From Rhodanobacter sp. (GTDB lineage: Bacteria > Pseudomonadota > Gammaproteobacteria > Xanthomonadales > Rhodanobacteraceae): a stretch of DNA of 64,000 nucleotides. How positions within the stretch are numbered: position 1 is the stretch's first letter; every line of letters starts with the position of its first letter. Under the pieces are notes generated by a model. The model saw nothing but the letters and a program-made list of their open reading frames with translations. It was not told where the DNA came from and did no database searches. Location of the stretch: positions 1,299,562-1,363,561 of the forward strand of contig AP031382.1 in NCBI GenBank assembly GCA_040371205.1, written 5' to 3'. Shown here one piece after another: positions 1-64,000 of the stretch. A program made the translations under genes and the position numbers.

Positions 1-824
1 AGACGGCGACCCCGTTGTTCGTAGCCAAGGATGCCTCCAACAATCGCCAGCCGATCACCACGGCGATTGTCGCTGCCGCTGTCCAGACAGGCAGCCTGAC
101 CCGAACCATGCTGTATTTCGGCACGGGGCAGAAGACTCCGCAGACGTCCACATCGGCAACGACCTACAACACTACCGGAACCCAGACTTTCTACGGCATC
201 TGGGACTGGGACATGAACACCTGGAACGGGGAATCCAGTGTCAAGTACGCATCGCTTAGCGAACCCCAAAGCTTCACGCGCAGCAATCTGTTGGCGCAGA
301 CATCGACCGAAGCCACGGTAACAGGGAGCAGTACGATTGAGGGCTATCGCAGCCTGGCGACCGGCACCGTGGTCTGCTGGCAGGGCACCAATACATGCTC
401 GTCGGGGAACACGCAGTATGGGTGGATGTACGACCTGCCCGATACCAACGAGCAGATCGTCTACAACCCGACGATCATCGAAGGCGCCGTGGTCGTGCAG
501 ACGGCGATTCCACCGTCCGTGTCGGCGATCCAGTGCACCGCGGGTACCCAAACCGGTTGGACGATGGCCTTTGATCCGGCCAGTGGTGGCGGCCTTTCCG
601 AGGGCTTTTTCCCGAATGCCAGCGGCTCCTTCGGTACCAATAGTGATGGCACGGTGATCGGCGGCCTGAAGATGAATGCGGTGGGCACGCCGACTACCGT
701 CACCTACCAAGGGCAGATCTACATGGTTACCCAGACCGTTTCAGGCTCGGCCGCGCTCAGCAAGGTGAACCCGCCAAGCGCCGGCAATGACACGCGCGTC
801 TCTTGGCGCGAAATCAGGAATTGA
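1..824 (+). CDS. pilY1: PilY1 C-terminal part (5' end outside window)
   Basis: The reading frame is open from the first bases (frame of position 3), so this is the 3' end of a longer gene; a TTG at 15 is only an internal codon. PilY1 is the large type IV pilus tip/assembly protein made from the minor-pilin operon. About 270 residues are visible. They are Ser/Thr/Gly-rich with beta-type segments such as MLYFGTGQ and FYGIWDWDMNTW, the style of the C-terminal PilY1 beta-propeller. The stop at 822-824 lies 2 nt before the pilE start, and this order is typical of the end of a fimT/pilVWXY1E cluster. The family call rests on recognition of the C-terminal segment plus the pilin neighbour; the N-terminal half cannot be assessed. 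Confidence 0.85.
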   Translation, partial: TATPLFVAKDASNNRQPITTAIVAAAVQTGSLTRTMLYFGTGQKTPQTSTSATTYNTTGTQTFYGIWDWDMNTWNGESSVKYASLSEPQSFTRSNLLAQTSTEATVTGSSTIEGYRSLATGTVVCWQGTNTCSSGNTQYGWMYDLPDTNEQIVYNPTIIEGAVVVQTAIPPSVSAIQCTAGTQTGWTMAFDPASGGGLSEGFFPNASGSFGTNSDGTVIGGLKMNAVGTPTTVTYQGQIYMVTQTVSGSAALSKVNPPSAGNDTRVSWREIRN

Positions 825-826
825 AG

Positions 827-1321
827 ATGAGTACTCAGCACTTTTGCGTTGTGCAGCGTCATCGTTCGAGCGGTTTCACCATGCTCGAACTGATGATCGT
901 GGTGGCGATCATCGCGATACTGGCGGCGATCGCAATACCTTCGTATACGAGTTACGTGACCAAGACCAACCGCGCGGCGGCAACGGCCTGTTTGTCCCAG
1001 TACTCCAGCTACATGGAGAGGTTCTACACGACCAATCTGCGTTATGACTTGGCACCAGCCAGTTCAGGGACCGCAGCGGGCACGCCGAACCCGCTCATCC
1101 CCCCGGCAACCCTGCAATTGGATTGCGCTACGCAGGCCCAAACCGGAAACAATTACCAATACACCTTGCCGGCGTATTCGGCGACTTCGTATACCCTTCA
1201 GGCCACACCGATTGGTGCGCAACTGACAAGAGATACCAGCTGCGGCTCGTTGACGCTCAATCAGACAGGTACACGCAACATCACGGGTCCAGGCACCGTC
1301 GCCCAGTGCTGGGGAGGCTGA
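827..1321 (+). CDS. pilE: type IV minor pilin PilE
   Basis: Type IVa pilin-like protein of 164 residues, expected to be cut by PilD and inserted in the inner membrane before pilus assembly. The N-terminus has a 16-residue basic leader ending in Gly, then FTMLELMIVVAII, which is the class III signal with the conserved Glu at mature position 5. The hydrophobic helix follows to about residue 40. The C-terminal half holds spaced Cys residues (one in QLDCATQ, one in DTSCGS, one in VAQCWGG) that could close the D-region disulfide loop. The ATG at 827 is preceded by AGGA at 816-819 and is preferred to an upstream in-frame TTG at 803 that would overlap pilY1. Minor pilin role inferred from position after pilY1. 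Confidence 0.92.
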   Translation: MSTQHFCVVQRHRSSGFTMLELMIVVAIIAILAAIAIPSYTSYVTKTNRAAATACLSQYSSYMERFYTTNLRYDLAPASSGTAAGTPNPLIPPATLQLDCATQAQTGNNYQYTLPAYSATSYTLQATPIGAQLTRDTSCGSLTLNQTGTRNITGPGTVAQCWGG

Positions 1322-1336
1322 GCTGGCTGTGGCACA

Positions 1337-1373
1337 CGCGGAGCGCAGGTAGGTTTCCAGTCTGCGCTCCGCG
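1337..1373. terminator. hairpin between convergent pilE and murB
   Basis: The inverted repeat CGCGGAGCGCAG (1337-1348) / CTGCGCTCCGCG (1362-1373) has 12-bp arms and a 13-nt loop and lies 16 bp after the pilE stop. No T-tract follows, so it may be a transcript-stabilising or weak terminator hairpin. The rest of 1374-1504 shows nothing recognisable. Confidence 0.5.
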
Positions 1374-1504
1374 CGCATGATCAGTACGAACTTCGTTTTT
1401 CGGTGTACCGGTACCTGCTATCTGATCTACCCCTGATCGACGTGTTTACGGCATTGTTGCCGGGCAGAGAAAAGCATGTGACGGGCTAAGCCGGCCCGGC
1501 TTGC

Positions 1505-2551
1505 TCAACCGCCAACCACCACCGGCTCGGGCTCCAGGCGCACGCCGAATTTGGCATGCACGGCGGCGATCACCTTCTGTGCGAAGGCCCACAGTTCGCC
1601 GCCGCTGGCGTGGCCGTGGTTCACCAGTACCAGCGCGTGCCGGCTGGATATTCCGGCGTCGCCATCGCGCTGGCCCTTGAGGCCGGCGGCTTCGATCAGC
1701 CACGCGGCGGAGAGCTTGCTGTGGCCGTCGGCCTGCGGCCACGCGGGGAGTTCCGGGTGTTCGCGCTTCAGCGCTTCGGCCTGCGCGGCGTCGACCAGCG
1801 GGTTCTTGAAGAAGCTGCCGGCGTTGCCGATCACCGCGGGGGCGGGCAGCTTGCGCGTGCGCAGGCGCACCACGGCCTCGGCGACGTGGAACGGTGCGGG
1901 CCGCTCCACGCCCATGCGCGCGAGTTCCTCGCGGATGCCGGCGTAGTCGAGGCGCAGTTCGTGCGAGCGGGGCAGGGCGAAACGCACGGCGGTGACGATG
2001 TAGCGGCCGGGCTCGTGCTTGAACAGCGAGTTGCGGTAGCCGAAGGCGCAGCTGGCGCGGTCGAGCTGGGCCACGCGGTGTTCGCGGGTGTCCCAGGCTT
2101 CCACGCTCTCGATGAATTCGGCCACTTCGGTGCCGTAGGCGCCGATGTTCTGGATCGGCGCCGCGCCGACGGTGCCGGGGATCAGGATCAGGTTTTCCAG
2201 CCCGACGTAACCCTGGCCCAGTGACCAGCGCACGAAGTCGTCCCAGCGCTCGCCGGCGGCCACCGCGATGCGCGCGACGTCGCCGTCCAATTCCACCTGC
2301 ACGCCGCGCGTTTCCATCGCCAGCACGGTGCCGTCGAAGTCGCCGGCGAGCAGCAGGTTGCTGCCTTCGCCCAGCACCAGCAGCGGCCTGTTGCGCACGG
2401 CCGGAAAGCCCAGCAGCTCGGGCAGTTTGCTGGCGTCGCGCAGTTCGGCCAGCAGCTTCGCGCGCGCGTTCACGCGCAGCGTGTTGCGCGCGGCGAGCGA
2501 GGCGTTCTCGCTGAGCGTGTAGCCGCCCATGTCGGTGCGCTCAACGGGCAT
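1505..2551 (-). CDS. murB: UDP-N-acetylenolpyruvoylglucosamine reductase MurB
   Basis: FAD-dependent cytoplasmic enzyme that reduces UDP-GlcNAc-enolpyruvate to UDP-MurNAc in peptidoglycan synthesis. The 348-residue product is of the E. coli-type (type I) length. Visible signatures are NTLRV near the start, the FAD-binding [34 protein letters not shown], and the C-terminal NAGSFFKNP that carries the catalytic Ser, with the late Glu/Leu-rich EPEPVVVGG tail. The ATG at 2551 is chosen because AGGAGG lies six bases upstream on the minus strand; it overlaps the end of pyrD by 11 bp, indicating translational coupling. An upstream in-frame start at 2596 has no ribosome site. Confidence 0.96.
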
Positions 2552-3578
2552 GTGGACCCTCCTGCTGGCGGCGGATTTCGTCCACGCATTCGGCAATCAG
2601 GCGCGGGCCGCGGTAGATCAGTCCGGAGTAGAGCTGCACCAGGGCGGCGCCGGCGTCGATTTTTTCGGCCGCTTCGCTGCCGTCGAGGATGCCGCCCACG
2701 CCCACGATGGGTACGCGTTCGCCGAGGCGTCGGCGCATGCCGCGCAGCACGTCGGTGGAGAGCGCGAACAGCGGTCGGCCGGACAGGCCGCCGACTTCGT
2801 TGCCGTGCGGATCGTCCGCCACCAGCGAATGGTCGATGGTGGTATTGGTGCAGATCACGCCGTCGATGCCGGTGGCGAGCAGGGTTTCGGCGATGCCGTC
2901 CTGTTCGTGTTCGGACAGGTCGGGCGCGATCTTCAGCAGCATCGGCTTGCGCGTGCCGCTTTGCGAACCGAGCTGTTCCTGCCGCTCGCGCAGCGTGGCG
3001 ACGAAGCGGCGCAGCGTGGCCTCTTCCTGCAGGTCGCGCAGGCCCTGCGTGTTGGGCGAGGAGATGTTCACCGTGATGTAGCCGGCGCGCTCATACACGC
3101 GCTCCAGGCACAGCAGGTAATCGTCCACCGCGTGCTCGTTCGGCGTGTCCTTGTTCTTGCCGATGTTGATGCCGAGCACACCGCGGTAGCTGGCCTTGTC
3201 CACGTTGCGCACGAGCGCGTCGACACCCGCGTTGTTGAAGCCCATGCGGTTGATGATGGCCTCGTGTTGCGGCAAGCGGAACAGCCGCGGCTTCGGGTTG
3301 CCCGCCTGCGGTCGCGGCGTCACCGTGCCCACCTCGACGAAGCCGAAGCCCAGCGCGCCCAGCGCATCGAGGTGGTCGGCGTTCTTGTCCAGGCCCGCGG
3401 CCAGGCCGACCGGATTCGGGAAGCGGATGCCGAAGGCTTCCACCGGAAGCTCGTTAGCGGGCCTGGCGACGAAGCGCATTAACTCGCTGCGATGGGCCAC
3501 GTCCAGGCCGTACAGGGTGAGGCCGTGCGCGGTCTCGGCGTCCAGCGCGAACAGCAAGGGGCGGAGCAAGTCGTACAT
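2541..3578 (-). CDS. pyrD: dihydroorotate dehydrogenase (quinone), class 2
   Basis: Membrane-associated flavoenzyme of pyrimidine synthesis, oxidising dihydroorotate to orotate with quinone as acceptor. It is 345 residues long. The N-terminal amphipathic helix region [18 protein letters not shown] is the class 2 membrane/quinone anchor. FMN and substrate motifs include [42 protein letters not shown] (with the catalytic Ser loop), ICTNTT and the C-terminal GVGGI phosphate site. The ATG at 3578 is 2 nt from the end of the upstream methyltransferase gene. The overlap with murB and tight upstream spacing make this part of a five-gene minus-strand operon. Confidence 0.97.
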
Positions 3579-3580
3579 GG

Positions 3581-4348
3581 TCAATCCAGGGTGCCGACGA
3601 TGATGCGCGTGTCGTAGTCGAAGCTGATGCGGCCGTCCTGCGCGCAGCGCTCGAACAGTTCGCGCAACGCGGCGATCATCGGCGCGTGCTGCGGATGGCC
3701 TTCCTTCGGCGCGTAGGAAGACGACATCAGGCGGCCGCGCAGCGCGTCGAAATCCAGCAGTTGTTTGTGCTCGAAACGCACGGTGCCGCGCCAGCCGGCG
3801 CCGAACCACGCGCGCATGCTGTCGTCGTCGGCGTAGCGTTCGGCCACGCTGGTGTAGTCGGTGCCGTAGCGCTGCAGCAGCGCCTCGTAGCCTTCGAGGA
3901 AGGGCGTGCCGGTGAGCCGGCGCGAGTTCCAGAAGATCGCGGCGAGACCGCCGGGGCGCAGGATGCGCGCGAACTCGCGCCGCGTGGAAGCGGGGTCGAA
4001 CCAGTGGAAGGCCTGTGCCACCGTCACCAGGTCGACGCTGCCGTCGGGCAGGTGGGTGGCGTCGGACGTGCCTTCGACAGCGCGGAAGCGCGGGTTGCCG
4101 CCCAGCCACGCGAGCGCCGCGCCGCGCATCGCCGTGTTCGGCTCCACCGCGGTCACGTCGTGGCCGGCATCGAGGAACAGCTTGCAGGAGATGCCGGTGC
4201 CCGCGCCCACGTCCGCTACCTTCCACGCAGGCGTGACGCCTTGTTCGCGGTGCAGCCAGTCCAGCATCGCGGCGGGGTAGTCGGGACGATAGCGCACGTA
4301 GTCGGCGACGCGGTCGCTGAAGCGTTCGGTGCTGTGCAGTTTGTTCAT
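3581..4348 (-). CDS. class I SAM-dependent methyltransferase
   Basis: A cytoplasmic methyltransferase of 255 residues with the Methyltransf_11 layout. It begins with the [19 protein letters not shown] segment common in this family, then motif [13 protein letters not shown], an acidic VEPN post-I, the VAQAFHWFD post-II motif and [14 protein letters not shown]. The Phe-His-Trp-Phe signature is typical of UbiE-like small-molecule methyltransferases of unknown substrate. The gene starts 4 nt after the SDR stop and ends 2 nt before pyrD, so it is cotranscribed with them; that linkage does not reveal the substrate. A longer reading frame continues upstream through the SDR gene but is a shadow. Confidence 0.85.
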
Positions 4349-4352
4349 GGCA

Positions 4353-5129
4353 TCAACCTGAAAGACCTTGGCCGCCGTCCACGCACACGGTCTGGCCGGT
4401 GATCCAGGCGGCCCACGGCGAAGCGAGGAACAGGGCGGCGTGGGCGATTTCCTCCGGCTTGCCGTAGCGGCCGAAGGGAATCCTGGCCAGCGTGGCGGCG
4501 TACAGCTCGGGCTCTTCGCGCTTGCGCCGGTCCCACAGGCCGTCGGCGAACTCGATGGAGCCCGGCGCGATGGCATTGACGCGGATGCGCTGCCCGGCCA
4601 ACTGTGCGGCCTGCGAGGTGGTGTAGTGGCTGAGCGCGGCCTTCATCGCCGCATAGGCGGAACCGTTGCGGCGCGGATGGAAGGCGGCGATGGAACTGGT
4701 GTGCAGGATGCTGGCGTGCGGCGAGCGCTGCAGGTACGGCAACGCGCAGCGCGAGGCGCGCACGGCGGCCATCAGGTCGACGTTGAAGTTCGCCAGCCAG
4801 GCCTCGTCGTCCTCGCCGAAGCCGTAGCCCGAGGCGTTGTTTACCAGCACGTCGAGGCCGTCCAGAGCATCGGCGGCGGCATCGATGTAGCCGGCGATGT
4901 CGTTCGCATCGCCCAGGTCGCAACGGGCCGCATGCGTCGCATGGCCGAAACCGGCGAGTTCGTCGTGCGTGGCAGCGAGCGCCGCTGCGCCGCGCGCACA
5001 GATCGACACGGCTGCGCCAGCTTCCGCGAAGGCCAGCGCGATGCTGCGGCCGATGCCCTTGCTGCCGCCGGCAACGGCGACGCGCCAGCCGTGGAAGTCG
5101 AAAAGCGGGGCGGTGGATGCGTGAGGCAT
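4353..5129 (-). CDS. SDR family oxidoreductase
   Basis: A 258-residue classical short-chain dehydrogenase/reductase. It shows the cofactor motif GGSKGIGRS (about residues 20-28), DVLVNNAS, the catalytic Ser in LHTSSIAAF, the YAAMKAA catalytic Tyr-x-x-x-Lys (here Y-A-A-M-K) and the C-terminal ITGQTVCVDGGQG. An Arg in CARG after the second strand favours NADP(H), which is an inference. The substrate is unknown. The ATG at 5129 lies 8 nt after the DUF4190 stop; a TTG at 5147 would overlap that gene. Part of the five-gene operon ending in pyrD and murB. Confidence 0.88.
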   Translation of the reverse strand: MPHASTAPLFDFHGWRVAVAGGSKGIGRSIALAFAEAGAAVSICARGAAALAATHDELAGFGHATHAARCDLGDANDIAGYIDAAADALDGLDVLVNNASGYGFGEDDEAWLANFNVDLMAAVRASRCALPYLQRSPHASILHTSSIAAFHPRRNGSAYAAMKAALSHYTTSQAAQLAGQRIRVNAIAPGSIEFADGLWDRRKREEPELYAATLARIPFGRYGKPEEIAHAALFLASPWAAWITGQTVCVDGGQGLSG

Positions 5130-5137
5130 CGATCGGC

Positions 5138-5434
5138 TCAATGCCAATGCGCGAAGCCGAAACCGAACGCCAGCAGTGCGATGACGAAGATCGTCGCCAG
5201 CACGCTGAGCGTCAGTTGCACGTAGCCCAGCACCAGCCCGGCGATGGCCATGCCGTCGCCCTCCATGCGCTGGTCGATGGGCGCGCGGCGGATTTCGCCG
5301 CGTGCCAGGTGGCCGCAGATCACCGCGATCAGGGCGCCGACGAAGGGCAGCATCACCCAGGCGAGGATGCCGAACACCATGCTCACGATGGCCATCGAAC
5401 TGGTGGTGCTGCGTTGGGGCGGCTGGTAGCTCAT
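5138..5434 (-). CDS. DUF4190-type small membrane protein
   Basis: A 98-residue inner-membrane protein of unknown function. It has a short polar N-terminus (MSYQPPQRSTTSS), then two hydrophobic segments, about residues 12-38 (MAIVSMVFGILAWVMLPFVG) and 64-95. The pattern SMVFGILAW...GHLARGEIRR..GDGMAIAGLVLGY is characteristic of DUF4190 proteins. AGAGGA lies about 9 nt upstream of the ATG at 5434. It is the first gene of the minus-strand operon leading to SDR, methyltransferase, pyrD and murB. Confidence 0.8.
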   Translation of the reverse strand: MSYQPPQRSTTSSMAIVSMVFGILAWVMLPFVGALIAVICGHLARGEIRRAPIDQRMEGDGMAIAGLVLGYVQLTLSVLATIFVIALLAFGFGFAHWH

Positions 5435-5457
5435 GCTGGCGATCCTCTTGCTCGTTG

Positions 5458-5574
5458 CCCCCTCTCCCATCGGGAGAGGGGCTGGGGGTGAGGGTCCGGA
5501 CTTGCCTCGACCTTTCGCTCCGTCCGAACCCGCTCCCGGCTGGCTGCCGCCACCCTCTCCCGGCGGGAGAGGGG
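5458..5574. repeat. paired REP-like palindromes
   Basis: Two copies of the same palindrome, CCCTCTCCC / GGGAGAGGG, occur about 95 bp apart: 5460-5468 with 5472-5480, and 5553-5561 with 5565-5573. The intervening sequence contains GGGGGTGAGGG. This arrangement, two short GC-rich hairpins in a gap between genes, is that of REP doublets (REPIN-like) found in many proteobacteria. It occupies most of the gap between the aldehyde dehydrogenase and the DUF4190 gene and could also stop transcription of the former. No other copy was noticed in the window. Confidence 0.7.
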
Positions 5575-5624
5575 ATTCACCAGCAATACGCGCGCGGACT
5601 CAAGCCTGATGACGGGCCGGGTGC

Positions 5625-7157
5625 TTACAGATCGAACTTGATGCCCTGCGCCAGCGGCAGCGAATCGGAGTAGTTGATGGTGTTGGTCTGGCGGCGCATG
5701 TAGGCCTGCCATGCGGTCGAACCCGACTCGCGGCCGCCGCCGGTTTCCTTCTCGCCGCCGAACGCGCCGCCGATCTCCGCACCCGAGGTACCGATGTTGA
5801 CGTTGGCGATGCCGCAGTCGCTGCCGGCGGCGGACAGGAAGGCTTCCGCGCGCTTCAGGTTGGTGGTGAAGATCGAGGACGACAGGCCCTGCGGCACCGC
5901 GTTCTGCATGTCGATGGCGTCGGCGAGGTCGCGGTACTTCATCACGTACAGGATCGGCGCGAAGGTCTCGTGCTGCACGATCTCGGCGTCGTTGGTGAGG
6001 CCGGTGACGATGGCCGGCAGCACGAAGTTGCCGGGGCGCTCGATGGCGGCGCCGCCGGTTTCCACCGTGCCGCCCGCGGCCTTGGCCTTGGCGATGGCGT
6101 CGAGGTAGGCGGCCACGCCTTCCTTGCTGTTGAGCGGGCCCATCAGGTTGGCCGGGTCGGTGGGGTCGCCGATCTTGCCTTCCACCTGCTTGTAAGCGGT
6201 GACCAGCTTGGCCAGCACCTCGTCGTACACCGACTCGTGCACGATCAGGCGGCGCGTGGTGGTGCAGCGCTGGCCGGCGGTGCCCACCGCGCCGAACACG
6301 ATGGCCGGGATCGCCAGCTTCAGGTCGGCGGTCTCGTCCACGATGATGGCGTTGTTGCCGCCAAGCTCCAGCAGCGAACGGCCCATGCGCTTGGCCACGC
6401 GCTCGCCGACGTGGCGGCCCACCTTGGTGCTGCCGGTGAACGAGATCAGCGCCACGCGCTTGTCGTCCACGAACTGCTGCGCCAGCTCGCTGCCGGCGTC
6501 GTTGAACAGGAAGAACAGGTCGGGGAAGCCGGCCTTCGTGAGCGCCTCGTTGCAGATCTTCATCGAGGCGATGGCGGACAGCGGGGTCTTAGGCGAGGGC
6601 TTCCAGAGGCTGATGTCGCCGCAGATCGCCGCGATGAAGCTGTTCCACGCCCACACCGCCACCGGGAAGTTGAACGCGCTGATGATGCCGACCAGGCCGA
6701 TCGGGTGCCACTGCTCGTACATGCGGTGGCCGGGGCGCTCGCTGTGCATGGTCAGGCCGTACAACTGGCGCGACAGGCCCACGGCGAAGTCGCCGATGTC
6801 GATCATCTCCTGCACTTCGCCGTCGCCTTCCGGCTTGGACTTGCCCATCTCCAACGCCACCAGCGAACCCAGCGCATCCTTGTGCGCGCGCAGCGCGTCG
6901 GCGCACAGGCGGATCGCCTCGCCGCGGCGCGGCGCCGGCGTGGTGCGCCACACCTTGAAGGCGGCCTGGGCGCGCTCGACGATGGTGTCGTAGTCGGCCT
7001 GCGACGACGCGTGCACGCGGCCCAGCACCTCGCCAGTGGTCGGGTTCACCGGCTCCAGCACGCCGGCGTCCGTGGTCTTCGACCACTCGCCGTTGCCGAG
7101 GTAGGTGCCGGAATTCGTCTCGGCCAGGCCGAGTGCGGAGAGGATGTTGTGCGACAT
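5625..7157 (-). CDS. aldehyde dehydrogenase, ALDH7 (aminoadipic semialdehyde) type
   Basis: NAD-dependent aldehyde dehydrogenase of 510 residues. Catalytic features are the Cys in GQRCTTTRR, the general base Glu in LELGGNN, and the FTGSTKVG cofactor loop. The combination of [19 protein letters not shown], the GQRCTT site and the C-terminal [18 protein letters not shown] is characteristic of the ALDH7 / antiquitin group, whose members oxidise alpha-aminoadipic semialdehyde in lysine breakdown (AmaB). The exact substrate is inferred from the family only; no other lysine catabolic gene is nearby. The ATG at 7157 fits the family length. Downstream lies a pair of REP-like palindromes. Confidence 0.9.
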
Positions 7158-7271
7158 GCGGACTCCATGGCCGGGCGCGCGCGGCGCCCCTGATTCAAAA
7201 CGTCGATTCTAACAGGGCGGCTTGCCGCGCCGTTCGCGCAGTGCAGCGTTCCATGCCAAAATCCGCGCCTC

Positions 7272-7348
7272 GGCCCCGTAGCTCAGCTGGATAGAGCATC
7301 CCCCTCCTAAGGGGAAGGTCGCGCGTTCGAATCGCGCCGGGGTCACCA
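7272..7348 (+). tRNA. tRNA-Arg (anticodon CCT)
   Basis: A 77-nt cloverleaf with an encoded CCA end. The acceptor stem is GGCCCCG with CGGGGTC (one G-T pair), the D arm is GCTCAGCTGGATAGAGC, the anticodon stem TCCCC/GGGGA encloses the loop CTCCTAA with anticodon CCT, and the T arm is GCGCG-TTCGAAT-CGCGC. It reads AGG codons. It stands alone between a dehydrogenase on the minus strand and the M61 peptidase on the plus strand; no integrase or attachment repeat was seen at its 3' end. Confidence 0.97.
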
Positions 7349-7465
7349 GATTCAGGCCGGCGGGAGTTCGGCGAGGGCGCCTGCGACCCTGCCGATCGTC
7401 ACCCTCGCGCGCCGCGTCCGTGGTGTTAACTTGGGGCTTATCCCCCCGCTGCCACAGGTGCCGCC

Positions 7466-9418
7466 ATGTCCCGTGCCCGCTTCGCGCGCCCGCTACCCAT
7501 CCGTCGTCGTGCCGCCGCGCGGCTTGCCTTGGCCATGTCACTCGCGCTCGCCGCGGGCGCCGCTTGCGCGCAAGTGTCCTCCAGCACGCAGGTGCCGGTG
7601 CCGCAGGACACGCCGTATCCGGGCACCATCGGCATCCACGTCGATGCCAGCGACACGCGGCAGGGCATCTTCCGCGTGCACGAGACGATTCCGGTGCAGC
7701 CGGGGCCGTTGACCCTGCTGTATCCGCAATGGATTCCCGGCAGCCACTCGCCCAGCGGCCCGATCGCGATGCTGGCGGGGCTCAAGCTCAGCGCCAACGG
7801 CAAGCCGGTGGCGTGGACGCGCGACAAGTACGACGTCTACGCCTTCCATCTCGATGTGCCGGCCGGCACCAGCAGCCTCGACGCGGATTTCCAGTATCTG
7901 TCGCCGCGCGACGGCGGCTACGAGATGACCGACCGCATGCTGATGCTGGAGTGGGACAAGGTGTCGCTGTATCCGGCGGGCTATTACACCCGCGACATCC
8001 ACGTCGAACCCAGCGTGAGCCTGCCGCAAGGCTGGCAGTTCGGCAGCGCGCTGGAGACGGCCTCGCAGTCGGGCGGCGACACCACGTTCAAGCCGGTGAC
8101 CTACAACACGCTGGTCGACTCGCCGATGTACGCGGGGCGCTACTTCGAGCGGGTGGACCTCAACCCCGGCAGCCAGGCGCCGGTGCACCTCGACATCGTG
8201 GCCGATGCGCCGAAGTACCTGGTGATGACGCCGGAGCAGCTCGCGCAGCACCGTGCGCTGGTGACGCAGGCGGTGAAGCTGTTCGGCTCGCACCACTACG
8301 ACCACTACGACTTCCTGTTCTCGCTCTCCGACGTGCTGGCCGGCAACGGCCTGGAGCACCACCAGTCGAGCGAGGACGGCATGGGCGCCGACTACTTCAC
8401 CGCCTGGGCCGACGACGCGCCGAACCGCGACCTGCTGGCGCACGAGTACGTGCACTCGTGGAACGGCAAGTTCCGCCGCCCGGCCGACCTGTGGACGCCG
8501 AACTTCAACGTGCCGATGGGCGACTCGCTGCTGTGGGTGTACGAGGGCCAGACGCAGTACTGGGGCTTCGTGCTGACCGCGCGCGCCGGCCTGTGGACAC
8601 CGGAGCAGTTCCGCGAGGCGCTGGCGATGGTGGCGGCCAACTACGACCGCAACCGCCCCGGCTTCCAGTGGCGCACGCTGGAGGACACCACCAACGACGC
8701 CACCGCCGCGCACCGTTCCGCGCTGCCGTACCGCAGCTGGCAGATGAGCGAGGACTACTACTCCGGCGGCCAGATGATGTGGCTGTCGGTGGACGCCAAG
8801 CTGCGCGAGCTTACCCACGACAGGAAGTCGCTGGACGATTTCGCGCGGGCCTTCTTCGGCGTGGACAACGGCAGCTTCGTGACGAAGACCTACACCTTCG
8901 ACGACGTGGTCGCCGCGCTCGACGGCGTGGCCAAATACGACTGGGCAGACTTCCTGCGCACGCATGCCTATGCGTTGAATCCGCCGCTGCTGGACGGCCT
9001 TGCCGCCGCGGGCTGGAAGCTGGTCTACACCGACCAGCCGAGCGCCTACGAGAAGCAGTACGAAAGCCGGCCGGAATCGCCGCGGCACATCTACAACTTC
9101 GCCTGGTCGATCGGCCTGACGCTCGCGAAGGACGGCTCGATCAACGACGTGCGCTGGGGCGGTCCGGCGTTCAAGGCCGGCGTGAGCACCGGCGCCACCG
9201 TGGTGGCGGTGAACGGCCGCGACTACTCCAGCGAGGCATTGAAGGAGGCGATTACCGCAGCCAAGACCGACCAGGCGCCGATCAAGTTGCTGCTGAAGTT
9301 CCAGGGCAACCTGCAGACCGTGGCGGTGGACTACCACGGCGGCCTGCAGTACCCGCACCTGGAGCGCATCGCCGGCACGCCGGATTACCTCGACCAGATC
9401 ATCGCGGCACGGAAGTAG
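7466..9418 (+). CDS. M61 family metallopeptidase (glycyl aminopeptidase type) with PDZ domain
   Basis: A 650-residue exported zinc peptidase. Residues 1-35 are a signal peptide (Arg-rich start, hydrophobic core, cut near CAQ). The N-terminal beta domain (YPQWIPGSHSPSGP) precedes a thermolysin-like catalytic domain with HEYVH in LLAHEYVHSWNGKF and the third zinc ligand Glu in LLWVYEGQTQYWG. The C-terminus forms a PDZ-like domain (KAGVSTGATVVAVNGRDY). These three parts are the standard M61 layout, with members cleaving peptides with N-terminal Gly or Ala. The likely location is the periplasm. It is a single gene, separated by a hairpin from the convergent regulator gene. Confidence 0.93.
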   Translation: MSRARFARPLPIRRRAAARLALAMSLALAAGAACAQVSSSTQVPVPQDTPYPGTIGIHVDASDTRQGIFRVHETIPVQPGPLTLLYPQWIPGSHSPSGPIAMLAGLKLSANGKPVAWTRDKYDVYAFHLDVPAGTSSLDADFQYLSPRDGGYEMTDRMLMLEWDKVSLYPAGYYTRDIHVEPSVSLPQGWQFGSALETASQSGGDTTFKPVTYNTLVDSPMYAGRYFERVDLNPGSQAPVHLDIVADAPKYLVMTPEQLAQHRALVTQAVKLFGSHHYDHYDFLFSLSDVLAGNGLEHHQSSEDGMGADYFTAWADDAPNRDLLAHEYVHSWNGKFRRPADLWTPNFNVPMGDSLLWVYEGQTQYWGFVLTARAGLWTPEQFREALAMVAANYDRNRPGFQWRTLEDTTNDATAAHRSALPYRSWQMSEDYYSGGQMMWLSVDAKLRELTHDRKSLDDFARAFFGVDNGSFVTKTYTFDDVVAALDGVAKYDWADFLRTHAYALNPPLLDGLAAAGWKLVYTDQPSAYEKQYESRPESPRHIYNFAWSIGLTLAKDGSINDVRWGGPAFKAGVSTGATVVAVNGRDYSSEALKEAITAAKTDQAPIKLLLKFQGNLQTVAVDYHGGLQYPHLERIAGTPDYLDQIIAARK

Positions 9419-9429
9419 GGCTGCGCCCG

Positions 9430-9457
9430 CCGCCCCTTCCGCGCATGGCAGGGGCGG
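9430..9457. terminator. hairpin between convergent M61 and XRE genes
   Basis: The arms CCGCCCCT (9430-9437) and AGGGGCGG (9450-9457) enclose a 12-nt loop just after the M61 stop and immediately before the XRE stop. There is no T-run, so termination is plausible but weakly supported. Confidence 0.4.
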
Positions 9458-9694
9458 TCAGCCGGCGGCGTCGCTGGCGCCGCCCGGATGCCAGTGGAAC
9501 ACCTCGTCCAGCCGCTTGCCGAACACGTCGGCGATACGGAAGGCCACTTCCAGCGACGGCGAATAGCGCCCTTGTTCGATGGCGGCGATGGTCTGGCGCG
9601 TGAGGCCCACGCGTTTACCCAACTCGGCCTGCGTCATGTCCTGTGCCAGGAAGCGCAGCAGGCGTACTTCGTTGCTGAGCGACTCAGTAGGCAA
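9458..9694 (-). CDS. XRE-family small transcriptional regulator
   Basis: A 78-residue DNA-binding protein that is essentially one Cro/C1-type helix-turn-helix: MTQAELGKRVGLTRQTIAAIEQG followed by YSPSLEVAFRIADVFGKRLDEVF, the pattern of the YgzD-like compact regulators. The start is taken as TTG at 9694, because GGAGG is placed seven bases upstream and no ATG precedes the HTH. It overlaps the end of the membrane-protein gene (stop at 9684) by 11 bp, so the two are translationally coupled. It is inferred to bind the palindrome at 10123-10146 and repress its own operon. Confidence 0.85.
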   Translation of the reverse strand: MPTESLSNEVRLLRFLAQDMTQAELGKRVGLTRQTIAAIEQGRYSPSLEVAFRIADVFGKRLDEVFHWHPGGASDAAG

Positions 9695-10112
9695 GGCGCG
9701 GCCTCCGTCGGTAGCCCATCGCGATCAGCGCGTAGCGCACCGTCTCGGCCAGCACGATGGCGAACAGTGCGGCGTTGGTAATCTTCCAGCCGCTATCGCT
9801 GAAGGGCATCACCACGCCGACCACGATCAGGCCGGTCAGCATCACGAAGTAGGCGGTGCGCGTAGCGCGGCCGTCGATGGCGCGGTCGCGCTCGTCCAGC
9901 AGCAGAGGCTCGCCGCGTTCCCGCCACTTCATCACCAGCAGGCCGGTGACGTAGGTGACGGCGTGCACACTGGCGACGACGGCGAGGCAGGCGATGCGTT
10001 GCATGAACGTCGTCAGCCACATCGGGCATTCGGCCTGTATCAGGAAATAGACGAGATAAGGCGGGCACTGACTCCACAGCGCCAGCCAGGCGCGCTTTTC
10101 GAATGGCGACAT
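9684..10112 (-). CDS. membrane protein paired with XRE regulator
   Basis: A 142-residue inner-membrane protein of unknown function. Predicted hydrophobic segments are at about residues 10-30, 35-62 (LACLAVVASVHAVTYVTGLLV), 87-103 (FVMLTGLIVVGVVMPF) and 111-130. A conserved-looking basic/acidic loop EPLLLDERDRAIDGRA lies between the second and third segments. The LDERD..I loop is a hallmark of small membrane proteins encoded next to compact XRE regulators (DUF2178-like), a similarity recalled rather than tested. AAGGGAA precedes the ATG at 10112. It is the first gene of the two-gene operon and sits directly behind a 9+9 palindrome. Confidence 0.75.
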   Translation of the reverse strand: MSPFEKRAWLALWSQCPPYLVYFLIQAECPMWLTTFMQRIACLAVVASVHAVTYVTGLLVMKWRERGEPLLLDERDRAIDGRATRTAYFVMLTGLIVVGVVMPFSDSGWKITNAALFAIVLAETVRYALIAMGYRRRPRLAY

Positions 10113-10122
10113 GGGCTTTCCC

Positions 10123-10146
10123 TTAAGTTCGTGATGTCGAACTTAA
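10123..10146 (-). promoter_or_regulatory. perfect palindromic operator for the XRE operon
   Basis: The arms TTAAGTTCG (10123-10131) and CGAACTTAA (10138-10146) are exact reverse complements around the 6-bp spacer TGATGT, 10 bp before the start of the membrane-protein gene. On the minus strand a TTGACA hexamer (10168-10173) is followed 17 bp later by AACATT (10145-10150), so the palindrome would overlap the -10 and start site. Autoregulation by the co-encoded XRE protein is inferred. The region is strikingly AT-rich compared with its surroundings. Confidence 0.7.
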
Positions 10147-10231
10147 TGTTGAATATATTTTACATCATGTCAAGTTTGTTGGTCTTTGACGTGTGGCTTA
10201 CCATGCAGTTCGAAGGATTGTCGGGAGGGGG

Positions 10232-10756
10232 TTAGTTGCCGGCAGGTTTGCCCACGCGCCGCGCCGGCAGCATGGCGTACAGCACTTCGTTGGCGTTGGC
10301 CTGCGAGGCGGCGGCGATGGCGGCCACCGTGTCACTGGTGGCAGCGGCCTGGTAGCCCTGTTGCTGCAGATGCCGCAGCAGTTCGTCCGGCGTGGCGTGC
10401 AGTACCGGCGCCAGCTCCGCCAGGCTGGCCTGGGTCATCAGGGCCACCGTCTGCACGGCGGGATTCGCCTGGCGTCCTTTGCCGGCGGTGAGTGCGAACG
10501 GCACCGCCACGGCCAGCGACAGGGCCAGCGGGATCAGCAGGGTCTTGCGCCTGGCATAGGCCAGCAGCGGCTTCCAGTTCTTCAGCAGGTGCAGCGCGAA
10601 CGGCGCCAGTAGCACCACGCTCAGCCATTCGTGCATGGCGTGGAAGGTGCGCGGCGCCCAATGGAAGAACAGGGCCACGCCCGAAACGGCGGAGACGGTG
10701 AACAGGCCGGCAGTAAGCGGCGTGCCGTAGCGGTGCATGAAGTCGTTGAAGCGCAT
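10232..10756 (-). CDS. DUF4405-type membrane protein (b561-like), probably iron-regulated
   Basis: A 174-residue protein. The first 90 residues hold three hydrophobic helices with His residues placed as in heme-binding DUF4405/cytochrome b561-like domains (HRYGTPLTAGLF, LFFHW, MHEWLS, FALHLLKNW). The rest is a soluble C-terminal part with HATPDELLRHLQQQGY and ANANEVLYAML that looks like two short helix-hairpin repeats. Function is unknown; heme binding is inferred from the paired His residues. A good Fur-box match lies 30-48 bp upstream. The ATG at 10756 has no clear ribosome site. Confidence 0.7.
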   Translation of the reverse strand: MRFNDFMHRYGTPLTAGLFTVSAVSGVALFFHWAPRTFHAMHEWLSVVLLAPFALHLLKNWKPLLAYARRKTLLIPLALSLAVAVPFALTAGKGRQANPAVQTVALMTQASLAELAPVLHATPDELLRHLQQQGYQAAATSDTVAAIAAASQANANEVLYAMLPARRVGKPAGN

Positions 10757-10785
10757 CCGGAGGAACCGTGCTGGGCGGAGTTTTA

Positions 10786-10804
10786 AATAATGATAGTTAT
10801 TCTC
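10786..10804 (-). promoter_or_regulatory. probable Fur box
   Basis: AATAATGATAGTTATTCTC matches the 19-bp Fur consensus GATAATGATAATCATTATC at 15 positions. It lies in the gap upstream of the DUF4405 gene and about 150 bp downstream of the MFS gene end, so it most likely controls the former. Repression by Fe-Fur is inferred. The rest of the 10757-10940 gap shows nothing further. Confidence 0.65.
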
Positions 10805-10940
10805 ATTTGAGACAAGCGGCCGGAGTGCCCATCCAGCTCATGCCGGTCGGTCGCTGCATCGCTCGCTGTCCCCGTGGGCGCCGCCCGAGACGTCGAACGC
10901 GCGACGAGCGACGAGCTGCGATGCCTTTGGATGGTACGCG

Positions 10941-12155
10941 TCAGGCGCCCGCTTCCGCCGCTCGCATCCGCAGGCCGCCCATGTAGCGCAACGCCACCAG
11001 CATCGCGGCCAGTCCCGATGCGGCGCCGACGCCCAGCGCCCAGCGCGGGCCGAAGTGATCGGCGATCCAGCCGACGACGGGCGCGCCGAGCGGCGTGCCG
11101 CCCATGGCGACGGCAAGGCGCAGCGCCATCACGCGGCCGCGCATGGCCGGCGCCGTGGTGAGCTGCATCAGGCTGTTGGTGCCGGTGGCGAACACCAGCG
11201 CGGCGAGGCCGGTCAGCACCAGGGCGGCGGCGAACAGCCCTTCGTCCGGCGCCAGCGCCGCCAGCAGGCAGCCTGCGCCGAACACGGCGGAAGCGGCGCA
11301 CAGCACGCCCATGCCCGGCTGGCTGCGATACGCCGAATACAAGGCGCCGCCCACCGAGCCGACGGCGAACGCGGAGGTGAGCAGGCCATACTTTCCGGCG
11401 CCGCCGTGGAACGCGGTGAGCGACATGGTGGAGATGAAGATGGGGAAGTTGAGGCCGAACGTGCCGATCAGGAACAGCATCACCAGCACGGCCATCAGGT
11501 CGGGCCGCCGCCATACGTAGCGGAAACCCTCGGCGAGGCCGTCGACCCTGCGGACCTTGCGCTCGCCGTCGTGCAATTGATCCACCCGCAGCATGGCCAG
11601 CGAGGCCAGCACGCCCGCGAACGAGGCGGCGTTGATCAGGAACACCCAGCCGCAGCCCACGGCGGCGATCAGCAGGCCGGCCACGGCCGGCCCGATCATG
11701 CGCGCGGCGTTGAACGAAGTGGAGTTGAGCGCCACCGCGTTGGCCAGGTGTTCGTCGCCCACCAGCTCGTTGACGAACACCTGCCGCACCGGCGCGTCGA
11801 ACGCGGAGACGCAGCCGAGCAGCAGCGCAAACGCATAGACCTGCCATAGCGTCACCACGCCGGCGATCGTCACCAGGCCCAGGCCCAGCGCCAGCAGGCC
11901 GAGCGCGGCCTGCGTGGCGATCAGCAGCTTGCGCCGGTCGAAGCGGTCGGCGGCGTAGCCGCTCCACGGCAGCAACAGCAACTGCGGGCCGAACTGCAGC
12001 GCCATCACCACGCCCACCGCGCTGGCGTTGTGCCGGGTGAGGATGGCGAGCACCAGCCAGTCCTGCGCCACCCGCTGCATCCAGGTGCCGACGTTGGACA
12101 CCAGCGCGCCGCCGGCCCACACGCGGTAGTTCCAGATGCGCAGCGAGCCGAACAT
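10941..12155 (-). CDS. MFS transporter, MFS_3/EntS-like
   Basis: A 404-residue major facilitator protein with about twelve hydrophobic segments. Characteristic motifs are WNYRVWAGGALVSNVGTWMQ near the start (typical of MFS_3), GYAADRFDRRKLL in the first cytoplasmic loop (motif A) and RGRVMALRLAVAMGGTPLG in the second half. The family exports siderophores, drugs or metabolites; the substrate here is unknown. The ATG at 12155 follows the isochorismatase-fold gene by 10 bp; an in-frame TTG at 12185 would overlap it. It is the last gene of a MarR-hydrolase-MFS operon, which suggests export of a compound sensed by the MarR protein. Confidence 0.88.
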   Translation of the reverse strand: MFGSLRIWNYRVWAGGALVSNVGTWMQRVAQDWLVLAILTRHNASAVGVVMALQFGPQLLLLPWSGYAADRFDRRKLLIATQAALGLLALGLGLVTIAGVVTLWQVYAFALLLGCVSAFDAPVRQVFVNELVGDEHLANAVALNSTSFNAARMIGPAVAGLLIAAVGCGWVFLINAASFAGVLASLAMLRVDQLHDGERKVRRVDGLAEGFRYVWRRPDLMAVLVMLFLIGTFGLNFPIFISTMSLTAFHGGAGKYGLLTSAFAVGSVGGALYSAYRSQPGMGVLCAASAVFGAGCLLAALAPDEGLFAAALVLTGLAALVFATGTNSLMQLTTAPAMRGRVMALRLAVAMGGTPLGAPVVGWIADHFGPRWALGVGAASGLAAMLVALRYMGGLRMRAAEAGA

Positions 12156-12165
12156 GCCCGTAGGT

Positions 12166-12729
12166 TCAGTCGCGGGTGCGCGCAAGCAGGTCGGCGACCT
12201 CGGCCGTGCTGCCGGTCTCGGCCAGCCGCGGGAAGATGCGCGCCACGCTGTTGGCGTGCGCGTCGGCGTTCAGGTCGGTCATCGCGTCGGTGGCGAGGGT
12301 GACGTGGTAGCCCAGTTCATGGGCCTGCCGCGCGGTGGATTCCACGCCGATGCTGGTGGCCACGCCCACGATCACCACCTGGGTGACGCCGAGCTGCTGC
12401 AGATGCTCGTGCAGGCCGGTGCCGGTGAACGCGCCCCAGGTGTGCTTGGTGACGCGATGGTCGGCGGCCTGCGCGTCCAGCTCGGGGATCAGCTCGGCCC
12501 AGTCCGGCGGCAGCTCGTCCATCCGCCTTGGCTGCTCGTTGCGGCCCGGCGCGCCGCCGGCCACGTTCACCAGCACCACCGGCGCATGGTGTTTGCGGAA
12601 AGCCTGGGTGATCGCCGCCACGCGCTCGATCACTCCAGGCATGGGATGCGCGCAGGGCAACTGGACGATGCCTTTCTGCATGTCGATGACGATCAGGGCG
12701 GTGCGTGGGTCGAGCGTGGTCAATGCCAT
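12166..12729 (-). CDS. isochorismatase-fold hydrolase lacking the nucleophile Cys
   Basis: A 187-residue cytoplasmic alpha/beta hydrolase of the isochorismatase-like superfamily. The catalytic Asp is in VIDMQKG, the Lys in VTKHTWGAF and the third-motif region reads VGVATSIGVESTARQA. In nicotinamidases and other amidases of this fold the residue after SI is Cys; here it is Gly, as in true isochorismatases (EntB, PhzD) that use vinyl ether hydrolysis. Isochorismate as substrate is only a possibility. It sits between a MarR regulator and an MFS exporter and is probably induced with them. Confidence 0.88.
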   Translation of the reverse strand: MALTTLDPRTALIVIDMQKGIVQLPCAHPMPGVIERVAAITQAFRKHHAPVVLVNVAGGAPGRNEQPRRMDELPPDWAELIPELDAQAADHRVTKHTWGAFTGTGLHEHLQQLGVTQVVIVGVATSIGVESTARQAHELGYHVTLATDAMTDLNADAHANSVARIFPRLAETGSTAEVADLLARTRD

Positions 12730-12765
12730 GGGGGAGTCTCGTCGGGTGGAATGGGGAAGCGCGGC

Positions 12766-13218
12766 TCAGCCTTCGGCCAGCCGCTTGAGCAGTTCGACGC
12801 CGCGCGCCAGGGCGTCCTGTTCGCTGGCGTTGAAGCGTTCGCGGATGGCGTGGAACAGCCAGTCCTCGCGTGCCGCGCGGATGGCGCGGATCTTTTCGCG
12901 GGCCAGCCGGGAGAGCGAGAGCAGGGTGCGCCGTCCGTCGCCGGGATCCGGCGCGGATTCGACCAGCCCCTGCGCCTGCATGCCGGCCACGGTGGCGCCC
13001 ATCGACTGCGGGCGCACGTTCTCGGCGCGCGCCAGTTCGCTGACCGTGGCGATACCGTGGCGCTCCAGGTGGATCAGCACCGCGACCTGCGACAGCGTGA
13101 GCCCCTCGACGCCGACCTTCTCGCGCAACTGGCGCTTCAGCTTGCCGATGAGGCCGCGCAGTTCGCGCGCGGTGGCTTGCGCCTGTGCAGTGCGCGGATC
13201 GGGCTGGGCGGATTTCAT
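12766..13218 (-). CDS. MarR family transcriptional regulator
   Basis: A 150-residue winged-helix regulator. The LTLSQVAVLIHLERHG and TVSELARAENVRPQSMGATV segments give helices 3 and 4 of the MarR fold, followed by the wing with the typical D-x-R of DPGDGRRTLLSLS. It heads the minus-strand operon with the isochorismatase-fold enzyme and MFS transporter, and starts 177 bp from the divergent ABC exporter, so it may control one or both. The ligand is unknown. No clear palindrome was found in the divergent gap. Confidence 0.9.
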   Translation of the reverse strand: MKSAQPDPRTAQAQATARELRGLIGKLKRQLREKVGVEGLTLSQVAVLIHLERHGIATVSELARAENVRPQSMGATVAGMQAQGLVESAPDPGDGRRTLLSLSRLAREKIRAIRAAREDWLFHAIRERFNASEQDALARGVELLKRLAEG

Positions 13219-13317
13219 GACTGCGCATGTTACGACCTATACAGGAAAACTGCAAAGGTAAACTTCCAATATCGGGAAGGGCGGGGTCGCCGTGCGGGCG
13301 CATCCGCGGCACGGCGG

Positions 13318-13345
13318 TTGATTTCAAAACTTATTGGTTTAGTAT
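13318..13345 (+). promoter_or_regulatory. candidate sigma-70 promoter of the ABC exporter
   Basis: TTGATT (13318-13323) and TAGTAT (13340-13345) are separated by 16 bp within a locally AT-rich stretch, 50 bp before the ATPase gene start. Hexamer agreement is moderate, and no start site is known. Confidence 0.45.
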
Positions 13346-13394
13346 TCCCGTCCTTGGTCGCCGCACGGCGGCTGGCGCGATGCGGGAGACAGGC

Positions 13395-14344
<950 letters not shown>

Positions 14345-14348
<4 letters not shown>

Positions 14349-15106
14349 ACTGGTACGGCATCCGCGCGATCTACCGTTTCGAAATGGCGCGCACCGGGCG
14401 CACGCTGATGCAGAGCGTGGCGTCGCCGGTGGTCTCCACTTCGTTGTATTTCGTGGTGTTCGGCTCGGCGATCGGCTCGCGCATCACCAGCGTGGAGGGC
14501 GTCAGCTACGCGGCCTTCATCATCCCCGGCCTGGTGATGCTGTCGCTGCTGATGCAGAGCGTCTCCAATGCGTCGTTCGGCATCTACTTCCCGAAGTTCG
14601 TGGGCACCATCTACGAGGTGCATTCGGCGCCGCTGTCGTTCCTCGAAATCGTGCTGGGCTACGTGGGGGCGGCGGCGACCAAGGCGATCATCGTGGGCCT
14701 GATCATCCTCGCCACCGCGCGCTGCTTCGTGGATTACTCCATCGCGCATCCGCTGGCGATGGTGACCTTCCTGCTGCTCACCACGGTGACCTTCAGCCTG
14801 CTCGGCTTCATCATCGGCATCTGGGCGGACAACTTCGAGAAGCTGCAGGTGGTGCCGCTGATGGTGATCACGCCGCTGACCTTCCTCGGCGGCAGCTTCT
14901 ATTCCATCCACATGCTGCCGCCGTTCTGGCAGAAGGTGACGCTGTTCAACCCGGTGGTGTACCTGATCTCGGGTTTCCGCTGGAGTTTCTACAACCTGGC
15001 CGACGTCGGCGTGCTGGTCAGCCTGGCCGCCACTACGGGCTTCCTGGTGCTGTGCCTGATCGCGGTGTGGTGGATCTTCAAAACCGGCTACAAGCTGAAG
15101 GTGTAA
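14345..15106 (+). CDS. ABC-2 type permease, YadH-like
   Basis: A 253-residue membrane protein with six predicted helices, the partner of the upstream ATPase. The sequence closely follows the YadH pattern: [15 protein letters not shown] near helix 1, [12 protein letters not shown], and the signature [20 protein letters not shown] followed by [12 protein letters not shown]. The start codon overlaps the ATPase stop. YadGH-type exporters are usually functionally unassigned. Confidence 0.93.
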
Positions 15107-15169
15107 CCGGGCGAACGTTTGGACAATCCGCGAGTCGAATCATCATTGATGCGACAGACGTGGAGGTGG

Positions 15170-16000
15170 ATGGTGGCGAACAAGCGCAAATCGGGCAGCA
15201 TCGGCTGGGTGCCGGCGGCGGTGCTGGTGGCGGCCGTCGCGGCGGCCGGCGGATACCTGGCCTGGCGGGCGATGCAGCCGGGCACGGGCACGAAACCGGC
15301 GGCGGTTCCTGCCGCCTCGAGCGCGGCGCAGCCCGCTGCAGCAACCGTCATCAAGCATCCGATCGCGCAGGCCGCGGTGCCGGCCAGCGCTTCCAGCGCA
15401 CCGTTGCCTGCATTGGACAACAGCGACGCCAGCGTGGGGTCGTCCCTGCTTTCGTTCGGCGGTGCGGAGCTGAAAGGCCTGCTGTTGCCGCAAGGCATCC
15501 TCTACCACATCGTGGCCACCGTGGATGCCTTGCCGCGGCATGAGCTGGGCAGCGCCTCCATCCTGCCGTTGCGCACGCCGCGCGGCGCGTTCATGGCCGC
15601 CAGCACCCAGGGGCTGCTCACCGTCGATGCGCGCAATACGGCGCGTTACGCGCCCTACATGGCGGTGGTCAGGCGCGTGGATTCGTCGGCCCTGGTGGCC
15701 TGGTACGTACGCAGCTATCCGTTGTTCCAGCAAGCCTACCGCGAGCTTGGATACCCCAAGGGCTATTTCAACGACCGCCTGATCGCGGCCATCGACGACA
15801 TGCTCTCCGCTCCCGCGCCGACGCAGCCGCCGGCGTTGCAGCTGGTGAACGGTCGCTACACCTACGCCGACCCCGCACTGGAGTCGCTGTCGGTGGGCCA
15901 GAAGCTGATGATGCGGCTGGGGCCGTCCAACGAGGCCGAGCTGAAGGCGAAGCTGCGCGTGATCCGCAACCTGCTGACGGCGGGGCCGCAGCTGCATTGA
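15170..16000 (+). CDS. DUF3014 domain protein
   Basis: A protein of about 276 residues anchored in the inner membrane by one helix (WVPAAVLVAAVAAAGGYLAW, near residues 12-31), followed by an Ala/Pro-rich linker and a periplasmic DUF3014 domain. The PLPALDNSD and SYPLFQQAYRELGYPKGYFN signatures are characteristic. The function of the family is unknown. Start choice is uncertain: ATG at 15149 and TTG at 15119 are in frame, but GGAGG at 15162-15166 supports 15170 or the adjacent GTG at 15173. It follows the ABC permease by about 60 bp. Confidence 0.8.
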   Translation: MVANKRKSGSIGWVPAAVLVAAVAAAGGYLAWRAMQPGTGTKPAAVPAASSAAQPAAATVIKHPIAQAAVPASASSAPLPALDNSDASVGSSLLSFGGAELKGLLLPQGILYHIVATVDALPRHELGSASILPLRTPRGAFMAASTQGLLTVDARNTARYAPYMAVVRRVDSSALVAWYVRSYPLFQQAYRELGYPKGYFNDRLIAAIDDMLSAPAPTQPPALQLVNGRYTYADPALESLSVGQKLMMRLGPSNEAELKAKLRVIRNLLTAGPQLH

Positions 16001-16141
16001 CGCGGCGCATCGCGCATCGCGCTGCCAGGCCGGTGCGATGCGCTGCAAATGGGCGGCCGACCTGCGCCACAAGTCATGGCCACGGCAGGCGGCGAACCGG
16101 CGCACAATGCGGTTCCCCCCACCGCTGAAACGGAGTCCGTC

Positions 16142-16915
16142 ATGCGCCCGACCGTACTTGCCGCAATGCTTGCGTTGGTCTTGCCGGTGGCTGCAGCGGC
16201 CATGCCTGCCGCGTCCGGTCACCCGGCCACGCCGTCCTATGTCACCGCTGCGATCAACGACCCCGCACGCGCCGCCGACCGCCACGACGATGCGCGCCGC
16301 CAGCTTGCCGCGGTGATGACCTTCGCCGAGGTGAAGCCTGGCCAGAAGGTGGTGGAGCTGGATCCCGGCAGCGGCTACTGGACGCGCGTGTTCAGCGCCA
16401 TCGTGGGGCCATCGGGCCGCGTCTACACCGTGTGGCCGGACGAGATGGCGAAGTATTCGACCAAGAGCCTCGCCAACTGGCAGAAGCTGGTGACCACCGC
16501 GCACTACGGCAACGTGAGCCTGCTCGAGCAGCCCGCCGCCCGCTTCGACGTGCCCAACGGGATCGACCTGGTGTTCACCTCGCAGAACTACCACGACTAC
16601 CACGACCCCTTCATGGGCCCGGTCGACATGGCGAAGTTCGACAAGCGGGTCTACGACGCGCTCAAGCCCGGCGGCCTGTTCGTGGTGATCGACCACGTAG
16701 CTCCGGCCGGCTCCGGACTGGCCGACACCGACACCCTGCACCGCATCGACCCCGCGGTGGTGAAGAAGGAGGTCGAGGCGGCCGGCTTCGTGTTCGACGG
16801 CGAGAGCGACGCCTTGCGCAACCCGGCCGATCCGCACACCGTGAAGGTGTTCGATCCGTCGATACGCGGCCACACCGACCAGTTCATCTACCGCTTCCGA
16901 AAGCCGTCGAAGTAG
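16142..16915 (+). CDS. exported SAM-methyltransferase-fold protein (COG4798-like)
   Basis: A 257-residue protein with a clear Sec signal peptide (residues 1-20, cut after AAA) followed by a Rossmann methyltransferase core. It has KVVELDPGSGYWTRVFS in the motif I position (the usual Gly-rich loop, with D-P-G-S-G), TSQNYHDYHDPFMG and ALKPGGLFVVIDHVAP. Such predicted exported methyltransferases are widespread in gammaproteobacteria and unexplained, because S-adenosylmethionine is not expected in the periplasm. The ATG at 16142 follows a run of purines and marks the signal peptide. It is a single gene convergent with mfd; the 190-bp gap to mfd shows nothing further. Confidence 0.85.
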   Translation: MRPTVLAAMLALVLPVAAAAMPAASGHPATPSYVTAAINDPARAADRHDDARRQLAAVMTFAEVKPGQKVVELDPGSGYWTRVFSAIVGPSGRVYTVWPDEMAKYSTKSLANWQKLVTTAHYGNVSLLEQPAARFDVPNGIDLVFTSQNYHDYHDPFMGPVDMAKFDKRVYDALKPGGLFVVIDHVAPAGSGLADTDTLHRIDPAVVKKEVEAAGFVFDGESDALRNPADPHTVKVFDPSIRGHTDQFIYRFRKPSK

Positions 16916-17107
16916 GCGACCCCGCGCGCGCCCAGATCGGCCAGCGCGGCCCGCCGAGGGCGAGGCCGGGCGCTGGCATGGGAGCGTCGATGCCGAACCG
17001 TGGTTTCCCGGCATGCGCTGTCCGCTCAGGCGGGATGACAGCGATTGTTCGGCGCGGGGCACCGCCGCTCCCTTGAAACTGTCGCGTGATCCGCGCGGCG
17101 GCCGCGC

Positions 17108-20100
17108 TCAAGCCGGGCGTCGTGCGCCCAGCAGCACCAGTACTTCCTGCGCGCTGCGGATGCGCTCGGTGGCGCCGGGCAGGTCGAGCGTGACGCGCAG
17201 CTTGTCCTGGCCTTCCAGCTTGTATACGCGCGGCAGCTTCTGGATCAGCTTGATGATCGCCAGCGGGTCGACCTCGGGTTTCTCGCGGAACACGATGCGG
17301 CCGCCGTTGGGGCCGAAGTCGAGCTTGCGGATGCCCAGCGGCGTGGCCATCAGCTTGAGGCCGGACAGCGCGAACAGGGTCTTGGTCGGCTCGGGCAGCA
17401 GGCCGAAGCGGTCGATCATCTCCACCTGCAGGTCGCGCAGCGCGTCCTCGTTGCGCGCGCTGGCGATGCGCTTGTACAGCGTGAGGCGCGTGTGCACGTC
17501 GGGCAGGTAGTCGTCGGGGATCAGCGCGGGCAGGTGCAGTTCCACCTCGGTCTCGTGCTCGCTGGACAGGTCGAAGTCCGGCACCTTGCCGCTCTTCAGC
17601 GCACGCACGGCGCGGTCGAGCAGTTCGGTGTAGAGGCCGAAGCCGATCTCCTGGATCTGGCCGGACTGCTCGTCGCCCAGCAGTTCGCCGGCGCCGCGGA
17701 TCTCCAGGTCGTGCGTGGCCAGGGTGAAGCCGGCGCCGAGTTCCTCCAGCGAAGCCAGCGCCTCAAGGCGTTTCTCCGCATCGGCGGTGATGGCCTTGCG
17801 GTCGGGCACGATCAGGTAGGCGTAGGCGCGGTGGTGCGAGCGGCCCACGCGGCCGCGCAGCTGGTGCAGCTGGGCCAGGCCGAAGCGGTCGGCGCGGTCG
17901 ATGACGATGGTATTGGCGGTGGGGATGTCGATGCCGGTTTCGATGATGGTGGTGCACACCAGCACGTTGAAGCGCTGGCGGTGGAAGTCCGCCATCACGC
18001 GCTCCAGCTCGCGCTCGGCCATCTGGCCGTGGGCCACACCGATGCGCGCGTCGGGGATCAGTTCCTCCAGTTCGCGCGCGGTGCGTTCGATGCTCTCCAC
18101 CTCGTTGTGCAGGAAGTACACCTGGCCGCCGCGCTGCAGCTCGCGCTGGAACGCCTCGCGGATGGTGGCCGGGTCCCACGCCGAGATGAAGGTGCGCACG
18201 GCCATGCGGTGCGCCGGCGGCGTGGTGATGAGGGACAAGTCGCGCAGGCCGCTCATCGCCATGTTCAGCGTGCGCGGGATCGGCGTGGCGGTCATGGTGA
18301 GCAGATCGACTTCCGCGCGCAGCTTCTTCAGCTGCTCCTTCTGGCGCACGCCGAAGCGCTGCTCCTCGTCCACGATGACCAGGCCGAGGTTCTTGAACTT
18401 GATGTCCGGCTGCAGCAGCTTGTGCGTACCCACGATCACGTCGATCTGGCCGTCGGCGAGGCGCTTGAGCGCTTCGTTGACCTCCTTGGTGGAGCGGAAG
18501 CGCGACAGCACGTCCACCTTCACCGGCCAGTCGGCGAAGCGGTCGGCGAAGTTGCGGTAGTGCTGCTGGGCGAGCAGGGTGGTGGGCACCAGCACCGCCA
18601 CCTGCTTGCCGGCGGTGGCGGCGGCGAACGCGGCGCGCAGCGCCACCTCGGTCTTGCCGAAGCCCACGTCGCCGCAGATCACGCGATCCATCGCGCGCGG
18701 TGCGGCGAGGTCGGCCAGCACGGCGGCGATGGCCTGTTCCTGGTCCGGCGTTTCCTCGAACGGGAAGCTGGCGCCGAATTCCTCCACCAGCAGGCGGTCG
18801 ATCGGCAAGGACTCGCCGCCGCGCGCCTCGCGCTGCGCGTAGATCGCCAGCAGTTCCGCCGCCACGTCGCGCACCTTCTCGGCGGCTTTCTTGCGCGCGC
18901 GCTCCCAGGCGTCGCCGCCCAGCGAGTGCATCGGCGCCAGCTCCGGCGCGGTGCCGGAGTAGCGGCTGACCAGGCCGAGCTGCGCCACCGGCACGTAGAG
19001 CTTGTCGCCCTTGGCGTACTCGATGACCAGGAACTCGCCTTCCATGCCGCCGAGTTCCATCGACAGCAGGCCCTGGTAGCGGCCCACGCCGTGGTCCACG
19101 TGCACGATGGGCGAGCCGACGGAAAGCTCGGTGAGGTCGCGGATGATGGTGTCGGGATCGCGCGCCGCACCGCGCCGCTTGCGCCGTTCGCTGCGCACGC
19201 GCTCGCCGAACAGCTCGCGCTCGGTGAGCACGGTGAGCGCGGGCCCGGTCAGCGCGAAGCCCTGCTCCAGCGGGGCGATGGTGATGGCGAAACGTTCTTC
19301 CGCATCGGCTTGCGCCGGTGCGAGGAAGCGCTGCCAGTTGTCGACCTGCGCGGGTTTCAGGCCGGCGCTTGCCATGGTTTCGAGCAAGGCCTCGCGCCGC
19401 CCCGCCGAGTCCGCGGCCACCAGCACGCGGCCGCGGTAGCTGCCGAGGAAGTGCCGCAGCGAGGTGCCGGGTTCCTCGCCCTTGCGGTTCAGCGGCAACT
19501 CCGGCGCGGGCTGCGTGCCGGCATCCATCGCGTGCGCGTGGCCGCTTTCCACCATCTCCACGCGCAGGCGCTTGTTGAGCTGTTCGCGCAACTGGTCGGG
19601 CGACAGGTACAGCTCGGCCGGCGGCAGCACCGGGCGTTCGATGTCGTGCGCGCGCTGCTCGTAGCGTTCGCCGGTCTGCGTCCAGAACACCTCGCTGGCT
19701 TCGCCTGCGCCTTCGCCGAGCACGAGCAACGCGTCGTCGGCGAGGTAGTCGAACAGCGTGGAAGTGCCTTTCCCTTGATGCGGATCCTCCGCAACACCCC
19801 GCCCATCCATGGGCGGACTCTTCACGGGGAAGAACAGCGGCAGGTAGTACTCGATGCCGCCGGGCGTCACGCCTTCCTTCATGTCCTGGTACAGCGGACA
19901 GCGGCGCACGTCGATCGGGAAGCGCTCGCGCAGGGCCGTGCGGAAATCCCTGGCGGCCTGCTCGGTAAGCGGGAACTCGCGCGCCGGCAACAGCTCCACC
20001 TTCTCCACCGTCTGTGCGGAGCGTTGGGTTTCCGGGTCGAAGCTGCGGATCGACTCCACCTCGTCGTCGAACAGCTCGATGCGGTAGGGCTCGACGGTGC

Positions 20101-20629
20101 CCATCGGATAGATGTCGATCAGCGCGCCGCGCACGGCGAAGTCGCCCGGCTCGGCCACCTGCGGCACGTGGCGGTAGCCGGCCGCTTCCAGCCGGCGCTG
20201 CTCGGCGGCGAGGTCGAACTTCTGCCCCTTCGCGACCACCAGGCCGGAGCCGGTGATGTGCGAGCGCGGCGCGATGCGCTGCATCAGCGTGGCCACCGGC
20301 ACCACCAGCACGCCGCGCTTCACCGACGGCAGCCGGTACAGCGTGGCGATGCGCTGCGAGACGATCTCCGGGTGCGGGCTGAACACGTCGTAGGGCAGGG
20401 TTTCCCAGTCGGGGAAATGCAGCACCGGCAGATCGCCGGCGAAGAGGCGCAGCTCGTCCTCCAGCGCCGAAGCGCGCTGGGTGTCGCGCGTCACCGCCAC
20501 CAGCAGGCCGGCGTGCGAGCGCGCGGCCTCGGCCAGCAGCAGGGCGCGCGCGGAGCCGTGTGGCGGCGTCCAGTAACGGCGCTGCTTGGGTGTGGTGGGA
20601 AGCGGGGGATGCGGGATCGGAGCGGACAT
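17108..20629 (-). CDS. mfd: transcription-repair coupling factor Mfd
   Basis: A 1173-residue DNA translocase that removes RNA polymerase stalled at lesions and recruits UvrA. The N-terminal UvrB-like module (HFPDWETLPYDVFSPH) leads to the RNA polymerase-interacting CarD-like domain (VGSPIVHVDHGVGRYQGLL). The helicase motor follows, with Walker A GDVGFGKTEVAL, motif II VDEEQRFG, TATPIPRTL and motif VI QLRGRVGRS, and last the C-terminal TRCF domain (LHLPALIPDDYLPDVHTRL). The ATG at 20629 gives the family length; a GTG lies two codons upstream. Several long antisense reading frames cover it and are shadows. Confidence 0.98.
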   Translation of the reverse strand: MSAPIPHPPLPTTPKQRRYWTPPHGSARALLLAEAARSHAGLLVAVTRDTQRASALEDELRLFAGDLPVLHFPDWETLPYDVFSPHPEIVSQRIATLYRLPSVKRGVLVVPVATLMQRIAPRSHITGSGLVVAKGQKFDLAAEQRRLEAAGYRHVPQVAEPGDFAVRGALIDIYPMGTVEPYRIELFDDEVESIRSFDPETQRSAQTVEKVELLPAREFPLTEQAARDFRTALRERFPIDVRRCPLYQDMKEGVTPGGIEYYLPLFFPVKSPPMDGRGVAEDPHQGKGTSTLFDYLADDALLVLGEGAGEASEVFWTQTGERYEQRAHDIERPVLPPAELYLSPDQLREQLNKRLRVEMVESGHAHAMDAGTQPAPELPLNRKGEEPGTSLRHFLGSYRGRVLVAADSAGRREALLETMASAGLKPAQVDNWQRFLAPAQADAEERFAITIAPLEQGFALTGPALTVLTERELFGERVRSERRKRRGAARDPDTIIRDLTELSVGSPIVHVDHGVGRYQGLLSMELGGMEGEFLVIEYAKGDKLYVPVAQLGLVSRYSGTAPELAPMHSLGGDAWERARKKAAEKVRDVAAELLAIYAQREARGGESLPIDRLLVEEFGASFPFEETPDQEQAIAAVLADLAAPRAMDRVICGDVGFGKTEVALRAAFAAATAGKQVAVLVPTTLLAQQHYRNFADRFADWPVKVDVLSRFRSTKEVNEALKRLADGQIDVIVGTHKLLQPDIKFKNLGLVIVDEEQRFGVRQKEQLKKLRAEVDLLTMTATPIPRTLNMAMSGLRDLSLITTPPAHRMAVRTFISAWDPATIREAFQRELQRGGQVYFLHNEVESIERTARELEELIPDARIGVAHGQMAERELERVMADFHRQRFNVLVCTTIIETGIDIPTANTIVIDRADRFGLAQLHQLRGRVGRSHHRAYAYLIVPDRKAITADAEKRLEALASLEELGAGFTLATHDLEIRGAGELLGDEQSGQIQEIGFGLYTELLDRAVRALKSGKVPDFDLSSEHETEVELHLPALIPDDYLPDVHTRLTLYKRIASARNEDALRDLQVEMIDRFGLLPEPTKTLFALSGLKLMATPLGIRKLDFGPNGGRIVFREKPEVDPLAIIKLIQKLPRVYKLEGQDKLRVTLDLPGATERIRSAQEVLVLLGARRPA

Positions 20630-20737
20630 GGGCACGCAGGCGCTGGAGGCGCGGACATGGCGTCCGCGCCGGGAAAGCGGTCAAGTGTAGCGCGGAGCCG
20701 GTCCGATCCCGCCGCGGAGGCGCGGGCCGCGCGCGGG

Positions 20738-22006
20738 TCAGCGCGCGTCGGGCTTCAGCATGTCCTTCACCGCGTCGTAGCTGCCGTCGTTCGGGTCGGC
20801 GGGGATGCCGAGCAGGTGGGTCATCAGCGGATAGACGTCCACGTTCGGGAATTCCGGCACGCGCACGCCCGATCGGAACGCCGGGCCGTGGGCGATGAAC
20901 AGCGCGCGCATCAGCGGGTCGGCGTTGTCGTAGCCGTGTTCGCCGATGCTGATGTCGCCCTTGTGCTTGGCCAGGTAGGCGGCGGTGGTGATGCGCCAGC
21001 CGGTGTCGGCCACGCACACCAGCTGCGGCACGCGCGGGTTGCTGCCGTAGTGCAGGCGGGCGGGAATCCGCGTCTTGTCCCAGCAGTGCATGTGCTGCTG
21101 CGGCTGTTCCATTTTGCGTTCGATGGCGGCGAAGTCGTAGCCCGGCTTCGGGTTGAAACCGGCCACGATGCCGAGGCTGACGGTCTGCACCTCGTCCAGC
21201 GGCATCAGCTTCTCGATCAGCACGCTGTTGGGCAGCGGGTTGTTCGCCATGCCGTGGTCGGCGAGCACGATGAGGTTGATCTTCTCGAACAGGCCGCGTT
21301 GCTTCAGCCCCGCCACCAGGCGCGCCAGCGCGGCATCGGTGTCGCGCAGCGCCTGGTCCACCTCGGGCGAATCCGGGCCGTACTTGTGGCCGTCGTGGTC
21401 GACCTCGTCGAAGTACAGGGTGAGGAAGCTCGGGCGCTGCGCGGCCGGAAGATCCAGCCAGGCCAGCACCTGGTCCACGCGCTGGTCCGGCGTCACCTTG
21501 CCGTCGTAGGGCCGCCAGTAATCCGGGTGCTTGCCGTGGATGCCGGCCTCGGCGCCGGGCCAGAACATGGTGGCGGTGCGCAGCCCGTGCGCATCGGCGT
21601 CTTCCCAGATCGGCGTGCCGCCGTCCCACCAGCGGCCGTCGCTCACCGCCTTGCGGTTGCCCAGCGAGAACTTGCCGAGCACCGGGTCGAACATGGTGTT
21701 GTTGACGATGCCGTGGTGGTCCGGATACAGGCCGGTGACCAGCGTGTAATGGTTCGGGAAGGTCAGCGAGGGGAACGAGGGCTGCATCGCGTCGGCATGC
21801 ACGCCGGTCTGCGCCAGCATCGCCAGGGTGGGCGTGAAGCCGCGATCGATGTAGTCCGCGCGGAAAGCGTCGATGGAAATCAGCAGCAGCGGAGCGGGGC
21901 GGGTGGTCGCGGCGACGGGGGCGGCCGGCGTCGAGGAAGGCTGCGTGGCGCAACCGGCGCTGAGCGAAACCAGCGCTGCCAGCAGCAGGCGTGACAGAAA
22001 TTTCAT
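20738..22006 (-). CDS. nucleotide pyrophosphatase/phosphodiesterase lipoprotein
   Basis: A 422-residue member of the NPP branch of the alkaline phosphatase superfamily. The N-terminus is a lipoprotein signal with lipobox LSAGC (about residues 13-17). Catalytic features are LISIDAFRADY (metal Asp), the nucleophile Thr in FPSLTFPNHYTLVTGLYP, DEVDHDGHKYGPDS and LADHGM, and a final His in IGEHGY. It would hydrolyse nucleotide or other phosphodiester substrates at the cell envelope. It is transcribed divergently from the Gln-rich protein across a 49-bp gap. Confidence 0.92.
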   Translation of the reverse strand: MKFLSRLLLAALVSLSAGCATQPSSTPAAPVAATTRPAPLLLISIDAFRADYIDRGFTPTLAMLAQTGVHADAMQPSFPSLTFPNHYTLVTGLYPDHHGIVNNTMFDPVLGKFSLGNRKAVSDGRWWDGGTPIWEDADAHGLRTATMFWPGAEAGIHGKHPDYWRPYDGKVTPDQRVDQVLAWLDLPAAQRPSFLTLYFDEVDHDGHKYGPDSPEVDQALRDTDAALARLVAGLKQRGLFEKINLIVLADHGMANNPLPNSVLIEKLMPLDEVQTVSLGIVAGFNPKPGYDFAAIERKMEQPQQHMHCWDKTRIPARLHYGSNPRVPQLVCVADTGWRITTAAYLAKHKGDISIGEHGYDNADPLMRALFIAHGPAFRSGVRVPEFPNVDVYPLMTHLLGIPADPNDGSYDAVKDMLKPDAR

Positions 22007-22055
22007 GCGGATGCCATACGATGGGGAGGTCTCTCCCAATGATCGCTCAGAAGCC

Positions 22056-22385
22056 ATGACCATCGCACGTCCTCACACCGGATTTTGTTTGCTGGCCTGC
22101 TGGCTGATGGTGGCCGGCGCCGCCGCGGCGCAGACCGTTCCGTCCAACGCGGGTTTCCAGCAGACTGCGCAGCGGCAGCAGGTGAACGACCAGTTGCAGA
22201 AGAGCCAGCAGCAAGCGCAGCAGCGCCAGAACGTGTCCGACATGGCGCAGAAGCCGCTGGCGCAGAACGCGGACGCGCGCCGCCAGCAGGAGCAGGCGGA
22301 CCAGGCGCAGCAGCAGCGCGACAATGCGCAGCAGCAGGATCAGGCCAATCAATACCGCGACGCTTCGTCGCAGGGCCACCCCTGA
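22056..22385 (+). CDS. exported Gln-rich coiled-coil protein
   Basis: A 109-residue protein with a signal peptide (residues 1-25, cut near AAAAQ). The mature part is dominated by Gln, Ala, Asp and Asn, with runs such as LQKSQQQAQQRQ and QQQRDNAQQQDQ, and is expected to be a helical coiled coil or disordered. No homologous family is recognised. It starts 49 bp from the divergent NPP gene. Base composition matches the host, so it looks native; a real gene is supported by the signal peptide. Confidence 0.65.
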   Translation: MTIARPHTGFCLLACWLMVAGAAAAQTVPSNAGFQQTAQRQQVNDQLQKSQQQAQQRQNVSDMAQKPLAQNADARRQQEQADQAQQQRDNAQQQDQANQYRDASSQGHP

Positions 22386-22470
22386 GCGGATTCGATCCGC
22401 ACGCTGGCGCAGGCCAGTTGCCGATCTTCCCGCGGAAGTCTGGATCGCCCGGCCGGTAGTCGGGCGCTGG

Positions 22471-22982
<512 letters not shown>

Positions 22983-22986
<4 letters not shown>

Positions 22987-24494
22987 GGCTTGGCTCCCGT
23001 GCGCTTCGCGCGTGGTGCGGGCGCGGCGTCGGCGCTGGCGCGCCAAAGGTGGATCACCGCGTAGGCGCGCCACGGCCGCCAGGCTTCGGCCAGCGCGGTC
23101 AGCGCCTTCGTGCCGAGTGCATCGCCATCGCCCGCCGCGGCGCGGCGCAGGATCAGGTCGGCGGCGGGAAACGCATCGGGATGGCTCAGTGCGCGCATCG
23201 CCATGTAGTGCGCGGTCCACTCGCCGATGCCTGGCAGCGCGACCCAGCGCGCCACGAATTCGTCCAGCGGCCGGTCGGCGCGGAAGTCCACGCGGCCGTC
23301 GAGCAGGGCGCGCGCCACGCCGCGTATCGTTTCGGCGCGCGCGGTGGTCACGCCCAGTTCGCGCAGGTCGGCCTCCGCCAGCGACTCGGGCGTGGGAAAC
23401 AGGCGATCCAGCCCCGGCAGCGGCGCCGCGGCCAGCGTCGCGCCGTGGCGCTGCACCAGGCGCGACGCCAGCGTGCGCGCCGCGGCCACGCTGACCTGCT
23501 GGCCGAGGATCGCGCGCACCGCCACCTCGAAGCCGTCCCAACTGCCCGGCAGGCGCAGGCCGGGATGCTTGCGCAGCAGCGGGCGCAGCGTGGCCGTGCT
23601 GCGCAGCGCGTCGGCGATCGCGCGCGGATCGGCATCCAGGTCGAACAGGCGGCGCACGCGCGCCACCACGCCCTGCATCTGCGCGGGTTGCCGACAATGC
23701 AGTTCCAGCTTCAGCGCATGCTCGCCGCCCGGCCACGCGGAAACACGCAGCCAGCCCGGCGCGTCGGCCGGCCCGAACACGCGTGCGTAACCGGTCTCGT
23801 CCACCTGCTCGATACCGGGCAGTGCGCGGCTGCGCAGGAAGCCAAGCAGCGACGCGAAATCGAACGGCGGCCGATACGCGAGGCGCAGCGTCAGCGCGTC
23901 GCTTTTCGCTGCGCGCGGCTGGCGGCGCAGCTCGCGCGGCGCGATGCGGTTCGCCTGCGCGAACGCGGCGTTGAAGCGGCGCAGGCTGCGGAAGCCCGAC
24001 GCCAGCGCGACCTCCGTCACCGGCAGGCTCGTCTCCGTCAGCAATTGCTTTGCGAACAGCAGGCGGCGCGTGGTGTGCACGCTCAGCGGCGATGCGCCCA
24101 GCCGCTCGGTGAACAGGCGGCGCAGTTGCCGCGCGCCCACGCCGACGCGTGCGGCCAGCTGTTCCAGCGAGCCGTCGTCCAGCGCGCCGTGCCCGATCAG
24201 CTTCAGCGCCCGCGCCACCACGTGGTCGCCGCGCTGCCACACGTCGTTGCCCGGCGACAGCTCCGGGCGGCAACGCAGGCACGGCCGGAACCCCGCCGCT
24301 TCCGCCGCCGCCGCGCTCGCGTAATAGCGCACGTTCTCGCGCTTCGGCGTTGGCGCGGGGCACACCGGCCGGCAATAGATGCCGGTGCTGCGCACCGCGG
24401 TGAAGAACAGCCCGTCGAAGCGCGCATCGCGGCTCAGCCGCGCCTGCTCGCAGGCGTGCGCATCGGGCAGGGCGGTGGCGTATTGATCGTTCAT
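22983..24494 (-). CDS. Ada-type regulator fused to AlkA 3-methyladenine glycosylase
   Basis: A 503-residue fusion. Residues 1-85 form the Ada metal-binding domain with the four Cys residues ([12 protein letters not shown] and PCLRCRPE), the first of which takes methyl groups from phosphotriesters. Residues 95-190 are an AraC-type helix-turn-helix ([19 protein letters not shown], and the second helix near [17 protein letters not shown]). Residues 200-490 are AlkA, with helix-hairpin-helix [15 protein letters not shown] and the catalytic Asp region DAFPAADL. In E. coli these functions are split between Ada and AlkA. It is expected to sense and repair alkylation and to activate its own operon with ogt. 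Confidence 0.92.
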
Positions 24495-24676
24495 GCCTGC
24501 AGGCTAGCACCGCATTGAGGCGGGGACTCGCCGTTTTCGGACATGGATGCCGGGCACTGCATGCAGCGGCCAATCAAGGGAGCCATGCCCGCCGTTCTGG
24601 ACGAACGGCGGCTCGCTGCCGAGAGGTTCGATCCGCGTGGCGGATGCACGCGTTGCCGTTGCGCGGCTCGATCGGA

Positions 24677-25231
24677 TCAGGCGATCGCGTACTCGCCCAT
24701 GCGGATGTCGGGGCGGATCGCGAGCGTGAGGTCGCCCGCGATGAGTTGCAATTCGCCGTCCTGGATCAGGCCTTGCAGGCGCATGCTGCGTCCGCACAGT
24801 GCAGTCAACTGCTGCATGTCGGCATGGCCGATCATGAGCACGTTGAGGTTCTCGTGGCGCGCGAGCGTGCCGGCGATCTTGTTCCACCAGATGTCGGCGG
24901 CGTGTCCGCCATAGGCCAGTACCACCACTTGCCGCGACTGGTTGCAGGCCTTGCGCAAGCGCGTTTCGTCGGGCAGGCCGACATCGATCCACAGCTCGAT
25001 CTCGTCGGTATACGCCTTGCGCCACAAGGCCGGCTCGTCGGTGTCGCTGAGTCCCTTGCCGAATTCGAGCCGCTCGTCGGCATACAGCGCGAACGCGAGC
25101 AGGCGCGCCATCAACCGCTCCTCGGTTTCCGACGGATGCCGCGCGAGCGTCAACGCATGGGTGGCGTAGTAGTGCCGGTCCATGTCGCTGATCGACAGTT
25201 CGGCCTTGTGGATGGTGGCGGTGAGAGCCAT
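24677..25231 (-). CDS. yaeQ: YaeQ family protein (intact copy)
   Basis: A 184-residue protein of the YaeQ family, a PD-(D/E)XK nuclease-like fold with no confirmed activity. It matches the family throughout, from MALTATIHKAELSISDMDRH to the C-terminal LTLAIRPDIRMGEYAIA, including ADERLEFGKGLSDTDEPALW and ELWIDVGLPDE. A diverged and broken second copy lies at 46272-46825. The 180-bp gap to the Ada/AlkA gene shows nothing recognisable. The ATG at 25231 agrees with the family. Confidence 0.93.
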   Translation of the reverse strand: MALTATIHKAELSISDMDRHYYATHALTLARHPSETEERLMARLLAFALYADERLEFGKGLSDTDEPALWRKAYTDEIELWIDVGLPDETRLRKACNQSRQVVVLAYGGHAADIWWNKIAGTLARHENLNVLMIGHADMQQLTALCGRSMRLQGLIQDGELQLIAGDLTLAIRPDIRMGEYAIA

Positions 25232-25430
25232 GCATGGCGCCTGGTAGAGGTCAGCCGGCTAGTGTACGCGCCATGGCCGGTCGAGGCGTGTGCCGCATGC
25301 CCTCGTCGCACGCTTGGCGGCGGTTCCGGGCAGTCTCGAACACTGCCATCGTCACGCCGCTGCATTGACAGCGGCTTCGGGCTGTCAAACGATCCAGGAC
25401 AGCGATTCCACCGTCCCTGGAGATGCACGC

Positions 25431-26828
25431 ATGACCCACGCATGCCGCCCCGCCCGTTGGCCGCGTATCGCCGCGCGGATCGCGTTGCTGGCGGCATGTC
25501 TGCTGCTCCCGGTGTGCAGCGTCGGCGCGCAACCCGCGACGCAGAAATGGGTGGCCACCTGGGGCCAGTCGATGACCTCGAACTACGAGCAGGTTGCCGG
25601 CAGCGACGGCAAGCCGAATCAGGATGCCTACGGCCAGCCCGTCGAACGCGCGCCCACGGTCGATAACCTGACCTTGCGCCAGCGGGTGACCGTCAGCGCC
25701 GGCGGCGAGCGCGTGCGCATCCGGCTCTCGAACTACTACGGCCTCGCGCCGCTCACCGTGAGCGCCGCGCGCATCGCGCTCGGTGCCGACGACGCGGACG
25801 ATCCGTCGGCCATCGCGCCAGCCAGCGACCGGCGGCTGAGCTTCGACGGCGGCAAGCCTTCGGTCACCATTGCGCCCGGCGACGAAGCGCTGAGCGATCC
25901 GGTCGACCTGCACGTGCCGGCGCTGTCGACCGTGGCGGTGAGCCTCTACTTCGCCAGGCCGGCGCAACTGGCCGACGTCCATCCGATGGAGCAGGCGCGC
26001 ACCGCCTGGGCAGTCGACGGCGATGCCACGCAGGACGCGTCGCTGGCGCACCTGCCCGCGGCGAAGTCGCTGCAGGGCGACCACATCTACCTGCTGGAAG
26101 GCGTGGAGATCGAAGCGCCGGCCGACACCCGCGGCATTATCGCGTTCGGCGACTCGATCACCGACGGCGCGCGCGCGAGTGCGCCCACCGCGACGTGGCC
26201 GGCGGTGTTGGGCCGGCTGGCGCAACGCCACGGCAACGCGGCGGCCGTGGTGAACGCTGGTATCAGCGCGGACGAATTCACCACCGACCAGATCGGCGCG
26301 CCCGGTGCGGGCATGTCTGGATTGAAGCGCTTCGAGCGCGACGTGGTGGATCGCCCCGGCGTCACCGACGTGGTGGTGCTCTTCGGCGCCAACGACATCA
26401 ACCGCGGCATCGATGCCGCCGGTTACCCGAACGGTGCCTCGGCCGGCGACCTGATCGCCTCCATGCGCATGCTGGCCGACGTGGCGCACCGGCATCACCT
26501 GCGCATCTACGCCGCCACCGTCACGCCGTTCGCCGGATTCCCCGGCTGGTACAGCCCGCGGCGGGAGGCCGTGCGGCTGCAGTTCAACCGTTGGATACGG
26601 CGCTCCGGGGTTTTCGACGGCGTGGTCGACTTTTCCGATGCCGTGACGGGCACCTATGCGCCGCCGCCGCTGGTTGCGAAACAGTCACCGTTGCCGGCCG
26701 GCATGGCCCGCGTCTGCGCGGGCGACGCTGGCCTGCACCCGAACGACCGCGGCTACGCCGTGATGGGCACGCTGGCCTACGACGTGCTGTTCCACGCCAC
26801 GCTCAAGGCGCCGCAGGGCTGCCGCTGA
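25431..26828 (+). CDS. exported SGNH/GDSL hydrolase
   Basis: A 465-residue esterase-like hydrolase with a signal peptide (residues 1-33, cut after VGA). The N-terminal beta domain (WVATWGQSM, VRIRLSNYYGLAPLTV) is followed by the SGNH domain: block I IAFGDSITDGA with the nucleophile Ser, block III VVVLFGANDINRG with Asn, and block V DAGLHPNDRGYAVMG with Asp and His. This layout is common for secreted carbohydrate or lipid esterases; the substrate is unknown. The start at 25431 gives a correct signal peptide. The gap to yaeQ (about 200 bp, divergent) shows no clear control site. Confidence 0.9.
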   Translation: MTHACRPARWPRIAARIALLAACLLLPVCSVGAQPATQKWVATWGQSMTSNYEQVAGSDGKPNQDAYGQPVERAPTVDNLTLRQRVTVSAGGERVRIRLSNYYGLAPLTVSAARIALGADDADDPSAIAPASDRRLSFDGGKPSVTIAPGDEALSDPVDLHVPALSTVAVSLYFARPAQLADVHPMEQARTAWAVDGDATQDASLAHLPAAKSLQGDHIYLLEGVEIEAPADTRGIIAFGDSITDGARASAPTATWPAVLGRLAQRHGNAAAVVNAGISADEFTTDQIGAPGAGMSGLKRFERDVVDRPGVTDVVVLFGANDINRGIDAAGYPNGASAGDLIASMRMLADVAHRHHLRIYAATVTPFAGFPGWYSPRREAVRLQFNRWIRRSGVFDGVVDFSDAVTGTYAPPPLVAKQSPLPAGMARVCAGDAGLHPNDRGYAVMGTLAYDVLFHATLKAPQGCR

Positions 26829-26850
26829 TTTCCTCTGCTGCCGGCCGCGC

Positions 26851-27309
26851 CTACAGCGCGTCGGCATCCAGCAAGCGAGGCCCGTTGCCACTCTCGCCCA
26901 GGCGGTCTTGGGCGTTGCGCAGCGGACAACTCTTCAGTGACAGGCAGCCGCAGCCGATGCAACCGGTGAGTTCGTCGCGCAGTTGCGTCAATCGCGCGAT
27001 ACGCTCGTCCAGCTCCGCACGCCAGTGCGTCGACAGGCGTTTCCAGTCCGCCGCGTTCGGCGTGCGCTCGTCGGGCAACCCGGCAAGCGCGTGCGCAATC
27101 GATGCGAGCGGCAGGCCGGTGCGGTTCGCCACCCGGATCACCGCCAGCCGGCGCAGCACATCGCGTCGGTAGCGCCGCTGGTTGCCGGCATTGCGCGAGC
27201 TGCGGATCAGGCCCTTGGCCTCGTAGAAGTGGATCGCCGACACGCTCAACCCGCTGCGGGCAGCGACCTGGCCCACGCTCAACGATGTCGAATCGGATGC
27301 CTTGCCCAT
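26851..27309 (-). CDS. soxR: redox-sensing activator SoxR
   Basis: A 152-residue MerR-family regulator carrying a [2Fe-2S] cluster. The N-terminal helix-turn-helix ([21 protein letters not shown]) and the wing ([14 protein letters not shown]) bind DNA; the dimer helix follows, and the cluster motif is [14 protein letters not shown] with the four Cys spacing C-x2-C-x-C-x5-C of SoxR. It responds to redox-active compounds or superoxide. The ATG at 27309 lies 6 bp from a perfect SoxR box in the divergent gap, so it likely controls the gene opposite and perhaps itself. No soxS is present, as expected outside enterics. Confidence 0.97.
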
Positions 27310-27311
27310 GC

Positions 27312-27342
27312 TTGACCTCAAGTTAACTTGAGGTCTTACCCT
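27312..27342 (+). promoter_or_regulatory. SoxR box with SoxR-type 19-bp spacer promoter
   Basis: CCTCAAGTTAACTTGAGG (27316-27333) is the consensus SoxR operator and a perfect palindrome. Read on the plus strand, TTGACC (27312-27317) and TACCCT (27337-27342) could serve as -35 and -10 with the over-long 19-bp spacer that MerR-type activators require. This orientation points to the gene at 27394. The -10 match is weak. Confidence 0.92.
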
Positions 27343-27393
27343 GCCGCACGTCGCCTGCAACCGCAAGCCTGTCCGTCCCTGGGAGATCTGCCG

Positions 27394-27762
27394 ATGTCCA
27401 CGCCCGTCGAACGCCTGCCGTTCCCGCCCCTGCTGAGCCGGCTTGCCGGCGTGTTCCGCGTGCTGCGCGATCGCGGCGCCCTGTTCGATGGCGCGGCGCA
27501 CCTGCCGGCCGCGCTCGCCGCGCAGGCCCGACGCGGGCAGGTATCCGCGCCGGCCTTCCGCGAGCCGCACCTCGGCCTGTTCGTGGCGAGGCTGCGGCAA
27601 TTGCTGGCCGCCGGCGACGAGCGGACGCGGTGGCGGCTGGAGCAGGACGTGCTTGATCTCGCCGTGCCGCTACAGGCCACCGGCCTGTTCGAGGTGATGC
27701 ATATCGCCCACCCGCCGCTGGCGACGATGGTGGCGGATCACCTGGCGTCGACCTCTGCCTGA
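27394..27762 (+). CDS. uncharacterised protein, candidate SoxR target
   Basis: A 122-residue, mostly helical soluble protein with no signal peptide or membrane helix, and no recognised family. It has a hydrophobic pattern from [22 protein letters not shown] to the C-terminal [10 protein letters not shown] and is rich in Leu, Ala and Arg. The start at 27394 has GGGAG eight bases upstream. It lies directly downstream of the SoxR box and divergent from soxR. It ends overlapping the 3' end of the cytochrome b561 gene on the other strand by 25 bp. A role in redox stress is inferred only from the operator. Confidence 0.75.
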
Positions 27763-28316
27763 GCTGGCGCCGGCGTTTCGCGACGTTTCCCGACTATGCT
27801 CGCCAGCACCCCATCGCGGCGGATCAGGCCGTGGTACAGCGCGGCGCCGAGATGGGCGAGGAAGGTGACGAGCAGCAGCATCGCCAGCCACGCGTGCAGG
27901 TGGCGCAGAATCGCGAACGCGGTCGCGCTGGTCGGGAAGATCGGCGGCAAGCGCAACGCATCGCTCAGCATCACCGGGTAGCCGCCAGCCGAGAGCATCG
28001 CCCAGCCCACCAGCGGCATCGCGATCATCAGCGCGTAGAGCAGCCAGTGCGAGGCGTGCGCGGCCAGCTTCTGCAACGCGGGCAGGTCCGCCGGCAGCGG
28101 CGGGGGCGGATGGCGCAGGCGCACGGCGAGGCGCACCACGGCCAGCAGCAGGATCGCGATGCCCAGCGGCTTGTGGATGCGCAGCAGCCATGCGTGGCGT
28201 TCGGACACCGACGCCACCATGCCGACGCCGATGAACAGCATCGCCAGAATCATCGCCGCCATCAGCCAGTGCAGGATGCGGGCGGGCAGGGCGAACAAGC
28301 CGGTGGTGTTTTTCAT
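27738..28316 (-). CDS. cytochrome b561 family protein
   Basis: A 192-residue inner-membrane electron-transfer protein with four hydrophobic helices and the His ligands of the family: RILHWLMAA, RHAWLLRIHKPLG, HASHWLLYALM and LRHLHAWLAMLLL. It should bind two b-type hemes and move electrons from the quinol pool. The start overlaps the stop of the catalase-like peroxidase gene (ATGA), so the two form an operon. Functional coupling, with b561 feeding electrons to the periplasmic peroxidase, is an inference supported by this fixed arrangement. Confidence 0.9.
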   Translation of the reverse strand: MKNTTGLFALPARILHWLMAAMILAMLFIGVGMVASVSERHAWLLRIHKPLGIAILLLAVVRLAVRLRHPPPPLPADLPALQKLAAHASHWLLYALMIAMPLVGWAMLSAGGYPVMLSDALRLPPIFPTSATAFAILRHLHAWLAMLLLVTFLAHLGAALYHGLIRRDGVLASIVGKRRETPAPAQAEVDAR

Positions 28317-29398
28317 CGCGCGGCCTCCGGCTGTGCGCTTGCATGGGTGCGGGCGGTGCCCGGCAGGTGCGCTTCCTCGCTGGTGCGGCGCAGGTAGGAG
28401 TCGGCATAGGCCGCCGAGCGCGCGGGCAGCAGCGGGTCGTCGGAGATTTCGATGCCGTGCGGCAGCACCGTGGGGTCGTAGTTGATGTCGCGGCAGGGGC
28501 CGCTCGCCTGCGCCTGCTCGCTCTCGATCACCAGCGTGCCGGCATCGAGCGTGGTGCGTTCGGCGGGCCAGGTCTTGGTGGCGTCGTCGGTCGGGTCGCC
28601 GGGGTTGGCCAGGGTCACCATCAGCTTCCAACGCTGCGGTCCTTGCGCCAGGCGTTGGCGCAGGTCGGCGTCGAGGTAATCCGCCTGGCCGGCTGGAGCG
28701 GGTGCGGTGTCCGTCGCCTCAGGCACCATCTGCCAGCGCACCGCGTGCTTGGCGCCATCGGCACCCACGAACTCGAACGCGTCCAGGCTCCAGTAGCTGT
28801 CGGTGGCGAAGCTGGCCGAGGGCTTGGCCGTCTTCGCCCACGCGCGGAACGCCGCGGTTTCGGGGTGCGCCGCGAAGAACGCCGCCAGCTTCGCCGGGTC
28901 CGGCTTGCCGGTGGCCGGGTCGGGCTGCTGCGCCTGCAACTGCGCGAAGAACGCCTGCGGCGTGGCCACCGGGAACACCGGCATGCTGTTCATGCCGGTG
29001 CGCCACTGCTGCCCGTTCGCCTGGGTGAAACGCAGCGCCATGCTGCGGATCGGGATGCTGCTGTCCGGCGCATACGGGTTGCTGCCGGGTATCGCAAAGC
29101 GGCCGACCACCGGCGTGCGCTGGCCCGGCGCGAACACCTGCGCCACCGAATACGCGGCAGCCTGCCCGTTGCTCTGGAAATAGCCGGCCACGCACACGCC
29201 CTTGGCATGGTTGCGCCGGTAACCCGGATATACCCCGGCGTTGGCCTGGAACTGGTCGACGAGGCGCTTCGGCGTGAGCCGCTGCGGCGTCAGCCAGCCG
29301 CCGACGTAGGCGAAGGCGAGCGCGAACAGCGCGGGCGCGGCGACGATCGCCGCCCACCGATAGGCGGCGTGTTTTCGGGGCAGGGCGGCGGGCGTCAT
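28313..29398 (-). CDS. membrane-anchored catalase-like heme peroxidase
   Basis: A 361-residue SrpA-type member of the catalase family, smaller than true catalases. A hydrophobic segment at about residues 13-33 anchors or exports it. The distal His is in RRNHAKGVCVAGYF, matching the catalase R-x-x-H-A-K-G motif, and the proximal heme Tyr is in ARSAAYADSYLRR near the C-terminus. Family members act as organic peroxidases with low catalase activity. Expected location is the periplasmic face of the inner membrane. It is followed by, and overlaps, a cytochrome b561 gene that could supply electrons. Confidence 0.88.
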   Translation of the reverse strand: MTPAALPRKHAAYRWAAIVAAPALFALAFAYVGGWLTPQRLTPKRLVDQFQANAGVYPGYRRNHAKGVCVAGYFQSNGQAAAYSVAQVFAPGQRTPVVGRFAIPGSNPYAPDSSIPIRSMALRFTQANGQQWRTGMNSMPVFPVATPQAFFAQLQAQQPDPATGKPDPAKLAAFFAAHPETAAFRAWAKTAKPSASFATDSYWSLDAFEFVGADGAKHAVRWQMVPEATDTAPAPAGQADYLDADLRQRLAQGPQRWKLMVTLANPGDPTDDATKTWPAERTTLDAGTLVIESEQAQASGPCRDINYDPTVLPHGIEISDDPLLPARSAAYADSYLRRTSEEAHLPGTARTHASAQPEAAR

Positions 29399-29524
29399 GC
29401 GGCATCTCTTCAACGGCGATGCAAGGCTGTTCGCTCGCACATGCCATCCGGTTACGCGCAGCGGCCCGCGCGATGCCGGATGGTCTGTTATGTTGCGGCC
29501 TGGAGCTGAGGTCAGGGGGCGACC

Positions 29525-31183
29525 ATGGGGACGCGGCGGAGTGCGTGGTGGATAGGGCTCGCGGTGCTGGGCTTGCTGGTGGCGGAGATGCTGGTTGTGG
29601 TGCACCAGTTGGGTGCGCCGCCACCGCAGTCGGCGACGGTGCCGGCCGCATCGTCATCGCCATTATCATCGCCGTCGAGGATCGAACGGAACACGTCGTC
29701 GCGCACGGTCAATCCGCACGTCTTCACCGTGGCGGAAACCGAGGCCTTCCTGGTGGCAGCCACCAAGGCGGAGGCCATCGCCGATCCGCTGCAGCGCTGC
29801 CTGGCCTATCCGGACCCGCCGAACAGCCACTGGACCCGTGCCACGGTGGTGGCTTATTGCCAGTACCGCAACCAGCCGGTCATCACCTTTGCGCAGGTGC
29901 GGGACCTGATCGAGCATGGCAAGTCCGCCGAACTGGATCGCCTGATGGCGCAGGCCCTGCAGGCGCAGCAGACGCAGCCGCAAGCGCACGGCCAGCTCGA
30001 CCACCTTTTCTTCGTGGATTTCGACAACGGGTCCTTCGACATCCGCCCCACGCTCGATGCGTGGAAGCGCGATTCGCCCGACAGCGCGTTTGCCTATGCC
30101 GCCAGCGGCTACGCGTACGTCGCCATGGCCGCCGATGCCCGCGGCGAGGACTACCTGAGCAAGACCCCGCAAAGCCAGCTCGATGCGATGGACCGGTTGC
30201 TGCAGGAAGGTGACACCGATCTGCAACGCGCCATGGCCCTGGATCCCAAGGTCACGTCGATCTACGTCGCGCAGATCCGTGCGGGAGCCTTTGGCCTGGG
30301 CGAAAGCTACATGCGCCGTGCCGTGCAGAATGGCCTGAAGGTCGACCCGGCCAATTTCGCGATCTACGGCCAGTACCTGTGGGCGGAAGAACCGGAGTGG
30401 TACGGCTCGGCCGCCGCGCTTCGGCGCATCACCGCCGAAGCGCTCCGGCATGCGGCGCAGAATCCCTTGCTGCTGCTGTACAAGGCCAAGGAGCCTGCCG
30501 TCCAGGCCAATGTCCGGGATTGTTGCGGGCGCCCGACCAGGCTGGGCGACTTCCCCGCCGTGTTCGACGACGTGGCCGAATACCTGCCGCTGGAATGGGC
30601 CGGCGAAACCGCCGCCGACCACGACAACGCACCGATGGCCCTGATCTACCAGTCCGAGGCCGTGCGTTTCGATGCGGGTAACTACGACGCGCGCCTGCGC
30701 CTGTCCAACCTGCTGACGCGCATCCGGCAGCCCAAGCTGCTGCTCGAACATGCCCAGCAGCTGGTGACGATGGACCCTGGCCGGATGGAAGGCTATGCCC
30801 TGCGCGGTTATGCCTGGGCGGAGCAGGGCGACATGGCGCGCGCCAAGCCGGACCTGCTCGCCGCACTCGCCAAGAACCCCAACGACGTGTGGACACTCGA
30901 CGTGCTCGGCGGCATCTACGTGCACAGCACCCACGAGTGGGACAAGGGCTGGGACATCGCCAACCGGCTGATCGAGTTGCACCCCGAGCTGGCCGCCGGC
31001 TGGCTGATGCGCGCCAGCATCCAGTTGCACCAGCCGCGCCCCGGCCTGGACGAAACCATCCACTACGTGCTCGCGCACTTCGGCAACGAGCCGGGGCTGC
31101 GCGGCGCGACCGGCGAGATGCGGCGCATCCTCGCGGCCGAGGCCAAGGGCGGCAAGGATCCGCTGGCGCCGTTCCGCGGTTGA
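29525..31183 (+). CDS. membrane-anchored TPR-like protein (DUF4034-type)
   Basis: A 552-residue protein with one N-terminal helix ([18 protein letters not shown], residues 9-26), a Ser/Pro-rich linker and a large helical part. The C-terminal third has TPR-like units, for example [39 protein letters not shown] and [19 protein letters not shown]. The central region with YSSAAALRR-like [18 protein letters not shown] resembles DUF4034 proteins common in xanthomonads; this match is recalled, not tested. Function is unknown. It is divergent from the peroxidase gene across about 125 bp. Confidence 0.72.
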
Positions 31184-31289
31184 TTCGCAACGTGCGCCGC
31201 ATTGCGCCATGTTGCGACGCATCGTCGAGGCCGGGAGCCGCCGCCGTGGTCGCGCCATATACTCGCGGTCTGTCTTACCGGAGAGCCCC

Positions 31290-32960
31290 ATGAACGCCCC
31301 CACCCGCATCGACACCACCCGCACCGTCCGCGCGCCGCGCGGCACGGAACTCTCCTGCAAGAGCTGGCTCACCGAGGCGCCGTTCCGCATGCTGCAGAAC
31401 AACCTCGACCCCGAGGTGGCGGAGAACCCGGCGGAGCTGGTGGTGTACGGCGGCATCGGCCGCGCCGCGCGCAACTGGGAGTGCTTCGACGCCATCCTGC
31501 GCAGCCTGCGTGAACTCAACGACGACGAGACCCTGCTGGTGCAGTCCGGCAAGCCGGTGGGCGTGTTCCCCACCCACAAGGACGCGCCGCGCGTGCTGAT
31601 CGCCAACTCCAACCTGGTGCCGCACTGGGCCACCTGGGAGCACTTCAACGAGCTCGATAAGAAGGGCTTGATGATGTACGGCCAGATGACGGCCGGCAGC
31701 TGGATCTACATCGGCTCGCAGGGCATCGTGCAGGGCACCTACGAAACCTTCGTGGAGATGGGCCGCCAGAGCTACGGCGGCAGCCTCAAGGGCAAGTGGA
31801 TACTCACCGCCGGCCTCGGCGGCATGGGCGGCGCGCAGCCGCTGGCCGCCAGCCTGGCCAGCGCGTGCAGCCTCACCATCGAGTGCCAGCAGAGCCGCAT
31901 CGACTTCCGCCTCAAGACCCGCTACGTGGACGAGCAGGCCAGCGACCTCGACGACGCGCTGGCGCGCATCAAGAAATACACCGAGGCCGGCGAGGCGAAA
32001 TCCATCGCCTTGCTCGGCAACGCCGCCGACGTGCTGCCCGAACTCGTGCGCCGCGGCGTGAAGCCCGACGCCGTCACCGACCAGACCAGCGCGCACGACC
32101 CGGTCAACGGCTACCTGCCCAGCGGCTGGACCGTGGAGCAGTGGTTCGAGCGCCGCAAGAGCGACCCCAACGGCACCCGCGACGCCGCCAAGAAATCCAT
32201 GAAGCAGCACGTGGAAGCCATGCTCGCCTTCCACGCACAGGGCATTCCCACCTTCGACTACGGCAACAACATCCGCCAGATGGCCAAGGACGAAGGCTGC
32301 GCCAACGCCTTCGCCTTCCCCGGCTTCGTGCCCGCCTACGTGCGCCCGCTGTTCTGCCGCGGCGTCGGCCCGTTCCGCTGGGTGGCGCTCAGCGGCGACC
32401 CGGAGGACATCTACAAGACCGACCAGAAGGTGAAGGAGCTGATCCCCGACGACGCCCACCTGCACAACTGGCTGGACATGGCCAAGAGCCGCATCAACTT
32501 CCAGGGCCTGCCTGCGCGCATCTGCTGGGTGGGGCTGGGGCAGCGCCACAAGCTGGGGCTGGCGTTCAACGAGATGGTGCGCAACGGCGAGCTGAAGGCG
32601 CCGGTGGTGATCGGGCGCGATCACCTGGATTCGGGGTCGGTGGCGTCACCGAATCGGGAGACCGAGGCGATGAAGGACGGCTCGGATGCGGTGTCGGATT
32701 GGCCGTTGCTCAATGCGATGTTGAATGTGGCCGGTGGGGCGACGTGGGTGTCGCTGCATCATGGGGGTGGGGTGGGGATGGGGTATTCGCAGCATTCGGG
32801 GGTGGTGATTGTTTGCGATGGGTCCGAGGAGGCGGACAAGCGGATTGGGCGGGTGCTTTGGAATGATCCGGGGACCGGGGTTATGCGGCATGCGGATGCG
32901 GGGTATGAGGTGGCTGTTGAGTGTGCCAAAGAGCAGGGGTTGAAGTTGCCGATGGTTTGA
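31290..32960 (+). CDS. hutU: urocanate hydratase
   Basis: A 556-residue NAD-dependent lyase converting urocanate to imidazolonepropionate in histidine breakdown. Hallmarks are the NAD site [29 protein letters not shown] near the start, the catalytic Cys region [15 protein letters not shown], and [15 protein letters not shown] near the end. No hutH, hutI, hutG or hutC is nearby. Base and codon use changes visibly in the last 350 bp: C-ending codons give way to G- and T-ending ones, although the frame stays intact. The gene borders the AT-rich NACHT island. Confidence 0.96.
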
Positions 32961-33048
32961 TGAGTTCGAATAGAAGAGCGTAAGTCCTCCTTCTTTCGGT
33001 TGCTAAACCGGTTGTGTTCTTTTCAAAGAATTTGCATAGGAAAAGCAT

Positions 33049-35031
33049 ATGCCAATCTTGGAGACGGCTGCTGCGATTGCAGGGGCGGGCGGCGAAGCCG
33101 CCTCGAAAGTTGTCGTAAAGGCGACTGCGACAAAGCTTGCCAGAGAATTCAATGACCGAGTTATAGGTCCATTTTTCGAAAAAAGAAGAGCTCAGGCGGC
33201 TTTGATTGATGGCGTCAGGCGCTACATGAGGAGCTGCGAAAAGAAGACGCGTTATGTTCCCACGATTGCAATTCAAGGGTCAAAGTTCCTACTGGATGAA
33301 GTATATGAGCCATTAGTTCTTATCAGAACTGAAGATCGACAGGAGTTTGAAGTCTCCGGATTTCCGCATGAAGTTTTTAATGCAAATACATGTGTCTTGG
33401 TAACTGATTCCGCTGGCATGGGAAAATCAACACTTTCCAAGTTTCTTCTGCGGCGTTGTTTAGATGAGTTATCTCGCATCCCTGTTCTGATTGAACTCAG
33501 GAGGGTCAAAGAGGGGCAGACAGTTGAGTCCTTTATATGCGACGAAATGGTTGGTGCGAATGGAACGGAAGGCTGTCGTAGGAAATTAATGGAATCCTTT
33601 TCTAAGGGTGGATTCATTTTTATTTTGGACGGCTATGATGAAATAGACGAGAGCATACGACAAAGTGTGAGTTTGGATGTCTTTCGAATGTCGAGAGAAT
33701 ACGCTGATTGTGCATTTTGGCTTACGTCAAGACCAGATTCTGGTCTTGCTAGTTTTACTGGTTTTCTTGAATATAAGATCAAGCCACTCTGCTTGGATCA
33801 GGCGCACTCACTTCTACGGCGTTATGATTCTGGAAGAGGTAAAGCTGAACCCTTGATTGCAAAGATGAAAGGGTTGACCCAGATTGAAGGTTTTTTAGGA
33901 AACCCTCTACTGGTTACGCTTCTTTACAAGGCATACGATTACAAGGCTACCGTCCCGCTAAAGCGAAATATTTTCTTTCGGCAGGTATACGATGCTTTGT
34001 ATCAAGATCACGACCTTAGCAAAGAAGGGGCATTCGAGAGGCGAAAAAAATCATCGCTAGACAGTGACGATTTTCATAAGGCTCTAAGGGCTCTTGGTAT
34101 CGTTACGTTTAAGAATGGAAAAGTTCAGTATGGAGTGGAGGAATTTGCAGGATTGCTCACTGAGGCGGCTGGTCTAATTAGTCCCATAAGGCTTGAAGTT
34201 GGCAAGTGGAAATCCGATTTGCTATCTGCTGTGCCGATCTTTATGAAAGATGGGCATGATATTCGGTGGTCTCATAAGGCATTTCAGGATTACTTTGCAG
34301 CACAGTTTGCTTTCTTTGATATGGGTGTTCGGTGCGAAGAGTTCGTTAGAAGACTTCTTTCTGATGATAATCCATTGAAGAATGAAAATGTCCTGACGAT
34401 GCTCGCCGAATTGGATATCGAGGTTCTTCGATCTGGATTTGTGAGGTCTTATGCCGCCGAACTCGTCGCGCGCGCCGAAAAGCTTGGTATGGCCGGAAAT
34501 GAGCTGGATTTTGCAACATTTTCTGCTAGAGAGTGCGGTGAGTTTTTTATACTTACCACCGATTATCCAGAGGAAAAAATGCTTTCGGGGTTCGAGAAGT
34601 TTCCCGATTTTCTGTCCCTTGCGCGCGAGCGGCTAGGGCGCGAAATAGCGTTTAAGCAGGCTACCCTTACTCGCTTCGAAAAAAATGCCATTTTGGGTGT
34701 TTTTAGTGATGCCTTCTTTCCTCGCCATCAGCTTATTGCAAGACTTGACCAAAGGGCGTTCATGCGTCCTGATTTTTTCGGTAAATTTGACAGGAAAAAG
34801 GATCTTGATGTTATTGAGGGATTGGCGAGTGATGGCTGGTTTAGTGTCAACGATGCTCTGTTGGCTGTGCGGGATGATTCCGACAAGGAGTCCTTGTTGA
34901 GGATGGTCGGGCGATGCATTCACTGGGGGATTCCTTCGCTGGTTTCCGTTAGGTCGATTCTTGGTGATGATCAGGGGAAAAAGCGGGCCGCAAATATCGA
35001 CGACTTGTTAAGCGGGTTAGGAGCTAATTAA
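33049..35031 (+). CDS. NACHT-domain STAND NTPase, candidate anti-phage protein
   Basis: A 660-residue protein whose gene is much more AT-rich than any neighbour, indicating transfer. Residues 1-95 are an N-terminal helical region. The NACHT core has a P-loop DSAGMGKST (120-128; the first Gly of the loop is Asp), Walker B FIFILDGYDEID (190-200), sensor WLTSRPD (224-230), GNPLLVTLL (284-292) and the winged-helix signature SHKAFQDYFAA (408-418). Residues 430-660 are helical with no recognised sensor repeats. Bacterial NACHT proteins (bNACHT, Avs-type) are known to stop phage infection; this role is inferred. AGGA precedes the ATG. The stop codon lies inside a 22-bp repeat tied to a transposase remnant. 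Confidence 0.85.
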   Translation: MPILETAAAIAGAGGEAASKVVVKATATKLAREFNDRVIGPFFEKRRAQAALIDGVRRYMRSCEKKTRYVPTIAIQGSKFLLDEVYEPLVLIRTEDRQEFEVSGFPHEVFNANTCVLVTDSAGMGKSTLSKFLLRRCLDELSRIPVLIELRRVKEGQTVESFICDEMVGANGTEGCRRKLMESFSKGGFIFILDGYDEIDESIRQSVSLDVFRMSREYADCAFWLTSRPDSGLASFTGFLEYKIKPLCLDQAHSLLRRYDSGRGKAEPLIAKMKGLTQIEGFLGNPLLVTLLYKAYDYKATVPLKRNIFFRQVYDALYQDHDLSKEGAFERRKKSSLDSDDFHKALRALGIVTFKNGKVQYGVEEFAGLLTEAAGLISPIRLEVGKWKSDLLSAVPIFMKDGHDIRWSHKAFQDYFAAQFAFFDMGVRCEEFVRRLLSDDNPLKNENVLTMLAELDIEVLRSGFVRSYAAELVARAEKLGMAGNELDFATFSARECGEFFILTTDYPEEKMLSGFEKFPDFLSLARERLGREIAFKQATLTRFEKNAILGVFSDAFFPRHQLIARLDQRAFMRPDFFGKFDRKKDLDVIEGLASDGWFSVNDALLAVRDDSDKESLLRMVGRCIHWGIPSLVSVRSILGDDQGKKRAANIDDLLSGLGAN

Positions 35032-35051
35032 AGGGGACGTGGCTAATTAAA
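35030..35051. repeat. 22-bp direct repeat, copy 1 (transposase end)
   Basis: The 22-bp sequence starting AAAGGGGACG and ending GGCTAATTAAA is identical to 36071-36092. In both places it sits just beyond the 3' end of a decayed REP-type transposase reading frame on the minus strand. The NACHT stop codon (35029-35031) overlaps its first two bases. GCTAATTAAA also occurs just before it at 35023-35032. Confidence 0.85.
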
Positions 35052-35052
35052 C

Positions 35053-35430
35053 CGACCCGCGTAGGCTGGCTTGGCGGGGCCGTCCGCGGGGCCGGCAGGC
35101 GGCAGGGTGTCCAAGCGTGGTTTCCACCATGTGCTGGAAGCGCTCATCGCCAAGGGCGCGTTCCTGGTCGGCGTACTTGCGCAGGCGCTGCAGGTCGTCG
35201 GGCGCGATGCCTGCATCCAGCCATTGTCGGTAGGCATGGGCGCGCTCGTTTGGGTTGCTTCCCATCGCGAGGTAGAGCGGGTGGGGCGTGATGAGCGGAT
35301 CGCGGGCGCGGGCCAGATGCGTGTGCACACTGGACCATCGATAGTCCTGCGGTGCCTCGACCATGGCGGCGGCGCACCGGATTGAGCTCGATATGGCGCA
35401 TGACGGTCAGCACGCAGTGAGGTCGTCCCT
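35053..35430 (-). pseudogene. REP-associated (Y1) transposase, C-terminal remnant
   Basis: Minus-strand frames together give the C-terminal part of an IS200-like/RAYT transposase: LTVMRHIELNPVR in one frame, then MVEAPQDYRWSSVHTHL and later DPLITPHPLYLAMG and RFQHMVETTLGHP in another. A one-base frame change separates NPVR from the MVEAP segment, and the catalytic N-terminal HUH/Tyr region is absent. It is therefore a dead fragment between the NACHT gene and the toxin-antitoxin module. Family assignment rests on the IELNPVR and YRWSS signatures. Confidence 0.8.
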
Positions 35431-35479
35431 GAGCGGGTCATGCCTGCGGCCCGTGCTTGAACGAGGGCTTTTCGTATGC

Positions 35480-35511
35480 CATATTCGGCTCTAAATCTGG
35501 AGCCAAATATG
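35480..35511 (+). promoter_or_regulatory. operator-like inverted repeat of the TA module
   Basis: CATATTCGGCTC (35480-35491) and GAGCCAAATATG (35500-35511) are reverse complements at 11 of 12 positions around an 8-bp spacer. The right arm includes the antitoxin ribosome site (GGAG, 35499-35502) and start codon. Such palindromes are the usual binding sites of antitoxin or toxin-antitoxin complexes; autoregulation is inferred. Confidence 0.65.
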
Positions 35512-35754
35512 GAAGCCATACTCGCCGGTGCGAGCATCAGCATCACTGAACTCAAGCGCAATCCCAGTGCCGTGATCGAGGCGGCCGATGGCGAGTCGGT
35601 GGCCGTGCTGGTGCACAACAAACCCAGCGCCTATCTGGTACCCGCAGCCACCTACAAGCGCCTGCTGGACAGGCTGGAGGATCTCGAGCTGGCCGAACTG
35701 GTGCGTTCACGTGCCAAGGAGCGCCGTGTGAAGGTCAAGCTCGATGACCTATAG
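35509..35754 (+). CDS. Phd/YefM-type antitoxin
   Basis: An 81-residue antitoxin. The N-terminal half is the DNA-binding domain of the Phd/RelB type (ASISITELKRNPSAVIEAADGESVAVLVHNKPSAYLVP, quoted here only as its start ASISITELKRNPS), and the C-terminal part (LLDRLEDLELAELVRSRAKE) would wrap and block the toxin. The ATG at 35509 has GGAG six bases upstream; an in-frame ATG at 35476 lies before the operator palindrome and is less likely. It overlaps the toxin gene by 11 bp. The module lies between two transposase remnants. Confidence 0.9.
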   Translation: MEAILAGASISITELKRNPSAVIEAADGESVAVLVHNKPSAYLVPAATYKRLLDRLEDLELAELVRSRAKERRVKVKLDDL

Positions 35755-36028
35755 CCTGGAGTTTGTCGAGTCCGCGCTGAAGGAATGGCGCAAGCTGCCG
35801 CCCGGCATCCGCGAGCAGATGAAGCACAAGCTCGCCGAACGGCTGCAGCATCCACATGTTCCCTCGGCACGCCTGCATGGCTTGCCTGACTGCTACAAGA
35901 TCAAGCTGCGCACGGTTGGCTACCGGCTTGTCTACCGGGTTGACGACAAGGTGGTGGTAGTGACCGTGATTGCGGTCGGCAAGCGCGACAAGGGGTTGGT
36001 CTACCTTGCGGCGAAGAAACGCAGCTGA
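35744..36028 (+). CDS. RelE/ParE-family toxin
   Basis: A 94-residue toxin of the RelE type that would cut mRNA on the ribosome. Matching features are YSLEFVESALKEWRKLP at the start, QHPHVPSARLHGLPDCYKIKLR, and the C-terminal GYRLVYRVDDKVVVVTVIAVGKRDK with the conserved Arg, Lys and Tyr residues of active RelE members. It is translationally coupled to the antitoxin. GC content is like the host, unlike the adjacent NACHT gene. Confidence 0.92.
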   Translation: MTYSLEFVESALKEWRKLPPGIREQMKHKLAERLQHPHVPSARLHGLPDCYKIKLRTVGYRLVYRVDDKVVVVTVIAVGKRDKGLVYLAAKKRS

Positions 36029-36070
36029 GAGAAAACGTGCAAGAGACAGTGTCGGGACAGTCACCGAAAT

Positions 36071-36092
36071 AAAGGGGACGTGGCTAATTAAA
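36071..36092. repeat. 22-bp direct repeat, copy 2 (transposase end)
   Basis: Identical to 35030-35051, about 1,040 bp away in the same orientation, and again followed by a minus-strand transposase C-terminal remnant. The pair brackets the first remnant and the toxin-antitoxin module. Confidence 0.85.
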
Positions 36093-36290
36093 TCGACTCG
36101 CGCAGGCTGGCTTGCCGGCGCCGCCCGCGGGCGCGGCAGGCGGCAGGGCGTCCGAGCGTGGTTTCCAGCATGCGCTGGAAGCGGTCATCGCCAGGGGCGC
36201 GATCGCTTGGATGCCTTCCATCACGGGGTAGAGCGGGTTGGGTGCGATGAGTGGATCACAAACGAGGCCAGGTTCACGTAGCTCGTGCGA
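36093..36290 (-). pseudogene. second REP-type transposase C-terminal remnant
   Basis: Minus-strand translation gives DPLIAPNPLYPVM, matching DPLITPHPLYLAMG of the first remnant. After an internal deletion and frame change it gives DDRFQRMLETTLGRPAACRARG, matching the ERFQHMVETTLGHPAACRPRG end. Only about 60 codons survive. The homologous tails and shared 22-bp repeat show that both fragments came from related elements. Confidence 0.75.
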
Positions 36291-36380
36291 CTGACCGAAA
36301 CCGGTGGCGGGTTCGGCTTTCCAGCGAGCGACGAGCGTTTCCAGGCCGCGACGCAAAGCTGGGCATGGGGAGGAGGGTCG

Positions 36381-37328
36381 ATGACGAGGATTCTTGCGCT
36401 TCGTAGGGGCGGGCAACGCGCCGGGTTGAGCTGGCGGTTGGCCATGTGTGTGGCGAGCGTTCTCGTCGGGCTGGTGCTTGCCCCGGGGGTGATCCAGGCG
36501 GCGGATGTGCCGTCGGCGTCCTCCGATGTCCTGCACTTTGACGACGCCCGCCTTTTTCATCCCGCCAAGCGGCTGCCACCCGGCGTGTGGGCCGATGCGG
36601 CGAAGGACGATTCGCGCCAGGCGGTGTTGCTGACCGCATCCGACGGCGTGGCCCTGCGCGGGTGGTTCTATCCCTCGCCGGTGGCCGGCGCCCCCTTCGT
36701 GGTTACCTTCCACGGCAACAACGAGACCATCGGTGACGCCTGGACGCAGGCCCGTGACGGGTTTCTTTACGCCCAGCTCAACTTGAATCTGCTCACCTTC
36801 GACTACCGCGGCACCGGTTTCAGCAGCGGCGCCATTTCGCTGGCGAAGGCGCGCGCGGATGCGCTGGCCATCTACGACCTGGCGACGAAGAAAGCAGCGG
36901 GGCGGCCGGTGTACGTGGTGGGCTGGTCGCTGGGTTCGGTATTCGCTAGCCACGTGGCGGCCAGCCGGCCCGCGGTGGCGGGTCTGGTGTTGCTCGATCC
37001 GTTGGCCTCGGTCGATGCGCTGGCCACCGACGTCGCCCGAGCGCTGCACCGGCCGGTGAAGGTTGCGGCCAGCGTGAAGGACGGCATCCGCAACACGCGT
37101 GATTTGCAGCACTTTCATGGGCCGCTGCTGGTGGTGCACGGCACGGCGGACGAGGTCATTCCCATCGCGGAGGGGCGCGCTGATTTCGCCGCGGCTGCCT
37201 CGGCCGACAAGACCTTCGTGCCCGTCGCCGGCAAGGGCCACGTCGCCGCGATCTGGTCGGTGCAGGCAGACAACGCGATGGCGGCGTTCTTTGCCCGCCA
37301 CGCGCCGGTCGAGACGAAAGGGAAGTAA
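36381..37328 (+). CDS. exported alpha/beta hydrolase
   Basis: A 315-residue hydrolase with a signal peptide or N-terminal anchor (about residues 18-41, cut near IQAAD). Catalytic signatures are the oxyanion segment FVVTFHGNNE, the nucleophile elbow GWSLGSVFAS (GxSxG), the acid in VVHGTADEVIP and the His in GKGHVAAIW. The overall layout resembles BEM46/ABHD13-like serine hydrolases. The ATG at 36381 has GGAGGAGGG directly upstream. The substrate is unknown. It follows the island remnants but has host-like composition. Confidence 0.87.
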   Translation: MTRILALRRGGQRAGLSWRLAMCVASVLVGLVLAPGVIQAADVPSASSDVLHFDDARLFHPAKRLPPGVWADAAKDDSRQAVLLTASDGVALRGWFYPSPVAGAPFVVTFHGNNETIGDAWTQARDGFLYAQLNLNLLTFDYRGTGFSSGAISLAKARADALAIYDLATKKAAGRPVYVVGWSLGSVFASHVAASRPAVAGLVLLDPLASVDALATDVARALHRPVKVAASVKDGIRNTRDLQHFHGPLLVVHGTADEVIPIAEGRADFAAAASADKTFVPVAGKGHVAAIWSVQADNAMAAFFARHAPVETKGK

Positions 37329-37472
37329 ATGGGGCGTGGTCGATGAAGTCCGCTCCCCAGGGCTTGCCAGCCATGGCCATCCACGGGGGCGCCTTGGCGG
37401 CGGCCCGGCACGTCGAACGGCGGTCTTGATCTGGCACATCCCTTCCCTGTGGTGCTGCCATGCCCATCCGCA

Positions 37473-37817
37473 CTAACGCTTGAACCGCCTAACCTCCTGC
37501 GGCCAGCCGCAGGCTTCGGCCACTTTGCCGGCCCAGTGCCTAGCCGCCTGCGCGTCGGCCACGTCGATCACGGTGAACCCACCAAGGAACTGCGGGTTGG
37601 GCGCATATGGCCCGTCGGTGAACGTGAGCGTGCCGCTGGTGGCGTCCGCGCTGAAGGCATCCTGCGGGTCTTCCACCAGCCCGCCAGCGAACACGTAGAC
37701 GCCGGCTGCTTTCATCTCGTCCACGACCGCGCGTGCCAGCGGGCCGCGCGCGGCGAACCAGTCCTCGCTGTGCTCGCCGACCCACGCCTGGTTGAAGTAG
37801 ATGAGGTATGTGCTCAT
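37473..37817 (-). CDS. YciI-like (DGPF/YCII) domain protein
   Basis: A 114-residue protein of the YCII-related dimeric alpha+beta barrel fold. It has YLIYFNQAWVGEHSEDWFAARGPL at the start (shown in part), a central FAGGLVEDPQDAFSAD and the family-defining FTDGPYAPNPQFLGGFTVIDV. These are common small enzymes or binding proteins of unknown role, sometimes linked to sigma factors. No such partner is next to it. The ATG at 37817 fits the family start. Confidence 0.87.
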   Translation of the reverse strand: MSTYLIYFNQAWVGEHSEDWFAARGPLARAVVDEMKAAGVYVFAGGLVEDPQDAFSADATSGTLTFTDGPYAPNPQFLGGFTVIDVADAQAARHWAGKVAEACGWPQEVRRFKR

Positions 37818-38161
37818 GGCGCTATCCCGAGGTTGCGCAGCCCCGTGGCTGCCCTTGTGCTGGCGACGAACGGGCGCATCGCGTTTCGACACGCGCGGGG
37901 AATAAAGCGGGCGGCGCCACGTCCCGCCCCTTCCACTCCCACCTTAGCCTCGAACAACGTCACGCGCTGCGCTCGGCGTTCCGCCGGCAAACAAAAAGCC
38001 TTGCGCCCAAGGCGCCCAGGCCTTGTGTGCGGGGCTACGGGTTGGAGCAAAGCTTTGCATGCGATGTCCCAACGCTCGCAGCCAGGGGCTGGTCCTGGAA
38101 CGGTGCGGAAGGCGCCATGACTTCCGACGGTCTCCGTCCCCTGTGCGAGTGCCGTGGCCCG
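37818..38161. other. 344-bp intergenic gap with possible dispersed repeat
   Basis: No gene is supported. Minus-strand reading of 37960-38060 gives SPAHKAWAPWAQGFLFAGG and then TPSAARDV, a phrase I recall from spurious reading frames scattered in xanthomonad genomes, so this may be a dispersed repeat rather than coding DNA. No terminator or promoter was recognised. Confidence 0.3.
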
Positions 38162-39427
38162 TCAGTACGTCAGCTGCACTTCGAACTGGAAGACCAGCGC
38201 ATTGGCCACGTCGGGGCGGGTATCCGGATGCATCACGTACTGCAGATCGGGTTGCAGGGTCAGGTGCGCGCCGACCGTATGCTGGTAGGTCAATTCGTAG
38301 ATGCGTTCGGAGGCCGCGACCGGCAGGCCCTGGGCCTGCTGCGTGCGCAGGTAGGGGCGGCCGTTGTGGACGGTGGCGACGGCCAGGCCCAGCGCATCGT
38401 CGGCGCCGGTGTCGAACAGCGGCGACAGCGACATGCCCACGCCCGTGTAACGGCGGAAGCGGTTTGCGCCGGGACTCGCAACGCTGAGCTGGGCGAAGCC
38501 CGCCAGCCGCCGGCCGGCACTGTCGATGCGCACCAGCGCCGGATCGTCGAGCAGCAGGTAGGCGCCGCTGGCGGCGCAGGCGCGCGCCGTCGCATCGGGC
38601 GCAAGGCAGGCCTCGGGGCGGGCGTAATGCCACACGCCCAGCGCCAGCTTGCCGGTGTACGGCGGCTGCCGCGCCAGGCGCCCGATCATGTCGCCGTTCC
38701 AGTCGTCGTTGTCCGCGTCTGCGGCGGGCGCGCGACGCAACAGCGCGAGTTCGCTGACCAGCAATGCGTCGCCGACACGGCTGTGCTGCTCGCCGGGCGG
38801 CAGGCCGGGGTCGTTCGGCACGCCGCCCTGCAGGACCGCGGTGCGCCACACCACGTTCCGCGAAGGCTTCAGCGCGACGCGCAGGGCAAAGCGTGGACGG
38901 GGGAAGATCGACGGCCCCTGGCCGCCGCTTTGCGAGAACGCCGGCTCCACGCCGAACGAGCTGTCCAGGAACAACGTGGCGGTCTGCAGGCGGTCGAATT
39001 CGCTGTTGAGATCGTAGCGGCCCAGCAGCACCGACCAGTGCGAGCGCCGGCCGTTGTACTGCATCCAGGCTTCGTAGAGACGGGTAAGGTGCGGCGCGGC
39101 GATGTTGCTGACGCCCTGGGCGTCGCCGGTGTAGTCGCCAGGAAAGCCGCCGCCGCTGTTCAGCACCTGGGCAAACGCGCTGAAGCCCTGGCCGTTGTCA
39201 CCCACCGCGCCGCGATAGCGCAGCGAACCGTAGAGGTTCCACGCGCCGGTGGTGCCCCGCCGTTGCCCGCCGTGCAGGTTATCGTACAGGTTGGCGAGCA
39301 GGCCCACGGCGGGTTTCAGGGCAGAAGTGTCGGTGTCCGCGGCGCTGGCATGCCAGGGGACCAGCGCGAGCAGCGCGGCGAGCGCACAAGCAGCAAGGCT
39401 TGGCTGGAAGCGGTTTCGGATCGGCAT
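38162..39427 (-). CDS. OprB-family carbohydrate-selective porin
   Basis: A 421-residue outer-membrane protein with a signal peptide (residues 1-29, ending WHASA). Typical OprB features are GLLANLYDNLHGG, TRLYEAWMQYN, LLGRYDLNSEFDR, the conserved TATLFLDSSFG and GPSIFPRPRFALRV, and a C-terminal beta-strand ending in Tyr (VFQFEVQLTY) for outer-membrane insertion. It would let small sugars diffuse into the periplasm. The start at 39427 has no clear ribosome site but gives a proper signal peptide. Uptake substrate unknown. Confidence 0.9.
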   Translation of the reverse strand: MPIRNRFQPSLAACALAALLALVPWHASAADTDTSALKPAVGLLANLYDNLHGGQRRGTTGAWNLYGSLRYRGAVGDNGQGFSAFAQVLNSGGGFPGDYTGDAQGVSNIAAPHLTRLYEAWMQYNGRRSHWSVLLGRYDLNSEFDRLQTATLFLDSSFGVEPAFSQSGGQGPSIFPRPRFALRVALKPSRNVVWRTAVLQGGVPNDPGLPPGEQHSRVGDALLVSELALLRRAPAADADNDDWNGDMIGRLARQPPYTGKLALGVWHYARPEACLAPDATARACAASGAYLLLDDPALVRIDSAGRRLAGFAQLSVASPGANRFRRYTGVGMSLSPLFDTGADDALGLAVATVHNGRPYLRTQQAQGLPVAASERIYELTYQHTVGAHLTLQPDLQYVMHPDTRPDVANALVFQFEVQLTY

Positions 39428-39718
39428 CGACGCGGCGGGTTGGAGGAGGCGGTGCGACTGTACGGCGGTTCCAGCGCGATGGAGCAAAGTGACCGGCGCG
39501 CCGGTCGGTTTTCTGCGAGGTGCCGAGCCTCGGCCGTGGCACGATGGCCGTCCCGTGCCCGCCTGCGTTGCTGCTTGAAGCCGGTGCGCGCGCTGGAGCG
39601 GGGCGCCATTTGTTCCGTGGGACTCTTCTCGCAAGATCAAGCGCTCTGCGGGATCTGTTGACTGGATTGTCCGCCCGATTGCGCAATACCTCGTAGGGTC
39701 AGCAACAGGAGAGGCGCC

Positions 39719-40243
39719 ATGGATGATATCTGGGAAGACGACGTTGTCCGCGGCGGGGGCGGAGCGGACAACTCGCTGAAGATGAACGCTATGTTCCCCT
39801 TCAGCAAGTATCAGCATTACTTCGTGCGGTCGATCGCATTGAGAGGCACGGGGTGGGACGGATCCCATCATCAGGAGCTCATGATCGAGCTCGGCAGCAC
39901 CATCCCCACGACGCGGGTGAAGCGCGGATACCTCCGGTGTCGGCCGGTATTGCTTCGAATTTCGAGAAACAATGGCCAGGACACCTTTCAGCTCGGCGCC
40001 TCGGCGAGCAAATACAACACGTTGGTCGAGCGGCATGTCAGTCGCAATACGATCACCTGTCGTCGTGTGCTGCAGGCCTTCGGCGAGGTTCGAAGGCTCT
40101 ATCCGAGCTACGACAAGGGCAACTGCAGGCGGTTTGCCCAGGACATATTCGAGGCCTTGGTGCCCGAAGTGACCGGCGATTTCGAGCAGGAGTCCGGCGG
40201 ACGCGGCAGCAGTGCGAATGAGATCAGGGATCTGTTTTTCTGA
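39719..40243 (+). CDS. unrecognised protein with NC-motif, candidate papain-like fold
   Basis: A 174-residue protein with AGGAGAGG before the ATG. No family is recognised. The C-terminal part YDKGNCRRFAQDIFEALVPE recalls the NCxxFAxxx helix of permuted papain-like (PPPDE/LRAT-type) peptidases, with a possible His in GSHHQELMIEL before it, so a Cys-His hydrolase is one possible reading. It has no signal peptide. It stands alone between an OprB gene and a 650-bp gap, close to the WHH nuclease, in a stretch of accessory genes. Confidence 0.6.
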   Translation: MDDIWEDDVVRGGGGADNSLKMNAMFPFSKYQHYFVRSIALRGTGWDGSHHQELMIELGSTIPTTRVKRGYLRCRPVLLRISRNNGQDTFQLGASASKYNTLVERHVSRNTITCRRVLQAFGEVRRLYPSYDKGNCRRFAQDIFEALVPEVTGDFEQESGGRGSSANEIRDLFF

Positions 40244-40894
40244 AAGGAGCATGGAAGCGGATAGGACTCTCGACTATCCGATGTAGCTGCAGATTTGCCG
40301 CGAGCAAAAACCGGGTCGCGGTCGCTCGATTCGCGCGGCAGGCCAAGGTGCGGCCCAGTCCACACCGCCCACCCGCCAATCGAGCGGAGGCATCGAGGCC
40401 AGCCTCTCCGCACGCATGACTTTGGCATCCGCCTTATCGCTGTCTCCGGCCTCAGCCAACGGCCATCAGTGACGCGACCTGGCCGTGGTGGCCGCTTGCC
40501 ATCACCCGAGTCGGTTTCGTATGCCTTGAGGCTTTCGAGGACGATCCGCATCACTGCCTGCCGGCAGCATGCGCCTTCGATATCTTCCCGCGGATGCTCT
40601 CTAGCCATCGACCGCTTCGCTATCGATGGGAGGATGCGTTGGCATGGTGGTCGACCAAGATCGGTTGTGCGATCACGTTCGATCAGCGTACGCACGGGAG
40701 GTCGTGTCACTCATCCCATGATCGAACCGTACCCTGCCTCTGTTCGATTGGAGGGCGGTGACCGGATTGGCCGCGTTTCCGCGCATTGATCCACGGAGGG
40801 CTTCGACAATCTTGCGCTTTCGCCAGGCTGGATGTCGGCCGGGGGGCGAAGCCCGCCCGGAAGGACGAACCGCGAACATAAGGAACGATCCGCC
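40244..40894. other. 650-bp gap without a convincing gene
   Basis: A minus-strand frame (40108-40710) includes MRIVLESLKAYETDSGDGK, and another (40274-40459) includes LDWRVGGVDWAAPWPAAR. Both look partly protein-like, but each overlaps the other frame and the start of one lies antisense to the preceding gene. A decayed or frameshifted gene is possible; no intact one is supported. Confidence 0.3.
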
Positions 40895-41371
40895 ATGAAA
40901 CAGATCCAGACGCGTTCCAAGACTGGCGTGATGCAATTCAAGAACCGCGCCCGCAACGACTGGCTCAAGCGCAAAGGCATCGAGCGCGAAAATATCCAAT
41001 TGGGCAAAAGGGTGCGGAAGAAGACCCGGTTCTACACGCCCGGCGAAATCCAGCCCTACATCGAGATGTTCGCCATCGCCGGCCAACAGCGGCCTGGCCT
41101 CAATCCGGGAACCCACTACCGGCACGCGGTGCGTATCGCCTATACCGGCGGTCGGGCGGGCGACTTTGCGCTGGCCAATGCCATGGCCGGCTACAACCAG
41201 ACGCCGGCTGGCTACGTCTGGCACCACTTCCACGACTGGACACCGCCGGTGGTGAACGGTGGCAACGGCTACGGCATGCTGTATCTCATGACGGTGGCCG
41301 AACATGCCATTTATCACTGTGGCGGAGTGCTGCAGGCGGAAACCCATCTGGGCACTCCCTATCGGCCGTGA
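40895..41371 (+). CDS. WHH-type HNH nuclease domain protein
   Basis: A 158-residue basic protein whose C-terminal half carries the WHH motif of the HNH/Endo VII superfamily: TPAGYVWHHFHDW, then GMLYLMTVAEHAIYHCGGV. The Trp-His-His and following His residues would bind metal. The N-terminus is rich in Lys and Arg (SKTGVMQFKNRARNDWLKRK). In polymorphic toxins this domain is a DNase; here it is free-standing without a signal peptide or delivery domain. An immunity gene is not evident. AAGGA lies about ten bases before the ATG. The flanking 228 bp to the next gene hold nothing clear. Confidence 0.8.
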   Translation: MKQIQTRSKTGVMQFKNRARNDWLKRKGIERENIQLGKRVRKKTRFYTPGEIQPYIEMFAIAGQQRPGLNPGTHYRHAVRIAYTGGRAGDFALANAMAGYNQTPAGYVWHHFHDWTPPVVNGGNGYGMLYLMTVAEHAIYHCGGVLQAETHLGTPYRP

Positions 41372-41599
41372 ACTGGTAGCGGGCCGGACAGCACCGTTTT
41401 CAACATTTTCGCAAGGCGTTTTGCGATATCTGCAAGCTGGTCGATGGCCGGGGCAAGCGCCGGCACCAGGACGCCAAGGGCGCCGATGTGGCCTTTCTCC
41501 GCAGGCTGTTGGCAGGGCGGGGTTAGCTGCGGGCGCGATCTGCGATGGCGGTTACAAGAACGAGACACTTCATCCTCTGCCGAAGATGCGCATTGCCCG

Positions 41600-43240
41600 T
41601 CAGGTCGTGTCTCCATTTTCCGCAAAAACGCACACGCCCAACGCCTGGCTCTTGGCCCGGTACATGGCGGCATCGGCGGCGCGCAGGTAATCGTCGGTGG
41701 TCGCGAAATCCGTCCGGCTGCAGACCACGCCGATGCTGGCGCCGCAGGTCACGGTATGCGGGCCGATCCGGTAGGGCGCCGCGAGGGCGGTCGCCATCTG
41801 CCGGGCCCGGTCGGCGGCGCCGGCCTGGTCGATGGATTCCAGCAGCACGTTGAACTCGTCGCCGCTCATGCGGGCAACCAGATCCATGGCGCGCACGCAG
41901 GATTCAAGCCGGCGTGCCACCTGCTGCAAGAGTTGGTCGCCCGCGTGGTGTCCAAGCGTGTCATTGACGGCCTTGAACCGGTCGAGATCCAGCAGCAGCA
42001 CGGCGAACTGGGTGGTGTCCTCTTGTGACGGTGCGTCACCGCCTTTCGCGGCGGCGTCCAGATGCAGCGCAATGGCGTACTCGAGACGGTCGCGGAACAG
42101 CGGCCGGCCGGGCAGGTTGGTCAAGGCGTCGTAGGAGCTGCCGCGTTCCGCCAGGTCGCTCAGCGACCCGGCCATGCGCACGGCGGCACCGCCCTCGAAC
42201 TGCGCGACTCCGCGCCAGTTGAGCCACACCGACCGCCCCGATCCGTGGCGCGCGCGAAAGTCCACGGAAAAGTTCGGGTGCAGGCCCGATAGGTGCCTGC
42301 GGTAGGCCGTCTCCACGCGCTGATGGTCGTCGGGATCGATGAGTCGTTGCAGGAACCGCCAGCCGTTTTCATGCAGGCGGCCGGTGTGTCCCAGCCCGAC
42401 CATTTCGTTGAAGCGCTGGGACACGTGCAGCACGTCCGTCTGCAGGTTCCAGTCCCAGATGCCGTCGTTGGATCCGCGGGTGGCAAGCGCATAGCGGATG
42501 TCGGACTGCACCAGTTCCAGTTCGGTATTTTTCTGCCGGGTCACGTCGATCATCAGGCCGATCATGCGGTTCGGGCGGCCGGGCTCGACATCCACGCGGC
42601 ACAGGTCGCGCACCCAGACGACCTCGCCGGACTTGGCGATCAGCCGATAGCTCATCTCGTAGGCATAGCTGTGCGTGGCGTAGTAGGCGGCATCGTCGAT
42701 GACCAGGGCTTCCGCCAGGTCGTCGGGATGCACGTGCGCCCGCCAGAAGCCCGGATCGGCGCGCCACTCCTCCACCGAGTAGCCGAACAGGCGCTCCACC
42801 TGCGGGCTGAGGAAGGTATTGCCCACGCCGAGTTCCGCCTCCCACACCACGCCGTCGATGGTTTCCAGCAGCCGGAGGAAGCGCTGGCGGTCCTCCATCA
42901 CGACCTGCTCGGTGATCCCGGTGATCTCGACCAGCACGCCCTGGCGACTCACCACCCGATCCGCGGCGTCGGTTTTCGGCTGCAACTGCAGGCGCATCCA
43001 GCGATGCTCCGCGTCGGCGAAGCGCAGCCGGAACACCGGCATGCCCGCGCGCAAGGCGCCCGTGTCGTCGGGGTGCACGAAGTCGAGCAAGGACTGGCCG
43101 AGCGCATCGTCCACCGGATGGCCCGTGAGCGTGTGCCAGGCGGGATTCAAGTAGGTGATGATCCACCGCGCGTCCGTTTGCACCACCGCGTCGGGCAGCA
43201 GTTGCAGCAGTTCTTCGGACGGCGTGAGTGGGGCGGGCAT
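41600..43240 (-). CDS. PAS-PAS-PAS-GGDEF protein
   Basis: A 546-residue cytoplasmic signalling protein. Three PAS modules lie at about residues 8-115, 120-240 and 245-370 (with PAC-type ends such as RQGVLVEITGITEQ and VRMAGSLSDLAERG), and a C-terminal GGDEF domain starts at DALTNLPGRPLFRDRL. The active-site loop reads ARMSGDEFNVLL, with Ser for the first Gly; SGDEF occurs in some active cyclases. An intact inhibitory I-site RAMD is placed five residues before it. It has no membrane segments, so a diffusible or redox/light signal is possible. AAGGA precedes the ATG. It is divergent from the AAA ATPase gene. Confidence 0.92.
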   Translation of the reverse strand: MPAPLTPSEELLQLLPDAVVQTDARWIITYLNPAWHTLTGHPVDDALGQSLLDFVHPDDTGALRAGMPVFRLRFADAEHRWMRLQLQPKTDAADRVVSRQGVLVEITGITEQVVMEDRQRFLRLLETIDGVVWEAELGVGNTFLSPQVERLFGYSVEEWRADPGFWRAHVHPDDLAEALVIDDAAYYATHSYAYEMSYRLIAKSGEVVWVRDLCRVDVEPGRPNRMIGLMIDVTRQKNTELELVQSDIRYALATRGSNDGIWDWNLQTDVLHVSQRFNEMVGLGHTGRLHENGWRFLQRLIDPDDHQRVETAYRRHLSGLHPNFSVDFRARHGSGRSVWLNWRGVAQFEGGAAVRMAGSLSDLAERGSSYDALTNLPGRPLFRDRLEYAIALHLDAAAKGGDAPSQEDTTQFAVLLLDLDRFKAVNDTLGHHAGDQLLQQVARRLESCVRAMDLVARMSGDEFNVLLESIDQAGAADRARQMATALAAPYRIGPHTVTCGASIGVVCSRTDFATTDDYLRAADAAMYRAKSQALGVCVFAENGDTT

Positions 43241-43431
43241 CGGTTCCTTATGCTCACCGAAGCGCGATCGTCCAGTCCAGCCCCTCGAAAACGGGGGCAG
43301 CGTGGCCCGCTCGCATGTGGGATGGCGACGGGTTCGCGATGATGTTCGCGATGGCGGAGACCGATCCTGTTCTGGCCGCGATGCAGGCGCCGTTCTAAAG
43401 TGGCCGCTGGCCCGAGCGAAGGAGTCGCCCC

Positions 43432-44592
43432 ATGCTGACCACGCTTGCCGTGGCGAACTACCGCTCGCTGCGCGAACTGATCGTGCCGCTGGGGCGGCTC
43501 AATCTCGTGGTCGGCGCGAACGGCAGCGGCAAGTCGAACCTGTATCGCGCGCTGCGCCTGCTGGCCGAGTCCGCGCAAACGGGCATCGTGCCGGCCCTCG
43601 CGCGCGAGGGCGGCCTGGGTTCGGCGCTGTGGGCGGGGCCGGAGACGATCAGCCGCGCGATGCGCCGCGGCGAGGTGCCGGTACAGGGCGGCCCGCGGCA
43701 GGAGTCCGTGCGCCTGTGCCTGGGCTTCGCCAGCGACGAGCTTGGCTATGCGGTGGACCTCGGTTACCCGACGCCGTCGTCCAGTGCCTTCGCGCTCGAT
43801 CCGCAGATCAAGCGCGAGGCGATCTGGAACGGGCCGTTCCTGCGCCCGGCGGGCACGCTGGTCGACCGGGACGGCGGCATGGCGCGCGTGCGCGACGGGC
43901 GCGGTTGGCGGGTGATCCACCAGCACCTCAATCCGTTCGAGAGCCTGTTCGGCCAGATCGCCGATGCGCAGAGTGCGCCCGAGGTGTTGACCCTGCGCGA
44001 GACGATCCGCGGCTGGCGCTTCTACGATCATTTCCGTTCGGATGCGGATTCGCCCGCGCGCCTGCCGCAGCTCGGCACGCGCACGCCGGTGCTGAGCCAC
44101 GACGGCCGCGACGTGGCCGCCGCGTGGCAGACGATCCTGGAAATCGGCGATGCGCATGCGCTCGATGCCGCCGTCGCGGACGCGTTCCCCGGCGCGAAGG
44201 TCGACGTGCGCGGCACCGATGGCCGTTTCCTGCTGGACTTTTCGCAGCACGGGCTGCTGCGCCCGTTGTCGGCCGCGGAACTCTCCGACGGTACGTTGCG
44301 CTACCTGCTGTGGATCGCGGCCTTGCACACGCCGCGGCCGCCGCCGCTGATGGTGCTCAACGAACCGGAGACCAGCCTGCATCCGGATCTGTTGCCGCCG
44401 CTGGCGCGCCTGATCGCCGACGCGGCCACGCGCACGCAGGTGTGGGTGGTCTCGCACGCGCCGCGCCTGATCGCCGCGTTGGAAGACCAGCCGCATTGCC
44501 ACACCCTTCGCCTGGAGAAGGAGCTGAGCCAGACGGTGGTGAGCGGGCAGGGCATGCTCGACCAGCCTGCGTGGCATTGGCCGGAGCGGTAA
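43432..44592 (+). CDS. RecF/OLD-like AAA ATPase
   Basis: A 386-residue ABC-type ATPase of the COG4637/AAA_21 group. It has Walker A VGANGSGKSNLYRAL at about residues 27-41, a long helical insert, signature LSAAELSDGTLRYLLW, Walker B and D-loop LMVLNEPETSLHPDLL and a His switch VWVVSHAPRL. Relatives are DNA-repair-like or defence ATPases (OLD without the Toprim domain). No Toprim nuclease follows here. AAGGAG precedes the ATG. Role unknown; it is host-like in composition and probably transcribed alone. Confidence 0.87.
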   Translation: MLTTLAVANYRSLRELIVPLGRLNLVVGANGSGKSNLYRALRLLAESAQTGIVPALAREGGLGSALWAGPETISRAMRRGEVPVQGGPRQESVRLCLGFASDELGYAVDLGYPTPSSSAFALDPQIKREAIWNGPFLRPAGTLVDRDGGMARVRDGRGWRVIHQHLNPFESLFGQIADAQSAPEVLTLRETIRGWRFYDHFRSDADSPARLPQLGTRTPVLSHDGRDVAAAWQTILEIGDAHALDAAVADAFPGAKVDVRGTDGRFLLDFSQHGLLRPLSAAELSDGTLRYLLWIAALHTPRPPPLMVLNEPETSLHPDLLPPLARLIADAATRTQVWVVSHAPRLIAALEDQPHCHTLRLEKELSQTVVSGQGMLDQPAWHWPER

Positions 44593-44701
44593 TGCCGGCA
44601 AGGAGGCGTGGGGTCGCGGCTCTTTCGGCGGCAAGGCAGCGTATAGGCAGTGTCCTGAGGGGGCATGTGCAGACCATGGGCGTTGGCGCAGGGATGCCGG
44701 T

Positions 44702-46132
44702 TCAGTTCACCACGTTCCCATTGGCGCCGTAGACGATGCCTTCGCATAGGTTGGTCAGTGCGTCATTCGCACGACTGCCGCCGGTATCGGTTTCCACGGC
44801 GCAGTGCGTGGCGCCGGTGGCATCCGAAGCGCTCTCCCAGCGGATGGCGCGGTGGTCGGGAAGGATCATCCACCAGAACTGGTCCCCTTCATCCAGCAGG
44901 ATCGCGTTCTGCCTCCATCCGTCATCGTGTTTCAGCTCGGGCAGTCGCTGTATCACGCGTATCTGCAACTGTGTGGCGATGTTGCGGTAGGTGGCACTTG
45001 CATCGTCTCGGTCATGGATGATGAAGCGGGTGCGCGGGGCGGCCCTCACGTGTTGCACGACACTGGGCGTGGTCTCGATGAGGTTCATTTCCGTATCGAG
45101 GCGCGCGAGGGTGTCTGCGGTATCAACGAGTCCGTTTCCATCGAGCCGCAGCCACACGTATAGGATAAGGTTGCCCGGTGAACCGGGGTGTTGCAGTTCC
45201 ACCTCGAGATCTGCGCCGTGGCCATCGTCGCCTTCAAAGTAAATGGCCTGGTTGATCCTGAAGTGCGAAGACAGCGCCCGCATGGCCGCGCCAGCCATCG
45301 TCTCGGCGCGAATCCGGTCCAACGGTTCGGATAAGCCAGCCTCAATCAATTCGGTCAGATCGATGGGGGCTTCGAGGCGCTCGCGATTTGCAGCTGTGCC
45401 TGGCATCAGTGCATGCAATGCGTGGGCAATGGCAGGTGCATATGTCGGCACACCACTCGGCGTGATCCACGGCAGCATGAGGGAGTGCGGGGACGTGCTT
45501 TCGGCCGAGAGGATGGCGTGATCGGCCATCTCGACCTCGACCGAGATGCGTGGGGAGTCGTCGAAGCGGAAGCTGGCGAAGCCACGCGTGAGCGTGGCTG
45601 CCAATGGCCCGGGGCGGCGCAGGGATTCGAGCAAGGCCGTGAATCTGGCCCGCAAGGCGCGATGGGTCTCGCGCTGCACGTCGTCCTGGGTAATGCTGTC
45701 TAACGCCGCATGCACATCGCGCGCGTTCAGGCCGAGCGATGCAATGTCGACCCGAGTCTGTGGTGGAGAGCGCAAGGCAGTTACCAGGTGTTCGACAGCC
45801 TCTGTCGGGACGGTTCGCGACGGGATGGCTTCCATGCTTGGTTTTGCCCCGAAGTCATTGCCATGGCTGCTGGTGCCGCTGAGCACGTAACCGCGGGCCG
45901 TGCGCTGGATGAGCAGTTCGGTCTGTAGCGGCGATTGGGGGCTGAGGCCATTCCAGTACGAGTGAATCGTCACCCGTACTGCCGGATTGGGAGGTGTCGC
46001 CGGAGCGGCCGATGGAGCAAGGAAGAGAGCAAGGAGCGGCGCAAGGAGCAGCGCAAGGAGCAGCGCAAGGAGCAGCGCAAGGAGCAGCGCTAGGGCTCGG
46101 AGCTTCGTTGTTGACATCTTTCCGTTCCGCAT
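44702..46132 (-). CDS. exported protein of unknown function with repeat-encoded signal peptide
   Basis: A 476-residue protein beginning MRNGKMSTTKLRALA and continuing into a very long hydrophobic core of ALLL units, about residues 13-40, before a cut near SAAPA. The core is encoded by a 12-bp tandem repeat (46031-46090). The mature protein has no recognised family; it contains a Cys near VETDTGG-type C-terminal residues (two Cys, ATHCAVE and TNLCEG). Other in-frame starts are at 46141 and 46117. It is isolated, with short gaps on both sides and no clear promoter. Confidence 0.75.
   Translation of the reverse strand: MRNGKMSTTKLRALALLLALLLALLLALLLAPLLALFLAPSAAPATPPNPAVRVTIHSYWNGLSPQSPLQTELLIQRTARGYVLSGTSSHGNDFGAKPSMEAIPSRTVPTEAVEHLVTALRSPPQTRVDIASLGLNARDVHAALDSITQDDVQRETHRALRARFTALLESLRRPGPLAATLTRGFASFRFDDSPRISVEVEMADHAILSAESTSPHSLMLPWITPSGVPTYAPAIAHALHALMPGTAANRERLEAPIDLTELIEAGLSEPLDRIRAETMAGAAMRALSSHFRINQAIYFEGDDGHGADLEVELQHPGSPGNLILYVWLRLDGNGLVDTADTLARLDTEMNLIETTPSVVQHVRAAPRTRFIIHDRDDASATYRNIATQLQIRVIQRLPELKHDDGWRQNAILLDEGDQFWWMILPDHRAIRWESASDATGATHCAVETDTGGSRANDALTNLCEGIVYGANGNVVN
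46031..46090. repeat. five tandem copies of a 12-bp repeat in a signal peptide
   Basis: The unit AAGGAGCAGCGC occurs four times exactly (46043-46090) and once with one change (46031-46042). On the minus strand each unit encodes Ala-Leu-Leu-Leu. A multiple of three keeps the frame, so slippage would lengthen or shorten the hydrophobic core without breaking the gene. Confidence 0.9.
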
Positions 46133-46271
46133 GGCTTCCATCCCTCGGTGTCGCCGTACTATCGCACGGCGTAGGCCGTGTGGATCCGGCAGGGGCGGAA
46201 GAACCGATCGCCGGGGCGGGCGTGTCGTCGTGCGTGACGGAAATGGAGGGATTCGCTGGATGATGGCGGGA

Positions 46272-46825
46272 TCAGGCGACGGCGTATTCGCCCATGCGGA
46301 TGTCGGGCCGAATCGGCAGCGTCGTGTCGCCGGCGATGAGTTGCAGTTCGCCATCCTGGATCAGGGATTGCAGGCGCATGCTGCGTTCCCAGAGGGTGGC
46401 CAGCTGCTGCAGGTCGGCGTGGTCGATGGCAAGCACGCTGAGGTTGTCGTGGCGCGCGAGCGTGTGGCGATCTTGTTCCACCAGATGTCGGCGGCCTGGC
46501 CGCCGTAGACCAGCACCACGACCTGCCGCGACTGGTTGCAGGCTTTGCGCAGGTGCGTTTCGTCGGGCAGGCCGACGTCGATCCACAGTTCGATCTCGCC
46601 GGTGTAGGTCTTGCGCTACAGCGCCGGCTCGTCGGTGTCGCTGAGTCCCTTGCCGAACTCCAGCCGCTCGTCGACATGCAGCGCGAAGGCGAGCAGGCGC
46701 AGCATCAGGCGCTCCTCGGTTTCCGGCGGATGCCGCGCGAGGGTCAGCGCATGGGTGGCGTAATAGTGCCGGTTCATGTCGCTGATCGACAGTTCGGCCT
46801 TGTGGATGGTGGCGGTGAACGCCAT
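46272..46825 (-). pseudogene. yaeQ: yaeQ paralogue, broken
   Basis: A second YaeQ-family copy, aligned along its length with 24677-25231. The first 69 residues are intact (MAFTATIHKAELSISDMNRH to SDTDEPAL). Then a TGG Trp codon has become TAG (46616-46618 on the plus strand reads CTA). Further on, one base is missing near 46463-46466 (CGTGTGGCG where the intact copy has CGTGCCGGCG), shifting the frame for the rest, which still reads LQSLIQDGELQLIAGDTTLP and IRMGEYAVA. The paralogues have many synonymous and some amino-acid differences, so the duplication or acquisition is not recent. Confidence 0.9.
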
Positions 46826-46986
46826 GGGCGTATTCGGTGGTTACAAGCCGATCATTGTACGTGGCGCTACCGGGCGGGAGGGGCTGGCGCGCAAGGCCCT
46901 CGGTGCGGAAGGGCAGGAGCTGAAGCGGTCGATGATGCAATACTTTGGCGGATGTCCTCGACTGCCCGGCCGGAGCACCCACCACG

Positions 46987-48510
46987 ATGAACGATCGACT
47001 CATCCGCAGCATCGCCATCGTCGGCGGCGGCTCGGCCGGCTGGATGGCGGCGGCCGCGCTGGCCAACGCGCTGCAGGGCAGTTGCCGCATCGAGCTGGTC
47101 GAATCCGAGGAGATCGGCACGGTCGGCGTGGGCGAGGCCACCTTGCCGCCGATCAAGGGCTTCAACCGCATGCTCGGCATCGATGAGAACGCGTTTCTCG
47201 CCGCCACCCAGGGCACCTTCAAGCTGGGCATCGACTTCCACGACTGGAGCCGGCTGGGGCAACGCTATTTCCATCCGTTCGGCGAGATCGGCGTGGCATT
47301 CGACTCGGTGCCGTTCCACCAGTACTGGCTGCGCGAGCGCGCACGCGGCGACACCACACCGCTGCAGGACTACGCCTTTGCGTGGGCCGCGGCGCGGCGC
47401 GGGCGCTTCGAGCGGCCGTCCGCCGATTCGCGCTATGTGCAGTCCAAGTTCGATTACGCCTACCACTTCGACGCCATGCTCTACGCGCGCTACCTGCGCG
47501 GCTACGCCGAGCAGCGCGGCGTGGTGCGCACCGAGGGCAAGGTGGTGGATGTCGCGCTGCGTCCGCACGACGGCTTCATCCGGTCGCTGACGCTGGAAGG
47601 CGGGGCGGTGGTGGAAGCCGATCTCTTCATCGACTGCTCGGGCTTCCGCGGCGTGCTGATCGAAGGCGCGCTGCACACCGGCTACGAGTCGTGGACGCAG
47701 TGGCTGCCGTGCGACCGCGCGGTGGCGGTGCCCAGCGCGCATGCGGAGGAGCCGGTGCCGTACACCCGCGCCACCGCGCGCGAGGCGGGCTGGCAGTGGC
47801 GCATCCCGCTGCAGCACCGGATGGGCAACGGCATGGTGTATTGCAGCCGGCACATCGGCGACGACGCGGCGGCGGCGCAGTTGTTGGCGAACCTCGACGG
47901 CAAGCCGCTGGGCGACCCGCGCCTGCTGCGCTTCGTTACCGGCCGCCGCCGCCTGTTCTGGAACCGCAACTGCGTGGCGCTGGGCCTGGCCGCCGGTTTC
48001 ATGGAGCCGATCGAATCGACCAGCATCCACCTGGTGCAGTCCTCGCTGGCGCGGCTGCTGGCGCTGTTCCCGGATCGCGATTTCGATCCGCTGGTGGCGC
48101 AGGAATTCAACCGGATCACGCAGGCCGAATACGAACGCATCCGCGATTTCCTGATACTGCATTACCACGCCACCCGGCGCGACGATGCGCCGCTGTGGCG
48201 CCAGACCGGCAGCATGGCGATCCCCGACACGCTGCAATACAAGATCGACCAGTTCCGCGGCAGCGGCCGCATCGTGGCCAAGTCGCTGGAGCTGTTCCAG
48301 AACCCGAACTGGCTGGCGGTGCTGGTCGGCCAGGAAATCATGCCGCTGCGGCACGATCCGCTGGCGGACATGCGCAGCGGGGTCGACGCCGGCCGGTATC
48401 TTGCCGACCTGCGCCAGGTGATCGAGGGCGCCGTGCAGGCGATGCCGACGCACGCGGAATACATCCGCCGGCACTGCGCCGCCGGGCAGGACGCCATGGC
48501 CGAGGCGTGA
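46987..48510 (+). CDS. flavin-dependent tryptophan halogenase family protein
   Basis: A 507-residue FADH2-dependent halogenase-like enzyme. It has the FAD-binding [10 protein letters not shown] near the start, the catalytic-Lys segment [11 protein letters not shown] matching the PrnA Lys79 region, and the second signature WQWRIPLQ (WxWxIP) that excludes monooxygenation. [16 protein letters not shown] and an [14 protein letters not shown] segment are also typical. Such genes in xanthomonads often lie near TonB-dependent receptors, but none is here, nor is a flavin reductase. Substrate unknown: free tryptophan, a peptide or another indole. The start at 46987 gives the family N-terminus. Confidence 0.93.
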
Positions 48511-48534
48511 CGGCGCAGGGGCCGTTCGCTTTCT

Positions 48535-48681
48535 TTACCCGACGACGGTCTCGCCGTGGCGCCAATGGCTGGGCGCCGGTTCGCCCGTCACCTTGCCGTC
48601 GGCATCCGGCATCTGCAGCGACGGCGGGCCGTCCTTGGCGACCTTCATCACGATGCGCGGATGGCCCTGCCGGTGGTTCAT
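48535..48681 (-). CDS. possible 48-residue small ORF (uncertain)
   Basis: Minus-strand translation MNHRQGHPRIVMKVAKDGPP to GEPAPSHWRHGETVVG looks compositionally ordinary and fills most of the 309-bp gap before the metallo-hydrolase. No family, ribosome site or promoter was found, so it may be chance. Confidence 0.3.
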   Translation of the reverse strand: MNHRQGHPRIVMKVAKDGPPSLQMPDADGKVTGEPAPSHWRHGETVVG

Positions 48682-48819
48682 GGCGAGCTGCACGCCGCGG
48701 TTGCTATCGCGGTGCGTCGCGCGCGCGACGAAGCCGGGCATGAAGGCAGCGGCACTTGGCTCGGTTGGGCGCTGCCCCCATGGTCTACGGGAATGGCTGG
48801 CGATGACGGAGCGTGCGAC

Positions 48820-49953
48820 ATGAAATCCTTTGGCAAACCGTCGCAGGGCGAGCGACTGGAGCGGCTGCGCGATCTGCCGATGTGGGACGGCGAGCGTTTG
48901 CGCAACATCCATCCGGTGTTGCCCGGCTTGCGCGATCCGCAGGCACCGCGGCCGACGTTGCGCGAGTTCCTGTGCGGCGACGACCAGCGCACGCCGCCCG
49001 GACCATTGCCCTCGAACGACCCGCGCGAGGCATGGCTGCGGAAGCCCGCGAGCGGGCTGCGCGCCACCTGGCTGGGCCATTCCACCGTGCTGCTGGAGAT
49101 CGACGGCTGGCGGGTGCTCACCGACCCGGTGTGGGGTCAGCGCGCCTCGCCGTTCACCCTGCTTGGCCCGAAGCGTTTCCAGCCGGTGCCGGTGGGATTG
49201 CGCGACCTGCCCGCGGTCGACGCCGTGGTCATCTCGCACGACCACTACGATCACCTGGACTACCCGACGATCCGCGCGCTGGCGAAGTCGAAGGTGCCGT
49301 TCGTCACGTCGTTGGGTGTCGGCGCCCATCTCGAAAGCTGGGGCATCGCGCCTTCGCGCATCACCGAACTGGTGTGGTGGCAAAGCCATCGCGTGCCGGG
49401 CACCGGGCTCACCATCACCGCTGCACCCTCGCAGCATTTTTCCGGTCGCGGCCTGAAGGACCGCAATCAGACCTTGTGGTCGTCGATGGTGATGGCCGGC
49501 GAGCGGCACCGCGTGTTCTTCAGCGGCGATACCGGGCTGACCACTGAATACGAGGCCATCCGCGACCGGCTCGGCCCATTCGACCTGGTGATGCTCGAAG
49601 TCGGCGCGTTCCATCCGTCCTGGGGCGACATCCATCTCGGCCCGGCCAATGCGCTGGCGGCGCACCGGCTGCTCGGCGGCGGCGTGTTGATGCCGGTGCA
49701 CTGGGGCACGTTCGCACTGTCCACGCATGCCTGGGACGAGCCGGTCGAGGACCTGCTCGCGCTGGCCGACCCCCACGACACCGCGCTGCTGCTGCCGCGC
49801 CTCGGTGAGCCGGTCGAGCCGGTCGAGCGCCGGGAAGTGCAGCCGTGGTGGCGCGGCCGGTCCGTCGGCGACGGGCCCTCGGTTCAACCCGGAACAATCG
49901 AGGGCGCCGTGGGCGACCGGTTGGGCGATCAGCTGCCTTGGCCCATGGATTGA
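48820..49953 (+). CDS. metallo-beta-lactamase-fold hydrolase (UlaG/NAPE-PLD-like)
   Basis: A 377-residue enzyme of the Lactamase_B_2 type. Metal ligands are in ISHDHYDHLDY (HxHxDH), a further His in APSQHFSG, the Asp in FFSGDTGLT and a His near MPVHWGTF. Substrates of this group include phospholipids (NAPE-PLD) and lactones; the specific one is unknown. The ATG at 48820 has GGAG about nine bases upstream; longer in-frame extensions lack support. It is expected in the cytoplasm, with no signal peptide. Confidence 0.88.
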   Translation: MKSFGKPSQGERLERLRDLPMWDGERLRNIHPVLPGLRDPQAPRPTLREFLCGDDQRTPPGPLPSNDPREAWLRKPASGLRATWLGHSTVLLEIDGWRVLTDPVWGQRASPFTLLGPKRFQPVPVGLRDLPAVDAVVISHDHYDHLDYPTIRALAKSKVPFVTSLGVGAHLESWGIAPSRITELVWWQSHRVPGTGLTITAAPSQHFSGRGLKDRNQTLWSSMVMAGERHRVFFSGDTGLTTEYEAIRDRLGPFDLVMLEVGAFHPSWGDIHLGPANALAAHRLLGGGVLMPVHWGTFALSTHAWDEPVEDLLALADPHDTALLLPRLGEPVEPVERREVQPWWRGRSVGDGPSVQPGTIEGAVGDRLGDQLPWPMD

Positions 49954-50067
49954 GCGGCTGATGGTGGATGCGGGAGGCGAGTGCCGCCGCACGACCTCGC
50001 CAGGTGCGGCCGGCCGAGACGCGGCGCGTGGCCGCTCCGGTTAGCGCCATCGCGGCCACGCGCGGTG

Positions 50068-50769
50068 TCAGGCGGCCACGTCCACCAGTACCAGTTCGGC
50101 GTCTTCCAGCGCGGTGACGCGCAAGATGGGTTCGTCGCGGATCGCCGCGCCGTCGCGGGCGTCCAGCTTCACGCCGTTGAGTTCCACCGTGCCGCGGGCC
50201 GGCACCAGGTAGCCGTGGCGGTGCGGCGCCATCGCGTATTCCGCCGTCTCGCCGGCTTTCAGCGTGGCGCCCAGCACGCGCGCGTCGGCACGCAGGGGCA
50301 GCGCGTCGGCGTCGCCGGGGATGCCGCTGGCCAGCGCCACGAAGCGCCCGGCGCGCTCGCCGCGGGGAAACGGCCGCGTACCCCACGACGGCGGCTGGCC
50401 GTGTGCGTCGGGGATGATCCAGATCTGGAAGATGCGCGTGGTCTCGTTCTCCATGTTGTATTCGGCATGGGTGATGCCGCTGCCGGCGCTCATCACCTGC
50501 ACGTCGCCCGCCACCGTGCGGCCCTTGTTGCCGAGGTTGTCCTGGTGGCTGATCGCACCCTCGCGCACATACGTGATGATCTCCATCTCGGCGTGCGGAT
50601 GCGGCGGGAAGCCGGTGTGCGGCGCGATGGTGTCGTCGTTCCACACGCGCAGCGCGCCCCAGCCCATGCGCGCCGCGTCGTGGTAGCCGGCAAACGAGAA
50701 GTGGTGCTTCGCGTCGAGCCAGCCGTGGTCGGCGCCGCCGAGGCGGTCGAAAGGCCTGCGTTCGATCAT
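50068..50769 (-). CDS. pirin family protein
   Basis: A 233-residue bicupin. The N-terminal cupin holds the metal-site motifs FPPHPHAEMEIITYV and GSGITHAEYN (His-x-His...His...Glu) of pirins such as YhhW, which oxidise quercetin or bind iron. The C-terminal cupin has GYLVPARGTVELNGV. GAGG lies seven bases before the ATG at 50769. The gene is flanked by GST and metallo-hydrolase genes, and a shared stress response is conceivable but not shown. Confidence 0.92.
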   Translation of the reverse strand: MIERRPFDRLGGADHGWLDAKHHFSFAGYHDAARMGWGALRVWNDDTIAPHTGFPPHPHAEMEIITYVREGAISHQDNLGNKGRTVAGDVQVMSAGSGITHAEYNMENETTRIFQIWIIPDAHGQPPSWGTRPFPRGERAGRFVALASGIPGDADALPLRADARVLGATLKAGETAEYAMAPHRHGYLVPARGTVELNGVKLDARDGAAIRDEPILRVTALEDAELVLVDVAA

Positions 50770-50925
50770 GCGAGTGTCCTCATGGATGGATGCGCACAGC
50801 ATGGGGGCTGGCCGGGCGCGGGGAAACCGGCAGTGGGTGAACGGATTGTTTCTGCCGAAGATGCAGTTCCTGCCACGCGTTGCAGGGCGAGCAGGTGGTT
50901 CGGCAAGCGCGTGGGCGGCGCCTTG

Positions 50926-51579
50926 TCAGCTCGCCGTCTGCTGGCCGGCGAACACCGCCAACTGGGCGGCGAAGGCGCGCTGGAAGGCGGGACGCGCCTC
51001 GCCGCGGGCGACGTAGGCGGCGAGGTTGGGGTACTCGTCGAGCAGGCCCGAGGGCCGCAGGCGCAGCAGGGCATGCACCATCATGAGGTCGCCTGCGCTG
51101 AATGCGCCGTCGAGCCAGTCGGCATCGCCGAGGCGGTCGGACAGTTCGCCTGCGCGCTGGCGGATGCGTTCCCTGACCAGCGGCAGCCGCTCGGCGGACC
51201 ACGGCTTGTCGGCTTCCTGGAACCTGGCGTTCTGCAGTTCGAGGATGGGCGGCTCCACCGTGTTGAGCGCCGCGAACATCCAGGCGACTGCGCGCGCCCT
51301 CGCGTTCGCATCCTCCGGCAGCAGTCCGGCACGACGCTGCGCAATGTGCAGCACGATGGCGCCGGATTCGAACAGCACCAGATCGCCTTCCTCGTAGGTG
51401 GGGATCTGCCCGAACGGATGCAGCGCGCGGTGCGCGGCTTGCTTCATTGCGTCGAACGGGACCAGCCGGACCGCGTAGGGTTGCCCCACTTCTTCAAGTG
51501 CCCAGCGCACGCGCGTGTCGCGAGCGAGCCCCTGGCCGCGGTCGGGCGAACGTTCGAAGGCGGTGATGGTGGGGATCAT
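50926..51579 (-). CDS. glutathione S-transferase family protein
   Basis: A 217-residue GST. The thioredoxin-like N-terminal domain (ITAFERSPDRGQGLARDTRV, then FGQIPTYEEGDLVLFESGAI with the Ser-x-Ala of the glutathione loop) is followed by a helical domain with DWLDGAFSAGDLMMVHALLRL. Expected to conjugate or reduce small electrophiles; class and substrate are unknown. A VOC-family gene is immediately upstream, 30 bp away, and likely cotranscribed. Confidence 0.9.
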   Translation of the reverse strand: MIPTITAFERSPDRGQGLARDTRVRWALEEVGQPYAVRLVPFDAMKQAAHRALHPFGQIPTYEEGDLVLFESGAIVLHIAQRRAGLLPEDANARARAVAWMFAALNTVEPPILELQNARFQEADKPWSAERLPLVRERIRQRAGELSDRLGDADWLDGAFSAGDLMMVHALLRLRPSGLLDEYPNLAAYVARGEARPAFQRAFAAQLAVFAGQQTAS

Positions 51580-51609
51580 GCGGCGGGTTTCCTGGAGGGA
51601 TGGCTGCGT

Positions 51610-52089
51610 TCAGCCGCGCCGTGCGGCCTCGATGGCGGCGATGTCGATCTTCGTCATCGTCATCATGGCCTCGAAGGCGCGCCTGGCCGCGGCAGGGTCG
51701 GGATCGGTGATGGCAGCGACCAGGGCGCGCGGCGTGATCTGCCACGACAACCCCCATCGGTCCCTGCACCAGCCGCAGGCGCTGGCCTGTCCGCCGGCGT
51801 CGATGATCGCGTTCCACAAGCGGTCAGTCTCGGCCTGGTCGTCGGTGGACACCTGGAACGAGAAGGCGTCGGTGTGCGGAACCCCGGGGCCGCCGTTCAG
51901 GCCCAGGCAGGGGATGCCCATCACCGTGAATTCCACCGTCAGCACGTCACCCTGCTTGCCCGCCGGGTAATCGCCGGGTGCGTGATGCACCGCAGCGACG
52001 GCGCTGTTGGGGAATGTACGGGCATAGAACGTCGCGGCTTCCAGCGCGGCGCCGTCGTACCAGAGGCAGATCGTGTTCCGGCCGGTCAT
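51610..52089 (-). CDS. VOC family protein (PhnB / 3-demethylubiquinone-9 methyltransferase-like)
   Basis: A 159-residue protein with the vicinal-oxygen-chelate beta-alpha-beta fold. It starts NTICLWYDGAALEAATFYARTFPNS (shown only as NTICLWYD), followed by FPNSAVAAVHHAP, GIPCLGLNGGP and CGWCRDRWGLSWQITPRAL, all characteristic of the PhnB-like group. Activity is unassigned for most members. GGGAG is placed seven bases before the ATG. It probably forms a two-gene unit with the GST downstream. Confidence 0.92.
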   Translation of the reverse strand: MTGRNTICLWYDGAALEAATFYARTFPNSAVAAVHHAPGDYPAGKQGDVLTVEFTVMGIPCLGLNGGPGVPHTDAFSFQVSTDDQAETDRLWNAIIDAGGQASACGWCRDRWGLSWQITPRALVAAITDPDPAAARRAFEAMMTMTKIDIAAIEAARRG

Positions 52090-52598
52090 GTCGGTTCTCC
52101 CGGTGTGGGGCGAGGCGTGCGCTACTTCCGGACTGCCCGCCCTGCGGCGGTGCCGTCAGGCTGGCATGCGGTCGCTTGATGGCTCCGGAAGGTTCCGCCG
52201 GCTTACAGATACGGCGGTATCGTGGGCAGACTGTAGCGCCAACCGGGATGGCGATGGGGAGTGCGGAAGGTGGTTTGTGCAGTGCAGCAGCGCCTGTCGT
52301 CCATGGGCTGCAGGCCCTGTCTGGAGCCTGCCGCTTGACTTGCCGGGGTGTGGTTGGCGGTATGCTATGGCGGTGAACGGATGACTTCTTGCCCATGCGT
52401 GCGTGCATTGCAGGAGTCAATCTGCGGGCAGGCATTCGATCGGGGGTGTCCGCCAGGCAGGGGGCTGGCACACAGCATCGAAAGCATCCGGTTTCGCATC
52501 AACAATCAATGGGCGGCTACGTCCGTCATGTCCCACGGGGCAAGCGCCAAACCCCTGGTGTGCCCGTGTTTTCCCGCTGGTAATCAATGGAAATCATC
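52090..52598 (+). other. 509-bp upstream gap of the secreted beta-sandwich gene
   Basis: No gene is supported. TTGACT (52335-52340) and TATGCT (52361-52366) could be promoter hexamers, but their 20-bp spacing is longer than usual. No riboswitch class was recognised in the long leader that would follow. Confidence 0.3.
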
Positions 52599-52985
52599 AT
52601 GAACAAAATCTTCTCGATCCGTTCCGCTTCGCGCCATCTGGTTCGCGGTCTGGCGCTGGCCGGCGTCGTCGGCGCGCTTGCCGTGACGGGCATGTCCACG
52701 GCCAGTGCGCAGTCCACGTCCGGTTCGATCTTCGGCAAGGCTCCGGCGGGCTATACCGTTTCCGCACGCAGCACCGCCACCGGCGGTGGCCGCACGGTGG
52801 TGGTGGATTCCTCCGGCCGTTATTCGGCGAATGCGCTGCCGTCGGGCACCTACAATGTCACGCTGAAGCAGATCGGCCACCCGGTCGCCGTGCACAACAA
52901 CGTGGAAGTGATCGTGGGCCGCGGCGTCGAAGTGGACTTCGATTGCAGCACGATGAAGTGCGATTCGGCGGCTGCCGCGAAGTAA
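52599..52985 (+). CDS. secreted carboxypeptidase-regulatory-like domain protein
   Basis: A 128-residue protein with a signal peptide (residues 1-38, cut near SAQST) and a single beta-sandwich: GSIFGKAPAGYTVSARS, RTVVVDSSGRYSANALPSG and TYNVTLKQIG. This is the carboxypeptidase regulatory-like repeat that normally forms the N-terminal part of TonB-dependent receptors (OmpA-related group) in xanthomonads, here encoded alone. The C-terminus ends with two Cys (DCSTMKCD). An ATG at 52587 in frame is possible. A strong bidirectional terminator follows. Confidence 0.8.
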   Translation: MNKIFSIRSASRHLVRGLALAGVVGALAVTGMSTASAQSTSGSIFGKAPAGYTVSARSTATGGGRTVVVDSSGRYSANALPSGTYNVTLKQIGHPVAVHNNVEVIVGRGVEVDFDCSTMKCDSAAAAK

Positions 52986-53032
52986 GCCAGCGGGCACGAG
53001 TTGCCCCGGTTTGCGCTACGCGGACCAACGAA

Positions 53033-53064
53033 AAGGCCCGACGGGAAACCGCCGGGCCTTTTTT
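53033..53064. terminator. bidirectional intrinsic terminator
   Basis: AAGGCCCG (53033-53040) pairs with CGGGCCTT (53053-53060). The interior CGG and CCG continue the stem around a GAAA tetraloop, and a T-run follows. On the minus strand a four-T run follows the reverse hairpin, so it can serve both convergent genes. Confidence 0.92.
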
Positions 53065-53891
53065 CAGGCGATGGAGGCGGCGGGCTGCTCCGCCAGCAGG
53101 AAGCCGAGCGCTGCCTCGCACGGCGCATCGACCTTCAGCGCGAGCAGCGCGTCGGCGCGGGTGCGGCCCAGCGTGACGGCGGCGACCGGCTTGCCGGCCT
53201 GCGCCGCGGCATGGGCAAAGCGGTAGCCGGAATACACCATCAGCGAGGAGCCGACTACCAGCATCGCGTCGGCGCTGCGGCAGGCGTCCATCGCGGCGGC
53301 CACGCGCTCGCGGGGCACGTTCTCGCCGAAGAACACCACGTCAGGTTTCACGATGCCGGCGCAGTGCGGGCAGGGCGGTACGCTGAAGCTGGCGAAGTCC
53401 TGGTTTTCGAGGTCGGCATCGCCGTCCGGCGCGTCGGCGGCGTCGAGATTTGCCCAGTCGGGATTGCGCGCGAGCAGCGCAAGCTGGAATTCCTGGCGCG
53501 GGCCGCGCCACTCGCAGCTCATGCAGCGCACGGCGTCGAGCCGTCCGTGCAAGTCGACCACGCCGGTGCTGCCTGCGCGCTGATGCAAGCCGTCCACGTT
53601 CTGCGTGACCAGCCGCTCGATCCGGCCTAGTCGTTCCAGCTCGACCAGCGCGCGGTGCGTGGCGTTCGGTTGCGCGCGGCCGAAGCGGCGCCAGCCGACC
53701 AGGCTGCGCGCCCAGTAGCGCTGGCGGGTGTGCGCCTCCTGCATGAAGGCGGCGTAGGTGACCGGCGGCGTGCGCTTCCACTGGCCGTCGCGGTCGCGGT
53801 AGTCGGGGATGCCCGAAGCCGTGCTGCAACCCGCGCCGGTCAGCACGAACAGGCGCGGATGGGCTTCGATGAAGGCTTGCAGCGGAGTCAT
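53064..53891 (-). CDS. NAD-dependent sirtuin deacylase (class II / SIRT4-like)
   Basis: A 275-residue sirtuin. NAD-binding signatures are VLTGAGCSTASGIPDYRD, the catalytic His segment VTQNVDGLHQRAG and the late VGSSLMVYSGYRF. Two zinc Cys pairs occur in VRCMSCEWRG and PPCPHCAG. Members remove acyl groups from lysine. The ATG at 53891 is preferred to an upstream in-frame start at 53921. It is convergent with the secreted protein across the terminator. Confidence 0.93.
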   Translation of the reverse strand: MTPLQAFIEAHPRLFVLTGAGCSTASGIPDYRDRDGQWKRTPPVTYAAFMQEAHTRQRYWARSLVGWRRFGRAQPNATHRALVELERLGRIERLVTQNVDGLHQRAGSTGVVDLHGRLDAVRCMSCEWRGPRQEFQLALLARNPDWANLDAADAPDGDADLENQDFASFSVPPCPHCAGIVKPDVVFFGENVPRERVAAAMDACRSADAMLVVGSSLMVYSGYRFAHAAAQAGKPVAAVTLGRTRADALLALKVDAPCEAALGFLLAEQPAASIA

Positions 53892-53958
53892 GGATCGATG
53901 GGCGGACGAAGGGCCGGGCATCGCGGATGGCGCAAGGCCCAGCCCTTCATCCGGCGTG

Positions 53959-55026
53959 TCAGGCGGCCTTCGCCTCCTGCTTCAGCGTGGCCATGTCGAT
54001 CACGAAGCGGTACTTCACGTCGCCCTTGAGCATGCGCTCGTAGGCGGTGTTGATGTCCTTCATCGCGATCGTCTCGATGTCGGAGACGATGCCGTGCTCG
54101 GCGCAGAAGTCCAGCATCTCCTGCGTCTCGCGGATGCCGCCGATCAGCGAGCCGGCGAGCTGGCGGCGCTTGAGGATCAGGTTGAACACGGTGGGCGAGG
54201 GGTGCGGATGCTCCGGCGCACCGACCAGGCACAGCGTGCCGTCGCGCTTGAGCAGGGCGAGGAAGGGGTCGAGGTTGTGCGACGCGGCCACGGTGCTGAG
54301 GATGAAGTCGAAGCTGCCGGTGTGCTGCGCCATCTGCGCCGCATCCTTCGACACCACCACTTCGTCGGCACCGAGGCGCTTGGCGTCTTCCTGCTTGCCG
54401 GGCGAGGTGGTGAACAGCACCACGTGCGCACCCATCGCGTGCGCCAGCTTCACGCCCATGTGGCCGAGGCCGCCCAGGCCCACGATGCCCACCTTCTTGC
54501 CGGGACCGACGTTCCAGTGGCGCAGCGGCGAATACGTGGTGATGCCGGCGCACAGCAGCGGCGCCACGGCGGCAAGCTGATCCGCCTTGTGGCCGATGTT
54601 CAGCACGAACTTCTCGTTCACCACGACGCTTTCGGAATAGCCGCCCCAGGTGTTCTCGCCGCCGAACATGGGGCCGTTGTAGGTGCCGGTGAAGCCGTTC
54701 TCGCAGTACTGCTCCTCGCCCTCGGCGCAGGAGGCGCAGTGCTGGCAGCTGTCCACCATGCAGCCCACGCCCACGGTATCGCCGGGCTTGAACTTGGTCA
54801 CCTGCGCGCCGACCGCCGACACGGTGCCCACGATCTCGTGGCCGGGTACGGAGGGGTAGAGCGTGTTCTGCCACTCGTTGCGCGCGGTGTGCAGGTCGGA
54901 GTGGCAGACGCCGCAATACAGGATGTCGATCTTGACGTCGTGCGGGCCGGGTTCGCGGCGTTCGATGTTGAGCGGCGCCAGCGGCTGGCTGGCGGAGGTG
55001 GCTCCGTAGGCGCGGGTCTGGGTCAT
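53959..55026 (-). CDS. zinc NAD(P)-dependent alcohol dehydrogenase (YahK/Ahr-like)
   Basis: A 355-residue medium-chain dehydrogenase of the cinnamyl-alcohol group. Catalytic zinc residues are in YCGVCHSDLH and PGHEIVGTV; structural zinc Cys residues are in CQHCASCAEGEEQYC. The cofactor motif is VGIVGLGGLGHMGVKLAHAMGA (shown as GLGGLGHMG), and the C-terminal GGIRETQEMLDFC is typical of YahK. It reduces a broad range of aldehydes with NADPH. GGAG lies nine bases before the ATG at 55026. Probably monocistronic and divergent from a GST gene. Confidence 0.93.
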   Translation of the reverse strand: MTQTRAYGATSASQPLAPLNIERREPGPHDVKIDILYCGVCHSDLHTARNEWQNTLYPSVPGHEIVGTVSAVGAQVTKFKPGDTVGVGCMVDSCQHCASCAEGEEQYCENGFTGTYNGPMFGGENTWGGYSESVVVNEKFVLNIGHKADQLAAVAPLLCAGITTYSPLRHWNVGPGKKVGIVGLGGLGHMGVKLAHAMGAHVVLFTTSPGKQEDAKRLGADEVVVSKDAAQMAQHTGSFDFILSTVAASHNLDPFLALLKRDGTLCLVGAPEHPHPSPTVFNLILKRRQLAGSLIGGIRETQEMLDFCAEHGIVSDIETIAMKDINTAYERMLKGDVKYRFVIDMATLKQEAKAA

Positions 55027-55153
55027 GCGGATTCTCCGGGGTGGGGCGATGCAAGCGGACGAGTCTACGCTTTGCCACGTGAAATCAAAGCCATTGAAAA
55101 GCGGCATGGCGAACCCCACGACGACGGGATTGCCTCATGCCGATAAGCCCGCC

Positions 55154-55858
55154 ATGTCCGACCTCTCCGCCATGCCGATCGCGCGCCGCTGGCCCGCGCA
55201 ACATCCGGACCGCATCCAGCTCTATTCGCTCAACACGCCGAACGGGGTGAAGGTGTCGATCCTGCTGGAGGAAACCGGGCTGCCCTACGAGGCGCACCTG
55301 GTGGACATCGGCAAGGACGAGAGCCACCTGCCGGAATTCCTCGCACTCAACCCCAACGGCAAGATCCCCGCGATTGTCGACCCGCACGGCCCGGACGGAA
55401 AGCCGCTGGGCCTGTTCGAGTCGGGCGCGATCCTGCTCTACCTTGCCGAGAAGAGCGGCAAGTTCCTGCCCGCCGACCCGGCGCGGCGCTGGGAGACGAT
55501 CCAGTGGGTGTTCTTCCAGATGGCCTCGATCGGCCCGATGTTCGGCCAGGTGGGGTTCTTCCACAAATACGCCGGCCGCGAATACGAGGACAAGCGGCCG
55601 CTGGCGCGCTACGTCAACGAAAGCAAGCGCCTGCTCGGCGTGCTGGACGAGCGCCTCGCCGGCCGCGACTGGATCATGGGCGACGAGTACACCATCGCGG
55701 ACATTGCCACGTTGGGCTGGGTCAACAACCTGATCACCTGGTACGACGCGCGCGCGCTGGTGGAATACGACCGCTTCAGGCACGTCGGCGCCTGGCTGCA
55801 GCGCGGTTTGGCGCGGCCGGCGGTACAGCGTGGCCTGAAGATTCCATCCAGGGGCTGA
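55154..55858 (+). CDS. glutathione S-transferase, YfcG/YghU/Ure2p-like
   Basis: A 234-residue GST of the Nu-type. The N-terminal domain has RIQLYSLNTPNGVKVSILLE and NPNGKIPAIVD, with the Asn and Gly-Lys residues used by disulfide reductase GSTs (YfcG, YghU). The C-terminal domain includes FFQMASIGPMFGQVGFF and IMGDEYTIADIATLGW. The start is chosen at ATG 55154; another ATG at 55106 is in frame and has only weak ribosome site support. It is followed 48 bp later by an epimerase-like gene and probably shares its transcript. Confidence 0.88.
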   Translation: MSDLSAMPIARRWPAQHPDRIQLYSLNTPNGVKVSILLEETGLPYEAHLVDIGKDESHLPEFLALNPNGKIPAIVDPHGPDGKPLGLFESGAILLYLAEKSGKFLPADPARRWETIQWVFFQMASIGPMFGQVGFFHKYAGREYEDKRPLARYVNESKRLLGVLDERLAGRDWIMGDEYTIADIATLGWVNNLITWYDARALVEYDRFRHVGAWLQRGLARPAVQRGLKIPSRG

Positions 55859-55905
55859 GCGCGCTCGGCGACGCGGTCCGCAAACGCAAACGAGGGAGAG
55901 CGGCG

Positions 55906-56934
55906 ATGGGCAAGATACTGGTAACGGGCGGCAGCGGTTTCATCGGCAGCCACTGCATCCTGCAACTGCTGGCGGCGGGCCACGAGGTGCGCACCACGGT
56001 GCGCAGCCGCGGGCGCGAGGACGCAGTGCGCGCCATGCTGCGGCAGGGCGGCGCCGAACCGGGTGCGCGGCTCTCCTTTGCCGAGGCCGACCTCGAGCGC
56101 GACGAAGGCTGGGTGGAAGCGGTGGCCGGCTGCGACCATGTGCTGCACGTGGCCTCGCCGTTTCCGCCGACGCTGCCGAAGCACGAGGACGAGTTGATCG
56201 TGCCGGCCCGCGAGGGGGCGCTGCGCGTGTTGCGTGCCGCGCGCGATGCCGGCGTGCGCCGCGTGGTGCTGACCTCCTCGTTCGCCGCGGTCGGCTACGG
56301 CCATCCGACGCAGGCAGCGCCGTTCGACGAAACCCGCTGGACCGACGTCGACGGCGCCGACGTGCAGCCTTATGCCAAGTCCAAGACCCTGGCGGAGCGG
56401 GCGGCCTGGGATTTCATCGCGCGCGAGGGCGGTGCGCTGGAGCTGTCGGTGGTCAACCCGGTCGGCGTATTCGGTCCGGTGCTGGGGCCGGACTACTCCA
56501 CCTCGATCCTGCTGGTGCAGCGCCTGATGGACGGCGCCATGCCCGGTTGCCCGAAGCTGAGCTTCGGCGTGGTGGACGTGCGCGACGTGGCCGACCTGCA
56601 CCTGCGTGCGATGACCGACCCCGCGGCGAAGGGCGAGCGCTTCCTGGCCGTGGCCGGCGACTTCCTGTCGATCCGCGACATCGCCCTGGTGCTGAAGCGC
56701 CGCCTGGGAGCATCGGCGCGCAAGGTGCCCACCCTGCAGCTGCCGAACTGGCTGGTGCGGCTTGCCGCGCTGCGCGATCCGGCGGTGAAGCAGATCCTGC
56801 CCGAGCTGGGCAAGCGCAAGAACGCCAGCAGCGCCAAGGCGCAGCGCGTACTGGGCTGGTCGCCGCGCTCGGCCGAGGACGCCGTGGTCGCCACGGCCGA
56901 GAGCATGGCGCGGTTGGGCCTGTTGAAGGCATGA
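55906..56934 (+). CDS. NAD(P)-dependent epimerase/dehydratase, DFR-like extended SDR
   Basis: A 342-residue extended SDR of the dihydroflavonol-reductase-like group. It has the cofactor loop VTGGSGFIGSHC, VLHVASPFPP, TSSFAAVGYG, the catalytic Tyr-Lys in YAKSKTLAERAAW and VNPVGVFGPVLG. These enzymes reduce ketones or epimerise sugars; the substrate here is unknown. GAGGGAGAG precedes the ATG. It lies between a GST and a methyltransferase on the same strand. Confidence 0.9.
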   Translation: MGKILVTGGSGFIGSHCILQLLAAGHEVRTTVRSRGREDAVRAMLRQGGAEPGARLSFAEADLERDEGWVEAVAGCDHVLHVASPFPPTLPKHEDELIVPAREGALRVLRAARDAGVRRVVLTSSFAAVGYGHPTQAAPFDETRWTDVDGADVQPYAKSKTLAERAAWDFIAREGGALELSVVNPVGVFGPVLGPDYSTSILLVQRLMDGAMPGCPKLSFGVVDVRDVADLHLRAMTDPAAKGERFLAVAGDFLSIRDIALVLKRRLGASARKVPTLQLPNWLVRLAALRDPAVKQILPELGKRKNASSAKAQRVLGWSPRSAEDAVVATAESMARLGLLKA

Positions 56935-56989
56935 GCGTCATTGCGGCGCATGGCGCGGCAGGCGGCATGCGTTGGCGGACAGGCGGCCG

Positions 56990-57847
56990 ATGAGCGATGC
57001 GTGGCGTGGCCTGATCGAGGCGTTGGAGCACGAGCACGCGCTGGATGATCCCAGGCGCCTGCGCGAACGCATCGAGGTGCTGGATCGCCTCGACGCACGA
57101 TTGGCCGGCGCCAACGCGGGCGATGCGCCGCCGCAACGCGCGCTGGCGATGCGCGATCGACTGGAGGCAGCGAATGCCGCGCAGTTCGAGGCCATCCGCG
57201 CGGCGATACGGCAGGGCGCCGGGCGCGATGCGCTGTGGCACTGGCATGGCGCGGCGAGCGGCGGCGATGGCTACGACTGGTTGGACGAACTGGTCGGCGG
57301 CGTACTTTCGTTCGGCGAGCCGGGCGAGCCTTCGCCGCTCGCGCCGGACATGGTGTTCTACCAGCCCACGCCGGCAAGGCACGTGTTCGACCTGCTCGAA
57401 CGCCTGGCGTTGACCGCTGACGACGTGCTGGTCGACCTGGGTTCGGGCCTGGGCCATGTGCCCTTGCTGGCGGCGATCTGCACCGAGGCGCGCGCCGTGG
57501 GCGTGGAGATCCAGCCGGCCTACGTGCAGGGCGCGCGCGCCTGCGCACAGTCGCTGCGGCTGGCGAATGCGCACTTCGTGCAGGGCGATGCCCGCTCGGC
57601 GGACTTCGCCGCCGGCAGCGTGTTCTACCTTTACACGCCGTTCACCGGCGCCGTCATGCGCAGCGTGCTGGATGCACTGTGCCGCGAGGCCGGGCGGCGC
57701 GCGTTCCGCGTATGCGCCTTCGGGCCTTGCACCGCGGTATTGGCCGGCGAATCCTGGCTGATGGCAGGCGATGCGACGTTGGACGGTCGCGTGGCGGTTT
57801 TTCATGCCCGGCGCCGCGACGGCGTTAAGCCCGTTTTTACGCCATGA
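56990..57847 (+). CDS. class I SAM-dependent methyltransferase
   Basis: A 285-residue protein with an N-terminal helical part (about residues 1-110) and a methyltransferase core with DDVLVDLGSGLGHVPLLAA and AVGVEIQPAYVQGAR. FYQPTPARHVFDLLE precedes the core, an arrangement seen in DOT1-like fold methyltransferases. The C-terminal FHARRRDGVKPVFTP closes it. A TTG at 56972 is in frame upstream, but the ATG at 56990 is preferred. The substrate is unknown. Confidence 0.8.
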   Translation: MSDAWRGLIEALEHEHALDDPRRLRERIEVLDRLDARLAGANAGDAPPQRALAMRDRLEAANAAQFEAIRAAIRQGAGRDALWHWHGAASGGDGYDWLDELVGGVLSFGEPGEPSPLAPDMVFYQPTPARHVFDLLERLALTADDVLVDLGSGLGHVPLLAAICTEARAVGVEIQPAYVQGARACAQSLRLANAHFVQGDARSADFAAGSVFYLYTPFTGAVMRSVLDALCREAGRRAFRVCAFGPCTAVLAGESWLMAGDATLDGRVAVFHARRRDGVKPVFTP

Positions 57848-57983
57848 CTCTGAAATATCGACAAACCGCTGGGTAGGGTCGATATGCGAGCGCGATCTCA
57901 CGGTTTCGCCGTGGAGACAGAACGTGAGTTGCTGCCGAGCTGCAGCGCCGCGCTCGCACCCCATCCCGCAACGGAGATCTCAC

Positions 57984-58226
57984 ATGAAAGGTTCAGTCAC
58001 GATCGGGCTGCTGCTTGCAGCTTCGCTGGCATTGTCGGCGTGCGGCAGGAGCGGCGAAATGACGCCCTCTCCAGGGACTCCCGGCAATGCCGCAAGCACG
58101 CCGGCTCCGGCGGCGTCACCGCCGGTTACGCCGCCTCCGGCCGCCACGGCTCCGATGCCGGCGGCGACCAGCGCCACGCCGCCGTCGGCCGCGACGGCCG
58201 GAAACGGCGCATACCCGCAGCATTAG
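57984..58226 (+). CDS. small Pro/Ala/Thr-rich lipoprotein
   Basis: An 80-residue lipoprotein. The signal peptide ends in the lipobox LSAC (about residues 17-20), and the mature part is disordered and built of Pro, Ala and Thr (TPGNAASTPAPAASPPVTPP style). No folded domain is visible. GGAG precedes the ATG. Function unknown; such linkers may tether outer-membrane components. Confidence 0.75.
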   Translation: MKGSVTIGLLLAASLALSACGRSGEMTPSPGTPGNAASTPAPAASPPVTPPPAATAPMPAATSATPPSAATAGNGAYPQH

Positions 58227-58398
58227 CGAGGTGCACCGAACAAGTCCGGCGGATCCGGTGCGAGGAGATGAAGCGCACCGGGGCGCTCGGCTTGCGATCG
58301 GACTCGATGCAGGCGTGGATCGGGGATGCTGTCGGCTTTACGTTATCGCGCAGCTCTCGTTCCTCGGCGTAAGGCGACCCATGGTTTGAGGCCGTCAA

Positions 58399-58432
58399 CG
58401 GACAGGCCCGCCGCGAAGGGCGGGCCTGTCCG
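58399..58432 (+). terminator. strong hairpin after the small lipoprotein gene
   Basis: CGGACAGGCCCGCC (58399-58412) and GGCGGGCCTGTCCG (58419-58432) form a perfect 14-bp stem with a 6-nt loop, followed by TTT on the plus strand. It lies between the lipoprotein gene and the convergent YXWGXW gene and may stop both. The 170 bp before it hold nothing else recognised. Confidence 0.75.
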
Positions 58433-58454
58433 TTTCACGTGCGGCCTTGGATGC

Positions 58455-59321
58455 TCAGTGGTGGTCGTCGTGCCGCCACTCGCGCGGGCCCTGGCCATTG
58501 CCGCCGTGCGGAGCAGGGTGCGCGTACTGCTGCGGGTGCGCGTTGCCCTGGCGATAGGCGGGTTGCGCGTACTCCTGCGGCCGATAGGCCGGAGCCTGAT
58601 AGCGCTGCGGCTGGTAACGCGTCTCGCGATAGCTGCTGGGCGCCGGTTGATAGCGCTCCGCCGGCATGGCCGGGTTGCCGCGCGGCGCGTAGTGGGCGCC
58701 GCGTACCGCCATCGGCGCAGCGTGCGGTTCGTGGTTCCAGCCGGCTTCCTGCGGCATGGCGCGCGCATGGATACCGCCCGGGCCGCCGCTGAAGCTGGTG
58801 CGGTTGATGGTGGTGTTCACCACGGTGCGGTTGTAGACATTCGTGATGCGGTTGGTGACGTGGTTCACCGAGCGGTTGTAGTAGAACCCGCCGTTGCGCC
58901 AGTAGCCGCCGTCGTAACCATGGCCGCCGTAGCCGTAGCCGTAGTTCACGCCGCCGTAGAAGCCCACATGGCGACCCCAGTAGCCGGCGTGGAAGATGTA
59001 GACGCCGCCACTCCACCCCCAGTAGCCCGGTGTCCACAGCGCGCCGACGTAGGGCGCCAGCAACCAGGCGCCGGGCACCCAGTAGTACTGGTAGCCATCC
59101 CAGGCCCAGTAGCCGGGCGTCCAGATGTAGCCCGGACCCGGAATGGGCGGCTGCACGTACACCGGCAGCGGCGGGGGCGCGAAATTCACCGAAACGTATA
59201 CGCCGGCCTGGGCGCGGCCGGGGATGGCGACGGCGATGGACGCGGCGAGCAGAACTGCCGCGCTGCGTGCCAGCCAAGCGCTGCGCGGGATGAGGCGGCT
59301 GGTGGCGGTGCGCATCTTCAT
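58455..59321 (-). CDS. exported YXWGXW-repeat protein
   Basis: A 288-residue protein with a signal peptide (residues 1-39, ending AQA). The mature N-terminal half has the repeats WTPGYWAWDGYQYYWVPG, WTPGYWGWSGGVYIFHAG and YGYGYGGHGYDGGYW, the YXWGXW type. The C-terminal half is rich in Gln, Tyr, Pro and Arg (RYQPQRYQAPAYRPQEY) and ends HDDHH. Such proteins are common periplasmic or surface components of unknown role. No regulatory site was recognised in the 296-bp gap upstream. Confidence 0.88.
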   Translation of the reverse strand: MKMRTATSRLIPRSAWLARSAAVLLAASIAVAIPGRAQAGVYVSVNFAPPPLPVYVQPPIPGPGYIWTPGYWAWDGYQYYWVPGAWLLAPYVGALWTPGYWGWSGGVYIFHAGYWGRHVGFYGGVNYGYGYGGHGYDGGYWRNGGFYYNRSVNHVTNRITNVYNRTVVNTTINRTSFSGGPGGIHARAMPQEAGWNHEPHAAPMAVRGAHYAPRGNPAMPAERYQPAPSSYRETRYQPQRYQAPAYRPQEYAQPAYRQGNAHPQQYAHPAPHGGNGQGPREWRHDDHH

Positions 59322-59617
59322 GGCAACTCCCTGGTGGCGACTGTGGGCATGCTAACGCGGCATGCGTCCGTGCCGGCGACCTCGGCTCGCGGTGCAGTTC
59401 AGCACACGGGCGGTTTTCCCTCTGGCGACTGAATACGGGTTGCAGCGGCCGGGCGCTGGTTATGCTCACGGTTCGCAACGGGGGCGTTATTCCGGGGAAA
59501 GGATTTTCGTGGCCAGGGTGCCGCGGGATCGCGGCCAGCCTGTGGGTCCGGCTCCTGGGTCGGTCGTGTGATGCAGCAAGCAGCCGGACATCACTCACCG
59601 CATATCAGGAGAAGATC
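59322..59617. other. 296-bp divergent gap
   Basis: Separates the YXWGXW gene from the candidate diiron enzyme. It must hold both promoters. No hexamer pair or palindrome clear enough to name was found, apart from a ribosome site CAGGAGAAG just before 59618. Confidence 0.35.
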
Positions 59618-60394
59618 ATGCATACCCGTTTCGAACGCAGCGGTCCGTTGACCGAACTGGCCAGTTATCCGCAGTGGGCCCAGGACATGGTGGCCGATTG
59701 CGAAGCCACGCGCGCCAGGGTGCTCGGCCACGAGATCTGGTCGAGAATGACCACACTCGAACTGGACGACGAGTCGACCTACAACTTCATGGCCGGCTTG
59801 TGGCCTTTCATCGAGCGTTTTCCCAGCTACATGGCGTTGAATCTGCTCAAGACCCGCTACGGCCGCAGCGAAGGCGACGACATGGCCAGGCGCTGGCTGG
59901 TGCGCAACATCCGCGTGGAGCAGAACCACGCCGAGTACTGGTTGGAGTGGGCCGAGGGGGCCGGCGTGCCGCGCGCGGACCTGCTGCACAAGCCCGCGCC
60001 GGTCGGCACCGACGGGCTGTACCGCTGGTGCGAGCAAATCAGCACGGAGGGATCGCTGGCGGCCGGCATGGTCGCCACCAACTACGCCATCGAGGGCGCC
60101 ACCGGCGACTGGGCCCACCTGGTGTACGCCAGCAGCCTCTATCGCGACAGCTTCGCGCCGGAGATACGTGCCGCCAGCTTGCGCTGGCTCAAGTTGCATG
60201 CGGCCTATGACGATACCCATCCATGGGAGGCTTTGGAGATCGTTTGCACGCTTCTGGGCAATACGCCGTCGACGGCGGACGTCACGCACCTGCGCGAATG
60301 CATCGAGCGCAGCTACCTGTGCATGATCCTGTTGGGCGACCGTTGCATACGCAGCCATCACAAGCTGCACCTGCAGGACGGCGTGGCGGCGTAG
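59618..60394 (+). CDS. heme-oxygenase-like/TenA-fold iron enzyme (CADD/HDO-like)
   Basis: A 258-residue all-helical protein of the TENA/PqqC/CADD superfamily. WPFIERFPSYMALNL, IRVEQNHAEYWLEW, TNYAIEGATGDW and LHAAYDDTHPWEALE lie where heme-oxygenase-like diiron oxidases hold their ligands; the last contains the HxxxDxxH spacing used by CADD. The first carboxylate expected seven residues before the EQNH His is Asn here, so the metal site may differ. AGGAGAAG precedes the ATG. Family members make unusual bonds in natural products or p-aminobenzoate; the reaction here is unknown. Confidence 0.8.
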   Translation: MHTRFERSGPLTELASYPQWAQDMVADCEATRARVLGHEIWSRMTTLELDDESTYNFMAGLWPFIERFPSYMALNLLKTRYGRSEGDDMARRWLVRNIRVEQNHAEYWLEWAEGAGVPRADLLHKPAPVGTDGLYRWCEQISTEGSLAAGMVATNYAIEGATGDWAHLVYASSLYRDSFAPEIRAASLRWLKLHAAYDDTHPWEALEIVCTLLGNTPSTADVTHLRECIERSYLCMILLGDRCIRSHHKLHLQDGVAA

Positions 60395-60530
60395 ATTCGC
60401 GGATCGTCCACATAGCCGCATTCGACAATGCGGCACGGCTGCGGGCGGCACCGCTGGTGCCGCCCGCAATTTGGCATCACGGCATGGGTTCGATGGCGGA
60501 GGTTTCCGCGGCAAGGATTACAGGCATCTG

Positions 60531-63275
60531 ATGGGCGACATGCAAATGCCATTGTGGCGGCGCCTGATGCCGCTGGCCTGGGGGCTGGCGGTCGGCGTCG
60601 TGCTGCTGTTCGCGCTGACCTGGGGCGTACTGCAGGTGCAGGTGACGCTGGCCGGCTTCCTGAACAGCGAGAGCGTCTGGTCCAAGGCGCAGAAGCAGGC
60701 GGTGATCGACCTGGACAACTACGCCGCCCACGGCGATGCGCGCGACCTGGAAGGCTATCGCCGCAACCATCGCGTGCTGATGTCCGATCGCTGGGGCCGC
60801 GACGCCATCATCGCCGGGCATTACGACCGGGCGCGCGTCCACCAGGTGTTCGTCGACGGCAACATGCTGCCGGCGGCCGAGCGCGGCATGACCTTCATGC
60901 TGGCGCATTTCTCCGACGCGCCGTACATGGCTTCGGCGATCGCGGCCTGGCGCTCCACCGACGGCGCCATCGACCAGCTCGACGTGATCGCCGGCGAGCT
61001 GCAACGCGCGTATGCCGTCGGTACGCCGAGCCGCACGGAAATCGACCTGCAACGTGCGCGCATCGACGGAATCAACCAGGACATCGCGCCGCTCAGCAAC
61101 CGCTTCGCCTTGCAGATGGTCAGCGGCGCAGTGTGGCTGGGGCGCGTGCTGTTCGCCGCGGTGCTGCTTGCCATGTTGCTGGTGGCGGCGCTGTGGCTGG
61201 GCATGGCCAAGCGCGTGCTGGATCGCATCCGCGGCAACGAGGAGCGCTATCGCCTGCTGTTCGAGAGCGCGATCGTGGCCATCGTGATCGTGGACGAGGT
61301 CGACGGACGCATCCTGGAGGCGAACCAGCAGACTTCCGAATGGACGGGGCGCGTGTCGGCGCTGCTGATCGGCATGCGGTTCGACGATCTGTTCGTGGAC
61401 GGCTCCGTACACGAGGTCGGCCCCGCAGCGCTGCAGGGCATGCTGTGGGGTGTCGACGGCGCGCAACGCCCGGTGGAAATGCAGGTGAGCCAAAGCCTGT
61501 GGGGGCGGCATCCGGTACGCCAGATGATCGTGCGCGACATCTCCGAGCGCGTGACGCTGGAGCGCGAGCGGCGCGTGGCGTCCGAGGCGCTGGCCAGCAT
61601 CGCCGAAGGCGTGATCATCGCGGACGCCGAGCGCCGGGTGATCTCGGTCAACACGGCGCATGTGGAGATCACCGGCTTCACAGCACAGATGCTGGAGGGG
61701 CGGCGTTTCGACGAACTGCGCCGGATGCCGGACGGCGCGCCGTTGCCGGCATCGATCTGGGCGGGCATCGCCGCCGGCGGCAACTGGGGCGGCGAAGTGC
61801 TGGGCCAGTACGCCGACGGCACCACCTATCCCGAGCAGCTCAGCATCAGCGCGATCCGCGATGCGCAACGCCAGGTAATGCATTACGTGGCGGTGTTCAG
61901 CAACATCCAGGCGCTGAAGGTGCACCGGCGGCGGTTGGAACACATGGCCACCCACGATGCGCTTACCGGCTTGTGCAACCGTTCGGAGTTCGAGCGCCGC
62001 GTGGAGTCGGCGATCATTGCGGCGACGCGCACGCGCACCGCGGTGGCGGTGCTGTTCGTGGATCTGGACGCGTTCAAGATCGTCAACGACAGCTACAGCC
62101 ACGCCATCGGCGACCGCCTGCTGCAGAAAGTGGCCGAGCGCATCGGCCAGCAGTTGAGCAAGGACGGCGCGGCTGGCCGCATTGGCGGCGACGAGTTCAC
62201 CGTGCTGCTGGACAACCTCGAACTTCGCGAGGATGCCGGGCCCGTGGCCGAGCGCCTGCTTGCCAGCCTGGCCGAACCGATCACCGTGGAAGACTGCGAA
62301 CTGGCGTTGAGCGCCAGCATCGGCATTGCCGGTTATCCGCTGGACGGCGGCGACGCGGCCACCCTGATCGCCAACGCCGACGCCGCGATGTACTCGGCGA
62401 AGAACAGCGAGCGCAACACTTTCCGCTTCTACACGCCGATCATGCAGGCCGATGCGCGCCAGCGCCTGCTGCTGGTGTCGGAGTTGCGCCGTGCATTGGC
62501 CGAAGATGAGTTCCGCCTGAATTTCCAGCCCTGCATCGACATGCGCAGCGGACGCATCGTGGCGGTGGAGGCCTTGCTGCGCTGGAGGCACCCCAAGCGT
62601 GGCGAGTTGCCGCCGTCGGAATTCATCCCGGTGGCGGAAAGCCTGGGCCTGATCCGCCGCATCGACGAATGGGTGCTGAAGTCGGCCTGCGCGCAGATCA
62701 AGGAATGGGATCGCGCCGGCCTGCCGCCGATCCGCGTGGCAGTGAACGTGTCCGCGCGTTGGTTCGGCCACGCCGGTTTCATCACCCACCTCGACCGTAC
62801 CCTGCAGGCGCACGGTGTGGCGCCAAGCCGGCTGGCGCTGGAAATCACCGAAGGCACCATGCTCAGGCTGGGCGACGATACCGAGCGCACCATGCATGCG
62901 CTGCATACGCTCGGCGTGGAGGTGGCCATCGACGACTTCGGCACCGGCTATTCGTCGATGGCCTACCTCAAGCTGCCTTCGGTGACCAGCCTGAAGATCG
63001 ACCGCTCCTTCGTCACAGGGCTGCCGGACAACGCCAACGACGTGGCCATCGCCGAAGCCATCATGGCGATGGCGCGCAGCCTGGGGTTGCGCACGATTGC
63101 CGAGGGCATCGAGACCGAGGCGCAGCACGAGTTCCTGTTCCATGCCGGTTGCGACGAGGGGCAGGGCTATCTCTACGCCGCGGCCCTGCCGCCGGCTGCC
63201 ATCGAGCGCATGCTCAACACGCGCTCCCGGCCGGGGGCGGCATCGTTGAGTGTGGTGCCGCGGCGGAGCAGTTGA
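60531..63275 (+). CDS. membrane PAS-PAS-GGDEF-EAL c-di-GMP enzyme
   Basis: A 914-residue inner-membrane protein. A helix at about residues 11-35 and another near 205-228 flank a periplasmic helical sensor domain. Two PAS domains follow (about 240-365 and 365-480), then GGDEF (loop GRIGGDEFTVLL, start DALTGLCNRSEF) and EAL (AVEALLRWRHP, NVSARWF, LEITEGTML, IDDFGTGYSSM, LKIDRSFV, AEGIETEAQ). Both catalytic sites look intact; the I-site upstream of GGDEF is not seen (LSKD instead of RxxD). Either synthesis or breakdown of c-di-GMP could dominate. The start at 60531 is preferred to the upstream frame. Confidence 0.94.
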   Translation: MGDMQMPLWRRLMPLAWGLAVGVVLLFALTWGVLQVQVTLAGFLNSESVWSKAQKQAVIDLDNYAAHGDARDLEGYRRNHRVLMSDRWGRDAIIAGHYDRARVHQVFVDGNMLPAAERGMTFMLAHFSDAPYMASAIAAWRSTDGAIDQLDVIAGELQRAYAVGTPSRTEIDLQRARIDGINQDIAPLSNRFALQMVSGAVWLGRVLFAAVLLAMLLVAALWLGMAKRVLDRIRGNEERYRLLFESAIVAIVIVDEVDGRILEANQQTSEWTGRVSALLIGMRFDDLFVDGSVHEVGPAALQGMLWGVDGAQRPVEMQVSQSLWGRHPVRQMIVRDISERVTLERERRVASEALASIAEGVIIADAERRVISVNTAHVEITGFTAQMLEGRRFDELRRMPDGAPLPASIWAGIAAGGNWGGEVLGQYADGTTYPEQLSISAIRDAQRQVMHYVAVFSNIQALKVHRRRLEHMATHDALTGLCNRSEFERRVESAIIAATRTRTAVAVLFVDLDAFKIVNDSYSHAIGDRLLQKVAERIGQQLSKDGAAGRIGGDEFTVLLDNLELREDAGPVAERLLASLAEPITVEDCELALSASIGIAGYPLDGGDAATLIANADAAMYSAKNSERNTFRFYTPIMQADARQRLLLVSELRRALAEDEFRLNFQPCIDMRSGRIVAVEALLRWRHPKRGELPPSEFIPVAESLGLIRRIDEWVLKSACAQIKEWDRAGLPPIRVAVNVSARWFGHAGFITHLDRTLQAHGVAPSRLALEITEGTMLRLGDDTERTMHALHTLGVEVAIDDFGTGYSSMAYLKLPSVTSLKIDRSFVTGLPDNANDVAIAEAIMAMARSLGLRTIAEGIETEAQHEFLFHAGCDEGQGYLYAAALPPAAIERMLNTRSRPGAASLSVVPRRSS

Positions 63276-63288
63276 TGGGGCGCTTCAC

Positions 63289-64000
63289 GTGACTCCGGCA
63301 TTCGATCTGGATGCCTATCTGCGGCGCATCGGCCATCGCGGCACGCTCCAGCCGGATTTCTCCACGCTGTGCGCGCTGGCGGCGGCCCATGCGGCGGCGA
63401 TTCCGTTCGAGAACCTCGACCCATGGCGTGGCGTGCCGGTGCTGTTGCAGCCCGCGGCCATCGAGCGGAAGTTGCTGCATCAGGGCCGCGGCGGTTATTG
63501 CTTCGAACAGAACCTGCTGTTTGCCGACGCGCTGCGCGCCGTCGGTTACGTGGTGCAAGGGCTGATCGCACGCGTGCTGTGGAACCAGCCCGAAGACGCG
63601 ATCACCGCGCAGACCCACATGCTGCTGCTTGCAAGCACAAGTGACGGCCGCTGGCTGGTCGACGTGGGTTTCGGCAGCATGACGCTGGCCGGCGCGCTGC
63701 GGCTGGAGCCCGGCGTGGCGCAGCCCACGGCGCTGGAGCCGTTTCGCCTGGTCGAGCGCGACGGGGAGTGGCGTCTGCAGGCCTGCGTGCGCGGCGACTG
63801 GCTCAACGTGTATCGCTTCGACCTGCAGCCGCGCGAGCACGTCGATTTCGCGGTGGCCAACCACTTCGTCTCGACTTTTCCCGATTCGCGTTTCGTGCGC
63901 CACCTGGTCGCGGCGCGCACCGCCGCCGACCGTCGCCTCAGCCTGCTCGACCGCGAGTTCACCGTGCGTCGGCCGGGCCGGGAGCCGGAGCGTCGCACGC
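63289..64000 (+). CDS. nat: arylamine N-acetyltransferase (3' end cut by window)
   Basis: About 237 codons are visible. The family acetylates arylamines and hydrazines with acetyl-CoA. The catalytic triad is visible: Cys in GRGGYCFEQNLLF, His in ITAQTHMLLL and Asp in WLVDVGFGSM. The start is GTG at 63289 (VTPAFDLDAYLRRIG), 13 bp after the EAL-protein stop; an ATG at 63274 reaches a stop within six codons. It is probably cotranscribed with the c-di-GMP gene. The last residues visible are in the RRPGREPE region, so most of the enzyme is present. Confidence 0.92.
   Translation, partial: MTPAFDLDAYLRRIGHRGTLQPDFSTLCALAAAHAAAIPFENLDPWRGVPVLLQPAAIERKLLHQGRGGYCFEQNLLFADALRAVGYVVQGLIARVLWNQPEDAITAQTHMLLLASTSDGRWLVDVGFGSMTLAGALRLEPGVAQPTALEPFRLVERDGEWRLQACVRGDWLNVYRFDLQPREHVDFAVANHFVSTFPDSRFVRHLVAARTAADRRLSLLDREFTVRRPGREPERRT

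Follow-up and report, generated by a model that had tools for sequence, protein, structure and literature searches.

The window, i.e., the whole stretch of 64,000 nucleotides of Rhodanobacter sp. DNA that was analysed, carries a single NACHT gene directly behind the urocanate hydratase gene hutU, and the genes and features of this locus are as follows:

31296-32960, plus strand: hutU, urocanate hydratase (Pfam Urocanase N, middle and C), left border of the hotspot
33049-35031, plus strand: gene for a stand-alone NACHT STAND NTPase of 660 aa, GC 45.7% (ORF, Pfam, fold and profile)
33049-33198, plus strand: N-terminus, residues 1-50, short and helical, with no recognised effector domain (model, Pfam)
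33406-33432, plus strand: Walker A region, residues 120-128 (DSAGMGKST)
33613-33645, plus strand: Walker B region, residues 189-199
34270-34302, plus strand: SHKAFQDYFAA, residues 408-418 (alignment, model and profile)
34405-35028, plus strand: C-terminal putative sensor, residues 453-660
35026-35430, minus strand: piece of a RAYT (Y1) transposase locus, from its 3' end, including the direct-repeat copy 35026-35163
35476-35754, plus strand: Phd/YefM-type antitoxin (PF02604, E=3.3e-12)
35744-36028, plus strand: ParE-type toxin (PF05016, E=3e-12)
36067-36257, no strand assigned: second RAYT-end repeat copy 36067-36204 (88% to the first) and 36209-36257 (82%)
36285-37328, plus strand: alpha/beta hydrolase (PF12146, E=1.1e-16), within the variable interval
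38162-39427, minus strand: OprB-type porin (PF04966, E=3.5e-29), within the variable interval, present in one of the two G007 sites
41600-43240, minus strand: gene for a diguanylate cyclase (PAS-GGDEF), forming the hotspot's right border

The NACHT frame opens with an ATG 88 bp after the end of hutU and runs through 660 codons with 0 internal stops. Its coding sequence has a GC content of 0.457 vs 0.672 for the mean of the whole window, and outside 32.5-35.5 kb the minimum 1-kb GC in the window was 0.589. Downstream, the fragment at 35040-35417 has a counterpart with 93.7% identity in congener G007, and this counterpart reaches into the margin of a PF01797 (RAYT) match; the fragment in the window has no Pfam match of its own. 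The original prediction of one NACHT gene of 660 residues, more AT-rich than anything around it and lying between housekeeping genes and transposase remnants, was therefore confirmed by the frame, the composition, hutU upstream and the RAYT-locus fragment downstream, together with the family-profile and fold matches to NLRs given below. No promoter was found in a scan of 32800-35600, in which 5 terminator-like sites were observed vs 3.8 expected. A Pfam scan of 7 ORFs from the variable interval of the window named no defence gene beyond the toxin-antitoxin pair. The interval also contains a YCII gene, which like the porin and the hydrolase is without a defence link by Pfam.

The window protein is a NACHT-clade STAND NTPase, with a P-loop NACHT module carrying Walker A and B and an NLR-type fold. 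Pfam NACHT scored 24.8 bits on the single protein and stayed below the cut-off of 26.7, and it was matched at E <= 0.01 by 43 of 44 members of an alignment made up of the window protein itself, the homologue L002 and 42 viral relatives out of 80 retrieved. Invariant in 44/44 of these proteins were G123, G125 and K126 of the Walker A region, D194, D197 and E198 of the Walker B region, R228, P286, H321, D322, L337, D390, G402, and, in the SHKAFQDYFAA motif, H409, Y415 and F416. The AlphaFold model had a mean pLDDT of 72 and was good over about residues 51-460, with a dip at 321-330; its best PDB matches by Foldseek were NLRC4, NOD2 and NLRP3, at 11-15% identity and a TM to the query of <= 0.51 among the best 50 matches. 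Searched directly against the PDB by phmmer, the window protein had no match, and the family profile found NLRC4 (8.4e-9) and NLRP3. In the model, a beta hairpin precedes SHKAFQDYFAA, which starts a helix, and the family profile aligns it with HKSFQEYTAG of NLRC4; the winged-helix motif claimed earlier is this stretch, which taken alone was weak (7.6 bits). In resting NLRC4 the histidine of this motif (H443) contacts ADP, and the corresponding residue of the window protein would be H409. The animal NLRs NLRC4, NOD2 and NLRP3 have the NACHT module and the winged-helix region that follows it in common with the window protein (profile, fold), whereas LRR, CARD and PYD were not recognised in the latter.

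At the N-terminus, the model has helices at residues 3-11 and 16-42 (low confidence). Pfam at E <= 1 listed no domain outside the NTPase region, leaving no discernible effector domain, and no LRR, WD40 or TPR, repeats whose absence had been predicted. PADLOC gave no match at E <= 1, and NCBIfam a partial EruA match alone (E 0.0031, 15.7 bits vs a cut-off of 1000). Against its own shuffles, the N-terminal amphipathicity of the window protein had a z of 0.4; over 53 proteins the mean z was 0.89, with 17% above 1.65 and -0.01 for a control stretch. An N-terminal membrane effector in the window protein is not supported, a z of 0.4 being no excess over shuffles.

A search with short peptide patterns from the single sequence recovered 1 relative in genome contigs and 0 in viral contigs, and an alignment-based query of IMG/VR viral contigs recovered 112, of which 80 were kept. 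Moreover, 160 plasmid records had a tblastn match at E <= 1e-5, and no single location in them covered 80% of the query. The plasmid records inspected contained homologue genes of 508 to about 695 aa. Two Vibrio phage records matched as well, and the one inspected annotates the gene as 'NLR_like_bNACHT01'. In 5/5 viral contigs checked, terminase or integrase genes lay near the NACHT-family gene: in L081 and L092 it stood directly 5' of a gene for the small terminase subunit, in L080 a gene for the large subunit was two ORFs past it, and an integrase gene adjoined it in L116 and was two ORFs on in L075. Relatives are thus carried by plasmids, a phage and prophage-like contigs; a hotspot for anti-phage genes beside int is described for P4-like satellites in the available part of PMC9122126.

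Two homologues could be tied to named proteins, WP_015632533.1 (L013:2872-4701), which we take to be bNACHT01, and WP_021519735.1 (L015, L015:3860-5698). The latter is the accession of bNACHT12, which protects against both DNA and RNA phages and belongs with bNACHT02 to clade 14, whose members contain SNaCT domains without discernible effector domains, according to the available part of PMC12169576. The window protein matched bNACHT12 with a phmmer E of 4.4e-26 in a small local set, at about 18% overall identity. Both bNACHT12 and WP_015632533.1 (609-612 aa, encoded on plasmids) are, like the window protein, products of a single gene with a short N-terminus, a NACHT module and no recognised effector domain, and they carry the motif HKS(I/x)QEY and, beyond the 453 cut, a C-terminal part some 165 aa long; they differ in having 17-18% overall identity to the window protein, a place in another subclade of the tree and no detected C-terminal similarity to it. 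The Hymenobacter plasmid protein L007:7824-9836 is similar in length and domain order and has 28% overall identity, but its C-terminus matches SNaCT5 (PF22711, 8.4e-40), to which the window C-terminus has no match. The nearest relative found is L003 of congener G009, with 42% identity over residues 12-567, AT-rich and directly 3' of a core metabolic gene like the window gene, but at a different chromosomal site and with a C-terminus only 22% identical. In a midpoint-rooted tree of 58 homologues, built without the other bNACHT clades, the window protein grouped with L003, and the two lay in the part holding the SNaCT5 protein L007, apart from bNACHT12, with weak support (58) for the deeper placement. 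The anti-phage proteins bNACHT25/32 of clade 6 carry a PD-(D/E)XK nuclease at the N-terminus and NCH1 at the C-terminus (PMC12169576); they share the NACHT module with the window protein, which does not fit clade 6 by Pfam, with no match to the nuclease or to NCH1 at E <= 1.

Since homologues of similar length occur on plasmids, a Vibrio phage and prophage-like contigs and include the validated bNACHT12, the window protein adds to the known bNACHT kind and is not a new kind of system. The original prediction had proposed a new anti-phage system, and this part was not supported, the architecture being that of known anti-phage bNACHT proteins.

For the C-terminus, 57 segments cut at window residue 453 were compared. 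That of the window protein fell into no cluster at 1e-6, and its sole single-sequence match below 0.01 was L003 (6e-5); it was as unfamiliar as predicted, with no relative found beyond this one weak congener. Searched alone, it had no match in plasmids, in phages or in viral contigs (only two peptide patterns being usable for the last), and within the genus it gave G009 at E 0.06, G004 at E 0.08 with an internal stop, and no others. At this cut, neither the profile of window protein and L003 (best 0.013) nor that of bNACHT12 and WP_015632533.1 (best 0.014) matched any further segment at E <= 0.01; a third two-sequence profile in the same comparison found 3 segments. Moving the cut to 430 gave the profile of window protein and L003 matches at E <= 0.01 to 11 relatives, the best at 2.1e-5, and to 0 reversed controls; these matches lay mostly within its first 50-90 positions, so some weak similarity to relatives reaches about residues 480-520 and then fades. 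In profile-profile comparison, the window and L003 C-terminus had probabilities below 2% against 23 other clusters or single proteins and 100% against L003, itself part of the query profile. The identity between the window protein and L003 is 62% in residues 261-340 and 22-24% in the C-terminus, a difference in sequence from which the C-terminus appears to be fast-changing, as a sensor might be. As the pLDDT is below 50 over nearly all of residues 484-627, we claim no fold for this part.

No SNaCT model matched the window protein in Pfam at E <= 1, whereas many of its relatives matched one: in the 44-protein alignment SNaCT5 was matched by 15/44, SNaCT13 by 6/44, SNaCT7 by 4/44, and SNaCT6, SNaCT8, SNaCT9 and SNaCT12 by 1/44 each. 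When ten other homologues were scanned one by one, L007 and L012 were above a SNaCT cut-off, L002 narrowly missed it with a short stretch only, and bNACHT12, WP_015632533.1 and 5 further homologues (7/10) had no SNaCT match at E <= 1. Because bNACHT12, described as a SNaCT protein in the available part of PMC12169576, fails the same tests, these tests cannot exclude a SNaCT domain in the window protein. We consider it likely that its C-terminus is a SNaCT domain diverged past sequence recognition, which would make the window gene an ordinary SNaCT-type bNACHT and would refine, not contradict, the reading of the gene given below. The length and position of SNaCT domains match those of the window C-terminus, and the relatives matching SNaCT models, the equal failure of the bNACHT12 pair to find any other C-terminus and the 11 relatives of the 430-cut profile against 0 reversed sequences point the same way; against it stand the missing model match, the best value of 0.013 for any other segment at the 453 cut and the profile-profile probabilities, low for all except L003. 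The sensor not yet described that had been suggested for the window protein was not supported, since the C-terminus of bNACHT12 is equally unrecognisable in the same tests and a new sensor class is not shown by them.

Uniform orthologues in the core genomes of relatives, the outcome named beforehand as refuting the original prediction, were not found. Within the genus, 3/15 genomes matched at 1e-3, namely its own, G009 (42%) and G006 (25%, partial), the last being a different NACHT protein. With the own genome included each time, the family profile matched 2/197 sampled genomes at the family level (1e-20, with a portion of the first-look candidates scored), 3/369 at the class level (1e-20) and 2/398 at the phylum level (1e-40). 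The NACHT family is therefore patchy, and the gene is absent from nearly all sampled relatives.

The gene hutU is present in 13/15 genomes of the genus, in 14 copies with 83-100% identity. For the other 13, the DNA matches that of the window as far as 32954-32971, at most 11 bp from the stop codon, and past this end each site carries different sequence. The PAS-GGDEF right border was on the same contig in 7/14 sites (own included), 2.9-13.9 kb away. The cargo lies between these two convergent genes, hutU and that of the diguanylate cyclase. In the 2 kb after hutU, the GC was below 0.624 in 9/14 sites, 0.624 being the lowest of 103 background windows drawn from the own window only. Among the 13 other sites, restriction or SIR2 genes were found in 5, PADLOC candidates in 2, toxin-antitoxin genes only in 2 and no clear defence gene in 4:

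G004: Mrr (PADLOC mREase_IV, 3.5e-88)
G009: Mrr (Pfam)
G010: type I HsdR (PADLOC, 1.5e-88)
G006: MazE, MazF-like, HsdR and HsdM
G013: ParA and SIR2 (ThsA model, 6.8e-19)
G003: RlaP, then a DUF3800 protein matching PDC-M04A (5.4e-14), PADLOC candidate
G002: HATPase/STAS protein matching residues 104-393 of the 1750-residue DrmA profile, PADLOC candidate
G001: RelE-like (18 bits vs a cut-off of 27), toxin-antitoxin only
G005: pair resembling the MazEF pair of G006 by eye, toxin-antitoxin only
G007a and G007b: no clearly recognised defence gene adjoining hutU
G012: IS3-like by eye, ParA with a 54-residue PDC-M28B match (9.6e-5), defence not clear
G014: SWIM, defence not clear adjoining hutU

The toxin-antitoxin pair of the window is also present in G014, about 3.9 kb after hutU. 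The 3' side of hutU is thus a chromosomal hotspot with varying foreign cargo that includes defence genes in several congeners. The predicted stand-alone NACHT defence candidate of foreign composition accordingly lies in a site with such cargo.

In G009, some 40 bp separate the start of the L003 gene (GC 0.42) from the end of a same-strand gene that encodes B12-binding, MeaB and mutase domains; we take this upstream gene to be icmF, which is present in 13/15 genomes of the genus. At its 3' side, with 2 kb examined, the GC was below 0.624 in 10/13, and the following genes were seen there besides L003:

G006: different NACHT protein (7.4e-7)
G012: DRT5 reverse transcriptase (1.5e-204)
G013: PDC-M55A (3.7e-45) and PDC-M55B (4.6e-5) pair
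G005: one protein matching both DndB (3.8e-9) and DpdB (9.4e-18)
G010: 1146-aa protein, nSTAND_NTPase5 at 33.9 vs 34 bits, no PADLOC match
G002: HD-CE/HATPase protein
Own genome: HigB-type toxin
G001, G003 and G004: no match among the first proteins scanned
G008 and G014: no AT-rich cargo seen (the G014 contig stops after 2.1 kb)

The 3' side of icmF is a second site of the hutU kind. Our counts cover, among core genes, the 3' flanks of hutU and icmF. We found no description of these hotspots in the literature covered, which lay mostly outside subscription journals and did not extend to the flanking-gene table of the Stenotrophomonas study PMC11680222.

RAYT transposases were concentrated at both sites. 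PF01797 had 13 matches spread over 8/15 genomes of the genus, and 6/13 lay within 10 kb downstream of hutU or icmF, regions that make up 0.5% of the sequence (binomial 2.8e-11, post hoc and with related copies counted as independent; the copies of G006/G009 and of G005/G001 look orthologous by eye and are not independent). A seventh match, G008:C44, adjoins the diguanylate cyclase gene, and the remaining six are elsewhere. On either side of the Phd/YefM-ParE pair the window has a RAYT-end repeat of 138 nt; the two copies are 88% identical, and the first overlaps the NACHT stop codon. The RAYTs may be long-standing residents rather than movers.

Taken together, we think it quite probable that the window gene is a horizontally acquired stand-alone NACHT (STAND) NTPase serving as an anti-phage sentinel. 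Its basis is the domain order, the invariant catalytic residues, the NLR fold match, a NACHT module homologous to that of the validated bNACHT12, the patchy distribution, the carriage of relatives by mobile elements and a site with varying, partly defensive cargo. By analogy with NLRs and bNACHT proteins, we propose that phage defence by this gene would work through an ATP-operated switch and proceed as follows: at rest, the NACHT-winged-helix module would keep the nucleotide enclosed, with H409 at the position of the NLR winged-helix histidine; the variable C-terminus would sense a phage product or a phage-caused change; nucleotide exchange would then lead to opening and to oligomerisation through NACHT, bringing the short helical N-termini together; and the infected cell would be halted or killed. 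Counter to the sentinel reading are the missing PADLOC match, the overall identity of about 18% to bNACHT12, the window's own interval with no Pfam defence gene beyond the toxin-antitoxin pair, the N-terminal amphipathicity no higher than in shuffles and the 4/13 other hutU sites (G007a, G007b, G012, G014) that are without a clear defence gene adjoining hutU.

Hotspots gather other kinds of foreign genes as well, and the window gene might be a neutral passenger, or a non-immune STAND regulator, brought in by a recombining segment and with no role in phage defence. That it is a single gene, that porin, hydrolase and YCII share its interval and that those 4/13 sites lack a clear defence gene adjoining hutU would fit this explanation, which we nevertheless hold to be improbable: the frame is intact, every residue invariant in the 44-protein alignment (which includes the window protein) is present, and a sister gene lies at a second such site in another species. 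Somewhat less probable again is a sentinel aimed mainly at other mobile elements (plasmids, satellites) rather than phages; the 160 plasmid records and the prophage-like contigs with relatives are compatible with this target, but bNACHT12, the homologue with tested function, protects against phages (PMC12169576). Least credible is a joint reading in which the C-terminus is a phage sensor of a previously undescribed, rapidly diversifying type and the 3' sides of hutU and icmF are genus-wide defence hotspots into which the family is loaded, their cargo turned over by resident RAYT (Y1) transposases; if true, immune genes would be exchanged with the help of a transposase in a way that has no earlier description.

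As a probable anti-phage sentinel of the known bNACHT kind, the window protein extends the bNACHT proteins by one lineage. Its sister in a congener has a strongly different C-terminus on a conserved NACHT core, and the window protein and L003 form a natural pair for sensor-swap tests of bacterial NLR detection. Further, AT-rich genes without a family (the 681-aa gene of G001, the 348-aa gene of G003 with its neighbours and the 1146-aa gene of G010) share sites with known defence genes of other species, and because they occupy the places of such genes they are testable candidates. If the RAYT association holds in more genomes, it would pose a testable question on the exchange of cargo at such sites. 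The two sites of changing cargo and their family-less genes are thus the parts worth following.

Another variable site, 3' of the gene that we call icmF (B12-binding, MeaB and mutase domains), was compared in 13 genomes of the genus (L155:9854-15538, L156 and L176-L186), and AT-rich cargo was present in 10 of these 13, as follows:

NACHT, two different genes
DRT5
PDC-M55A/B
a DndB/DpdB-like protein
a STAND-like protein
proteins without a match

Two AT-rich genes at this site, L182:7193-9238 (681 aa) and L184:8671-9717 (348 aa), had neither a Pfam nor a PADLOC match, and the product of a third, L180:6105-9545 (1146 aa), was close to nSTAND_NTPase5. We regard all three as candidates for unknown defence genes.

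Of the 13 RAYT transposase matches (PF01797) found across the genus, seven belong to one of the two variable sites (hutU, icmF) or adjoin the diguanylate cyclase gene at the right border of the hutU site, a post hoc count that includes related copies:

G006:C3
G009:C7
G005:C33
G001:C27
G007:C162
G007:C294
G008:C44 (beside the right-border gene)

At 35026-36257 of the window, a 138-nt RAYT end occurs twice as a direct repeat (88% identity), on either side of a Phd/YefM-ParE toxin-antitoxin pair, and 3' of hutU G014 carries a pair with 83% DNA identity to this one. The 3' end of hutU itself (window 32500-32999) is G-rich with a strong GC skew (+0.376), and window 40832-41368, adjoining the right border, gave a weak WHH nuclease match under the cut-off (E 0.00037).

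NACHT genes were also observed in phage and prophage-like contigs. L012:12520-14310, on a 14.8-kb Vibrio phage record (Vinavirales), is the penultimate annotated gene there and its product carries a SNaCT11 domain (3.7e-48). Three prophage-like contigs (L080, L081, L092) have NACHT genes from the same family as the window's NACHT gene shortly ahead of terminase genes, and this position beside the packaging genes is possibly a defence slot.
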